A stretch of 64,000 nucleotides of DNA from Hydractinia symbiolongicarpus (Eukaryota > Cnidaria > Hydrozoa > Anthoathecata > Hydractiniidae), in assembly GCF_029227915.1 (NCBI RefSeq), contig NC_079886.1, positions 9,362,001-9,426,000 of the forward strand. The letters run 5' to 3'. The notes beneath the pieces are model-generated. The model saw nothing but the letters and a program-made list of their open reading frames with translations, was not told where the DNA came from and searched no databases. A program made the position numbers and the translations under genes. This document shows, piece after piece, positions 1 through 64,000 of the stretch. Position 1 is the stretch's first letter, and each line of letters starts with the position of its first letter.

Positions 1-365
1 CAAAATGTCCACGTGGGCAGAGAAATCACCAACCTTTTTTTAAATTATCTATTATTTCGTGCTGTCAACTTTTACAAAGTCAATTGACGTCATTAGTTTA
101 CAAAGTTTAAAAAATATATACATTGACAGTGATAATGAATAATGGAAGAGATGCCCTAGGGCATATACAGAAATTCTAAATAAACCTGAACGTTGTGACG
201 AAATAACCTTCACAAGTAGAATTTTGGAGTAAGGTGTCCAAAATAATTTGACGAGTTTTTATTGTTGTTGCTTCAATTATTGTTGTTATTGTACAAATAG
301 TATAGACAAAAATACTGTAATGGCACCATTGTTTCGTGGCTATAACTGTTGCACTTTGTGCAGGA

Positions 366-558
366 GACCGGGCTTTTATTTCTCCTTGGCCGTGATTTAA
401 AATGGGTGAATGAATGTTACCATAGCTCCGGGTTACCCCAGCCATGTGAGGGGAATAGGGGAGATGGCACACTGCGTGGGCCGTTGGATATTGCAGGAAG
501 TTGTCTGGCAAAGCGGGACCCTGGGATTTTCCATCTAAGCTATTTCCCCTCCTGGAAA
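366..558 (-). repeat. Dispersed repeat, copy A
   Basis: Read on the minus strand, this segment resembles 43436-43665 on the plus strand over more than 150 bases. Shared blocks include a short CAGGAGGGG start, a CAACTT.CTGCAA.ATCCAAC block, a CCCTCACATGGCT block and GCTATGG.AACATTCA.TC.CCCAT. The two copies differ by scattered substitutions and small indels, as expected for old members of an interspersed family. The family could not be named; a SINE or a decayed coding transposon are both possible. Confidence 0.6.
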
Positions 559-789
559 TAACAGACAGGGTATATCCCTCATTATTTTTTAGGCTAACCA
601 TTTGAATATTCACATGTCGGTCTATCTCTTTATCTATTGTTCAATCAGACATTCAGGATAATAAGTCGAACTCTCAAGGCTAGAAAAGAGGCGGCATTAA
701 TGAAGTGGTTTAAAGAAAGATTATAGTTGTATAAAACTTTTGTTTATCTTCTCAACTAGTACTGGTAAGCCAGCCGAGAAGGGTCAAAA

Positions 790-1110
790 ATAGATCAATC
801 CAGAGAAATGTTTAAAAATATTTATAGAAATATTTAAAAATATTTGTTAGATCAAGAAATATCTGTCAAATCCAAAGAAATATTTCAAATCCCGAAATAT
901 ATTTTAAACTCATGGTCGAAATATTTTTGAATCCAAAAATATTTTTCAGACTGAGAAATATATTTTTAATCCCCAAATATATTTTAAATGGAGAAATATA
1001 TTTTAAACCATAGTGGAAATATTTTTTAAATTAGATTTTTTTTTTAAATCGATAAATAATTTCGAATCGGAAGATATATTTCAAATCGAGAAATGTTCTA
1101 AAAATTTATT
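790..1110. repeat. Degenerate AT-rich tandem repeat
   Basis: About ten to twelve diverged units of roughly 20-30 bases, each built around GAAATAT(A)TTTTAAA followed by a short variable linker such as TCC or ATCC. The unit length is irregular, so this is an old decayed minisatellite rather than a recent one. No coding potential. Confidence 0.6.
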
Positions 1111-3239
1111 TCGAAATTCTTTTTCAAAATGGTAGCACTTTTGCTTTAAAGTTGGCAGCTTCCTGTGTGAACAAACACATCCATTCTTCGCATTAACTGT
1201 GTTTTGGCTCCTGCGATAGATGTACAGTTAAGTAAAAATATTATTATTTGAAAACTAAGAAAGACAAGGACAAATTTTTGTTGTTGCTGACAATAGTGAA
1301 AATGTAGTGAAATAAACCTTTTTATGACAGTGCTACCATTTTTAAAATTAATAATTCGTAATGCAGTATGGAGAACTCAAGGTATCTTAAATCAAAACAA
1401 GTCTTTGAAAGTTTAGCGCTATAGTTAGTCAAAGTGTTATTCTGTGGTTTTTGTTGATTAATAATTGCTGTTATGTGAATTAATGATCGCTAAGCTATAG
1501 GAAGCATATAGCAATGTCTGTCAATACCCCAAAATATGTCATTAAGCCGCACAGCACTGCGTTTGATGGGGTCAAGAGGCAATGCAGAACCCTAGGTATA
1601 GTTATAGACTAGCTATACTGAATACTTTTAGCTTACTCTTTAATAAAAGTTAATGACCTCTCATCTTCTTACTTTTTTTACTTGTTAAATCATAGGCTCC
1701 TTTTGTTCTTCCACTGCAGGTTTATATTTTGTTTTTCTGTTTTCCACAATGGATACAGAAACAATATTTTGGAATCGATTAGACGGCCATGTTGTGACCC
1801 AACTACGTACGCAGCTCCAATGCTAGATGCTGGACTGGCCTGTCTTTAGACAGGATGGCCTATTAGGCTATCGTATATGCTTTAAGAAATAGTTAATTAA
1901 CTAGCTTTTTGACCGATTGCCGTTTGAACTCGCGGGATACAAATACTGAAAGACCTGGTTGATTATACTTCAGCTTTTTCGTAACTTAAGATCAGCACCG
2001 GAATGAGTTTCATTTCGCCTAAAATCATCTAAAGTTTTATTAAGACTAAACAAGATACCAAAAAAAATATTTCATTTCGGCCCTAAAATGGTATTTGCTA
2101 AAATATACTTTTAAACGATTTATTTTTCAAAACACGGTGAATAAAGCGTTAATTATACATGAAGACACGGCGAAGCGTTCTTAACCAAGTCTTCTAAAAT
2201 TTATTATGATTACAAATGATGTGTTTTAAATGGACACCATCCAAAACTAACTTAATTTTTTTAGATATTCTTACTTACTAACCTGTTAGAAGTCATTATT
2301 GCTGTGCACAGGTCGATCACCGTACTACATTATCCCCGCGGCGGGATTACCGTTTCAACCTTAGAAATAAAGGCGGGTTTGCTAAAAAAACGGGTATATT
2401 AGAGAGGCGAATTTATTTCTTCAATACATGAAAATCGCATTACTCACAGCAAAAGAATCTCTTCTAAAAAGGTCCCATAATTATAATGCGTAAAAAGCAT
2501 AAGAACACAAAACAGTTCCATGCAATGAGAAACGTAACTTTTACAATTTTTAGTTGAAATCATAATATGTACGCCTTTGAAATGTGAGATCCTACGCGCA
2601 TGGCAATACGGCGGAAATTTTGTAGAACATACGCATAGCACAAAATCAATAGAAATATGTTACCATAGAAACAAGCTACTATTTTAAATATGCGCATTTC
2701 ACCTGAAGAAAAATTGTAACGAAAAATATTTTTTTCTACACATAAGTAGGGTCATTAAAGATGACACGTGATTATATACAGCGATAAAGATCGTGATGTC
2801 GGCAGCTGGAATTCCCTATTTAAACAATAATTTAGTCAGGTGATCTAATGGCAAGGAATAAAAATAAATTTTTATAGTCCCATTGACACGGAAGATATTT
2901 TCATTGGTATTTTCTTTTTCATATTTTTCTAGCTATTACTTTTTAGCATGGTTTTCAGGCTAATTCGTTTGCGTGGTATTTTGCAGACTAGAATATGAAA
3001 AAACAATTTCACACTCTATCAAGAAACTACGATCACCAAAGGAGTAGAGCCCGAGACGAAAGTTTATAGTTCAATGAAAAACAAAAACATATAAACTCAG
3101 AGTTTAAAGTCAGCCAATATAGTAAAAAGGTTTTCCGAATATTTCTCAGAAAAAAAAGCTGACTCACTCTTTGCTCAGCACTTTTATAATAAATACAGCA
3201 TTATTTGTTTACATTAACAAAGGATGACAACAGCATTCA

Positions 3240-6200
3240 TTAAATTACATGCAGCGTGATATCTCTTTTATACTTTCTTTGTATAAATTTTGCAACTAGG
3301 CATTCTAAGGACAGAATTAATATGGACAGAAACACACACGACAACACTAAGCTAAATAAACCGCCTAAAAAGTTAATTCCAATTTCATTTATCTGTTCGT
3401 TTCCACCTTTTTTTGAAGTAACACATTTACTGCTTATCCAAGTTTTTTGTAACGCTATAAGAGTACCATCTTCTTGGTACTTCCGGATTAGATCTGATAA
3501 TTTTGCTTTCAGTGCTGAGCCTTTACGCACTGCTAATCCGTATCCAGCGTCTTTTATCGGTTCACCAGCAAATTGGATTTTACAATCTTCTTCTTTTGCT
3601 ATATAACCAGCTATGACTGGGTAGTCATGGATAATTGCATTGAGTTGACTAGAAATAAGTGATTTAAATAAAAAATACCCTTCTATGTTTGAAGCTTTTT
3701 ATTATTTTTTGAGCAGAATAGACTACTGGAAAACACGTAAAGATGACTACTCTGTTTAACCTCGTCCCTAGGGGGGCATTTACCTTTTTGAACCTAGCGG
3801 TTTAACATAGGCAATAAAACCTGGGGAGAAGAATGTACACTGTGGACTAAACGCAAACATTAACTTATCAAAATACGCATCTCAGTTACTTTATGTTTCA
3901 GTTCGAGGTATTGAATTTAAGAATTTAATTTTGTTAATTAAAGTTGTGAAAAAATGTTTTATTTCCATCTCACTTACCCAGCTTTTAATTTCTCAAAAGC
4001 TTTCTCAGTATTGAGAAAGTTATAGTCCTTCATGAAGTAGTACATTCTGTTCCAATTTGGGTCTTTGCTGTCATGAAACATTTGTGTAAATGCAGAGTTT
4101 TGAATGGTAGCATAAGTAAATGATGATGTTGGTTGAATGATCTGAACATGATATCAAATTGGATCACTTCTTTAATATATATATATTTAATAAGTTAAAA
4201 GAAGAGAAAAAGAATGCACAGAAACTTGCCCGCCGCAACAAAGTTGATACAAATATATCGCATTTGCTGAGTTTTTCTCTCGAACAGACAGAATGTTATA
4301 TATTAAAACGTAAATTCTGTGTGTTTGGACGAGGCAATAAGATAATTGAAGTACAAATAATTAATTTTGGTTAATTTTTTAGTTTAAAATCTTACACAAA
4401 AAGCTAAACCGATTTGAAAAATGACGTTCCGGATCACGACATTTTTTTGTAAACGTGGTGTAAGAGAAATCCGTGAAAATTAATATTAAAAATTTACATT
4501 TTTGTTTTAAAAGAAAAAAGAAATCCCAAAAGTTGTCCGCGAAATTACTTGAAAGGCAGGCTACTCGTCAAATGTAATTTTAGCAAATTTTTATTCATTC
4601 TGAAATTTTCTTTAAAAATAAGAATTCCTTTAAAGAACCAATTCTTTAAATAGGTTCAAAATTATGTGGTTTTATATCGCTTTTAATGACATCTAATTGT
4701 AACACTACCAGTATTCCAAGACCTCATTGAACATTATTAACACCTGTGCATATCGTGAAATTTATTTTCCTTGATTCTACTTCTTGTAGAAGTTTTTTCG
4801 ACGAAAGTTTCTTAATGTTTTTTAATAATTTTTGGTCAATGATCGTTTTCAGAATTTTTTCTATGTTCCATTTAAGTTCCAAGTAAGGACTTTAGACAGT
4901 CCTTACTTGCAACCCTAGACTTCCTTACTTGACATTTTAAGTGGTCTATTACAAAAAACAGTCGAAAACAATGACTAGACTATTCATCGTGTAGCCAAGA
5001 AAACTTACCTTTTTATCTTTAAACCCTGCGATTGGTAAGCTTGTTGTATGTGTAACCTTGTTAGCTGTCATAACTGCTGTATAAGTTGACATAACGATCA
5101 ACATGCAAAGAGAAATTGAGATAGCAGTAATCTTTGTACTTGGGTTAGAAGGTACTAGTCCACCAACAAATCGATCAAACGTTAAGCCGACAAGATATGT
5201 AATGCTTTCTACCCATGGATATGACCATGTCGTTTTTCTAGGATTGCCATATCGTTCAGTTAGCATTAAAATGAAGGATGAACCAAATGTTATACAGAAA
5301 ATTGTCAGCCATAACTGAAAAGACAAGGGAGCAAACGCTTCAACGTTGAAGAAGGGAATTAACTTTGTTTCTAACAATGCAGCAATACCGACTCCTCCAA
5401 CAAGATATGGTTCTGTAAAATCAATCACTTCAGCTCGTTTTGCGTTAATGGTCAATGCAGCTAAGGAAACATCTGCCTTACCATAATACACATCTCCAAC
5501 CATTCCAACCCATTTACCTTTATCTTTAGCACCGTATTGAGAATCTTCAACTATATAGACTTCTGTAACTATGTTCAAATCTTCCTCTATTTTAGCTAAC
5601 ATATCAATGCAATAACCAAGACAGCAATGTGGTTTTCGAACTTTACTGTTACTCATGTTAACATAATCCCAACAAAGTTTGCCAGTTGTGCATGTTTGAA
5701 GGATATGATCATATACATTGCTTTTATGGAAGAATGTAAAAGGTGATTCAATGATCGTTACTACAGTCAATTTCTTTAGTTTATGATGAAGAGGAAAAAA
5801 AGAAAATGCTGTGTCAGCATTTGGTAGAAGTTCAACTTTATTATTTTGACTTTCACCAATTAATAACCATTTGGTACGGTTTGCTCGTGTAAATATCTGG
5901 AAACTCCCATACATAGATGTAACATTTGCTTTTGAAATCACGTCCGTTCTAAAAGACAATAAAAAAACTAAGATCAGAATAAAGCAATGAACAGAGTATT
6001 AAATGCCACAAGGTTTTTTCTTTATAACATAATGCCAAATAATGAAATTGTTTTTGCTATGCCGTATCAAATGAGTTAAGCGTTACCCAGGTTTTGGAAT
6101 ATTAATAATATAATATTTTACCACAAAATGCTGTAATCAAAAGCGTACCATAGTTAAGCGCACCAATTTACTTGTCAAAATTCTATTACCGTTTATAAGT

Positions 6201-8044
6201 ACACTCTTAGATAAGCGCGTTTGGAGAATAGAGATATCGAAAACAATGACGAAGATTAAGGAGTAATGACATTTTACAGCATATAGAACATATCAATTTT
6301 ACAGGGCAATACGCATCATTGAAAATAATCATTCAGTTTTTCTTTCAGTTATTTTTTTTTCAAAATCTTTAAGATTTTATTGGTCAGAGTAAAGAATTCT
6401 CGTTTATCAACTTTTTGTAAAGACACCTCTAATTAGCGGACAAATTTCTTTTGCACCAATGGTGTCCGAGAGACTACTGTATCTAAATTCCTGCACTCGA
6501 GTAAATTCGACAAATTTATTTCTCCCCCTTAGCTTTGAATCGTACAAGATTTACAAAAAAAAATTAAAAATAAAAGTAAAATAAAGTAAAGAATCAGCCT
6601 ACCCATGATCGTGTGAATGGGCTTCACTTTGGTTTTCATGTTTCAAGATGAAATTATTAGTCTCATAAGTCGAGTAAACAACACCGAGTAGATTTTGTGG
6701 TAATGATATTCCAACATACAGCAGATCCAAATGCATAACAATCCAAATATATTTGTCATTAAAACCAATCTGGTTTGCAGTATCGAGAACTCTTGCTGTG
6801 CACCTCAATGAACACAGGAGAAAAATAACTTGAAACTTTGTGGTTATTAAGTATCTTAGCTTTTTTGTGACTGTAGTAGTATCCATCTGCGTTATATGCA
6901 TATGATTGAATTCAACGTTTCGTGGACAATATTGAATCAGTTTTCCTAGGTTTTTATGTTCAGTGGTTATTACAGCCAACGGTAGTTCGAAATAGTGCAT
7001 TATATTGCCAAGAATGCATGGTTGCAATTGAAGCCGTTGAGATGTTATCTGAAACCGCTAAAAACAGACATATGAAGTAAACTAATTAACATATGAAATA
7101 GACTCATTAGCGTTAATGTTGTTTTTTTGCGAAAAAACATATAATTGTCCTAATCAAATGTTTTTTTTTATCTCACCAAAACTTTCCCCTCCGATCATTG
7201 TCTAACTTTAGTATTATTTTCTATTTTCATTGCTTTAGAAATCTAAAAGAGTGTTACTTTTCTGACGAGCCCACGAAAAGCAAAAGCAAAAAGTATTCCA
7301 AAAAATCGCGGTGCTGCATTAGCTAAAAATCGCGAAATTAAATCCGCGATATATCGGAACACTTTGGAAACAACGAAACTGTAATTTTTATTAAAAAATT
7401 TATAATATTTTGTTTGTTTGTTTTTTGGTCGTTCGCGAAAATTAATTTCCATAAAATTCACTATTACCCGTCACTCGCAAAAATCACCCTCCTTTAAAAC
7501 TTTAGGGTTGGCAATGAATCAAATTTCATCTACTCAAACTTAATTTAAACATTTATTTTACATAGATTTTTATAGTTTATATAGTATGGTATATAATTTG
7601 TTGGTCTTTTGAAACAAAAACAGACTGTCATATTTTTTCCAGGTTTTTAATATTTTATTTTGTATTGACAAAAAATCCTTTGTATATATTAAAACCAAAT
7701 TTTCCTATTCTTCTAAGTTTTAAATAATCCAATTTTTCCCAAACCTCAAAATACATAAATTTTTCGATTCAACAACAAAAATTTTCTCACAAAAGTTAAA
7801 TTTCTAAAAAGCGGAAACTTCTAATTAACGGACAGGTTTTTTGCACGAATTGTATCCGCGAGAAAACGTCACATACCGATACATGATTTGTCTTTATGAT
7901 TTTACTGCCGTTTCTCATATCTTGCAAGCAAGTTCTGCTGTCATAAAGTGTGAGTGGAATCTGTTTACAATTCTTCACTGCTGCGAAATTATTTATAAAA
8001 AATTCCGTGAACAACATTAAGCATAAAAGCAAAGAAACCATCAT
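3240..8044 (-). CDS. NMDA-type ionotropic glutamate receptor subunit, 5 exons
   Basis: Predicted ligand-gated cation channel subunit of the neuronal plasma membrane. Exons (minus): 8044-7877, 7057-6603, 5948-5009, 4141-3978, 3648-3240; all four junctions are GT-AG, phases agree, and the product is 711 aa. Residues 1-22 look like a signal peptide. Residues 23 to about 240 replace the usual roughly 350-residue amino-terminal domain, so it is short. S1 follows, with CCLGYCIDML, the cysteine pattern of NMDA receptor S1, and LTINAKRAE, whose Arg is the ligand alpha-carboxylate contact in the family. M1, pore loop and M3 lie in exon 3. S2 begins at FTYATIQNS and has Asp in IIHDYPV, the position of the NMDA ligand-binding Asp. 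M4 precedes a short basic tail. Odd points: the pore loop has no Asn at the NMDA selectivity site, and the SYTAN gate motif reads TYTAVMTAN. Ligand is not predictable: glycine, D-serine and glutamate are all possible. Confidence 0.88.
4880..4909. repeat. Perfect 12-bp hairpin in receptor intron
   Basis: CAAGTAAGGACT at 4880-4891 is the exact reverse complement of 4898-4909, with a 6-base loop. It lies in the intron between exons 3 and 4 of the NMDA-type receptor, about 100 bases past the exon 3 donor on the minus strand. No function can be assigned. Confidence 0.6.
7260..7450. repeat. AT-rich repeat with CGCGAAAATTAATT-like motifs
   Basis: This intronic segment contains several TCGCGAAA / AATCCGCGA / TTCGCGAAAATTAATTT motifs. 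Similar motifs recur near 4470-4540, 13835, 24290-24540, 27420 and 31180-31240, which suggests a dispersed family of short nonautonomous elements. Element ends were not defined. Confidence 0.4.
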
Positions 8045-9230
8045 ATCTGTTAATTGTGAAAAACTTTTTCTCTATCATTTGAACTTTGCTTCTTTCAACT
8101 TTTTGTTATATTCTTAGAAGTTCCAATGCAATCTATCAGCCAGCATATTTTGTATCACTCCATAGACATTTATCTCGACCAATATCTACATTGGAATTTA
8201 ATTTTTTTTCGATAACAAACATTCACTATTGTAATTGCTTTTTCTTTCAGCTGTGAGACAATTGTAAAACGTTACCACGCAGCTTTCGTGCACATATAGG
8301 GTAGCTGGTTTTTTTGTGTGCTTTATTTAATCAAAATACTATCATTTGGAATAACTTCTTTTACTTTTGAATGTGCGTCACCTCCACCTTTAGATCAAAT
8401 CTAATGAACAAAGATTTAGGCTCACATGTGATATGGAATAAACGTCTAAAGCTACCATGGGGTAGATAGATAGGTGATATAAATCTATCTAATATTCTTT
8501 TAATTCTATCGAAAACTTGTGAAAGCACCTGTTTTGTGGCTCACGTTCAAATACTTGGAAGATAAGAATGTTGTTCTCTATGTTACTGAAGATATTTCAG
8601 TGTACTATCTCCTGTTAAGAAGTTTATTAGGGATATTCTTAGATTTATAAAAATATGCGTGCAGCTGTTTTTATCTTCTATTTTTTGTTATTCTTTGCAC
8701 TCACAACGCATCACACGAATATCGTTCTTTTTTGTACAGAAAAACATCTTTTTATAAATTTCTTTATCAAAAATAAAAACAAGAAAAAGAAATTGTATAA
8801 TAATTCTAATAATAAAAATTAAGCGAAGAGACACACAGCAACAAAGGAATCTTTTGATTTGCAAGTAGAAAAAAAAGTTACTTCCAAAACAATAATTGTC
8901 TGATCACAAATTCGGTTATTTTTCATTTCTTTATTTTGCTGATTTCAGCGTTATACTTTAGCAATCTTGTCTTTAGGTAAATATTGAAAATAAAATGGTC
9001 ACGTGGGTTGGCTAAATGGTACATAATTTTATTTTATAGTAGTGAGTAGCACGTGGAAAAATTCGGGGATTTACCCATCGCTAATTAAAACTTCCATCTT
9101 GGGCTGGCAATTTGCCCGTCGTAATAAAGTCAATGAAACTATATCGCAATTGCGATTTCGTACTTTATAAAAAAAAAAAAAACACAAAAAAAGACCGAAA
9201 GATTTTGTTAAAATTTAAAGCAATTAATTA

Positions 9231-9879
9231 CAGAAGAGTCTCCATAACTCGAACGGCCAGGGGGAAAAGGAAACCGTTCGAGTTAAGGAGACGTTCGAGT
9301 AGTAGAGGTTTTCAAGTTTTTTCAAAATTTTTCCCTGATCTGCCTACCAGATGAACAAAAACAGTATATTAAGTACGTAGTCTTACTTATTGGGGGTTCT
9401 GGGTTGATGAAATACAAAAACAGAGCGTTTTAGTTGCTTTTTGCTCAAATTTTTGAAAAAAATCAGTTATAATTGATTGTTTACAAGTATCATCATAATC
9501 TCGTTTGATGTTTTTATTTAAGTCCTTTAGGGAAGCCAACATTTCTTCCCCAAATTTCGAGAAAACGCTTTGGAGCAGTTCCTTTTTCAAGCTCTTTGAG
9601 GGTATTGTATTGAAAAATTGTATTAAAATGATAAAGAGTTAAATGATCAGGAAAACTTATCAATTTTTTCAAAATGCCACAAAATTCGAGTTATGGAGTC
9701 AAAAACCTTCAAGGGACAAAATAATCTGTTCGACTTAAGGGAACATTCGAGTTATGGAGGTTCGAGTAGTAGAGGTTTTTTTATAAGAGTTTATTAGGAA
9801 ACTTTCACAGTGCCAACGAATTCGTTCGAGTTAAGGAGACGTTCGAGTAATAGAGGTTCGAGTTATGGAGACTCTACTG
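9231..9879. mobile_element. Pogo/Tigger-like nonautonomous DNA transposon
   Basis: The left end reads CAGAAGAGTCTCCATAACTC and the right end is its near-exact inverse, GAGTTATGGAGACTCTACTG. Both are flanked by TA (9229-9230 and 9880-9881), the target duplication of Tc1/mariner/pogo elements. Subterminal GTTCGAGT(T/A)A and AGTAGAGG blocks recur at both ends and near 9685-9780. The inside has no intact transposase; a minus-strand frame at 9590-9387 may be the end of one. Size is 649 bp. Confidence 0.8.
9387..9590 (-). pseudogene. Possible pogo transposase C-terminal remnant
   Basis: A 67-residue frame inside the pogo-like element. It carries QSIITDFF, a perfect PCNA-interacting (PIP) box, Q-x-x-I-x-x-F-F, near residues 39-46. 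Pogo-family transposases are known to carry such a tail, and the frame runs antisense to the left end. The DDE core and DNA-binding domain are absent, so this would be only a leftover 3' end. It is equally possible that a short chance frame fits the motif. Confidence 0.4.
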
Positions 9880-10362
9880 TATATCCAAGAAAGATAAAGA
9901 AGACACAGTCGCGCAGGGTTTGTTACTAATATGATGTAACGTGTACACCTACTAAAGATTAAGAAAGTAACAAGAAGTATGTCTATCATACGCTTATCTA
10001 TCATATACTTTCTTTTCCATCCCTTCTAATTCTGAATCAGTTACGTTGCCTGCTAAGGTTCGTAGACTATGCTAGTAATGCATGTCAAAAGGAACGATGG
10101 TTTCAAGTGATTGAGAAAAAACATCCTCGCCTCCAGGGCGTCTTGTATTTTTATTGCTGTGCCGATGATGAGTTGGAGATAAACCTAATTTGAGTGGGGA
10201 TTCATACCGATAAATCTATCTCCTACGTTGTTTTTTTTCTAAATTTCATTATATACAGGGCGATATTACTTTTTGGAAAATTTTATTAATTTGCCATACG
10301 ACGTTGATTAAGCAGAAAAAGAAGATAGAAAAAGTGAATATGTTACGAATTATGGTGTATTA

Positions 10363-10406
10363 TATCTTGGAGGAAAGAATACGGATTCTTTCGTATCCTC
10401 CAAGAT
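10363..10406. repeat. Imperfect inverted repeat
   Basis: ATCTTGGAGGA is followed about 22 bases later by TCCTCCAAGAT, with extra pairing (TACG/CGTA) inside after a bulge. It could form a hairpin in single-stranded DNA or RNA. No gene or transposon end was tied to it. Confidence 0.45.
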
Positions 10407-13400
10407 TACATATTGCTGGGATTAGAAATATCCTGTAAAGAAAATTCCAGGTAAATTATCTGGTGACCCGTCTTTTAACAGTACATACTACTTGTAATAC
10501 ATCAAAATGATTCACAATTTGCACTGTTTTTTGACAATTATATAAAAAAAAATTGAAATAAAATGTAGTAAAAATGCATTTATGCATTTTCTCTTACGCA
10601 GATGTTCATAGAATATCACCAATTTATCCGCCTTCACACTTTCTAAGGAATTGTGGGTGAAACATGGGTGTTAGATACGACATTGAAAACTGACAAGTAG
10701 AATCGATCGCCTATATGAAAAAAAAAAGAATATCACGTGGTTTTAACGCTTATGAGGATAGTTTTACATTTTCGCCATTTTAATATTATTTAAGACTAAG
10801 GACTGGCGCGGTATTTCGTTGTTTTATGAACATTCTGATTGGCTGAATATCATTTTCAAGACACCTACTTCGATATTTATTAATTTTGCAACTGCACCCC
10901 CAAGTTCCTGTTTTAAGGTTATTTTTTTAATATTTAATTATACTTCCAGAAATTACAGTTCCCGTTTTTTTATTCATTAATTAGATTCACATTGTGACTA
11001 TAAATTTACAGAATTATTATGTTTTTTGTCTGATTTTTAATTTCGAAATTTTTTCTGTTTTGGATTTTGTAATGAAATAAACAAAAATTAGGAAATAAAT
11101 CAGACATGTTGAAAATTAATTTAAAAAAAAATATATATTATTTTTGGCTACACAAGTTAATGTTTTTGTTTTTTATTTGGAATTTTCTGATTGAGTGGCA
11201 CGATTATAAAGGGAAATTTTAAATTTTTTGGATTATCGTTGCATCCAACTCTTTCAAAAGAATTGTTTAACTGATTCTTGATGTCAATTTTACCATTTCA
11301 TTGTATTAGTTTCCCATCATTATATAGTTTTTTCAGGATTTTATTACATTTTATTTATTAACATTTTTTAATGCGTTTTTTCAGTTAAAATTTAAAAAAA
11401 AATATTCTGCTCAGTAGGTCCAAAACATGGTGGATACTTCTTAGGCACTTAATACGACAAAAGGTCCTTAAATGTACAATCTTTTCCTCCTGGTGCGTTT
11501 CTTTAATCCATAATTCTAAACGAAAACCTAAGAAATTGAATTTTGACAAATTTGTCAAAGCTCTGTAGACCTGTACGACAGGAAATAATAGCTAAACATG
11601 GCTGACTCAGTACTCAATAACTACTAAAAAAAGGAAATTGAAGTGGAATACATACAATGTTTCCAAATGAATTAAAAACAATAGATTACCCTTCCGTCAT
11701 AAATATAATTCCATCAGTATCTTTAACCTGTTTTTATTATTTATTTTCTTTTAATTTCAAACAGAATCTTTTTACCATAAAACTAATTTTTCTCGTCAGG
11801 TGTTTTGTGAATTAAACTACCTCGTCCCCAAGAATCTATCTGCTTCGTATTAAGAAGGAAAGGACATTGAGTACAAGGTGTGTGACAGGAAGGTAACATT
11901 TTTCACAGTGATTTACTTTGATGTAAGATTCACGTGCTTTTCAATCTAAAAATTACGAGAAAGTGGCACTCTTAAAATTTTTAGAAAGTTCAAATCCTAA
12001 AGATGATGTGCTGTTTATGGAATGTGAATACTAATTTCTGTTATCTTAATTCAGGGGAGAGGGCAACCTCGTCCCCAGGACTCTCTTGCGACTATGATAC
12101 CCAAACAGGATGGTTTACAGAGACGTCTCGTCAGGTGGGCGTAGAATAGTCCTGATGACGAGTTGGGGTTTCAGTGACTCCGTGAAAGATTTAGGGATGT
12201 TTGGTTATTATTTGTTACTATTAATCATAATCATCATTATTCACAAATATAGATTAGTCTCTTTCGTAATAAGTGGTATCAATGTAGGATCTGACGTTGC
12301 AAAAATGCGAAAATAGCGATTGGTGTAGCTATTGGTTGGTGCAACCTAGGATACGTTAACACTTTCCAAAATCGAAAGTGTAGTCTAAGTTAATATAAAG
12401 AAGCATGATTCAATACGAATAGGATTGCATTAGCCTCCTTCTTTTTTGCAACACTATCGCAAAACATCTATATTGGACATTGCTTTGATATATCTTGAAT
12501 TTTCTCTATCTGCTCAAACATGTTACCCGCTATGTAACATGAATCAACATTTTTGGAATGGATGAAGTCGTACTTTCCAAAAAAACAAAACAAAACAATG
12601 TCAACATTTTTAAACACGTTATGCGAGTCTTAACTGGACGATACCTAAGTTTTTATATTTTCCAACATTTTTTCATAAAAACCCCTAAAAACATCAATTC
12701 AATAATTTTTTGTCTTATTTGAACTCTGCAGGTGTTAGGAACGCAAGGAAGTTCAGTCATAGCACCATTGCTTGTTTTACATTCGTAAAGAGGGAGCATG
12801 TGAAATCTCAAGGAGGAGTATGTCAAAAGCGAATTTTTGGCGAATAGGGGGGAAACGTAATTCTGTATTTCCCCAGAGTTATGACGACCGGTATAAATCT
12901 GGAGATGGTAAGACTGACCGAAATTGAACGGACAAAATCGCAGCAATTTAATTCGTATTATACCCACACGTGAGGTGTAAAGGAATACCAAAGTATTTGT
13001 CCAACTGACTCGGTTTTTAGTTTGATCATTGCGTCCACTCGATGTAAACTCTTATTTTTTATTTGACTAAAATTTCTGACATTTCCCACATTCAAGTACA
13101 TATATTAATAAAACAGATCGATGTTGGGAAATATAGCCTTGTAGACCATTTAAACAAACACTTTTGTTACTTCTTACCATATGAAAAAATTGCTGATATT
13201 CCTTACTTTTCCCGAGATTTTGACAGTGTTTTCATAATTCCTGACAATTTCCAGTGTTTTGATAATTCCTGACAATTTCCATAACATTCTATTGCGTGGA
13301 CTTTAGATTAAAACTGGAAATTTCACGTCAGTCTCTCGGCAGTGGACCTCAACCTTTAAGGACGCTATTCAAAAGAAAAATAAGATTACATTATTACAAT

Positions 13401-13453
13401 ATTTTTCTCTCAAAAAATGTTATGTACACTAACAAGTACTTTTATTGTATAAC

Positions 13454-14383
13454 TTATGCCATTTTAACAGCGTCGTATGCTTCTTGAGGGGCTGGCCGAG
13501 AAAATTTGGAATAATCGGTGTGACTGAAGAGCTAAAATAACAACAAAGACAAGGAATTTAGAAACAAAATAAGTATAAAAAATATAGCAGTACACATACA
13601 CCAATCTCGCGTCTTTTAACATTGGTATACATATCGCGTAGGGGCAAAAATGGGATAACAAACCCATTGTTTAGTTGCCACGTGCAGTATTATTTTAGGA
13701 CTGGCAATTCACTAAACCCATATATCTTGATTTATTATCTTCAAATTTGTCTTTGTTAAATACTTTTCACGTTAACCATAACCAAAATTTTGAAAAACTC
13801 GTTATGGGTCCGCAAAACACGGTTTTCTTTTACTCGCGAAAATAAAGTACACGTATTATAGCGTTAAAAAAATTAATTACATCAGGAGAAAAAAAGATAA
13901 CAAATTATGTAATGGTAGAAAAGATACGCAGATTACGAAATACAAGATACCTTAATACGCTGGGTTGGTCCAATCACTTGCCATGGTTCGGGATTTTTAA
14001 CACGAGACCACCTAATAAAGAGAAATTATTTTAAGCAGAAAGAAAAAAAAAGTATATGTTATTATTTCAAAACAAGGATGCAGCGCAACCCTAGATAGAT
14101 AGATGTGCATGTTTTTTTTGAACAGACAGGGAAAATACGGCTATTATTATCGAGATTCTTAAAAACAATCCTCGATATTTAATTTTTAATTAAAAAAGTG
14201 TGTACTGTCAAGCTTAATGTTTGCTTTTTACGAAAATCACCACAACCATGCTGCCCATACCCAAAGCATAAAAATTTAACATTGGAGCACTTACGTAACT
14301 TCCGGTCCTTTTGTTGCCAACCTTAAAACATACAAACCAGCCATCATCATTCCTATTCCGGTGCATCCAAACAATGGAGCCAG
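13454..14383 (-). CDS. NDUFA4: NDUFA4-like mitochondrial protein, last three exons (5' end not found)
   Basis: Small single-membrane-span inner-mitochondrial-membrane protein of the NDUFA4 family, associated with cytochrome c oxidase (complex IV). Exons (minus): 14383-14295, 14011-13951, 13531-13454; junction phases agree and stop is at 13454-13456. The three exons give 75 residues. The first has LAPLFGCTGIGMMMAGLYVL, matching the family's N-terminal hydrophobic segment (IPLF...GAxLYLLRL), then RLATKGPEVT. The second has WSRVKNPEPWQVIGPTQRIK, matching the NNPEPWNKLGPNDQYK stretch. The last has DYSKF, matching the family's DYSKL. The start exon, probably about 15 codons ending in phase 0, must lie above 14383 on this strand. 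Ordinary for the family apart from the missing exon. Confidence 0.85.
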
Positions 14384-15286
14384 CTATGAAAATGAAAATA
14401 AATAATATTAAATAAAATTCTCAAATTGAGTGTGATCATCCTTGGTGCTTCGTACAAAAATATCATGATATCATAACTATATGATATAAACAAGCAGCCT
14501 TTCTAATTCATTTTTTCACTATGTACGAACATGAATCAAAAAGCTGTACAAAACGCCTTGGTAATCCTTAAGGATACTGTTACTACTGGATTGAGCTCCT
14601 TCTTCAGAAACTATTGTAAAGGCAGGGGCTTTTGGGTCATTCCAGCCAGAGATCACAGATGCATGTCAGGTCATACGTTTACATTTTCTACAAATTTAAA
14701 ACTGTTGTAGGTATTCAAGATGAAAATTTTCTTCAAAATATTTAGCTTCTAGGTTTTTTTCTGTATTAGCATTTAAATTTTTTTTTGTAATTTCGAAAAT
14801 TTACTAAAAATTTGCATTCTTCTCCAATAGTCATGGATACAAATATTTTACTGCTGAATTTGGCATTTTGTTGAAAAGTTCCGAAATATGAATTATTTAT
14901 TTTCTTAATCAGGCATATATATACATAGAAACCACCATTAAAACAAGGGACACAGGACTTATCACAAAAATTTGCTTTGTTTGAAAAAAGTACAAAATTG
15001 GTAACATGGTCAGAAATATACCACAGAATACAAAGATATAGTGTTAGATGCGTGTCTGAGAATTTTTTATTTTTGTTGCTGGAACTAGTTAAACTGAGCA
15101 TAGACAGGGGTACAGTAGTGCACTCTTAAGTAATGCAATGACATCAAAATCAGATTAAATCTGAAATATGTTTGATCGAAATAATTTTAATATTCTCCGA
15201 GTCAGAATGTTAAATGGTACCGTTCTGACCCAAATGCAGACGCCGGCCCAAATTTAGACAATAGACTGGTTGTTGCATTTGCAGTT

Positions 15287-15326
15287 GGGATGGGCCATCT
15301 ATTGAAGGGATGGGCCATCTATTGAC
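15287..15326. repeat. 20-bp tandem duplication, two copies
   Basis: GGGATGGGCCATCTATTGA occurs twice in a row with a 20-base period and near-identical sequence. It lies about 70 bases outside the left end of the inverted-repeat element at 15392. Confidence 0.65.
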
Positions 15327-15391
15327 GGGCCTCGTCCAACCTTGGAAAAACGTATGTAATTTGGTCTTAAGTTGGTACAGGACTAACTAAA

Positions 15392-15819
15392 GAGGGTGCT
15401 GATAAGCCACAAATGCCTGCATATATAAGGGCAGGTTCGGGCGACTTTTCGAATTAAATTGACGGTTGTTCACCGCAACCGCCCACACTTTCCTGAACAC
15501 GCTCGGAACATTCCCGAAATGCAACATCTTGTAACATAAACATGGCGGACGACAGTTGAAAGAACGTGCTTGAAGAGAAAGGAGGTAATGAAGTTTATAT
15601 ATAAGTTATTTATCTTATCAAAAAGCATAAAAACAATTCTTTTAACAACCTACTACGTCCATTTTAATAAATAATTCTTCGAGAGTCATTTATGGTGAAC
15701 CTTTTTTTTTTGGGCATTGTTTGGGACTATGCGAGGTTTTTCGGGCAAATACCTGAATTTTTTTAAAACGCCGAATTCGCCCGCACTTTCTACGGCATAT
15801 GTGGCTTATCGGCACCCTC
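15392..15819. mobile_element. Nonautonomous element with ~26-bp terminal inverted repeats
   Basis: The left end GAGGGTGCTGATAAGCCACA is mirrored at the right end as TGTGGCTTATCGGCACCCTC, and similarity continues inward (AWATGCC, then a GCGGGCGA-type block). No transposase is encoded in the 428 bp. A clean target duplication was not seen, though CTAACTA lies near both flanks, so superfamily is open. Confidence 0.65.
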
Positions 15820-18800
15820 GTCCTAACTATTGACAAGAGAATCCCAAGCTGTTAAAAACCATGTGATCAGATGGGGGAAACTCTAACAAGTCTTTCACAT
15901 CACAAAAAGATTTGTTTTAACAAGAACTACAAGTATATATCTGAATCGCAGTTAAATTAGCAAAAACTCACATAAAACTATACAATATATATCAGGTTTA
16001 AAAACAAGAATTTAGCCCCTATTATTACCACGTAAACAACATGTTTTCCCTGACATTATGGCTACCCTAAAAAATGCAGACTTTGTAGGTTTAAAAGCAT
16101 CATGTGCCATTTTCTGACTTGGAGAATGGCCAACGAGCGAGGAGTGATGGAAGTGGTGAAAACAATCTTTTAAGGTTGAATTTCTGGTTTTACTGCAATA
16201 TGTATTCGGGAAATAAGGTGATTTTTTGGTCAATATTCATATGTTATTAACATTTTAAGACTAAATTATATGGAAGTAGGGGTAAGCTTTGATTTTGAGG
16301 TAGAAATGAATGCTGCTTTAGCTACTAGAGCTAAGCAGGAAAGAGTTAGCTAGCTCACTGTCCCACAGACACAGGCTAGAAAAGAGTTTTTATTTCTACA
16401 AGTAAATGTATTAGCTTCAAAGAAACTGCAATAATATTCCAAACCTCGGGTTGCTTTAAGTGTTTGCTAAATTGCATTTTAAAGGAGACGAGTGACCAAA
16501 AATACCCTTCTCTCACTGCTGGCTGTTGAGTTGTTTGTGTCCACAAATTAGTCCTGGGCTCCAATTATGAAAAAGTAGGAAAATATGACGGCAACCGAGT
16601 TAGTTAGTACAAGCCTTTCTCTCGCACCCCTCCCCCATACCCCCTTCGCGCGCAACGCGGCGTTTGCCCGGCACAACACACAATTCCCACTGCATATTTT
16701 TTTATTTGTTTTTTTTCTCTTCACATTAACAATTTATTTAATTATTTGAACTGCACAGCTAAATTTGATTAATAAAATAAAATTTTTTTATCCTATCTTA
16801 TCCTCTGGGGAAAGGTTCTTAACTGGTAAAACAAATATACCTTTTTTGCATATTTTTTTGTCAATTTTTTGTTTTCGGAAAGTTTGTACTCAACTTTCCA
16901 CCACTTGTGTTGCTAGAGAGACAACCACGAAACTAAAATTAAAAAAAAAAGTTTCACAAATAAGATAACATACAAAAAATATGTTTTGTAATAAAAATTG
17001 GGAGATTTCGCATCTCTTTCTACCACTGGATTACAAAAAAAGTGGCAAGATATAATTATTTTTTACCTACTGTGTTTAAATAGCAAAAATCATACGTACC
17101 AACTTAATGCTATCAACACAAAATTAGTAGCATCATTCTGTAAAGTATCATTGGAGGTAATTAAATTTAAAGTTCGGGCTGTACCATGACTAAATAGTTC
17201 GGTGGAGTGACTAAAAAATATATAATTCTTATTAAAAAACCTTGTTCGCAAGGCATCTTGTATTTTTTTGACATCTTGACGGCGATTGATAACTGGGATC
17301 TCATGGTGGTACTGCTCTCGTGTGCTTATCATTACCTCAGTACACATACACAGATTGTAAAGCTTTATATATTACAATATCAGCAGCAAGTCATAGTTTG
17401 CATTAATTTTTTTTGTATTATTTAAAATAATTCTTTATCACCTGCTTAATTCGTCTGCGCTCAAGCTAACTATTCAAGTGATTAAACATATTACTTTCCT
17501 TCGCTCAACACATCTTCCTATCTCGATAGTTTTATTTTAACCTACAGTAAGCTTCTTGTTTCTGTTTTTTTCGGTGTTAGTTTACAGACGAATATTTGCT
17601 CTGCGAATAAAACGAAAGTCTATAACTAAATACGAAAGTAATTTAAACATATTATCAAATTTCCTTAAATCTGTCATTTAAATCAGTACTTTCATTTTGA
17701 TGCAGCAGCCTTTGAAATTAACGAATATTTAGAGCATCTTTTTCCTACGCATTTCAGCCAGCTTGAGCGAACTACAAGATTTCTATAAAGAATTTCACAT
17801 AGTGAACAGTGCCGCCAATCTCTTTCTCTTCTTCTTTCGCTCCAATACATTGGAAAAGATTTTAAATTTGTGTGCGGCAGTTTCCGCCACTTTAGTTCTC
17901 AGGGCATTTTGCCTTTATGATTAATTTGATAGTGGTTTGTTAGCTGCACTTCGTAATAACGGTCCAAGGGCTAAGAAAACCCAGGGAGGAGGATGGTTTC
18001 TGCTTCAACATATCATAACACTATCATTTCCGTCAAACACATTGAGTCTTCAGCAATACTTTTGTGTCGATCAACTTTGTTTTGTTGTAGTGTCAAAGTT
18101 AGGAGGGAAAATATTGCTAGAGATATTGTTTTGTTTGACTTATGCAAGTCGGATGAAACCCTGGGGCCGTGCCCTTTTTTCAAAGCTTTGATAGCACGAA
18201 AGCACTATTTTCTTATTATATATATAACACCATAAAATATTAGAAATTTATAAGGAGCCAATTCAGAGATCCTATATTCCAAAAATATTTCTAGGGCAGC
18301 CACAATCATGATAACACTGCCTTAGTCATTATATTTACTCCTCTACATCCAAGAAAAATGTGTCACACAATATTGCTTCTAATGAATTTAAACTTCTTTA
18401 TAAGTTCGGGTAATTTTCATATAACAATTTGTTCTTCATCGTTTTCATTAGTTGAAAATGTTTTCCTCCGTCCTCCGTCCTCCGTCGCCGATTCTTTTTT
18501 GTATGTGCTTATGACACACACAACAAGATTTCTTGTTTTATTCTTGCCAGCTATGATATACACCTCTCCTTCTCATATTACTATATCAGCGTTGTCTTCT
18601 GTTGTAAATGTGTATACCACATTTATTATTATTATGTATTATTTGTGCCACCGGACCCTTTTAAAATACTGAACATAAAGAGGTGGTAAATAGATGTTCT
18701 TTGTCACACAATAATAGCTGCTTAGGCTGTGTTACGTGTTTGCTTGCTAGACTGGTGAGACAATCGATATTATACTTTGGTTTAAATGACCTCTGTCGTC

Positions 18801-19252
18801 GTCTGAAACACACATGACTTTTAGAAAACAGGAATTTGAACCTCATGTGTTGTTTGTGAGAAGCTATACTTTTAGAAAATGAGTGTAGGTTATTGCATAA
18901 CTGAATTAGAGAAACCGCATGTTGCGTATTACACAAATTATCGCGGCGAACAATGAGGAAACGTATTTTTGACTCCTCAGACTTTTTGTTTCTGTTCAAT
19001 CGACAAAAGAAAACAGTAGTAGCATGTGAACTAATCTGCCAGGATTTACAACTTCCACCCTTCTTCCTCTCCCCACAGGGGCGCGGAAGGGTGTTTCTCG
19101 ATTTGACCCCAGTCCTCACTTTTACGTCGCCGCTCTTTCATCGGCTCCCGGGAATATGATTCAAGATGGTATCGTTGTTACGATATTTCTCGCTTACACA
19201 CGCTGTTCAATTTTTCACTTTCGTTTTGTTACTTTATTGTGCAGTAGTAATG

Positions 19253-19294
19253 ACACTTAACCTAATTAGGTTATATATTTCATTTTAACATAAT
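19253..19294 (+). repeat. Left arm of 42-bp perfect inverted repeat
   Basis: These 42 bases are the exact reverse complement of 19839-19880. The arm includes the palindrome CCTAATTAGG and then TTATATATTTCATTTTAAC. The partner lies inside the element at 19614-20230, whereas this arm lies outside its left end. Confidence 0.8.
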
Positions 19295-19359
19295 ACATGG
19301 AATCACAGTCCCGATATTTACTTGCGCGTGCATCTAAGTGATTACGTAATGACCAATGC

Positions 19360-19425
19360 GTGCGCAGAAGTGGAGGTAAAAATGTAAACAAACCAAGCAG
19401 ACAAGTTACCTCCATTTCTGCGCAC
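19360..19425. repeat. 20-bp inverted repeat, one mismatch
   Basis: GTGCGCAGAAGTGGAGGTAA at 19360-19379 pairs with 19406-19425 (one mismatch), with a 26-base loop. It sits between the outer 42-bp arm at 19253 and the element at 19614. It may be a small foldback element; no target duplication was identified. Confidence 0.6.
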
Positions 19426-19613
19426 ACAGGAGAAACACTGCACTATGATTGGGTATACACCCAATTGGTGGAAGAAAAAATGCCTGGCTCACAGGAGGAT
19501 GTCGATCACCAATATGTGGCGCAGAGTCATTCGAGCCCTTAAATAAGGTTGATCAGTCAATTTGCAAATACAAACTATAGTGAAACTATCCAGCTGTATG
19601 TGTATGTATAATG

Positions 19614-20230
19614 CAGTCAGGGTAAACACTTTATTAGGCAACAGTAGGCTAATTAGGGCATACCACCTATTTAGGCGACTCATTGTAGCCTAGTTAGGCC
19701 ATATGTAACCTAGTTAATACATTACAATATTTACTGGCTTTTCACATATTCCTAAGAAAAAATCGCAAAAAATGGATAGTCTATGTGATTATGATTCCAA
19801 AATTTTCACTTGTGCCTCGATATGTTTGCGGAACTAGAATTATGTTAAAATGAAATATATAACCTAATTAGGTTAAGTGTCGCCTATTTAGGTGACGTTT
19901 TCGTCCGCCATATTTATTTTTTCCCTGCGGCGTGAATGGCTGAAATCCATTATTCAAAACAAAAAATAGTGCCACACGAGGTTTGGGCCATAAGTTACCA
20001 ATGCGCGATGCAAATAAGATGTTAATTGGTCAAAATTATCTGCAAAGTGGACAGATTTGATTCACATAAAAATTGTAGTGCGAAGCGCAATGATTTTGAA
20101 GTATTTACAACAGAAAGTTTTTGTTCGCCTAGTTAGACTACGGGTAGCCTAATTAAACTACATCACATCGCCTAACTAAACAACTTGCCTAATTAGGTCA
20201 TGCCGCCTAATTAGGTGTTTACCCTGACTG
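19614..20230. mobile_element. Nonautonomous DNA element rich in CCTAATTAGG motifs
   Basis: Ends are CAGTCAGGGTAAACAC and the exact inverse GTGTTTACCCTGACTG. The 5-bp direct repeat TAATG flanks both sides (19609-19613 and 20231-20235), consistent with a target duplication. Inside both ends lie about a dozen variants of the palindrome (G)CCTAATTAGG(C), spaced irregularly, which look like subterminal transposase-binding motifs. No transposase frame remains in the 617 bp. The superfamily is not certain. Confidence 0.75.
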
Positions 20231-20745
20231 TAATGTGCACTAAAACACAGATATTTAATGTTAATTTGCACGCCCTTTAAAACTAGTTCTTTCAGACTGA
20301 ATATCAAAGTAATGCATAATAATAATGGTGGGTAGCTATTGGGTGACTCCAACACCAATTATTTGTAATGTCTGCCTAAACGCAGCACGATCAAAGGCTA
20401 GGCTAAGGTTTAAGTGAAAATTAAATATTTTAAAAAAATTAAAAAACAAAGGCTCGTATAAAAATCAGACTTTTTTCCACTTCAAGAATATTTCTGCGTA
20501 ACAGAGGGAAGAAGAACTTTAAGTTTTATGCTGCTAATTTCCACTTTATATTTTTGCAAACATTGCATTACAGAAAGTATATAAACACACTTTGCACAGT
20601 TCTCATAAAATAATAATTGCTTACAGGTAAAATTTATAAAGGAGGGGGGGAGGGGAGTTTATTTGCTTTATATATATGTATATATACCTTTTTATTACTA
20701 TTTACTTACCTCCTCAAATCTATCATATAAAATAATTTTGTATAT

Positions 20746-20747
20746 AG
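20746..20747 (+). other. Acceptor-like AG upstream of mL45 start
   Basis: TTTGTATATAG ends 18 bases before the ATG at 20766. As in the other genes here, an AG acceptor stands close to the start, as expected for a trans-spliced leader or a 5'-UTR intron. Confidence 0.35.
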
Positions 20748-20765
20748 AATAGATAGTCATTTGCA

Positions 20766-23700
20766 ATGGCTTTTCCAAGAAATGCATTTCATAAAGTGGC
20801 ATTTCTTTGCAATCACACCACATTGGTAAGTAATTCTACACAAAATTTCTTTATCTATGTCTTGTTCCTTTAGAGTTTTGTTGGCTTTTTTGCTTAAATC
20901 TGATAAACAAGTTTGATATCAATAATTTTGTTTAATTTTTTATAGTTTTAACTGTTCTCTTTATTAGGTAGTGTCATAATTTCTTCGATCAGTGACACAA
21001 TATATATATACTAGTCGATAACCCTTGGATAAATCCACGGGTTCGCCCTTTCTTTATTTACCGCATTTTGTGTATCCCACTACTGCAGTTACCATTTTGT
21101 GTGACAGACAGACGCATACGGGTATTATAATATAGATTGCTTTTAAGCATACAACTTCTGATTTTTATGCAGAATGTGTTTTTGGTAAGAAGTCAGTTAA
21201 ATTGCCTCTGTCCAGTGGTTATACCCTACAGAGGAAAAGCTAAAAGATCATCAAAATTCCCAAAAGAAGATGGTGTTACAAGAATTGAAGAGCTGGCAAA
21301 AAAATTTAACCCTCCTCCATCAAATAAAGAGCAGGAAGATTTGCCTAACGATTCTGGATTTAAGCTGGACAGCACAGGTGATTATGATTTTAGCTGCACA
21401 TTAACTCATATTATTCCTATTTGATGAAAATTGCAAAATGTTTCTGTTTTTGTACATACTCATTGTCAGTAATGTTCTTTCAGGTGAAATATTTAGCAGC
21501 TATGTGCCTGTTGAAAATAAAGCATTCATATTATCTATAAAGGTATAACCTTAATCTTTTAGTGTTATGACGATTATGGACAATGTTGTAAAACAGTTAA
21601 TTGTAAACATAATGTTATTTATGTTGTAAAGTTTGTGTGAACATAAATTCTATGATATCATCATCATTTAATTTTTTGCTAATTTATGTGTTTTAATACC
21701 TATTATTACTTCAGTTTTTATCCACCATATTCTACTGTTTCCTAACTGCACAATACATGACATTTCTTTTGTAGGGTTTAGGCCAAAGATGGGAGGCCTT
21801 GAAGGCCTTTGTCATGACAACCTATGCGTAAGTTGTTTTAAAATGAGAATATTTTATTTACTGCTGCTGCATATGATCCTGTAAAAACATTAAAAGTCAT
21901 TATAGTTGCGCTGTGAGCAGATTATGCATAATGGCTTTTTAATTTAGAATTGCTATGATAAAAAGGAAGGCCAAACCATTCAAAGCTGTTGATTTTGCAA
22001 AAACAGCTCAAAAGAAATTCATAGATGTAAATAATGCTATACAACAAGAAAATGCTGAGTAAGTTATAAATACATGCAGATTATAGGTTGAACCAGCATG
22101 TCACCAAACAAATATGTCCATCACTTCTTCAAATTCTTGTGGTGTATTTATAAAAAATTTGACTGTAATGTGTCAAAGAAGCTGAGCACTATGCATAAAG
22201 TTTGTTTAGTAAATATTTTAACTAAATCACAAATATATAGATGTGATTTTGACAATTCGATTTTGGTTTAATAGGAACTGAATCATAGTGCAAGAATAAT
22301 CTTTAGCGGTTTTTATATCACTTGAAACAAAGCCCTTCAGACCGCATTGAAATTTTACTATATTATCTAAATTGTACGCTGTGACACATTTTGTTGTATA
22401 GATTAGCTAAAATAGCTATGAAAGATCATGCTACCTTGATGGTGATCAAGGTATGTCATAAAGGTTTCAAAATATGTAAGTAAAATCATTAATTAGATGT
22501 AAAAAGTTAACAGAAAATCTACGTTTTAGGGTCTTTCAAATCAATTCTTAAATCCTTCGAGGAAAGTTCACTGGCGTTTTATTCAAGAGATTGAAAGACC
22601 AAGGGTCGTGCATGGAAGAATCACAGCGGTGTATGATAAAGATAATCTGTATGCACAAATTACAGTGAGAATGCACACTGAACAGGTGAGAGAACTGTGT
22701 CCTTTTTTTTTCTTCAGAAAAGACCACGTTTCTTGCATCTAGCAACTAGCATTAAATTGTAGAAGGATTCAAAAAGAGTTCTTGAAATCTGTTTTATTTT
22801 CACATGTTAAATCAAGCAGTTACAGTATTAATCATTTAGTGTGTAACAGAAATAATTTGATTTCTCAGAAGGAGGGCTAAAACGAGGTTAAAACAACTTT
22901 TTGATACGAGTAGGTAGAATAAACTTAAGATTCTGAATTGCCATTAGAAAAAAATATGTGTAGATTTTAGACAAAACAGGGTTCCACTTTGTTAGGAATT
23001 GAATGTCAGGAATTATCCAAATATTTTCAAAAGTGTCAGGGAAAACCTGGAATATCATCAATTTCTTAGATATGTTAGAAGAATGTTCGGCATTTATTTT
23101 TTCCATCTACTCTCTCAATAGCAACCTTATGAGAATATATGTATCCATCCAAATTAAAAACGGAATGTCTACAATTATAGTCAAAACATATGAACAGGCC
23201 TCCCACACGTCCTGTATTTCCTGTATTTGGCAAAAGTGTTATGTATTGTCCTGTATTTTAATTAAATGTCCTGTATTTCTGAAGAGAAAAGCTGAACTAT
23301 CCAAAGAATTAGAAAATTTTAGAGAAAAAACTAAAAAAGTAATATTTTCACATTTAACTATATAACTGTTGCTATTGGTTCTTTTGTTGACATTTTATTA
23401 GTAACCTAGTAAAGAACTTGTAGGTGGGTTTGTCACTTACGTTACTTCAATTTTAGGAAATTTTTGCATTTATTTCTTGAAATTGTCAAAAATGTCCTAT
23501 ATTTTCACACTAAATTCTGTATTTTTTTAAATTTTTGTCCTGTATTCCTGTATTATTTTGCTCAACTGACTTGGGAGGCCTGTATGAAGAAAATAAGGAA
23601 TTCATATTGAGTGGTCATCCTGAAGTTGTAAAAAGTAGTGATGGAAATTTTAACGTGCTCGATCAACCATTTTGATGCTTCTTACTTTTAGATACTGGCG

Positions 23701-23835
23701 GTAAAAGATAGATACAATCGTGTGATAAAAGGTGATCCACAAAAATCTAAGAAAGTTATCGATTATGTTGTTTTTGAAAGACATCTGGCTGACCCGTATG
23801 GTAAATGGAGAGTGTGCGGAAAGTTATTTGTATAA
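20766..23835 (+). CDS. MRPL45: Mitochondrial large ribosomal subunit protein mL45, 8 exons
   Basis: Structural protein of the mitochondrial ribosome near the exit tunnel, carrying a Tim44-like domain. Exons: 20766-20825, 21173-21377, 21484-21542, 21775-21827, 21948-22058, 22402-22450, 22530-22685, 23692-23835. All junctions are GT-AG with matching phases; product 278 aa. The N terminus is short, basic and hydrophobic, suitable for mitochondrial import. An mL45-like linker (YRGKAKRSSKFPKEDGVTRI) follows at residues 38-57. The Tim44-like fold covers about residues 110-278, including WRFIQEIERPRVVHGRI and a C-terminal DPYGKWRVCGKLF, typical of the family end. Length is slightly below the vertebrate protein (about 300 aa). 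The last intron holds a small transposon (23195-23582). Confidence 0.9.
21008..21137 (+). repeat. Interspersed repeat with ACGGGTATTATAATATAGA tail, copy 1
   Basis: It reads TAGTCGATAACCC...AATCCACGGGTTCGCCC, then ATTTTGTGTGACAGACAGAC and CATACGGGTATTATAATATAG. A related copy is at about 28990-29105, in the same order and orientation. It lies in intron 1 of mL45, ending near exon 2. This arrangement resembles short interspersed repeats common in marine invertebrates. Confidence 0.55.
23195..23582. mobile_element. hAT-like nonautonomous element in mL45 intron
   Basis: CAGGCCTCCCA at the left is the inverse of TGGGAGGCCTG at the right. The direct repeat TATGAA (6 bp) flanks both ends. The interior repeats GTCCTGTATT and close variants about nine times. 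hAT elements usually have 8-bp duplications and CAG-type ends, so the class is plausible but not proven. No transposase frame is present. Confidence 0.7.
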
Positions 23836-24205
23836 ATGTTTCTTAATGAAAAAGAATATAATTATTTTTAATACGCGTTGACTTTTTGTGTTTTTCACTC
23901 CACTGTGAATTTGTATCAGTAAGGGTGTAAAATATTGTGTCGTTTAAATTTTGCGAAAAAGTAGAATTTTTCGTGCCACATTAATTTAAAAGTGATGAGC
24001 AGAATTTTAAACATTAAAGGGACATCGGATTTGTTTTTCTCTGAAAAATGTTTGAATTTTCTTTTTAACTTTTCGGTAAATATTATTAAGACAGTTCGAC
24101 AGTCGTGTCTCTCACGTGTTGGCGCGTTATAACTGAAACGACGAATGAACGTTTATTTGCATAATTTTCATGGATGGAACTAAACCACAACAAGGACGAC
24201 TGTTT

Positions 24206-24267
24206 TTACGCGAAAGTTTTTACTCGAAAGTTTTTACGAGAAGGTTTTTATGCAAAAGTTTTTGCTC
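24206..24267 (+). repeat. 14-bp tandem repeat, about 4.5 units
   Basis: Units TTACGCGAAAGTTT, TTACTCGAAAGTTT, TTACGAGAAGGTTT and TTATGCAAAAGTTT are followed by a partial fifth copy. The period is exactly 14 bases with one to three changes per unit. Confidence 0.75.
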
Positions 24268-26300
24268 GTTTTAAAGCTTGGTGTCCGTCTGGCGTTAATT
24301 CGCGTTAATTTCTGCGAGCTAATTTCTGACCTCTGAGTTAATTTTATAAGTTTTTTAAAAAATGTCTCCTTTATAAAACCCGTTGGTATAAATTGAGAAA
24401 CAAAAATGTTGTCAAATAATATGCGAACTTTAATCTTTGCCAAATATTAGGACTTGCTAATTGCGCTAAAATTAGTTCTCGCGAGAATTGAATTTTATTT
24501 TTCAAAAAGTTCTTGCGAAAATTAGTTTTCGCGTTAAAAGTATCGAAAAAGGGTGCTTTAATGAGTCATCGATGTCTTAAGTTGTAATTCTAATTAGCGC
24601 GCCTGCTTAACGCGAATAAAAGCCAGATAAAAACGATTCTTAGAGTCTCTTAATTGGATTCATCTTATATTAAAATATACCCGTGATTCGATAGAAATTA
24701 TGTGCTATTGGTCCCTAAAAAATTTTAAAATTTAATTATTGTTTCTAACTTGAATGATGTTATTAATAGTTTAATAAATCATTGATTTAAATACAAACTT
24801 TGTTATGAATCGACTTATTTCAATTATTTAAATGTTGTGAGCGAAAGAAAAGTGAAAATACCATGAGCTGACGAGATACATTTTCAAAACATTATGCATC
24901 TCGTGATGTCATATTCTTGAACCAGTTTGAACCAAGAAACGCACTGGAAAGGTAGGTTAGGTCTCAGTCTTAATCCCATAGCTGAGATAAACGCCAAGAG
25001 CTTTGGGGACGAGAATGGTTACATCCTACACAGTAATAAATTTAACATGTAAATTTTTTACAAATGTTAAGCGCGCAACAGCTTCACATGTTAACGTTAT
25101 CTGAATACATTATGTATTAACCTCTTTCCCAGGGTCTTGTGGCCACTGAGCTGTTACTACAGACTGGCCAACAATTTTCGCCTCTATCAACTTCATCAAC
25201 AAAACAAAATTCCCTGGGAGCGAGGTTGATTATGTGTATAAAAAATATTTGTGTTTTTTCCACCCCGATCCCACGACTTTCTTGTGTAAAAAGTGAAAAT
25301 GCCCTGGGATCAAGTATGGTTTGCGTATGCAAAAGAATTTTCTCTGAATTTGCATGAAATACAGTAAAGCCTCTCTATGGCAGACACTCTCGGGAAAACA
25401 AAAAAGTGTCCGCTATAGAAAACAGTTTTACAAAATTGGTTCATTTGTTACGTACAGACAGACAACTACATTTTGTGGCAGAAAATATTTCAAAAAATCC
25501 ATGAAAATAATTGTACACAAGTTTATATGAATTGTAACAAAAAATAAAATACCAAACGTTTAAGCAAGCAAAATTTCAACTTCAATGTTCCTATAAAGTA
25601 TATGCTTATATAAAAAAGCGTGTATTTTTGGCTGACTACAATTAGAAATGCTTCAGCTGTGCCATGGATTATATTTAACAAATAATTTACCCGGTGAATA
25701 AAGAATGTGTTTTCCCCTTTTGTACGCAACCGATTTCCATAAGTAAAGTGTCTTAAAATTTGTGCTGTCGTAATATCCGGCTTAATGTTGGTAACCATGG
25801 TGATAACGGGCATCGACGTACAGAAATTTTCTGTCGTCAATATTTCTGCCAAAATTTTCAGAAGACTTTAGAAGTAGCTGAATTTGAAAAAACAACAACA
25901 TCGTTACAAACAGTCAAGTTTGACGGGCAAGTTTGTCATTACGTAACACGATGATGCATTGTTAAGAAATATCATAAGGCTTGGCCTTAGTTTTATTATG
26001 TATACATATGTCTGTTTCATACGTAAAGGATGTTCACGTTTTTTGTTAGTTTCTTACATATACGGCAGAGCATAACATGTAGCTTGTTGTCATTAGACAG
26101 AACTAAACCTAATTATAAACGCGATAAGTTGGAATGTATACTGTCGCATGGAAATCATTGGGAAAGCTTAAAGAGGCATAGGACTTGATAAAGAAAATTT
26201 TTTACGTGCACACCTATTCAGAACTCTGTGCTCTTTGAAATTTACACAGAATCTAAGAGATGTTAGACTGTATTCATTCTTGTCTAATGGTTTTTCGGTA

Positions 26301-26316
26301 TATCTTTTAGATAAAA
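26301..26316 (+). other. Acceptor-like TATCTTTTAG 6 bases before a start codon
   Basis: A pyrimidine-rich tract ending in AG at 26310 is followed by ATAAAA and the ATG at 26317. It fits a spliced-leader acceptor or a 5'-UTR intron acceptor. Confidence 0.4.
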
Positions 26317-26547
26317 ATGGTCGTAGTTGAAATAATCGGCGTAATTGGATTTGCTGGGTTAATATCCGCCTGGGCGGTGTGGATCTATCCCGCCATTCGA
26401 GGTGAGAAAAAAGTAACGCCAAAAACTATGATTTTTACACAAGGTCAATGCGCCATGGCATTGCTACCCAGTGATAAAGATCAGAAAAGAATAGACGCGT
26501 GGAAAGAGAAGTCAAGAAGAATGAAAGCGTCAGGAGAAGATTCATAA
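26317..26547 (+). CDS. Small single-pass membrane protein, unnamed (microprotein 1)
   Basis: 76 residues, one exon. Residues 2-28 form one hydrophobic segment (VVVEIIGVIGFAGLISAWAV and following) ending at YPAIRGEKK; the rest is hydrophilic and basic (KSRRMKASGEDS at the end). Organisation suggests a type III or tail-like single-span protein, but the compartment is unknown. An acceptor-like site 6 bases upstream of the ATG, several AT-rich poly(A)-like stretches after the stop, and a coding-like codon spread support a real gene. It is the first of three small membrane proteins on this strand within 5 kb. I do not recognise the family. Confidence 0.6.
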   Translation: MVVVEIIGVIGFAGLISAWAVWIYPAIRGEKKVTPKTMIFTQGQCAMALLPSDKDQKRIDAWKEKSRRMKASGEDS

Positions 26548-27433
26548 AAAATGATTTAAAAACAGACTTTTAACGACATATATTTACTACTCAATATATC
26601 ATTCCATATTTTCATCTTTATTTATATTTAATTGTAAATATAGTATTCCTGTCCAAGTAAAATGTGTTTTTTTTAAAAAAAATTTCCAAGTGAGCGAAAT
26701 TTTCATTTTAGCAACAATGAAAAAACTTTCTCCCCTTGAAGATCATGTAAATAGTATTATCTTTTATATTGTTGATTTAGCAAGCAACATAACTTGATAT
26801 TTTGATATTTTTTTAACTTTATTTGGCTTGTCTCCAAAATATGGCGAAACAATTTTAACGGTTTGCCTTATGATAAACTTTGAGCATTGTAGCCATTTTA
26901 GATAAGCTGTGACTGCTATTTGCAATTTAGTAAAATACCGAACAACTTTCTTCGTAGCATAATTTTCTGGTCTTTTAATAAATGGTATTCGCGCCAACCT
27001 ATATCAAAAAAACAAAACAAAAACTGCGGGAAAGGAAAGTGGATAAACATCACAGCAGTATTTTAACATTCTTGCATGCATTGTCATGGCGCCATTTTAC
27101 CCAGTCACTTTTAAGTCATGAAATAAAGATGAATTTTTGCTCTTTAGATCATTAGGGCCAAATGAAGAGCTTTTCGAATTCCAGCTAACGTTATTTTTGA
27201 CTTAATGACGTACGACAAAACATTGCTGACGTTTAAGTCAACGCTTCACTTTAACCTTCAATACTGTGAGCCAAAAGTGTATATCGCCGAACAGTAGAGA
27301 ATAATTCATTTAATTAGCTTATAAACAAGTATGCTTCGTTAAGTGCCATTCTAAGGAATCATTTATTTTTAAGTAGCAATAACTCTTTATCAGGAATAAA
27401 TTTTTTATGTCAACGATTGATTTTCGCGGACTG

Positions 27434-27548
27434 AATTTCGCTGGCAAATAAATTTTTGATTTTACTGACAAAAAGCTCCATCTATTCACAAATTAATTTC
27501 GCTGGCAAATAAATTTTTGATTTTACTGACAAAAAGGTCCATCTATTT
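27434..27548 (+). repeat. 61-bp tandem duplication
   Basis: AATTTCGCTGGCAAATAAAT and the bases following it are repeated 61 bases later (27434 and 27495). The units differ at very few positions, such as CTCC versus GTCC, so this is a fairly recent duplication. Confidence 0.75.
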
Positions 27549-28017
27549 AAAAAACGTCAAGCACCTTATCAAAAAACATCTTCGTCTAACAAAATATTCG
27601 TCACCTGGAGAGAAAGGTACCTTTCAATACATGACAGTTTTGCGCGACGTTCGGCGTAGATTTTGGGGATTTTTTTCAAAGTTCAAAAATTTTAAAAAAA
27701 AATGAATCATTTTCCCAAATTTTCAATTTTCGCGGGTGCTAAAATTATGTACGGTATTTTTCATATGCACAAGACACAACTTCATTCTTCCCTCTGTTTC
27801 TTTGTTTATTGTTCGTTCCCAGTTAGAACAAGACGTATGATATACGCAAACAACCTCGCCAAAAAAGTGTATAAAAAGCTGAAGTTAGACACGACATATT
27901 TCGCTATTCGGATAGGCAATAATATTGATAGAAAATTTCTCGAAATTTCAATTTTCGTTAGGTCAGTCTGTAAACACGTCCTCGCGGGCGAGATAGTAAA
28001 AAGAAAAAAAAAGTAAA

Positions 28018-28085
28018 ATAGTTACCAAGATGAGATTCGAACACACGACTACTCCCGTGTCGGTGCTCAGAGAGGCAAAAATTTC
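28018..28085 (-). repeat. tRNA-like sequence, probable SINE head or tRNA pseudogene
   Basis: On the minus strand GTGTTCGAATCTCATCTTGG resembles a tRNA T-arm/B box (GTTCGAATC) after a stem-like GAGCACCGACACGGGAGTAG stretch. The 5' half and acceptor stem do not fold properly, so a functional tRNA is unlikely. A tRNA-derived SINE is the best guess. Confidence 0.4.
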
Positions 28086-28989
28086 CATTCTTGTAGGACA
28101 CATTTGCGTTTTAATACAAGCTCACGAGCTTGTAATAACTTGTTGGAGCGTGGGAAATAAATCTGTTTAATTAATTATTCTGAATTGAGCTTATAAAACT
28201 TAATTGCGTGATAAGAAAAGATCGATTTGACAAAAAAAAAAACGGAATTGTATTTTCAACGTCATGTAGAGGTTGACAATCATGATAATATCCGGATTCT
28301 ATTTCCCAGAATAACTGAGTTTTCAGACATTTGAGAATGTAAATTTTCTCACACCAGTACGTTCGTACCTATTAAAAATGAAAACACATAAAATAAAAGA
28401 AAAAATAAAAGAAAGGAAAAAATAAATAAATAAAATAATAAAAAAAATTATTTTCTGCAGGTCTACTAGATAACTAAAAAGATGTAAGTATTAATATACT
28501 GATATATTTGACAAAATTGATTAAAAAGCATCCAACTTGTCACTCTGTCATACTCATTTGGGTGTGGCACGTTGGTTATGACACTACTGTTGGACATGGC
28601 GAGTAAAATACTCATTAAGTTCTTAATACAAACTTGAAGTAGGAACAAGTCAGATAACATGAATTTCGTGTGAATACTGTTTCGAACACAATTTTGAAAG
28701 GTAAGATTTTAGTAAACAATAATTTGGGTAGTTGTTTTAAAACATCTTTTTTCTCCAGTGACGGTGCTTGTTTACCATTTTGATCGTTTACTCGCCCTTT
28801 ACCTTTTAAAAAACTAGCCTGGATTGGACACACTTAAGCTAAAAAGTAGTTTTTATTGATCAACGGTACATTTAAATTTAATGGCAAAAACGTTTAAGCT
28901 TTAGGAAGATTTTTTCCCCCACGACTCTTTAAGTAACTCAGACCTCTTTAAGACTTTCCTTTAGAAGAAACACATTTTTAAGAAAACAG

Positions 28990-29105
28990 CCTTTAGTCTG
29001 TGAAATAACTCACAGGTTCGCCTGTCAAACATATTGTTTTTTTGCAAGGGTACCAGAATAAAGCTGCACGCTGCCATTTTGAAAACACAAATACGGGTTT
29101 TAATA
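28990..29105 (+). repeat. Interspersed repeat, copy 2
   Basis: It shares the order of 21008-21137: a hairpin-like CTGTGAAATAACTCACAG, GGTTCGCC, then GCCATTTTG and an ATACGGGTTTTAATA tail. Similarity is partial, showing two old copies of one family. Confidence 0.45.
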
Positions 29106-29255
29106 AAGAAGACACAAAGTTAAATACAATTAACCTTTAAATCGCAACGTATCGCAGAAACTAAAAAACCAAATTTGTACATTTTTTTCAGACATATTCA
29201 AACTGAACTCAATCTGAGCTAATATCTGTGTTGTATTTGATCTTTTATAGTAAAA

Positions 29256-29402
29256 ATGGTTCCAGATGGCGTAATTTTATTAATAGTGTCGATGGTATCT
29301 TTCGTGGTATGTGCAAATGCTGCTGTTCGTAAAAAATCAACCCCGACACAAAAAAGAAGGGACACAAGACAGTGTCATAAATTTAAAGAAGAAACAGAGT
29401 AA
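29256..29402 (+). CDS. Very small membrane protein, unnamed (microprotein 2)
   Basis: 48 residues, one exon, too short for ordinary frame finders. MVPDGVILLIVSMVSFVVCA and following residues form one hydrophobic segment (about 5-23); the tail from residue 25 is strongly basic (VRKKSTPTQKRRDTRQ). An acceptor-like TCTTTTATAG ends 5 bases before the ATG, and the stop overlaps an AATAAA. The layout copies microprotein 1: acceptor, short leader, membrane span, charged tail. No family recognised. Support comes from layout alone, so it could be a chance frame. Confidence 0.45.
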   Translation: MVPDGVILLIVSMVSFVVCANAAVRKKSTPTQKRRDTRQCHKFKEETE

Positions 29403-30778
29403 TAAAAATTAAGATGGAGCAATGCAAGAAATTTATTAATAACAAGAATATTTTGGAAAACTTTTGTAGAATTTATTAGGTAATGAAATATATCTGACCT
29501 GCCATTGTTTACAAATCTTTGCGGAATTTTTTTGTACCTCAACGCACACACATTCTTCTTGTAAAACAAAAACCATATAAGGTTGCAACGTTATATCGAA
29601 ATCCATAAACATTTTTCTAAACTCCTGCAATATCTAAAAGGCAATCAATTCATTTTTTAACTACATTCTTTTTAAAAGAGTTCTAATATTTCGTTTATTG
29701 AATGGATTTATTTGACTTGTGTGGTCTGTTGTTTATACTTTCTACCTACAAGAATTAGTACGCCTGTCCATTGTTCTCAATGCAACTTCAAAACATTACA
29801 TCGCACGTAAAGTGGTTTATAATTATACTAGCTTTTCTTCAACTTTGTTGTTAATGGGATAAAAATCTTTTGATGAGAAAAATCATCAGCTTGCACTACA
29901 GCTTTCTGATAAAAAACAGATAAAAAATTCCAGTTTTTAGGAGATTTTCCCAAGTTTTTGAAGGAAATAAAGAGTAACTAATTTGGAGGTTGTTCAATTC
30001 AAATTGCAGTAACTTTTAAAATATAACTCATCATTCTGTTGCAAAATTACTTTCAATTTTTTGTCACATAAAACGTAATAGCAAAAAAAGAATACTATTT
30101 TAAATAATGAATGTCGCCAAAGACAATTTCTAGGAGATTTTAGAAGAAATCAGTATGTTATGTTTGATTGGCTGATTGTGTTTTGTTTGTGTCAACAACT
30201 TTGACATCAATTTTCTTCTACGGCTCACATTGACACACAGAATGGTAGGCCAAATGAAGTGACGAAAGTTGTCAAAAACTAAATAAAATCTTGACGATTT
30301 TAGAGCACGCCCAGCCTAAGTGAATACCTAGGCGGAAGAAAGTTAGCAGTACAAAATAATTCGAACACCAATAACTCAATCTGCTCTGGTGGTATATTCA
30401 AAAGTATTGTTGGAAGACAGAGCTGGTATTTAGCACTGTGCAGGACAATTATCTTTAAAAGTCATGCGTCAAAATTATGCGTCACACATGTCACGTGCAT
30501 TGTCATAATTACTGGGGTGTGACAAGCACACTACTAATGCATCTGTCAGAACAGGACAAGCAGTACAAGTCATTAGTTTCAACAGTAAAGCAAGTCAAAT
30601 ACATTCCTACATGTTTCTTGCAGGATCATCAAAGAATCATTTATTGTAGTAATATTTTTGTAAGGTATGGAATTCAATAAACAATTTGTCTATAGATGCT
30701 TGCTGGAAGATATATGTTCAAACTTAATGAAGGTCTGTTTAAAGTTTTGTTCCACATGCTATATTAGAGAATGTTTTT

Positions 30779-30793
30779 CTTTTTTTAGTCAAG
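30779..30793 (+). other. Acceptor-like T-tract and AG 5 bases before a start
   Basis: TTTTTTTTTAG ends at 30788, followed by TCAAG and the ATG at 30794. Same arrangement as for the two upstream small genes. Confidence 0.4.
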
Positions 30794-31048
30794 ATGATTT
30801 TTGAAAGATTATTCGATGTTGTAGTAGCATTTGCATTATCAATATCAATTTTCTTGGTATGGAAATATGTTGAAAATCGTAAGGTAGAAACGGAAACGAA
30901 AGAAACACAGGTGGCAGACACAGATTGGAAACAGAAGTTGAAGCAGGAAAGCAGGAAAGGAGAAAAAGAGGATCACACGGAAGAAGGTCAACATTTTTAT
31001 CAACAACAACAACAACAACAACAACACCAAGAACAACAACAAGATTAG
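30794..31048 (+). CDS. Small membrane protein with glutamine-rich tail, unnamed (microprotein 3)
   Basis: 84 residues, one exon. Residues 7-24 (FDVVVAFALSISIFLVWK) form one membrane span. A highly charged stretch follows (about 28-66, rich in Lys and Glu, probably helical), then a Gln-rich end (two runs of Gln with a few His/Glu) encoded by CAA repeats. AATAAA occurs about 50 bases past the stop. Its start context and span-plus-charged-tail plan match the two small genes upstream. The CAA run is a microsatellite, so its length probably varies between individuals. Function unknown. Confidence 0.6.
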   Translation: MIFERLFDVVVAFALSISIFLVWKYVENRKVETETKETQVADTDWKQKLKQESRKGEKEDHTEEGQHFYQQQQQQQQHQEQQQD

Positions 31049-31877
31049 CAACAAAAGAAAAAATTGAAAACTTTTTAAGACGAAAAAAATAAGTTTAAAT
31101 AAAGCGATAAAATGTGCTTTAGATAATACTTTTTGCTAGAGATTGGCGAACTTTTCTGATGTAATAGTGAATTTCCTTGCACGCGAAATATTAGGACTTT
31201 TTGCTTCCGCGAAAATCAATTTTTTTTTGCAAAATTAATTCCCTTTCAGTAGCTATCAGTTGTTTTAACAAAGTAGTGGATTCCTCAAATTTTTACAAAA
31301 ACAGATTTCATGTGACGCCAATGAAATATATTTGAAATCTCTGCACTGAAAGTCTTAAATAAATCAGAGAAGCGCGTATGAAAATTCATAAGCTGCTACC
31401 TTGCAATTTGAAAATAAGACATTTTCCACTGAAAATCTTAATTTCTTGACTTTTGCCCTTACTCCCCTGAGCTAAAATTTTACAATTTTTTAGTGGGGTG
31501 TCCATCCTTCACTTGTATTACATATCAAGTGGAACTCGCACGAAGGGAACATTGACGGGGTATAAGTAACTTTTTAAATATCCCTGTTTGTGAATTTAAC
31601 CGCATGACATCCATCCTGCTAACCAAAGTGTTTGACTTTGTCATCATTGCTGAAAAATTTGAGAAAAACTTTTAACATTGAAGTGTGGTAACAACACAAA
31701 TTTTGACCCATCGCAGTATCTTGTGATACCGGTCATGTGAAACTAACCCCTTCTTTAATGTAATATATTTATAAATTCAACTAAATAAATAAAAAAACAA
31801 CGACAGCACAAAATTTATATAATAAGTCAAAAATCTTTTTTTTTTAATTTAATTTTACCTATTTTAATAAATACTAG
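31049..31877. other. Intergenic space between microprotein 3 and ORC4 3' end
   Basis: Convergent gene ends meet here. It contains an AATAAA at about 31097 for the plus-strand gene, a CGCGAAA-type repeat block (31180-31240) and AT-rich DNA. No further gene seen. Confidence 0.5.
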
Positions 31878-34800
31878 CTACGTGTACATATATTCGGCCC
31901 AATTTTTTAACTCTGTCGGACATTCAGGATATTTTTGCAAGGTTTCTTTGATTTGAGAGGAGTCTATCAACATACACATTGGTTTGTACTCCTTCGCAAG
32001 TGAATGGTTAGAGACAGATTCTGTGCATCTCAACAATTCTAACGCTATTAAATGTTCATACGCTTTAAATGTGACAGCTTTGTTGAAACTTTGCATTCCA
32101 GTCGAACGCCGTTTAGAATAAGCTTGATATTCTAAAAAGAAATGACAATTCCTGTAGTACAAAGTCACTAAATTTTAAAGCAACCATATTTTACAGGAAT
32201 TTAATTTCACGGATCGCCAAACAAAGAATCAGATTACCCTATCTTTGCATGCGGCGGAATTTAAATTAAACCAACGGAATACACGTTTCCCGAATTACAT
32301 TATTTTCTAATGCATAATTTTGATGCTATGACTTTAAGATTATATTCAGCATTACTGAATTGGTGTTTGTATAAAACCTAATCTGACATGTGAAAATGCT
32401 TTTTTGGTTGTACAAATGTTACGGTCAAAGCCTTTCAATTTTCGACTTTTCAACCCTTAAAACAGTATTGTAAAAATCTATTTTTTTAAAAAATGCTTGA
32501 TTTAAATAATGTTAGCACGATGCTATACAAAATAAAAAAAATAATCAAATGCACCATCTTGTTTTCGGTGTTGACAGTATGAAGGAATTTCCAAAAACTA
32601 AATTTTAGGAGTTTTTTGACCTTTTTCCAGGAGTGAGGTAAAAACAGGAATATTAATAGGAGAAAAACAATCGCAAACAGCTTGCATAACCAGATGACAC
32701 ACAGTTTTGGTTTCCAGAAATCACCTTTATGGCCACGTGAATTGGGGGTTTTAAACAATCCCCGATGCTTACAAAACAAAATATGTATGCGAATAAACAA
32801 GTGTTACGAAACTGCTTACCGTTGAAGATCATTTCAAAATTAAATGGCTGTCCCTCTCGTCTTTCCACCACGTGTTTCGCAGCAATGATTAGACATAACT
32901 CAAGGATAGACAAACCTAAATATCAGGGTTCTTTTTATAAGCATGACATTTATAAGCATCCGTATATGCTTAAATTTCGTCATTTTTTAAACATATGCTA
33001 AGCATTATGTGAAGCCTAAAGAAAATGCTGTGAAGTTTTTATGTTTTTTGAGTAGTCTTCTTTCTATTTTTTATATCTGAATTAAGCAGTACAAAGTGAG
33101 ATCTAAGTTGTAAATTTTGATGTTCAAAATTTATATACAATACTCTTTTTTCGAATAAGCATATTTTGAGCTTGATCATGTATTTTATATAAACATTTTC
33201 CAATAAATCTTTTTGCCATTAAGCATAACCTAAGGAGAGTTTGGAGCTGAAAAAGCCTGTCTTTTAAGAGTTGTATAGCTATTTTAATGGTGGAGGCGAT
33301 AATGTCAATAACTTTGCAAAAAGTGAAAAAAGTTCAATTTATTCTGACGTTCGGCCACTCCGAGAAATAAAAACGAGAAAAAAGTCTACAGAACAGTAAC
33401 AGTGGTATAGCAGTATTGATCACTAGTGAAAGAAGTATAAAGAAAAAAGATAGTTGATGGCGCTAGCATGTATATTATAAACTTATAAAAAGTCTGAATC
33501 AAATTCCCAATTTTTTTAACATTCCAACATTCGCTAATTTAGGGCTACAATATTAATTTCTTTTTCATTTAGAGTTTTGAGCAAGGGCGTTAAAAAATAT
33601 TTTGAAAAGTCCGATTCTAATGACAATTTATAAAAATATCATTCAAGTTTTCAGCAACTTGATTACGACTTCTGCACTGTTCGCCTTAAAATAAAGTGAG
33701 TAGTCCAAAAAAATGACACATCTAAAAATGCCAATTAAAGTAAGGTAAACTCGCAAGAATTACAGTATAAGAATTTAAAAGGAAAACATCATGAAAACAA
33801 CAAACCATTCAAAACAACAGCTTTTGTATCAGTGTGCAATTTTGAGTATGATGTTGAAATGTCAGTTGATGTGATAAACTTGTGTGAGGACGATATGCTA
33901 CATATAGGAAAAATCTAAAAAAAAACATGGCAACCTAGAGTTTAAATTCTAACATTGACTCACCTTATACAAAGCTTGTTTTAGATACTGACAAACACCT
34001 TATTAATTCTAATCAACACACTTCGAAAATCTATTTCTTGCCAGGGTAAACATAAGCAGAAACATCTGCTAACCAGAATTATTTTCATAGAAAGGTGCGG
34101 TAGTTTAATGCACAAAACACCTTAAAAAAAACCACCACAAATTTTAAGTTTTTTTAGCCCTTCGAACATGGATAAGTGGACACTAGAACGGAAAGGTAAC
34201 CCTTTGGAGTGACCACTAAACTGGTATTATAACCACAACGCTGGTACAGCACTTAATATAAAAGCACAATACTGGTATATAATTCATTCACTTTCTATGC
34301 GTAAGCTCAGTGTATCACTTCGTTTTTAAGTAACAGAACGGTCATATACTTCCGCCTAGGTAAAGTACAATTTTAAGCAGAATCGAATCTGCAACCTTTC
34401 GGACGTAGGCGAGAACCCTAACCATGAAGCTACAAACGAAATATAAATGTTTGCCATGTAAAGATACCATAAGGGTCTTAGAAAAAAATAGGTCGTATTA
34501 TTGTTCCAAAATTGAATTAACATTTCAAATTATCAAATTATTAAAACATACCAATAGCTTGACAACATCACCGATATCCTTTTTGATGTTAAAATGTTTT
34601 TCAAATAGATTGGTAACTGTCGTTTCATCAAGAACATTCTAAACAAACACGTGGTAAAGAAGTAATCTTTTTTTTATCAAGGGAACTGTGAGCATTAAAT
34701 ACTGTGAAGTTGATGTTTTTCAGAATTAATTTTACAGATACTAATATAAAATCAAATTAATGTTGTTGATACTTAATAGTTTGCTTTCTTATTTGTATGA

Positions 34801-37800
34801 GTAAGTACAACCTGGTGAATAGTGTTGAATATACCTGTTTACACAAATCAAAAGTGTAGATAATACAACTTAAACTTCCAAAAAATGCTTAGAAAAATCA
34901 ACTGCAAGATAGGAATTATTAAATTCAATTTTTGGGGGTAATTTGACACATTGCGATTGTGATCAGTTACTGCAACATAAATCAACATTACATTAAAACA
35001 AAAGTATCTCAATGAATGTTAAGGTAAATATACCTGAATATGTCGATTCCATCTACTTTGAAAGACTGTGCAGGAGAATGTCTCAGGAAGCATTAGTAGT
35101 TCTCTAAAAAACACTGTTATTTAAAGATCATAACTTACATCCGTAACTACGTTTCTGGTCAAAACACAAGTTATTGTTACTTTCACCATTTTTAGAAAAA
35201 ACGACAAAATAAATTTAATAAAAACAACTTAACGAGAGAAAAAATATCACCTGGTATAATCCAAATAATCTGAAAACTGAAAATTTGGAAATGTTAAAAT
35301 TGATCGGTGTGAGTATCTTGATTTGACTCGCTTTTCCAGCAACTCGACAACATCTAATCGACACGTGATACCAATAACACATAGAGGATTCTGTTTACTT
35401 TGTGCAATATCAAAGAGATTATACAGAAGAGATTGATTCTTGTGGTAAGTGAAACAGTCAAACTCATCCATCACAATCACAACGGATTTAGATTTGCCAG
35501 AATCTAACATTTAAAAATAATATTTAGTTCAAGTTAGGAAAATAAAAGATTACATCGAAGCAGTTTTAAAAAGTTAAAAAGTTTTAATGGCCACGAAAGC
35601 AGGCCTGACAGTTTTTTTAAAAGTTAAAGCCATTTTTAATGCTGATAATCAAATATATTATAATTGCAGACTTTATTCAACATTCCGGAAATAGATAGAA
35701 ATACGATTTACAATTCTTTTCTCCCGTAGTTACAAAATGGAAGGTGACTGGAGGCTGGAAAATGATACTAGCTTTTAAAATTTATATAAATGCTTTTCCT
35801 TATAAGCAAACTAAAAGGCTGAAAATAAAGGTTTTGTTTATTTCATTAGTTTTCAATAATATCTAAAGCTAAATTCCCGCTGAAATAAAGTTTTGCGTTG
35901 CGGATCGTTTTAACCATAAATGTTGCAGTCGCAAAATGACGTACACTCACAATCAGTTTGCCACAGGATGATATACCATTTCAATAGCACAAACACAACA
36001 AAAAATCACAAGCGGCTAGTGATTTTTTGTTCTGTTTAAACGTAGCTCAATTTCTTACAATAATAATCCCTGCAAGTATAGTGTGACGATAAAAGACATT
36101 GCATAGTTTAAATAGACGATACAGAGAAAAAGGGATATTTTTTGTTGCACTACCAATTTTTAATATAATTTAGAAGACTGTTATATTTATCCACTTACCA
36201 TCTTTTAAAGCGTCCAGTATAAATGAGAGATTATCTGAAAACGAGCCCTGAAATAAAAAGATTGATCTCAGCAACATATTTAACCAGCTTGGATAACTTC
36301 ATGCAACTACAGTAACTTTAGGACATACAAACACACGATCACCGACTACATTTTCAAGTTCTAATTGTCGCGCCATGTCTTGTAGTGCAGCTCGATCATC
36401 TGTGTGAATTAAACCTGAAATTTAATGCAAACAAAAACAATTATTATACAAACTTAAAATGATTTTAAGATCATTTATAAATAAGATTTCCAACTATTTT
36501 AACCAAATTTTAAAGACAAAGATAGAACTTTTTTGTGGGTTTGCCTTATAAAAATTTCGTATTATACTTTGAAAGCTTGGAAGGACATTTTAATTACTTC
36601 CCAAAAACTTACGTCCTGAGTAAAAACAATTTGGCTTCATACAAAAGAGCCTAAAATTTTGTCTATGAATCTTTTCATTTTTCTGAAAAATCTCGATCGG
36701 TTTTTTGACTTAGAAGTTTTGGTAATTATATTAATTAATACATGACATCGTGTATTAGAGAAAATGAGGTGCTGTTTTAAGAATTTATCAAGGTATGTGG
36801 TAATGTAAATATGTTTTTACCTATCCAGTTTGTTATTTTGAACAAATTCACGAATATTATTACTTACCCGGATTATCATACCCGGGATAATATCCGGATT
36901 ATCATTTATATCGGCAATTGCTTCAGATCATCTTATCGATGAGGTCATAATTCCGCATAATTTGTTAAACTTTGAAGGCTTATATATCTCCCAAAAGATA
37001 AAAAATTCGAAAAAATTAAAAGATTCATGTACAACTTTTAAAGCTAATCAACTTGTTTTTTCGTGGGAGGTAAGCTATAATTTCAAAAGCACAGTAGGAA
37101 TATTTAAAAAAAAAATTACCCTACTCTTTGTAAACATGTGAAAAGACAGAACATCAAAAGTAAAAACTCACCACTGAGAAAAAGATAGAAGTAGTCAGTA
37201 CCCAGTTTTTGTGACACATCTGATAGAACTTTACGTACTAACTATAAAAAAAGTATACGGGCTAACCAATTACTTAATTTTTTTTATCAAAATTTTTATT
37301 TTTATTAAAATTATTAATGGGTTGGTCCTTCATAGTCCACGGTTCTGACTTTTAGAACTGTATATAAAATAAATGTTTATACACCATAATTCTAATAATA
37401 ATACAGAGCTAAGTAAAGAATATTTTAACATCAAAATATTTTTATTGTTATTATTGATAAGACCGACTTTTCCCTATTTATTTTGTGCCTGGTACATACA
37501 GAAACAGATTCAAAGCAAAAAGTTCATAAAAATGCTAAAAATACGTTTTTATTATATAGAAATTGCGTATCATGTTAAATTAATAAATAACACAAGTTTT
37601 TTTGACAATAGTTATTATTATTTTTTTGAGAGGGTACAAGAGTCCTAATTTTAATTTTTCTCCTTGTGATTTTAAATAGTCAAATTAGCCAGCCAGGACT
37701 GTTTGGCCTGTTAACTGAACAGATAGTTCAAATTACTAAGTTCAAATGTAGGAGCACGAAACCTTCTATAAAAAGTATCCATATAAGTGTTAACCTTCGT

Positions 37801-39142
37801 CTCATTGCTAGTCTGCCTATTTTAATTTTAATAATGGAAGAAGATTCTTAATGTTTATTCTGAAATTTGCATTTTCCCTTCTGGTGAATGATTAGAGGAG
37901 AGAAAGTTTATACAAAATTACGTCATTCTCCACGCTATACTATAAATCATCGTCGTCATCAAGTCATCGTCAGAAGGAACTTTTAAATATACACAGACGT
38001 ACTGTTTCAAGTAAAGAGCAAAAGAAAAGAAGAATGGTCTATAACGTTATATACCTTTGACTTTCCACTCCCACGAGGACCAATCACCAACACTGAATTG
38101 CTTTCACCAAATGATATACATTGCTTCACAATAATTTCTAGCTGTCTAAAACAAAACAAAAAAATTAGTAAAAATAAAATAGATTTAATTAGAAATTTTA
38201 TAAAAATGGTTACAGGAAAGTTTCGAGTTAACTAACCGCCAAACTGAACTTTGGAGGGAGGAAGTTCATTCTGTGAGACATTGGGAAATAAAAGTATTTT
38301 GAACTGATATTTTGCTTATACGACTGTATGTCAGATGTACTTCAAGTGTTGTGTCCAAACTGCCACAGAGGGGCACCAGGGAAAGGTTTCAAGATGAACA
38401 AACAAGGAAAAATAATACTACAGTTGTTGTTGAAAAAAATATTTTTAAAAACACTGAAAAAATCGTGTTACAGTATTATTATTTTGCTTCAATGTTGTTG
38501 AAGGTTGAAAGATTGACTTAAATATTATTATTAACACTTGAATATTATTATTTTTTGATTTCAACATTCAGGGCAGAATGAGGGGATAAAATGGTTGGAT
38601 TCAAGCTTAGTGTACAATAGTATACAGAATAGTAAAGAGTCCAGTCAATTTTAAAAATTACAATCTTAACAAGACAATGCTGATAGAATTACATCTTTCC
38701 TTTAGAAAATTTTGGACATAACACTTTCAGTCAAACTCTGTTGTCAAGCAATTGCAAAAAAATTCAGCTTTGACTATTGGATTTTTTTATGCTAATAGAT
38801 AACGTATACCTTTCTTAAATCCTAACACGACACAAATTGACAGGGTTGCTGTGTATTAGTAAACAACTGTATACTTTTAAAAAAATACAATGTTATTTTC
38901 AGGTAACATAAAAGTTGCATCAGGCAGGGTCGAAAGAAAAAACTATAGTAAACAAATGTGACAAACCTTTGTTGTTCTTCCATAAAACTTGAGAGAAAAA
39001 AATCATTATTTTGATTAAACAACCTATCTTTTAAAAATTGGCGTGCTTGCAAGGGACAATTTGTTTCGTTATAACAACAGGAAAGATCTTCATTATCTTT
39101 GACCAGTAATGATTTTCTCGATTTTCTCCGACTTGCAGGCAT
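31878..39142 (-). CDS. ORC4: Origin recognition complex subunit 4, ten exons found, one missing
   Basis: AAA+ ATPase subunit of the nuclear ORC, needed to load the MCM helicase at replication origins. Exons (minus): 39142-38967, 38145-38055, 37241-37172, 36414-36329, 36247-36199, 35503-35251, 35103-35034, 34638-34552, one not found (length must be 3n+1, between 34551 and 32916), 32915-32820, 32131-31878. Phases agree at every joined junction. Walker A GPRGSGKS is at residues 81-88 and Walker B VIVMDEFD at about 166-173. The motif [20 protein letters not shown] matches the ORC4 sensor/arginine region. The winged-helix end reads [14 protein letters not shown], then [12 protein letters not shown] and [18 protein letters not shown], the ORC4 C-terminal signature. 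Expected total is close to the human 436 aa. The start is 1 base after an AG, consistent with leader splicing. Confidence 0.92.
32916..34551 (-). other. ORC4 intron(s) hiding one unlocated exon
   Basis: The exon before (ending at 34552) finishes in phase 0 and the exon after (starting at 32915) needs one preceding base. Family alignment calls for roughly 35-40 residues between them. I read the minus strand through this interval and found no convincing match. The interval also carries a tRNA-like repeat (34337-34440). Confidence 0.5.
34337..34440 (-). repeat. tRNA-derived SINE-like repeat
   Basis: The minus strand begins GTAGCTTCATGGTTAGGGTT, a good A-box context (TAGCTCAGTGGTTAG in tRNAs). 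It continues with CTCGCCTACGTCC in the anticodon-arm position and GCAGATTCGATTCTGC, a B box with pairing T-arm. It then runs into a body with ACCTAGGCGGAAG, which also appears at about 30330. Pairing of the acceptor stem is missing, so it is a SINE or pseudogene rather than a working tRNA gene. Confidence 0.55.
35998..36030. repeat. 12-bp perfect hairpin in ORC4 intron
   Basis: ACAAAAAATCAC is followed after 9 bases by its exact inverse GTGATTTTTTGT. It lies in the intron between ORC4 exons 5 and 6. No function assigned. Confidence 0.5.
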
Positions 39143-42100
39143 ACTAGTATATAACAGAAAACACTGTCAGAAAAACAACACTTTGGTCAAACTCTATACA
39201 CTTAAGAATATATAGGAAGAGAGAACTGCACTTTAGTAACGCATCCCTCCTAGCTAGCAGTAAAATTTGGTGACTGTTATTAAATAACTGTTCTTTTTAA
39301 AAAAATGACCACAAACTCTTTCTGTCAATGTTAGTGTTTGTTTGTTTGTAGGAAGTACAATGAATTCATCAGTTAACTGGAAATATGGATTTTTGTCCAT
39401 CATCTTTCATGTGATTTTGCTCCATGCTACCCTTTGCCAGTTTTTCTTAAAATAACTATTTTTTGTAATGTTGCATAATTATCATACGTTTTCATATCAA
39501 AAATGTCTTTACCATACATAGTTTTGTTTATTTTGCTTTTAGTTTCTCTCTTCTACACACAAAATATTTTGTTCTATTTGGGTCAGGTCAATAAAATAAT
39601 ACTTATAACAAGTTTTTGTAATAAATGCAACAAATGGTAATCCAATTTGCGTATCAAACATCACCCATAAATAATTGCTATGTTAAAAGACCTTGTAGCA
39701 AATGTATAATTTGTTTCAAACTATATGACATGTAATTTTTTGGCGGTGCTTATAAGAAGTGTGGAGGTAGGTGAGGGGGGCAGCACAGGCACTAGCACCG
39801 TGCAGGTGAAATGGTTAACTAGGAAGCACAACAACAGGTGACGTAAGGGGTGTTTTCTAGGAAACTAATGCGGAATACGAAGAAGTTTTCCAGTAAGAAG
39901 CAGACAGGTGTTTTAAAGGACACTAGTTTATTCAGCGGGTATGCTCGTACAATTTTAAAGAAAACAGTAGTGGGTGGGTCGTAGAAAATATTGCATAACG
40001 AGCTGTCTATAATCTTAGATGAGGAAGGACAACAGAGGTACTATTCACTCGCTCGTAAGACTCCGATGAACAGAAAGAGTGCTTTACTCTTTCTTACTTC
40101 TTCACTATTCATTTTAAGGTTGTAGCATCATGTGATGAGTCATTTTTGCACATTTAAGCTTGCAACTCAGCTATTTGGTTATAAAGAAATTTATAAAAAC
40201 CATTGAACCTTTGATGTCTAGGTCTTGTGCAAAAGAACTAAAAACTACGCAAAATGCAGTTGTCATTTATTATTAGCCATCAGACGTTTATCCAATCAAA
40301 CCATGGCATATACCTATGATTTTTAGTAACAGGTTTTTGGAAGAAACCATTGATTTCAGTAGCCTGTTCTTTAACATGACCATAGGGGCAAAGCTAAGAT
40401 ATTTTCCTGTTTTAACGCCTCCTTACTCCCTCTTTGATGATGTGTGGATTCAACTCTATCTTAAACTGCCTTATTCACGCAGGTCTGTGTTATCAATATC
40501 ACAAGGTACATCAGGCACTTTTAATTTAGGTACTATTATTCTGTAGAACTTATGTTTTTCAGATATTATATACATGGTTTGTCACTATAAAATGTGATAC
40601 CTCTAGGGTGGTATCTATTTCTTTTAGAAGACTCTTTGCACACAGGCCACCCTGTCACACTGATAGCAGATACAGGGTGTCACAAAAAAATTCCAAGAAA
40701 AAAAGGATTTTAGAGGAGATTTTGAAAATGATTTTAGAGGATCAACGTTTTTATTTAGTTTATCAATTCCTGATGTCAAGAATAAATATGTTTGAGAATG
40801 TATTACTTTCAGGATAAATGATTATATAACAATTTAGGCTTTTGATGAGGGAGGTTTTGCTATAACTTGAAAGATAAAACTAACAGTCTATATCACTATA
40901 ACAAATACAAAATCTCTGTTAACATTAGTAAAACTATCACACTATTAATAGTTTACCTGAAAAAATAGAGAAGTTAAGGGAGATTTGGTCACATTTCAAC
41001 CTTTTAATTAAAAATTTTGGTGTTAATTGTTTTTGATTAAGGAATGTATTGTACTGTCCTTGTTTTTAAGGTGGATTATAGCAGTTTATAAAGGGTGTTT
41101 TGCTTTGCTTGATAGATGGGTGGTACTATCCTTTCTCTTGTGATTAGTCCCTGTTACTGTCATATAAAACGAGAGCATACTAGGAATAGTAGGTTGCAGA
41201 TTAATAGATTGTAATTCTTTACAACATATTCTGGGGTAAACACACTTGTGTTTTCCCTAATAGCAGTAATTAAGAACAACTTGCCTTTTGCCTTTTTTTT
41301 CTACTTGATTTCTCAATGTTATTATTCATCAAGTGTACCACGTGTCCTCAATTCTCCACAGAACAACTTTGTTAAATACATATTTTCTAAAATATAATAA
41401 AAAGAATATGAATAATCCAAGGATATAATCCAGTTCTAGAAATCCAAAAATTTAAGGACCTGGCTGAGCCACAAGACTACCTGGAGTAGTCTCCAGAGGG
41501 AGTTACCTATCTCCACAAACTAAGTGGGTTGACTGCACAACCTCTCTGCGCTCCTTGGGTTTTTCAAGATGGTATATAGTGTAACAACACAGAGACACAC
41601 TTGAACGAAGAGCTTCAGTAAAGTAAACCAAACTATTTATTTTTTAATATATAGCTATCTACTAATAAATAATCAGATTACTCCAGGTGTTACACTAAAT
41701 AAACTAGAGAAAAGAGAGTATAACCACAAATGATGATTTCTCATACTTTGCTAAACCAAAACAAATTCTTGAAATAAAATTGAACTTATTCACATCAAGA
41801 TTGAGACCTAGCTTAAAACTTTGAGGCAACAAGTACAAAATACATTTCAGGATTCTGGTGGCAAAAGAATATAAAACATTTTTTTGCCCTAAGAACTAAC
41901 TTTCTCGAACTAGCAAAAAAGACTTTAATTGATAATACTTCATAAATATCAGTAAATACATAGCTATATGTGGATATGTTATGCCAAAATGTAATACAAG
42001 AACACACAAAATTAAAAAGTTGCCACCTCTGGTCCTGACCATTTCTCAGAAACAACGCATTTCTTGGGAACCCAGTAGACCTTTATCAGTCCTTATAACG

Positions 42101-42940
42101 CCGGCCCAAACCAATGCCGGCCCTTTAAAAAATCACTTTCCCGCCACTATTAAGGCGGGTGTTACCCTCAATACGCTTTGTTTCAACAGGACATATTGAG
42201 AAACGAAATAAGAAATCACAGTTTTTCACCAATCAATCGACAAAATTTTTTCTAGAATGATTACATCGTGGTCATGATTAATTTCCTGCTCAGCTTGAGC
42301 ATTCAAAATTGCGTTGATTTGGCCCGGGATGCGACTTTGTGTTTCTCCTTAAGGCAGTGATACAAGATCCGATTAATCGAATTCGATTATTCAAGTTCGT
42401 TTAATTGGATCGTGTATCGGCAATGACTTCATTTAGCACCGGGCTAACTAGTCCCAACACACGACGTACAACATAATTAGCACCCATTCATACTTTATCG
42501 ACATAAAAAACCGACAGACGTTCATTCATACTTCTCCAACCAAATGGACCCGACAAATGAAACCTCATTATCCGACATCCTCTCTATATAACAAATACAT
42601 ATTTTTTCTGTTGATGGCCATACCAACGTAATATATCGCACAATACTGCATAATACCTTCATAATACTCTCTGTCGCTACAAAACAAATACATATTTTTT
42701 CTGTCAATAATCCATAACCAAGGGTTTGCATCCACGAAATAGAAACCAGGCTTTTGCTGCTGTTTTGAAACGCATCATTAAAACGTTCCAAACGGTCAAG
42801 GGATTAAACATGTATCGCAGCAACCTCTCTAAGTTGTTTTTTTCAGGGTATGAGAAATTACCATATCTAGTAATACTTATTTTATCGTCTTCGTTGTCAA
42901 AATAAAATTTTACACAAAAAACTAGGAAGTTTGCTGGAAA

Positions 42941-43030
42941 ATCCTGTACCGGTTCACTAGCTGTGAGCCGGAGAAATCCGGTACCGGCTCAGTAGTTTTT
43001 CGATGTACGATTCCGGTACCGGTGCAGCAG
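42941..43030 (+). repeat. 35-bp tandem repeat, three units
   Basis: ATCCTGTACCGGTTCACTAG, ATCCGGTACCGGCTCAGTAG and TTCCGGTACCGGTGCAGCAG begin at 42941, 42976 and 43011, exactly 35 bases apart. The palindrome CCGGTACCGG is the conserved core; the linkers are more diverged. Confidence 0.7.
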
Positions 43031-43435
43031 ACACTTCGATCTTCATAGTTCGTTTTACTTTGCAAAACCCCTTACTGCAAGAGAGGGACTCCAAAATTTA
43101 ATACTTTTCTATACAGATTTTGTCAAAGATTGGAATTTTTTAGATTCAAGCTAGCTAGTAGCTAGCTAGCTTGCTTAGTTTTTAGCGAACTATTTTGTTG
43201 TTTTGATTTCATTTTGAGGACAATGGACATGCGCGCACTTTTGTGTAGGTAAAAGAGGACTTGCCACAGGGTAAAGTGGCTACTAATCAAGGTTAAAGAT
43301 TTTTTTGGAAATGCTTGTGCATTGTTTTACTTCACTTCTAGCTAGAACATGTCAGATAGATAGCTAACTAGCTAGATGTGCATATTTTGCATGGCTAGCA
43401 GCACAAATATCGAGGGATTACCCTGTCTATTATTT

Positions 43436-43665
43436 TCAGGAGGGGCCATATATTAAATGAGTATTTAATGCTCATTCTGAGCTACGCAGACCCAATAGGG
43501 TCCGCGCTCTGCCAGCCAACTTGCTGCAACATCCAACACGTTGACGACAGACCACACATTGTACAATCTCCCCAGTTTCCCTCACATGGCTTTGGTTAAC
43601 CCAGGGCTATGGCAACATTCACTCGCCCATATTGAATCGCCGTCTCTTCTCTCTTTCCTTCAGGG
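43436..43665 (+). repeat. Dispersed repeat, copy B
   Basis: Partner of the minus-strand copy at 366-558. It keeps the blocks CAGGAGGGG, CAACTTGCTGCAACATCCAA, CCCTCACATGGCTTTGG and GCTATGGCAACATTCACTCG. It carries an insertion near its 5' end relative to copy A. Confidence 0.6.
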
Positions 43666-46279
43666 ATCGTACACCTATAATTTTGATGCAAGCTGTTCCC
43701 AATGTCCCAACAACTTTAACATCAACAACCTGTCCTATAGATGGTCAAAACTACAGATGTTCGTTTTAGACAGGTTTCCTCACAGGGACCACCTGTTTTC
43801 AAAACACAGTATTTTTGGCTCCCTGAAGTGGTCAGGTAGATATCAATTTACTATGGTCGACGTACCGTAATGACAGGTTAAGTGGCAGCAGTGTTTTCCA
43901 AGCGTTTACAAATGATTGGCAATGCGTATTTGCAAATGCAGGAGCTGGGAGCTCTGGTAAAAAAAGTTGCAATGGAAAGAAACCTTTATAATTGTGAGTA
44001 AATAATTGATCACTATGGTAACAACTATTAGCTACAGGTTTTTTAGTATCTTTTTATGCTGCATGTTTTTGCTTTCATAATTGTGTGTAAACAAATAGTT
44101 GATCTTTATCACACACATAATTTTTTTGTGATCACCCTAAAATGATCTGCCACTAAGATAGCCTATAGTTAACTAAACTTTCTTTGAGGATATCTGATAT
44201 AGTTTCTCTGAAACGATAGCTTAGACGTAAACAAATGTCACAGCAAATCCCTAAAATTCAAGTTCCCCTCACAGCAAACCTTGAATTAAAATCAACTAAT
44301 GAACACAAAGTCAGCGTGGTCACATGGTACCCTCCTAAATAATACAAGAATTAATTATATTTGTTCAAGTGAGTGAAGCAATTATCGCTTAAAACAAAAG
44401 GTTTTCTGATAGTGACCATGTGAGCAAAGAATAACGCCTAAATCGTTTCAGATGTGTGATTAATTGCACGCATGAAAAATAAATATTGAGTTTTCAAAAT
44501 CAACCTTGAAATAATTTTGGAGACTTGTCAGACAAAATGTCTGCCACATTTTCAGTTTATTTGGTCATGTCCGTAGCTCGTTTCAAACTTTTGCTGGACA
44601 AAACGTCCGATAGATTTTCGTCTTGGTCGGATACTTTTAAATCTCAGAATTATTGAATAGTCCTGTTCTTTTCCCTGAGCAAGCCTATTCATAGCCAACC
44701 TGACCATCCTAGCTAATTTACCGACTCCTGACTTAGTTAAAAGAACTGCGTAGACATAAATCTCTTTTGCCTGGCCCCTTCGTTGTTGGTAACCCGGTCT
44801 TACACAAGAAATCCAGCCATGCAATTCTTAACTAATGCGGAGGTGAATGCAGACGAAGCAAGGTTAAAGCAAATCTGCAAAAATGCACTTACAGGCAGAA
44901 CAGACATTTTATCATGGGTTTAATTGTAGGTAATTTCTTAATTTGACAAAACAATTGGAAACTATAGCAGATCCGAATTTAACTGAGTTTTTTTATTGTG
45001 CTTTAAGTGTTATTTTTATTCAAACAATTTTAAAAACGAAATCCAAGCAAAGCATATTTTTGCCTATTTGCTTGTGATGACCCTAAAAATAAACAATAAA
45101 TATATGAAAATGACAGTATAGTCATGCATACTATTTCAGAAATGTAGAAAAGGAAGTCAAGATGATCATCCTGTTTGGGTTTCACGATTCAAAATGTCCC
45201 CCACTTTTCTACTGCAAAATTAATGCGCAACAAAGATTAACCTTGGAGCCTAGTATCGCATGCGTAACCTTTGCTATGCGTTTTACATCGCACGTGTTAC
45301 TTATTTACATGTGCCAATCATCGCACATCAGGCCTATCAATAATTGCTCTTGCTCACACAAAGGCTCACCCAATTCTGAGAAATGTGAAACTAGCTGGGC
45401 CATTAATTGCTCCCCTGATTCCAAAAAAAGTATTTCTGGCTGAGCAATATCAATTCATCTCACATGGAAATCAATGTTCTCTTTCTTATTATTTACAGTA
45501 AAAAGAACCAAATTATATATATTAATAAAAAAAATTAAAAAAAAAGACTTGTGATAAAATATGCGTTTATAATCTTGTTCTATTTATTCAGATTGCTCAC
45601 TAAGTTTAAATTATAGTAACCTTAGTTAAGTGATTTATTGCTCTAGTTTCTTATTGATAGGCCTGCACCTACTCAAATATTCCTGAAAAAGACTGTTATA
45701 ATTGTCTTCATTAATGACTTTCATAGTGTTTACAAAGATAATTTTAGTGTTGATGTCCTTATTTCATCAAAAAAGATTTATTTTGAGATCAGGTTGTAAG
45801 ATTATGATCTTTACCTGTCACACTGGCTGGGTATAATTAACAGAACCGGAATAAATTTATATTATATTTAATCTCATTTCCAGGGATTTTTATACTTAAA
45901 GATGCCTGGGACGAGCAAACAAGTGTGATTTTGACAAAAAAATTATGTTTATCAATAAATATCTATGCATTGATAAAGTTTGAATGTACATCCCTTAACA
46001 GGTCTAAAATTATTAATGACAGAAAATGTCAAATTTACTATTACTTCAATATGACAATATAATTTATGCAGCATAATTTAATCTGAAATTCTTTAAATGT
46101 GAATATCTTGAGAACGAAAAAAGCTTTTTAAAAAATTTAAAAGGACTTGTTAACCAACATCATTTTATACCTCGGATTCCCTTTGGAGACAAGGTTAGCA
46201 GCAATAAAAAATGGTTCATACAGACCATTTCTTGAAGAAATTATGCCAGAGCTACAAAAACCACCCACTAAAAAAATTA

Positions 46280-46835
46280 CAAGTGCTGTGGTGTGCGAAA
46301 AATCGCACTTGTAAGCAAAATTTACAAGTGCAATGTGAATATCTGCAAGTGTGATTCACACTTAACTATTTTTTGTTTACCGCAACGTTATATGTTATTT
46401 AAGCTGTATAGAAATGAATTTTGTAAAACGTATTAACCACAAGTGCAAAACACTGTTGAATGCGATGATGTGTTGGCAGATTCGCTATATTTTGGCATTA
46501 AATATATTTCTAGACATTTTTGATTTCTCTTTCCTCTGTTGTTATCCTTACAAATGAATAAGTCTTGTATATTTGTTTGCTTACTACTTACTCAGTGTAA
46601 TGCACCAGCCAAGCATAAGAGTATCGGCATGAAGGAAAGGGGCCGACTTTAAGGTTCTCTATACTTTTTAAACGAATCAATCACAAAGAAATGAATGTTA
46701 TGTAATCAGCATAATAGCCTTTTTTATCGCTCTATAATATTTTAGAAAAAGAAAAATTCTCAAGTGCGATAAAAAGCACTCGTAAATCTTTTGTACAAGT
46801 GTGCGGGCAAGTGCGCGTGCGATCACACTCGTCTC
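46280..46835. repeat. Cluster of CAAGTGYGA motifs in both orientations
   Basis: Motifs of the type TCGCACTTGTA and TACAAGTGC occur several times at 46280-46370 and again at 46755-46830, mostly in opposing orientation. This looks like the subterminal repeats of a hAT-type nonautonomous element, but exact ends and a target duplication were not found. Confidence 0.4.
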
Positions 46836-47020
46836 AAGGAATGGCCTGTTTATATGAGCAAAGTTTCCACTCTGGCTGGAAAAGGCCTGGCTTTTTATTC
46901 TACAGGAAAATGCTTGAAAAAGAACATATTTACGTTGGTGTGTCTTTCCCATATATTTTAACTATACATTGCTATTCAGAACAAAATTGATAAAAATAAT
47001 AGCACAGCGGTTTTAATTTT

Positions 47021-47050
47021 TTTTTTTTTTAGGTTTAAATATTTGTAACT
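47021..47050 (+). other. Long T-tract and AG upstream of SLC49A3 start
   Basis: A long run of T ends in AG at 47032, 18 bases before the ATG. Fits a trans-splice or 5'-UTR acceptor. Confidence 0.4.
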
Positions 47051-50000
47051 ATGCATAGACGCAGTAGCATTGATAAAAACACGCATTTACTTTCTCATCA
47101 TTATATTTTGTACAAACGAAGATGGTTCATGTTAGCAGTTGTAGTTATGTTTAATATCTCAAATGCAATGGTTAGTGAAAATCCTTGCGTAAAATTTATA
47201 ATTGCTTGTACAGGTTTTCAATTTTTGTATAACTTTACACAACCAAACCTAGTGATAAAAGGTGAGCCATCATTCTTATGCATACTTCTAAGAAACGAGC
47301 TCAGAAGCTGAGCTGTTAATTCTTGTTAACCTCAGTTCCATGGGAAGTTTGACCAGCAGAGCCAATGTTGTATATCAATTTCTAAACATCAGACCATATT
47401 GGTAAGAGGGTAGTGATTGCTTTTGCTTACTTGAAATAAGCTGTGTCATTATTAGTTCATAAAACAAAGTATAAGAGGTTCTTAAATTTTTCTTCACGTT
47501 TTTTTCAACGCATGTGTTTTTTTTTTTAGATTTGGATATCATTTGCGCCAGTTACAAATCTCACAGCATCATATTTTCATATATCAGAAACGACTGTAAA
47601 TTGGTTTTCGTTAGTGTATTTTCTTGCATTTGTTCCATTTTGTGGTTTGTCTTGGTGGACAATCGAGACCCTTGGTTTCAGATTTTCAGTATGTTCTTTT
47701 TTAAACAGTTAAAACTTAGTTGAAGATTGCTCTCAATCATTATAAAGAGTCATTTTTAAACTTTTTTAGTTATATTTTGTAATATCTATGATATGAACAG
47801 TTAATGCTCGAAGAAAGTTCGGAAAATTTGTTTTAAATCTTGAAATTATAGATACGCTGATCTCTATACCATACCCTTAAAAAAACTCTATAGCAGCACT
47901 GCAATAGGGATTTATAATAAGTTGGGATGTTATAGGTATTTCAAAACCTTTTCAATTTGTGGTTAATTATTTTGATAAGGTTTTGCAGGCTTTTTGGTTG
48001 ATTTGTACCCACAATAAATAAAAAAGTTAAGCCTTTGAATCAGTACTTAAACATAGGATTTTAAATAACAGGCACAGCTCTTTCAGCCTCACCAGAATAT
48101 TGTAAATGGAGATATAATGGAAACTGATGAAGAATAAAATAACTGTATTTGCAATTTTAACATTTCTTTGTAAAATGTCTCTGCAAAATTACAAACCGGA
48201 AGCCACTAATTCCCTCTTCTATCAACAGCAGCAGCAGCATTTTGGCACCAAATGTTTTCTCATGCTTTGCAGGTTATCTTTTTTGAAAACTCGTAAATGT
48301 TAATAGAGATAGATAAACCCACCACTATATATTAATACCTATAAATATACAAACATATAATAAACATAAATGAACTGCATTGTTAGAGTCAGACAGTAGG
48401 ATGTTAACATTTTTAACAGAGCAAATAGTTGTTTAGTAACGCAGTTTGTTAACTGTCTGGATTTTGCAAGCAGGTAATGCATATTTTCAGGTATTCTGAT
48501 TGGCTTAGCACTCTTGACGATGGGCAGATATTGAGTAGTATTGCCCGTCATCAAGAAAAATAGTAGCCTAAAATGTAAACAAGCACGAAAAAACAATTTT
48601 TAAGAAGCATTGGAAATGATTATATATCTAACTTTACAATACATTTATCAATAAAAATATTTTCATAGGACAGAACCAACAGCAATGTCAAGTTTAATAC
48701 TGTTAAAATAACCATTCAGCAAAATTCTGTCTGGATGCTTCCTCAACATGGCTACAATCGTGGACAAAAATATTGAGACTAAGGCAGTTTTTTACTCATT
48801 ATCTAAATATGGATAGTGATGTTTTAGAAGGGCCAGCTATGCAGATCAAGACAGATTGGGTAGTGGAGGCTATTAGGAAATTAAGTCCTGCTAATCAGAT
48901 TATAAAGAATGGTGCTATTCTGAGTGAGTGGCAATCGAGTGTAATAGTAAATTGTTTCAAGGGCAAGGGTGATGCATTAGAAAAAGGTGACTATAGAGGT
49001 TTAAAGTTGATTGATCAAGTAATGAAAGTTATTGAAAGAATGATTGATGAGTTACTTAGAGAAAGAACTGATATAGATTAGATGCAAAAGCATTTAGGAA
49101 AGAGAAAGAATCTCTATTTTGCCTTTGTAGATTTGAGAAAGCTTTTGATAGAGTGCCATGTAAAGTTATTTAGTGGGCTATGAGAAAATTAGGTGTGGAT
49201 GAGTGGCTAGTTATGATGGTACAGTCTATGTACAGCAATGCTAGAAGTTGTGTCAGGATTAACGATTCACTTAGTGATGAATTTAAATGTTGGTGTACAT
49301 CAGGGTTTTGTACTTAGTCCTTTGTTGTTTGTTCTAGTCTTAGAAGCGCTGTTGATGGAGTTCAGAACAGCTTGTCCATGGGAGTTATTGTATGCAGATG
49401 ATTTGGTTCTCATAGTAGAGTCATTGGAAGAATTAGTTGAAAATTTTTGAGAAGTGGAAGAAAGGATTAGAAGAGAAAGGGCTAAGGGTGAACACAGCAA
49501 AGTCTAAAGTCATGATTAGTAGCATTGCAGCCCAGTGTGACCTTGTAGTTGGAAAGTGGCCTTGTGGAGTTTGCAGGAAAGGGGTTGGTAACTCAATTTT
49601 TTGTCAGACTTGCAAGCATTGGGTACATAAGAAGTGCAGTATTATTGGTGGAAGTTTAAGAACTGACATTCAGTTTGTATGCAAGCGTTGCAAAGGTGAG
49701 ATTATAGAGAATGAAGTATTTCCAGCTTTAATAATTTACAACAGTGGCTCGTTAGAGATGTTGAGAAGTTCTGTTACTTAGGTGATATTTTGTTGGGCAG
49801 TGAAGGGGGTGTTGGAAGAAGTGTTACTTGGAGGATATAGGTTCTGCTTGGAAAAAGTTCAGAGAGTTACTTCCTTTGTTGACTAGCAGAGTCTTGTCGA
49901 TTGAGGTAAAAGGTAGGTTGTATGAGGCCTGTGTAAGAACTGTTATGTTGTACGGTAGTGAGACATGGGCAGTGAAGCAGGAAGATCTTGACTGTTTAGA

Positions 50001-53000
50001 AAGAAATGATAAATGAGAATGGTTTAGGTGGATGTGTAACGCCAGTCTGAGAGACAGAAAGAGTTCAGATGAGCTAAGAAGCAGGCTATCCGTAGAATTA
50101 AAGATGTTATCCAGATAAGAAGATTGAATTGGCCGAGGCACTTGGAAAGAATGGAGGAGGATAATTAGGTAAGAAAGTATAGAGACTTGATAGTTTCTGG
50201 GGCAGAGCCCAGATGCAGATCGAGAAAGACTTGGCAGGAGGTTATAAGGCCAGACTTGATACAGAGGAAGTTGAGTTTAGATCTAACACAGTCTAGATCA
50301 GATTGGAAGAGGGTCATTAATATACCCCGTCCAACCCGTGCTAGCAAGGAAAATGGATGTTAAGCCGATAATGATGGTGGTGAGTCAAACAGTCAATGCT
50401 CTGCAGCCGGCGGGCTGCAAAGTCGCTACTTTGGCACACAAGTAGGCCAGGCAGTGAGGGTTTAAAAGTTGCTAGTCATTCACATCAGGGACCACGAAGG
50501 CCCCAAAATTTGTGATGAATGGCCTTGCTGACATCAGCAACAATTAGAACATTTTAAGAATTTCGTATTTGCCAAATAACCTAAGATCTGAAGTCCAAGT
50601 CCACTCTGAACATTGACAAGTTCAAGATGCGTGAATCTAATATAGAATTAGCCTGCGCAATTATTTGTGGTGGCGAACTTCGAAATTTTTTGTCTTGTAC
50701 CAACATATTGTGACCACGATTGTAGTTAACTAGCTACATTGTCTAGCTACATTGACTAGCTACATTGACAAAATTTTTTGTCTTGTACCTACATATTGTG
50801 ACCACGATTGTAGTTAACTAGCTACATTGTGGATAGAAAATGATGATCTGATATCCAGTTTCATCAAAATACTAAATACAGAACAACGGTTTTATAACAA
50901 ATGGCTCTCCCTAATTTCCGACTGGTTTCTTCAGCTTTTTGGTTACTCAGTCAGTATAATAGTTGACGAAGCCCATGTTCAATATTCACTGTAACTAAAT
51001 TTTAGTTGCACATTCAACTTTTTACATTATTTTGTGAGTATTGAACATCATAATGTTTTGTTTATAAGGAGGATTTTAAGGATTTATTCTATAGGGACTT
51101 TCGAATTCTGCATAGAATGTTTCTGTTTTTAGACAGAACTATTTTAAATTTTCACATCTATTGTGTTAACGAAAGAAGTGAATTATATTATTTTAAGAAC
51201 ACTAAACCGAACTTCTTATTTTTTGTCTTTATTTAACTTAGACAGTTAACAAATATAATACTAACCGATTACCCCATGCTGTACCAAAAAAATCGCCTTC
51301 AGTCATTGCACTTACACCTTCGGCAATATTTTGTGGTACAGCCTGGGGTAATCAGTTAGTATTGTATTAGTGTTTTTTGTAGACAGGTTTGAAAGCCTAT
51401 CTAATATTTCACAACAGCTTCTTTCATCCATAATCAAAAGTAATGTAAAATGTAACAAAAAAGTTTTAGTTTCTTTTACACTTAATTCTTGATTTTGATA
51501 AGAATTGTGTTCTATTTTACCAAATGGAACAAGACTTTTTTGTGTGTATAAATAAAATATACACAATTTACAGGAAAATAAACTCTTTATTATTGTTTTA
51601 TGGTTCTACATGCTATATCACAAAATTTGTTTCACTTATATTTACTCTGTCCTTTTTTAGGTTATTTTGGGTAGCATTCTCAACGCTGTTGGAGCCATTA
51701 TTAGAATAGTTGGTGTCCAATGCTTTTTAAATCCAACCACCAAATTTATTGTAGTACTGACTGGTCAAGTTTTGTCTGCATCTACACAACCTTTAGTTTT
51801 ATCTATGCCAACGAAACTAGCAGCTTTATGGTTTGGAGATCACGAAAGGACAATAGCAAATACCATTGCATCAATGGGTATTGTAGATTTAAAATGTCAA
51901 CATTGTCATTGCAGATTTCTTTATCTAAAATGTGTTTTAGCGCTATAATTTTTAATCAAGAATTTTTACTTCAATTTGATTTTTTAAGATACATGCTAAT
52001 AAAAATGCAAGTACCATACGCCTAAATTGTGTAGAAGAAGTTGCATCGCAAAATTCTATTTATCTTTTTTATGATTCAGGCTTTTTTGTACTGTTATTTT
52101 CTATTATTTATACATCCACATTTTATTTTTTTGATGACTCATAAAGGGCAAAATCCAGTTATAAGAACAAAGATAAACCAAGTTTGAAAATTCTCTTTCA
52201 CTGCATTTTTAGTCCATTGGAGCAGCTTGAAACATTGGTCTAAATAATGCATAGAACCATACCTTTTCAACAAATTTTTAAGAAAATATTTGAGCTAGAA
52301 CGTTTTTTGACATTGGCTTTGCTTTGGGAGAAGTTACTAATTTTGGTACCAGGTGAACCCTCTAACCCTTGTAGGTGAAGACATTAGCTTTTTCTATATT
52401 GCCAAATTTGAGTCAAAATATTAGGATGCGATGTATTTGCATCTGTTATTCGTTACATTGTGGTCTATACTCAAAAATTTTGTTAAACTCGTGATGTTGC
52501 TTGTTATTTTGCTTATTTATACATCGGCATTGCTGTTCAAACAATTCCATTTTTTGTGGCGAACAGAAAGTGAATTAAAGAGTTTTTTCTTCTTCATTTT
52601 AAAAGATGTTAGGATTGCTACAGAGCCTGAAATTCTCTTTTGTTTTGGTGACAAGAATTAGAGTTCAAAACTTTAACATCCTTTGATTACTCATATATTT
52701 TATATTATTTACCTATAATTTATTGGCACATATCTTGCATCAAACAATTTTTTAAAGTGTCATCTATTTAAATTTTAGCCAATCCACTAGGTGTTTTATT
52801 GGCCAATGCAGGTTCTGTTGCCTTGGTTACAAATCCTGATGAAATTAAATTGATGGTAGGTTTTGCTAAAAGTTATTAAGTTTGTTATGTGTTTGGTAAC
52901 AGTCACTTGTACATACTGATAACATCACCAGCAACTGAAACTTTAATAGATTGTAAATTAGATATTTGAACTACAATCAGTGAGAAAAAATGTTAGCACA

Positions 53001-56000
53001 AGGCTGAAAATTTTTACCTGTTTCTTAGATGCATACAATTTAAACTTGTTAATCTTTACGGCGGACTTAGGACTTTTTTTTTATTTATTTTGGGTTAGTT
53101 GATTAAATCCAAACTCCGAAGCTGTAATAATTATTGCTGACATCACTATAAGTTTTTGCAATTTTTTGGTACTTTGTAGGACCTGACTGGATAATTCTGT
53201 ACTTCTGGTATGTCAGGAAAAGGGATTAGCCTATTCTAAACACTGCTTAGCATACCTATGTATATATAGAAGTTGCATTCTCCAGGCTCCTGCCTGTAGA
53301 GTATTGGCAATTTGACTTTTCCAACTTTAAAAACTGCCTTTGTGCCAAATATTTTGTTACATAGCAAAACTACAAAAAAACATTGTACAACATTTTGATG
53401 TGTTGGTCTTCTTAAAGGCTTACTGTTAATAACACCAATTTTAGGATTTCTATTTTGTAATAAATTTTCTGTCAATAACTTTGACTTTTTTAATACATAC
53501 TTTTATAGCTTTTACTCTTTAGCTTACATGACTAAGTGGTGGTAACATATTTTGTCATTTTGCTTAAGGTGGTTGTATTTGCTATTCCAGCTGTTATTGG
53601 TGCTTTAATGGCAATGCTTGGGTTTTGGTCAAGTAAGCCACCTACCCCTCCTTCATCGTCTGCCATGGAAGAACCTGTGTCATTTTTTGTTGGCATAAGA
53701 GCAGTATGTTAGGTCTTTATTTATATTGTTTTTCTTAGTAAGTTTGTCCAACCACGTATTGTCAACAGGAATTTGTTTTGTTATTCATAATAAGTTTGTA
53801 TTTAATTATGTATTGCCATGGTTAGATTCCTTAAACCATTAGACATTCTAACTAGTAACATGGATTTATTTTTCCTTCTCGGACAAGTTGTTGTTATTGT
53901 TATGCTCATTTCTTGTAGGTGCTGAAAAATAAGCAATTCCTTCTTCTTGCCCTTGCAGCTGGTTGTGGTATTGGTGCGTTTAGTGCACTCACAACTATTA
54001 TACAACAGCTGATATGCAAACAAGGTTACAGTGATGTAAGTAATCCAAACAATTTTTTGTCAGTTTTGTGAAACTGTAAAGTATTAAACATACTGCTGAT
54101 TTTATTTGTCTTTTGGCTCAACTTTTTATACAGAAACGTTAAAATCAATTTGAAGGTGTGCAAGGCCTTGTAATGTATATATGTTATCAAAAATAACATC
54201 AACACTAACTAGAAAAAAATATCTTCCAATCTTTTTTTGCTGTTTGTTAGTGTAAAAAAAATAGGGGAAAATTTCGTACCAGCAAAACTCTTTTTATTAT
54301 CAAGTGTCTCAAAGGATCATTGAAACCAGCAGTCTTTGCTTACTTCATGATAGCAGTAAAAATATCATAAGTGGTTTAACATCAACACTAACAAGAAAAA
54401 AATATCTTCCAATCTTTTTTTGCTGTTTGTTAGTGTAAAAAAATAGGGGAAAAATTTTTACCAACAAAACTCTTTTTATTATTAAGTGTCTCAAAGGATC
54501 ATTGAAACCAGCAGTCTTTGCATAGCAGTAAAAATATCATAAGTGGTTTAACATGCGGGTTTGCACATTCCAAGCATCTCAAATTTTGCAATATGGCTAG
54601 TATAGGATTTATACATTGTTAATTTAACTTTATGATATTACAAGCATCACTTTAATGTAAATGTACTGTACTAGAGTCAGGACACCTCACATCGTAAGCA
54701 CATATCCACCATGCTATTATGATCTTTCGCAATAGGAAAAAATTTGTGATAACATTTTTGGTTAAAATTTTAAGATCGCGATGTCCATGTTGGACTGTTT
54801 GTTTTTTAACTCATAATGTTGTTGGTTATTTAAACCGTTAAAAATGTTTACTTTTTTTAAAATTCATTATGTGCAACTTCTAGCATGCAAAATCAGATTA
54901 AAGATTTTTAAAACGGCGAATATGAATGTGTCTTCCCTCTTGTCAAATCATTATTGTCTGAAAATTATCTTTACTTTCTAAACAAAGGGAATTATTTTTA
55001 CATGCTTAAAGAATTCATGGCGATTCATTCCTTAGTTCTATATTCTAGTTTTCATATCTTCTGAATTTTTTTTAATCGTATTTGATAGATAGTGTTATTT
55101 TTCCTGATTTTAAAATTTCTGATAACGTCACGCAAAAATGTTGATGGCAGCAACAAATAATTATGGTTATTATACCTGTTTTATACTACAACTGTGCAAG
55201 GTTTGTGACTATTCTAAATCGTTTACTAATATAAGAACCCTTTGGTTGATTTGCACTGAAAACGAAAATCAAATCACAAAGCCTTTTAGTAAAGTATTGA
55301 AATTCGTAGAATCTGCTTCAGCTCTCTGACTTTGCCAAGCAAATAATATGTGATTCTGAGAAAAAACATATAAGGTTATTAAAAAAACCGAATTATAATC
55401 TAAAATCTCCATTTTCTAAATAACACTCTGAAGTGGGTTACAGAGGTTTATAGTGCAATATTATAGCTTACAATAAACTTTGACTTTGTGCATTGATGGT
55501 TTTGTTGTTTTCATATTTTTTATTTTTACCCCACAATTTCCAGTATATATCGGTCAATCAATTAATTATTGCAAATAATGTACTTCCTTAGGCTGTGTAA
55601 ACTTATTTTTAGCTATTTGTATTTTTTTCTTTAGTTCTTTTAGTTCCTGCTCAAGTCTCCTTATATGTTCATCCTCATTTTCAATTTGCTGACATTTTTT
55701 CTTTTTTCTTCTTGCTATCCACTGCGCACTTTCCACAGTAATGGCTATAGCAATTAAACAGCCAGCGATAATTGTAGTATACATGATCAACCCACCATCG
55801 CTGTCGTCGAAGGCAGTATGAAATGCTCTGGTTGTAAATTTAGTTGGCGACACAGGAGAGGTGTATTTTGTTTTGACATTATCTTCAACCAACTTGAATA
55901 TATCCTCTAAAGCGTTGTCCTCATTTACCATACATCTTCTTAGTTTGTAAAATGACGAAATGTACATGTAGACTGGTACTTCACCTGATATAATCCGTTC

Positions 56001-59000
56001 AACTTTAAAGTCGTTTGATAAATACACACCAGCAATATTGGCATCAATCAAACCAGCTTTAGCTTTCCCAATTTTAACTGCATAGAATAAATCCTCATAA
56101 GACGATTCAATTTTTGCTTTCCCATTCAGCTTCTGTTTAACCATATTTTTAGCTGTTTTGGTTTCCAATATGGCAATGTTTTCTCCATCCAGCTCGACCT
56201 GTTTACTAATCTCTTCAATCAACGTTGCTGTTATCATTGCCATTATTAACATGCCAAATATGATCCAAACGATACAGAATATTCTAGTGATAAATTGTTT
56301 CGGTACTTTATCACCATACCCTACTGTAGCAATCGTAACCAGACTAAACCAAAAACTTTCCCACAGCCCCTCGCCAAAAGATTTGGGGAAAGCTTCATTT
56401 GTGCGATGTTCAAATAACCACACCAGCGCAGCCATCAAGATAGTAGCAACTACTACGAAGTGAATCAAGATAAAGCAATCCTGAATTCCAGTCCAAAGTT
56501 TGACGAGAAGGAGAAGTTCCCTCGTTCTTACAATGACAACCATGTTCGTTTTCAAGAATATTTCATTTCTGAAGTATTTTGGAGAAAAGTTTGCATTGGT
56601 AGATGATGCGATAACAGTGATGCCATCAGATGGTTTTTCCTGCATTAAATTAAAAATTTCATTTCGTGTGTAATTATCATAAACATGGATCTTTGATATC
56701 CTGGTTCGTAGACGTTTATATGTTTCGTTATAATGGTTGCACCTTCTTTTAAACTCAGCAATCATATCAAAAATTATACCTTCATTTTTATTTGAGTTGT
56801 GATATGGTGGGTGGTGCCATGTTCTCAATGTAATATTTTCATATTCAAATTTTTGTTGTGCATCTGATAGTGTTAGCAATGCGCACATGCAGAAATTGAA
56901 AAAAAAATATGTTAGTTTTAAAAACATCTCAAGTAAAGATATCCTATATGTAGTCTCAGCTACCTTGTGTAGGCATTTTCTTAACTAGACAGCTGATATT
57001 GTATTGAGGGGTTGTTCCCTTTTCTTTATCTTATTAATTTAATTTGTAATATGTTTTGCTCTATATAATATAACAACCAAAGGCTATGCAAATTTTCACT
57101 GAAATGGCAAGCAGTGTTTTGGTTTATTGAAACAAAACAACCTTTATTTTTTATCAAATGCTTTTTCAATATATGATTAGTGCTTTTTAAAACAAGTTAT
57201 TCATAAAACCTAAAAACCTAACAGTTAGTAATAATTTCATTTTTGTTGTTATTTTTATTTATTCTTTGTTTCTTTTTATTTTTTACTTCTCTAATTTCTT
57301 TAGTATAGCAACATATTTTTTGCAGTGTGTGCTAGAAAACACAACTTTTGTTATAGAATCCTTGTGAGCATGTAAAAATTTAAGATAAAAGGAAATTTTA
57401 AATGTTCCCTAACAACATGCATCATATTTATCTGTTTAGCAAGCAATTTTTTTTTTTGCACAAGGATTACAATAAAATAATTTTGATGTTCCTCTTCACT
57501 GAATAATTTTAAAAATTGGTTCAAATGGTTCACATTATTGAATTTATATTTGAAGAATTTTAAATTTAATTATGCTGCATAAATTATGATGTCATGTCAT
57601 ATTTAAGTAATAGCAAATTTTGACATTTTCTGTCATCAATAATTTTAGACCTGTTAAGGGATGTGCATTCAAACTTTATCAATGCACAGATATTATAAAA
57701 GGTGAATTGATTAACATAAATTTTTTTGCCAAAATGACACTTGTTTGCTTCTTAATTTTTCTGCCTGATTTCCACAATAATTCATTGTGTGACTATGTTA
57801 TATAATGATTTTTAGGAAGATTTGTAATTATTAAAAGCTAGTCGACATGTCAGCAACTGCATCATCCATCTATGTTGTTCTTGTCTAATGAGTATCACGA
57901 TATCTTCCTGATCTGTTGTTTTCTATTTTAATTTTATTAATTCTCTCCTCTAATTTTCTTCTCTGTTTATACTCAACTAAAAATTGCTCCATGTCAGCTT
58001 TAAGATCATTACAAGCGCAAAACGTTTTGCAAGGAATATTACTTCATCACCATATCCGACTGGCCACATTGTTATTAGACAAAACTAGTTGCCTGAAGGA
58101 CCTGACGAAATGACTTAAAAGTTCTTTGGGTTTCTTTTGTGAATCAGCAGCCATGTCAGTGTAGCCATTAAAACAGTTACAACTAACACAAAGTAGATCA
58201 AAATAATTAAATTTTAAATTCCGGCGAAAATTTTTATGGTTAAGAAGATGTTTCATCACCACAGCAGCCATTAGGGTCATTAAGATCTAATTTAAAAAAT
58301 TAATAACATGATTTGATTTGATCTCTCCGATCTCACCCGTTTATTGATTGGTTGGTTCTATGTATATCAGTAAGAACTACAGGTCTTGCGAAACTCTGCA
58401 AACATTTCATAATACCTTGTGCCATGTCTTTGTTGTTGTCGTAATTGTCTTGTTTTGTCAAGCGTCAAAAATAGATTAAAAATTACATGATACCAAATCA
58501 GGGCCATAACAACTTCTTCGCATTGAAATTTCGACGTAAGAATATTCAAATATCTATATTTGAATATTTTTACGTCGAAATTTCTATTAGTGTTGTTGTT
58601 TTGCTTATTTCTTTTTATTTATTTATTATTATTAATTTTTTAAATTGTCAAATGTTTTTTTTTTGTAACTGAACTTTTGTAAAACTGTTTGTCAGAATTT
58701 TTATAAAAAAGTTTTGTAAAATTTGATAATGTGCGTATAAATGTATTTAAAATCTACTAAGAAACCTAAGAAAGAAAGTTTTATTAAAAGAAACTAACTT
58801 ATTGTTTCCGTGTTTATGTAGCTACAGGAACATATTTTTAGACAATAGCTGGTGTGTGCGGAGCCATGGTGATTGTTGGTGGTTTTATTGGTGCTGGCTT
58901 GTCAGGAGTATATATCGATAAAACAAGAAATTATATCACATTGGCAAAACCTATGGTTTTGTTTTTAACCTTATCATCTGCTGCTGTTGTTATTGTATGT

Positions 59001-60250
59001 ACACTGTGTATCTTCTGTTCATATTTTCATCGAGCTCTATTTCCTACCAGGATTGACCTTTATTCGGTTTTAATAAAATAGAGCGCCTGCGATTGTGGAC
59101 AACATGTAGGATGTCTTTTTAGTGTTAGATAAAGCATTTTTATTAGGTTATTAGATTAAAAATGTTAGGTTACTTGGTTTAATCCTAAATTTTAGTACGT
59201 AATAGTTAGCAGTGTTTATGTGGCCAAAACATCTATAAAATGTAGCTACCTCTATTTTATTCAAGTACAACCTATCAGAGAAAAGCTTCCAATGTGATTA
59301 CAAGGAGCAAATTCTTTTCTTTTTTTAACCACACCCCCCCCCTCACCCCCAGATCACCACGATTCAACGTTTTGTTGCATATATTTACCAATATTTCTTA
59401 TTTAGTTTACATCAATCAGAAATCAACCCGCTCTAGTCATCATTTCCTTCACTTTATTTGGTTTATTTGGTCTCGGAGTGTTGCCAGTGTTTTTGGAGTT
59501 AGGTGTGGAGTGTACCTACCCTGTTGATGAAGCAACGTCATCTGGTATATCATGGATGACTGGGTAAGTCTTGAAGAGTCCTTTCACTTGTGTTGCTTTA
59601 TCAGGTTTTCATTGTTTTCATGAGACCAATTTTTTTAATTGACTTGTTGTTTACTGAAAAGTCTTAATAATGACATGCAATAGAAACCTTTTTGTAATGA
59701 TGATTCTTGTCAGCTAAAGTTTTTATATAAGGATAAAATCCACTCATTGTCATATGACTCAGTAAAACCGAAAATTAAGGAAAATAAGAAGAAAATCTTG
59801 AAAACGTGGAAAAAGTTTTGTGGGAATTTCTGTTGAAAACTGAAAAAAATTGACCGTTATCTAGAATGAATTTTAGCAAGGATAATACATTGCAATGGAT
59901 TCTTATTTTATTGTGTCACCATTCAAGCAAGTCTAACTCATTGTATGCAATTTAGACAAGTTGTTGGTGCTGTTATGATGATAGGTGGTTTAGCTGCCGC
60001 ACCTCATTTAAGTAAAAGCCAAGTTGAACATTCCACATGCGTGTCAGCCAATACAAGTACGTTGGACCCAATTGATTTGACACTACCTACAATTGTTATG
60101 GTAATTATTAGTTCTATCTCCGCTCTTGCATTTGTTATATTTTTTGAGACTCCTTATAAAAGATTAAATGCAGAGAAAATCGCCGAACTGGAAGAAAGCA
60201 CTTCAACTGATGAAAGACCGATAATTGACCGTCATACAAATGTGATATAA
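47051..60250 (+). CDS. SLC49A3: SLC49A3 (MFSD7)-type major facilitator transporter, 9 exons
   Basis: Twelve-span MFS membrane protein of the SLC49 (FLVCR) family; other members carry heme or choline, but the SLC49A3 substrate is not settled. Exons: 47051-47170, 47530-47688, 51661-51877, 52779-52855, 53569-53703, 53919-54035, 58842-58994, 59406-59563, 59956-60250. All junctions GT-AG with matching phases; product 476 aa. The N-terminal RRW then hydrophobic segment, NWFSLVYFLAFVPF (span 2), WFGDHERTIANTIASMANPLG (span 4 region) and KPPTPPS after span 6 match SLC49A3 rather than FLVCR1/2. Span 11-12 region ends FFETPYKRLNAEK, also typical. Intron 2 (about 4 kb) contains a dead LINE; intron 6 (4.8 kb) contains an antisense intronless receptor gene. 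Confidence is high for family, good for subfamily. Confidence 0.9.
48773..50370 (+). mobile_element. Decayed non-LTR retrotransposon (LINE) in SLC49A3 intron 2
   Basis: Frames shift several times, so it is inactive. The order is: reverse transcriptase start (ANQIIKNGAILSEWQSSVIV, then GDYRGLKLIDQVMKVIERMI), a motif like FVDLRKAFDRVP near 49130, HQGFVLSPLLFVLVLEAL, the catalytic YADD at about 49390, then a PHD-type zinc finger (CGVCRKGVGNSIFCQTCKHW, 49560-49620), a thumb-like YGSETWAVKQEDL near 49960 and a terminal basic domain. The 5' endonuclease part is missing, as usual for 5'-truncated copies. Same strand as the host gene. It ends in a TGATGG-rich tail near 50370. Confidence 0.85.
50683..50830 (+). 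repeat. 88-bp tandem duplication with CTAGCTACATTG units
   Basis: AAATTTTTTGTCTTGTACC and the following 40 bases are repeated 88 bases later (50683 and 50771). Between the copies CTAGCTACATTG is repeated three times. In SLC49A3 intron 2. Confidence 0.7.
54195..54551 (+). repeat. 183-bp tandem duplication in SLC49A3 intron 6
   Basis: AACATCAACACTAAC and about 170 more bases recur after 183 bases (54195 and 54378). The second unit is shortened by a small deletion near its end (TTACTTCATGA missing). Recent by its high identity. Confidence 0.8.
55566..56927 (-). CDS. Intronless GluR0-like receptor channel with K+ selectivity filter
   Basis: Predicted ligand-gated potassium channel of the plasma membrane, 453 aa, one exon, no amino-terminal domain. 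Residues 1-23: signal peptide. S1 half of the ligand core: about 31-135 (NITLRTWHHPPYHN, GIIFDMIAEF). M1: 148-172. Pore helix and filter: 186-206 with TIATVGYGD, the K+ channel signature (DNA 56310-56327). Second pore span: 212-237. S2: about 252-355 with an Asp in LIDANIAG where iGluRs have the ligand-binding Asp/Glu. M4: 380-403. Then RRKKKK and a coiled coil (411-443). The S1 Arg of TIxxxR is absent (SSTNANFSPKYF), so the ligand is probably not a free amino acid. Layout is that of cyanobacterial GluR0 plus M4, as in rotifer AvGluR1. It lies wholly inside intron 6 of SLC49A3 on the other strand. AG precedes the ATG directly. Confidence 0.85.
   Translation of the reverse strand: MFLKLTYFFFNFCMCALLTLSDAQQKFEYENITLRTWHHPPYHNSNKNEGIIFDMIAEFKRRCNHYNETYKRLRTRISKIHVYDNYTRNEIFNLMQEKPSDGITVIASSTNANFSPKYFRNEIFLKTNMVVIVRTRELLLLVKLWTGIQDCFILIHFVVVATILMAALVWLFEHRTNEAFPKSFGEGLWESFWFSLVTIATVGYGDKVPKQFITRIFCIVWIIFGMLIMAMITATLIEEISKQVELDGENIAILETKTAKNMVKQKLNGKAKIESSYEDLFYAVKIGKAKAGLIDANIAGVYLSNDFKVERIISGEVPVYMYISSFYKLRRCMVNEDNALEDIFKLVEDNVKTKYTSPVSPTKFTTRAFHTAFDDSDGGLIMYTTIIAGCLIAIAITVESAQWIARRKKKKCQQIENEDEHIRRLEQELKELKKKIQIAKNKFTQPKEVHYLQ
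58525..58584. repeat. 29-bp near-perfect palindrome
   Basis: The arms 58525-58553 and 58556-58584 are inverse copies with one mismatch and only a 2-base centre. The sequence is AT-rich with GACGTAA in each arm. It lies in SLC49A3 intron 6, about 260 bases before exon 7. Such a long, nearly loop-free palindrome is unstable in most genomes and could be a tiny foldback element. Confidence 0.8.
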
Positions 60251-60423
60251 ATTTCTATATATTATTTTTTTCATACATTTGCACAAGTTTATATAGTTAA
60301 TTTTAGTTAATGTATATATATATTAAAAATTCAAATCGACTTCGTTCAGAAATCTATATTGTAATAAAGAAATTTATAAGCAATCATTTGTGTTTGTTTT
60401 AGTGATAGATTTTGATACACTTA

Positions 60424-61221
60424 TACCCCATTCACACCTAACAAAACTGGTTTAAATTAAACTCGTTTTACTTAAGCTTAATTTCATTAAAGCTTCGTTT
60501 TTTTACATATACCATTCACACCTAAAATTTAAAACACATTTGCCACGATCAAGAATAAAATTAAGTATGCTCAATATAGTGACTTAGACCTCTTTGAAAG
60601 GAGTAAAAAATATTCTCTGGTCAGAACCATGAATAAGTAGGTTAGTTACACCATAATAATATTTCTTGGAAATTTATTTAAATGACAGTTTAAAAGCAGA
60701 CCACAACAACAATCGTCTTTTCGCTTTTACTTCACTGTAACCTAATAACAAAGTATTTTCAAATATGCAGGCTCATGTTTAACTTGCGTACTGGAATCCT
60801 TTTTTAATATAAATGTGTAGTTAACTACTACTCCTGATATGCATAACCACTATGATAGTTCCACCAGCGTAAAATACACCAAAAGGTTTTTCTTCTGAAC
60901 AAAAACTTAAGTCGGATATGAGTTCAACTACATTTAATTCTTTATATTTTGCTTCATTTATCTTCTAATGTTGTGAACAACTTTCTCGTGTTGCACGAAA
61001 ACGCCAGCGATCGGCCATTTTTGTTTATGTTTAAACATGGCTTTCCATAAAACACAAATAACACAACCTCGACAGGTTGTTTTATTAAAATTAGGTTTAT
61101 TAAAACTGGCTTCATTAAAACAGTTTTTACTGTGGTATGAATGGGTATATATAAAATATATAAAATATGGTTTTATAAAACCATATTAAAACATGTTTTA
61201 ACTTTAGGTGTGAATAGGGTA
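60424..61221. mobile_element. PIF/Harbinger-like nonautonomous DNA transposon
   Basis: TACCCCATTCACACCTAA at the left is mirrored as TTAGGTGTGAATAGGGTA at the right. The direct repeat TTA flanks both ends (60421-60423 and 61222-61224), matching the TWA duplication of PIF/Harbinger elements. Second copies of the terminal motif lie inside (ATACCATTCACACCTA at about 60510; TGGTATGAATGGGTAT at about 61135). AAACTGGTTTAA and AAACATGTTTTA blocks are repeated near both ends. No transposase remains in the 798 bp. Confidence 0.8.
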
Positions 61222-61900
61222 TTAATTATTGTAATTATATTTTTCATTTTCTGTATATTCAGTAAGAATCTTTTTTGGTATCTTTCTATGTTTAAATAAT
61301 ATTTCTTACTGTTTACATCATTTCTAGAGTACTATTTTTAATTTTTTTTTTCTATTAAAGCCTTCTATGATCATACCGTAAAAAATTATATAATACTGTT
61401 CAAAAATGTGTTCTGGAAAATGTCTTTTTTTTTTAATTTCTTTTTGCTTGTTAATATTGTTTAATATATCTTATGATTAAATGCAAAGAATATTTTGTGC
61501 TTTTTGTTCAATGTATTTTGTAAATTGTTCAGTTAAATTGGATATAAGCCTTATAGTGCATGTTGTGTTCTTCTGATAACCTGTCGTTATGTTCTGTCTT
61601 TCGAAGCACTAACGGTATTGAAGAGTTTTTTCAGATCAAAGCTCGTACGCACAGGAGCTGTTCAAAATGTAATTAAAACTCGTATGCGCAGGAGCTGTTC
61701 AAAATGTAGTCAACAATTTATTAACATATTATGCATCAGCATTATAAATTTCTTTTATTCTTAAATACTTTATAACATAACAGCATTGATTACGCGTTTC
61801 TGATTGCGTGAGGCATAATTATTGCTTCGTTGTGTGTCGCGTCATATCTAATGCTTGTTTAGAAGAACATAAAAATAAGTATATCGTACTGTATTGTTTT

Positions 61901-61918
61901 AATTTGTTTTTTTTTAGC
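61901..61918 (+). other. Acceptor-like T-tract and AG upstream of MMTAG2-like start
   Basis: A T-rich tract ends in AG at 61916-61917, 31 bases before the ATG at 61949. Confidence 0.35.
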
Positions 61919-61948
61919 TAAAAAAAGTAATAAAAAGATAATATTAAT

Positions 61949-63960
61949 ATGGCGGGTATATTTCATCCTAGTCGTGGTGGCGTACGTGGAGGACAAGACC
62001 AGTTCAAATGGGATGATGTCAAAACAGATAAAGACAGAGAAAATTATTTAGGTAGGTTGTTTTAAGTTAATAACCTTGACTGTGTGTTTCCATGCCTACC
62101 AGAAAGCGAAGTATAGTTTTAAACTGTAGAATTTGCACTTTCTTTTTTTTTCTTTTTTTATTTCTAACTCACAATTAATAATAACTCTTTTGACATTTTA
62201 AGGCCATTCGGTAATGGTACCTGTGGGCAAGTGGCAGGAAGGAAAAGACCTAATTTGGTAAGCTTTCTCCCTTTTTTATTTTTAAAATCGGTTTTGCCAT
62301 TTGAAATCAGTGCGTCTGTTTCATTATTCCATGTGTGAATAACCTAAACATAAATCCTTTGTTCACTTCGGCATGATTAATATTCAAAGGTTTGACAAAA
62401 CAACAGGGTTCGCAGCGTCTGGAAAGTCAGGGAGAATTACGATGAGCGGTAAATTTGCTTGTTTGGCATGTTTCATTAAGTAGCTAATCTATTTATTCTG
62501 ATAAAGCATGCACATGTTCATATTCAGTTCAAATTTTAAGCTATAATTTTCATGTCAGCATGTAGTCAAACTTGAGTTTCATAAAGTTGGGAAAAAGAGC
62601 GTCTTTTTTAAAGCATATTGATCAGGTATATAATATTGTAGATGCTTTTTGTCAGGAAAAGTCAGGAAATTATTTCGTACGAACTGTAATAAACGTTTTT
62701 AATAACGGAGCTAAGTATAATGGTTTTTCTTTTTATTGTGTTTTTATTGTCTCCCTTGACTAGCTTCTTAATATTTATTCTCCATACAAAACTACAGTAA
62801 TAGTGACCAAACTCCTTTTTTACAAATACAGTCAACATTTTACAATTTCTAATAACTGTTATAAGATATGTTTTTCCGTTTACAAATCTATGGTTTAGTC
62901 TCATTTTTTTTTAAACCTTATTAAATGACCATGTTATACTCTGTAAGGACAAGTTGCAATCCTACGTATTGTGTTATAGAAATCTTTGCTACATAAGAGT
63001 CCAAAATCCATATAACAGTCGGAAGTTTACAAACCCAGCATTTTGTTTCTGATTGAGATCTTCTAGATTACACATTTAATTTTCGTGGTTTTGATTTAGG
63101 TATACGCGTGACAAAAATAATAGTAAAAAGATGACTGCTGAAGAAAAACGCAAAGAGGTAAGTATTTTGATATATGTTGTTAAATTATAAAATGGACACT
63201 TAATAATTGAGAACACCAGATTTAGTTTGTCGTATTAGTCGAATCTCTGCTGTAGCTGACACGAGAAATTATCCTTTTCAGTCAAGTTCCCTGGGTGTCA
63301 ATTTTGATTGGATGTTCTATAGTATACAACTTTCTACTTTTGTAACAGGAATTGAAAAATGTCAAAAATATAGAAGCAAGAGCAATGGCTGCTGCATTGT
63401 AAGTATACCATGTGTAATTTGTAAGAAACTTAGTACTCGACCACTAAAATTTTTAGACAACTTTGGAAACGAGCTAAATTTATGATACGGAATCAATAAA
63501 GTGATATAAAATAGAGAAGAAAGTATGATGATGCATATAGATATAGTCTTTTACGTTAGATGTAACTTTTATCCAGGCACGTATTTTTTACCCAACACTT
63601 GGTGCAGTGAGGACTTCATTGAAAAGCGTTTTGCAATTAAAATTTCGACCAACCAATTCTCCGTCATGTTTCTTAGGAAGAAAATTTGTTGTTGTTCCCT
63701 TTTATTTTTGGACAAGTGACAATCGAATAATCTACGTTCTATTTATTTAGAGGTCACAAGTCTTTCAGTATGGGTACGACATCTCTAACAGCTAAGGTAT
63801 CATTTATCAGCGTACTTTCTCGTAGGTTGAAAATGTGATACGAGGTGATAAGTTATATATAATTTTAATTTTATTTATGTTAGGAATTACAAGAGGTCTT
63901 GTCACGTGGGCAAACAGAGCACAGTGCAGGAGACAAGATTCAAGGGATGGGTTATAAAAA
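61949..63960 (+). CDS. MMTAG2 (C1orf35)-like protein, first six exons; runs out of the window
   Basis: Nuclear, lysine-rich protein of the multiple-myeloma-tumor-associated-2 family; molecular function poorly known. Exons: 61949-62051, 62203-62257, 63100-63157, 63349-63398, 63751-63796, 63884-63960; the last ends at a GTAAG donor (63961), so more exons follow. All phases agree; 129 complete residues are visible. Residues 1-70 carry the conserved block [20 protein letters not shown] then [20 protein letters not shown] and LIWYTR, close to the human N terminus. [21 protein letters not shown] block follows, matching the family's short helical stretch. Splice sites and similarity make the call secure, although the 3' end is missing. 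Confidence 0.9.
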
Positions 63961-64000
63961 GTAAGATTAAAATTATTATCTTTGTAATGGTAGATCAGTA

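Follow-up and report, generated by a model that had tools for sequence, protein, structure and literature searches.

A probable ligand-gated potassium channel subunit of glutamate-receptor fold in the cnidarian Hydractinia symbiolongicarpus

In canonical animal ionotropic glutamate receptors (iGluRs), an amino-terminal domain is present together with a SYTANLAAF motif, and a GYG filter is normally absent. The ancestors of excitatory glutamate receptors are thought to be K+ channels that acquired a binding domain. What, then, is encoded by a frame in Hydractinia symbiolongicarpus that seems to place a K+-channel filter within a glutamate-receptor fold: a working receptor, a plain channel or a gene in decay, and if a receptor, for which ligand? 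We addressed this in a stretch of 64,000 nucleotides of this cnidarian's genome (the window), from which a sequence-only reading had already proposed a ligand-gated receptor that conducts K+ and hence inhibits, in a cnidarian-like animal.

The frame at 55566..56927 is real, and it lies on the minus strand, which the sequence-only reading had not given. It runs from an ATG at 56927 to a stop ending at 55566, a complete single-exon ORF for 453 amino acids and the longest in the window; no Met-started ORF exceeded 162 amino acids in any of 60 first-order Markov versions of the window. A homologue of 456 residues (P0001) aligns over 100% of the ORF with 88% identity, retaining the whole frame and the same start Met with three residues more. 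The NCBI protein for this gene (LOC130622709) is identical to the ORF product over 79%, has only 359 amino acids and starts with MKEKPSDG. Excising a 140-nt segment of the minus strand, 56640..56779 (GT..CAG), from the ORF reproduces that start, and the NCBI model appears to treat the segment as an intron; without it the protein would lose its signal peptide along with half of S1. An AATAAA at 55519..55524 (minus strand), 41 nt past the stop, is a possible polyadenylation signal and may be a chance match in DNA of about 29-31% GC.

FLVCR-like exons flank the ORF on the opposite strand, at 51661-51945 (FLVCR2, E 3.3e-6) and 59406-59564 (FLVCR1, E 6e-4), so the gene apparently sits within another gene's intron. 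Bacterial contamination was rejected on account of these exons, the listing of the protein on a 28.8 Mb contig, its M4-like span and its coral relatives. A decayed tandem copy with stops inside, covering M1 to the pore and reading MWPVGYGDEV, lies at 57968..58252 on the minus strand (the union of tblastn matches over relatives); the ORF product itself matches it at 58001-58249 with 40% identity (E 6e-11). This broken neighbor, the truncated NCBI protein and the apparently intronic position of a single-exon gene would suit a copy that is itself decaying or not expressed, but we consider that improbable given 453 stop-free codons, a full-length homologue with the same start and relatives in the same clade (clade A, below) that carry the same parts.

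By hydropathy the N-terminus of the product is signal-like and three spans follow it, placed best at 151-169, 216-234 and 380-398; the parts below are all encoded on the minus strand. Residues about 1-23 (56859..56927) resemble a signal peptide, with hydrophobic residues 2-20 predicted to be helical. The S1 half of a ligand-binding domain is assigned to residues 27-134 (56526..56849; structure prediction and profile comparison) and carries four N-glycosylation sequons, at 31, 67, 85 and 113. M1 follows at residues 152-173 (56409..56474; hydropathy and predicted structure), then the pore helix and TVGYGD selectivity filter at 184-206 (56310..56378; Pfam, PDB matches and predicted structure), and M3 at 212-241 (56205..56294; translation, hydropathy and predicted structure), which ends in AMITATLIEEI. 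The S2 half is placed at residues 250-355 (55863..56180; structure prediction and alignment) and M4 at about 380-400 (55728..55790; hydropathy and predicted helix). A helical, coiled-coil-like tail is predicted at 401-443 (55599..55727), and in the model M4 runs into it as one unbroken helix, 380-443. The TIATVGYGD string noted earlier is present in the translation as residues 198-206, its filter (201-206) encoded at 56310-56327. From the earlier list of parts the filter and M4 stand, as do S1 and S2 as a predicted fold, whereas the signal peptide is signal-like only and the tail coiled-coil-like only. An inverted topology, in which the pore loop dips into the membrane from the cytoplasm, would follow only from the signal-like N-terminus and the order of the parts.

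The arrangement of ligand-binding and transmembrane domains and the M4 are common to this protein and to canonical animal iGluRs (NMDA, AKDF and epsilon), from which it differs by its GYG filter and by two absences. No amino-terminal domain was found before S1, which by structure prediction begins at about residue 27, and no SYTANLAAF-type motif, of the kind shown in a figure legend of PMC3483616, was found at the M3 end in the translation, which reads AMITATLIEEIS there instead.

Pfam matches the pore alone (Ion_trans_2 1e-16, Lig_chan 7.2e-9, Ion_trans 5.7e-7), so the assignment of S1 and S2 rests on structure prediction and profile comparison. The predicted S1/S2 fold matches the ligand-binding cores of GluR0 and AvGluR1, and in a control model made without bacterial rows S1 and S2 still fold, S1 being the weakest part. 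The profile of the family alignment (A5) recovers GluN1 from S1 to M4; the clade A profile for S1 used seven rows, with P0006, P0007, P0009 and P0010 excluded as short or cut. S1 and S2 are thus predicted to form a GluR-type binding clamshell split by M1-P-M3. The sequence-only reading had held that failure of S1/S2 to fold, or kinship with plain two-span K+ channels, would speak against a receptor; both models instead gave a GluR-type fold, and this fold together with the GluN1 match opposes a plain channel. Ion_trans_2 is the top Pfam match, and the best PDB sequence matches of the single protein are mostly K+-channel pores, as would suit a leak or otherwise gated channel with S1/S2 as mere scaffold, or a plain two-span channel. 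However, plain two-span and voltage-gated K+ channels have no periplasmic-binding fold, and the M4-like span and conserved S2 acid of the window protein also leave this reading rather improbable.

The sequence-only reading treated the gene as a single oddity, which does not hold, as the family spans at least six cnidarian genera. It was collected by profile scoring among 7991 and 7995 candidates sharing most words, two sets that K+ channels crowd, and it falls into clade A, which includes the window protein, and clade B. An intact VGYG-type filter is present in 34/36 relatives, the exceptions being P0073 and P0088; VGYG[DE] in 29/29 rows of alignment A5 is partly by choice, because these two were excluded from it. 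Also left out of A5 were P0076, P0082, P0086 and P0087, the bacterial-like P0092 and P0094, and the matches P0095-P0098. A hydropathic span more than 60 residues past the filter is found in 32/34 cnidarian-type and similar relatives. Clade B proteins, such as those of Stylophora (LOC111320784), Acropora millepora (LOC114971148) and Hydractinia (LOC130647392), have a layout like that of the window protein, with GYG filter and M4-like span, although Stylophora P0013 is only 19% identical to it in A5. They differ in the M3-S2 linker, which has 30 residues in 11/11 clade A proteins and 35-36 in 17/18 of clade B (43 in the remaining one), and LOC130647392 has extra CUB and Ig domains.

GluR0 and similar bacterial channels (Ger et al. 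2010, Group 1) share a TxVGYG filter in a GluR-fold channel. GluR0-type channels, however, have two spans and no M4, and a span more than 60 residues past the filter is absent by hydropathy in 79/80 bacterial ORFs (the best 80 of 581 candidates). The window gene also differs from these in being eukaryotic and having a helical tail after M4. Clades A and B group together in two trees (99/97 and 99/95.7). In the second, the cnidarian clade lies among the sampled bacteria (95/90), with only two other eukaryote-like rows bearing filter and M4 (P0093 and P0099, one of them long-branched) and no canonical iGluR included. The family may have arisen either by transfer out of bacteria or from an ancient eukaryotic receptor with the GYG filter. 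A pore-only tree, built on 91 columns with 13 K+-channel rows among its 72, recovers clade A as a single group (93/99) and likewise clade B (99/94) without joining them; its deep forks and 31/69 of its inner branches are open and its bootstrap had not settled, so that alone it decides neither for nor against a plain K+ channel. Bacterial rows, drawn from the best 80, numbered 28 in the pore-only and 99/97 trees and 30 in the other; from the 18 clade B rows in A5 the pore-only tree took 17, the 99/97 tree 13 and the other 12, together with 11 clade A rows, the fragment P0068 and the NCBI duplicate P0002 being excluded. Acquisition of the K+ pore from an animal Kv channel is not favored, since bacterial GluR0-like proteins share the GYGDKVPK pore signature, but the pore-only tree gives no verdict on this.

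The proposed identity as a glutamate receptor is not supported at the ligand site. The S1 column for the Arg that binds the alpha-carboxylate holds N113 (F114 if the alignment shifts by one position), and the NFS sequon 113-115 occupies the expected place of that Arg, while the S2 acid for the alpha-amino group is kept as D295 and is D/E in 29/29 rows of the two clades. Arg is absent in 9/10 clade A rows having a residue in this column, and likewise in the second Hydractinia protein, P0069; in clade B, Arg is kept in 13/18 rows and the acid in 18/18. With the carboxylate Arg missing and the amino-group acid still there, the ligand of the window protein is probably not glutamate or glycine; amines, peptide ends or other small molecules would be likelier. 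The rotifer receptor AvGluR1 of Adineta vaga, for which glutamate and further amino acids are reported activators, differs here, as do the GluR0-like proteins from the mostly Arg-less clade A. A direct functional copy of AvGluR1 or GluR0, gated by glutamate-like amino acids, would fit the matching binding cores and the residues of clade B, but against the Arg column of clade A, P0069 and the window protein we give it little credence. Loss of amino-acid-binding residues is also reported for other cnidarian receptors (NMDA-Cnidaria; PMC6307864).

An obligate or regulatory subunit that no longer binds ligand and functions solely within heteromers, for example with LOC130647392, or a silent subunit, would account for the missing Arg, the linker shorter by 5-6 residues and the listing of two GYG proteins, the window protein and the CUB-Ig type, for one species. 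A silent subunit would need neither filter nor S2 acid, however, and their conservation makes this unlikely. We favor a subunit of a ligand-gated tetrameric K+ channel with iGluR layout and no amino-terminal domain, which would probably be hyperpolarizing and respond to something other than glutamate or glycine. Four such subunits would assemble in the plasma membrane, each with an extracellular S1-S2 clamshell, a pore formed by M1-P-M3, and M4 and the helical tail completing it. Ligand would close the clamshell and pull M3 open, and a pore with this filter would be expected to select K+ and pass it outward; because opening lets K+ out, the receptor would hyperpolarize the cell and presumably inhibit it.

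A functional receptor of this kind would add a ligand-gated inhibitory channel to Cnidaria, where fast inhibition is only now under study (PMC13335744). A tentative possibility is an overlooked cnidarian class of GluR-fold K+ channels, of at least two clades, whose K+ efflux would serve fast ionotropic inhibition in place of Cl- influx. The window clade would have switched ligand, from amino acids to an amine or peptide end, and the CUB and Ig domains of the other Hydractinia protein would suggest gating by or at cell contacts. For the descent of glutamate receptors from K+ channels, the animal intermediate named in the literature examined is one rotifer receptor, and among the open-access papers listed none announces K+-filter GluR proteins in cnidarians. 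The coral and Hydractinia family offers natural test cases for how K+ selectivity, M4 and ligand specificity came to be kept or lost, Hydractinia being a tractable colonial animal among them. Such proteins are easy to miss because of their names: source names in clade B are 'uncharacterized', 'unnamed', 'hypothetical' or those of potassium channels, such as 'Potassium voltage-gated channel subfamily F member 1'.

A cysteine pair also runs through the family. In clade A, with two truncated rows set aside, both members (C63 and C332 in the window protein) are present in 6/9 rows, neither in 3/9 and one alone in 0/9, a pattern that suggests an S1-S2 disulfide; the three rows with neither share one subclade, so the pattern counts as about one event. 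Within the stretch examined, 15/18 clade B rows have both cysteines and 3/18 that of S1 only.

The frame at 55566-56927 on the minus strand is real: a complete 453-codon ORF, preceded by in-frame stop codons, it is the longest in the window, of which 60 Markov versions gave a maximum of 162 aa. A protein that NCBI lists for Hydractinia symbiolongicarpus, LOC130622709, matches 79% of the ORF with 100% identity, and a 456-aa homologue (P0001 among our protein search matches) aligns with the whole ORF at 88% identity from the same Met start. The NCBI protein has 359 aa and the N-terminus MKEKPSDG, a start that is reproduced when ATGAAG at 56785-56780 is joined to an exon start at 56639, minus a 140-nt GT..CAG segment; we infer that the NCBI model treats this segment as spliced out, the splicing being putative. 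If it were always spliced, the protein would lack its signal peptide along with half of S1, the first half of the ligand-binding domain.

The sequence-only reading had proposed here an animal receptor of the glutamate-receptor (GluR) fold with a TVGYGD potassium filter, and its main point is correct, but the family is wider than it supposed, taking in corals and a second Hydractinia protein. Searching with the window protein gave 67 matches: P0001-P0011 are of its own type (clade A), 17 of P0012-P0030 carry a bacterial solute-binding domain, P0013 and P0021 are of the coral type (clade B), and those beyond P0030 are mostly K+ channels. Profile searches found relatives in at least Stylophora pistillata (with five of its proteins on contigs of a single length, 1.33 Mb), Pocillopora meandrina and verrucosa, Oculina patagonica, Acropora millepora, and Porites evermanni and lutea, as well as the second Hydractinia protein, LOC130647392 (P0069). 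The latter, encoded outside the window, is a predicted GluR-like channel of 794 aa that has a GYG filter and an M4-like span, and in which Pfam places CUB (1e-12) and Ig I-set (8.8e-9) domains N-terminal to S1. VGYG is found in 34 of 36 relatives (P0073 and P0088 lack an intact filter), and 32 of the 34 have a late hydropathic span, more than 60 residues past the filter. Among bacterial ORFs with the motif TVGYGDK[VTA]P (best 80 of 581 candidates), one of 80 has such a span, L068, where it lies 89 residues past the filter and perhaps within S2. P0093 and P0099, ~610-aa proteins possibly of protist origin with a TVGYGDKVP filter and a Lig_chan domain, differ from the bacterial two-span type in having a late M4-like span. 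P0086, a clade B-like Stylophora pistillata protein of 369 aa, is entered under the name Potassium voltage-gated channel subfamily F member 1, despite having just three spans by hydropathy.

On the window protein, Pfam matched the pore alone and did not detect S1 or S2. The two halves were compared as split profiles of clade A, clade B and bacteria. S2 of clade A matches bacterial S2 with E 6e-9 (probability 95%), S2 of clade B does so with 3e-13, and the two clades match each other with 4e-13. For S1 the values are 2.6e-7 (89%) between the clades, 1.5e-4 (25%) for clade B against bacteria and 6e-4 (12%) for clade A against bacteria; controls with the wrong half gave 0.25 and 2.7e-3. Given these values and controls, the S2 assignment is firm, and clade A S1 is linked to bacterial S1 only weakly, mainly via the coral proteins. 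A profile of both clades (29 rows) plus P0093 and P0099, 31 rows in all, matches GluN1 from S1 to M4 (87-421, E 1.9e-11); against K+ channels the pore alone aligned (best 60 of 367 matches).

In a tree of the pore alone (72 rows), clade A (11 rows) and clade B (17 rows) each form one group without being joined to each other. With pore and S2 (54 rows), they come together against 28 bacteria and P0093/P0099 with support 99/97, and with 99/95.7 when M4 and P0069 were omitted and other bacteria drawn (55 rows). Named sources of clade A are Hydractinia only, and Hydractinia has both clades.

The ligand site is altered. In the 31-row alignment the S1 Arg column is occupied by R in 13 of the 18 clade B rows, P0069 being among those without it; of the 10 clade A rows with a residue in this column, 1 has R. 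The window protein carries N113 at this position, within an NFS sequon; the clade A S1 alignment is uncertain by about one position, and the neighbour is F114, so there is no Arg in either register, which argues against glutamate as the ligand. At the position of the S2 acid, all 29 rows of the two clades have D or E. Loss of binding residues is not unprecedented, since sections of a metazoan survey report other cnidarian receptors without amino-acid-binding residues (PMC6307864). The linker between the Trp of M3 and the first strand of S2 has 30 residues in 11/11 clade A rows and 35-36 in 17/18 clade B rows. The S1 and S2 cysteine pair is retained or lost jointly in clade A (both in 6/9, neither in 3/9).

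The window protein is most likely a tetrameric channel at the cell surface, in which ligand-driven closure of S1 and S2 would open a K+ pore and the opening would cause hyperpolarisation. It has filter and fold in common with the rotifer receptor AvGluR1 and bacterial GluR0, described in parts of three papers as K+-selective or K+-conducting (PMC12226733, PMC12332018, PMC13099474); for the window protein itself we infer current, ligand and inhibition. It is a new variant of the GluR0/AvGluR1 type with an altered ligand site. In the portion consulted, Ger et al. 2010 (PMC2950845) gives the combination of GluR fold and K+ filter as bacterial only, as far as determinable. Cnidarian iGluRs are covered by the metazoan survey and by a eukaryotic phylogeny (PMC12226733), in the available sections of which we found no mention of a GYG filter in cnidarians; the word 'potassium' occurs 0 times in the survey's main text. 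A Hydractinia single-cell study (PMC12464821) finds one type of neuron to be enriched for glutamate-receptor signalling terms, and the accessible part of its text was not found to name LOC130622709 or LOC130647392. Ligand-gated chloride channels in a cnidarian are the subject of a 2026 paper (PMC13335744).

The GYG gene appears to be nested in an intron of an FLVCR/SLC49-like transporter gene, because exons of the latter lie on both sides of it on the plus strand (51661-60250; two exons by PDB match, the rest by eye). Just upstream, at 57968-58252 on the minus strand, the GYG gene has a decayed tandem copy, which contains stops and retains VGYGDEV; by eye, a tail-like stretch lies directly downstream of this copy. 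About 50 kb from the GYG gene and on the same strand are fragments of an NMDA-type receptor gene (3240-5998), of which 4949-5998 encodes a canonical S1, TINAKRAEVIDF, and a pore that lacks GYG (PF10613, 2.3e-24; closest solved structure GluN3A, E 2.7e-28), and 3240-3698 is an S2/M4-like exon recognised by eye, Pfam giving no match. ORC4-like gene fragments lie on the minus strand at 31878-32174 and 35247-35510 (ORC4_C 2e-7, AAA 2e-4; the second was assigned to ORC4 by eye). At 48707-49781 on the plus strand, a reverse-transcriptase-like fragment seen by eye, without a Pfam match, precedes a PHD finger (1e-6); together they are probably what is left of a retroelement.
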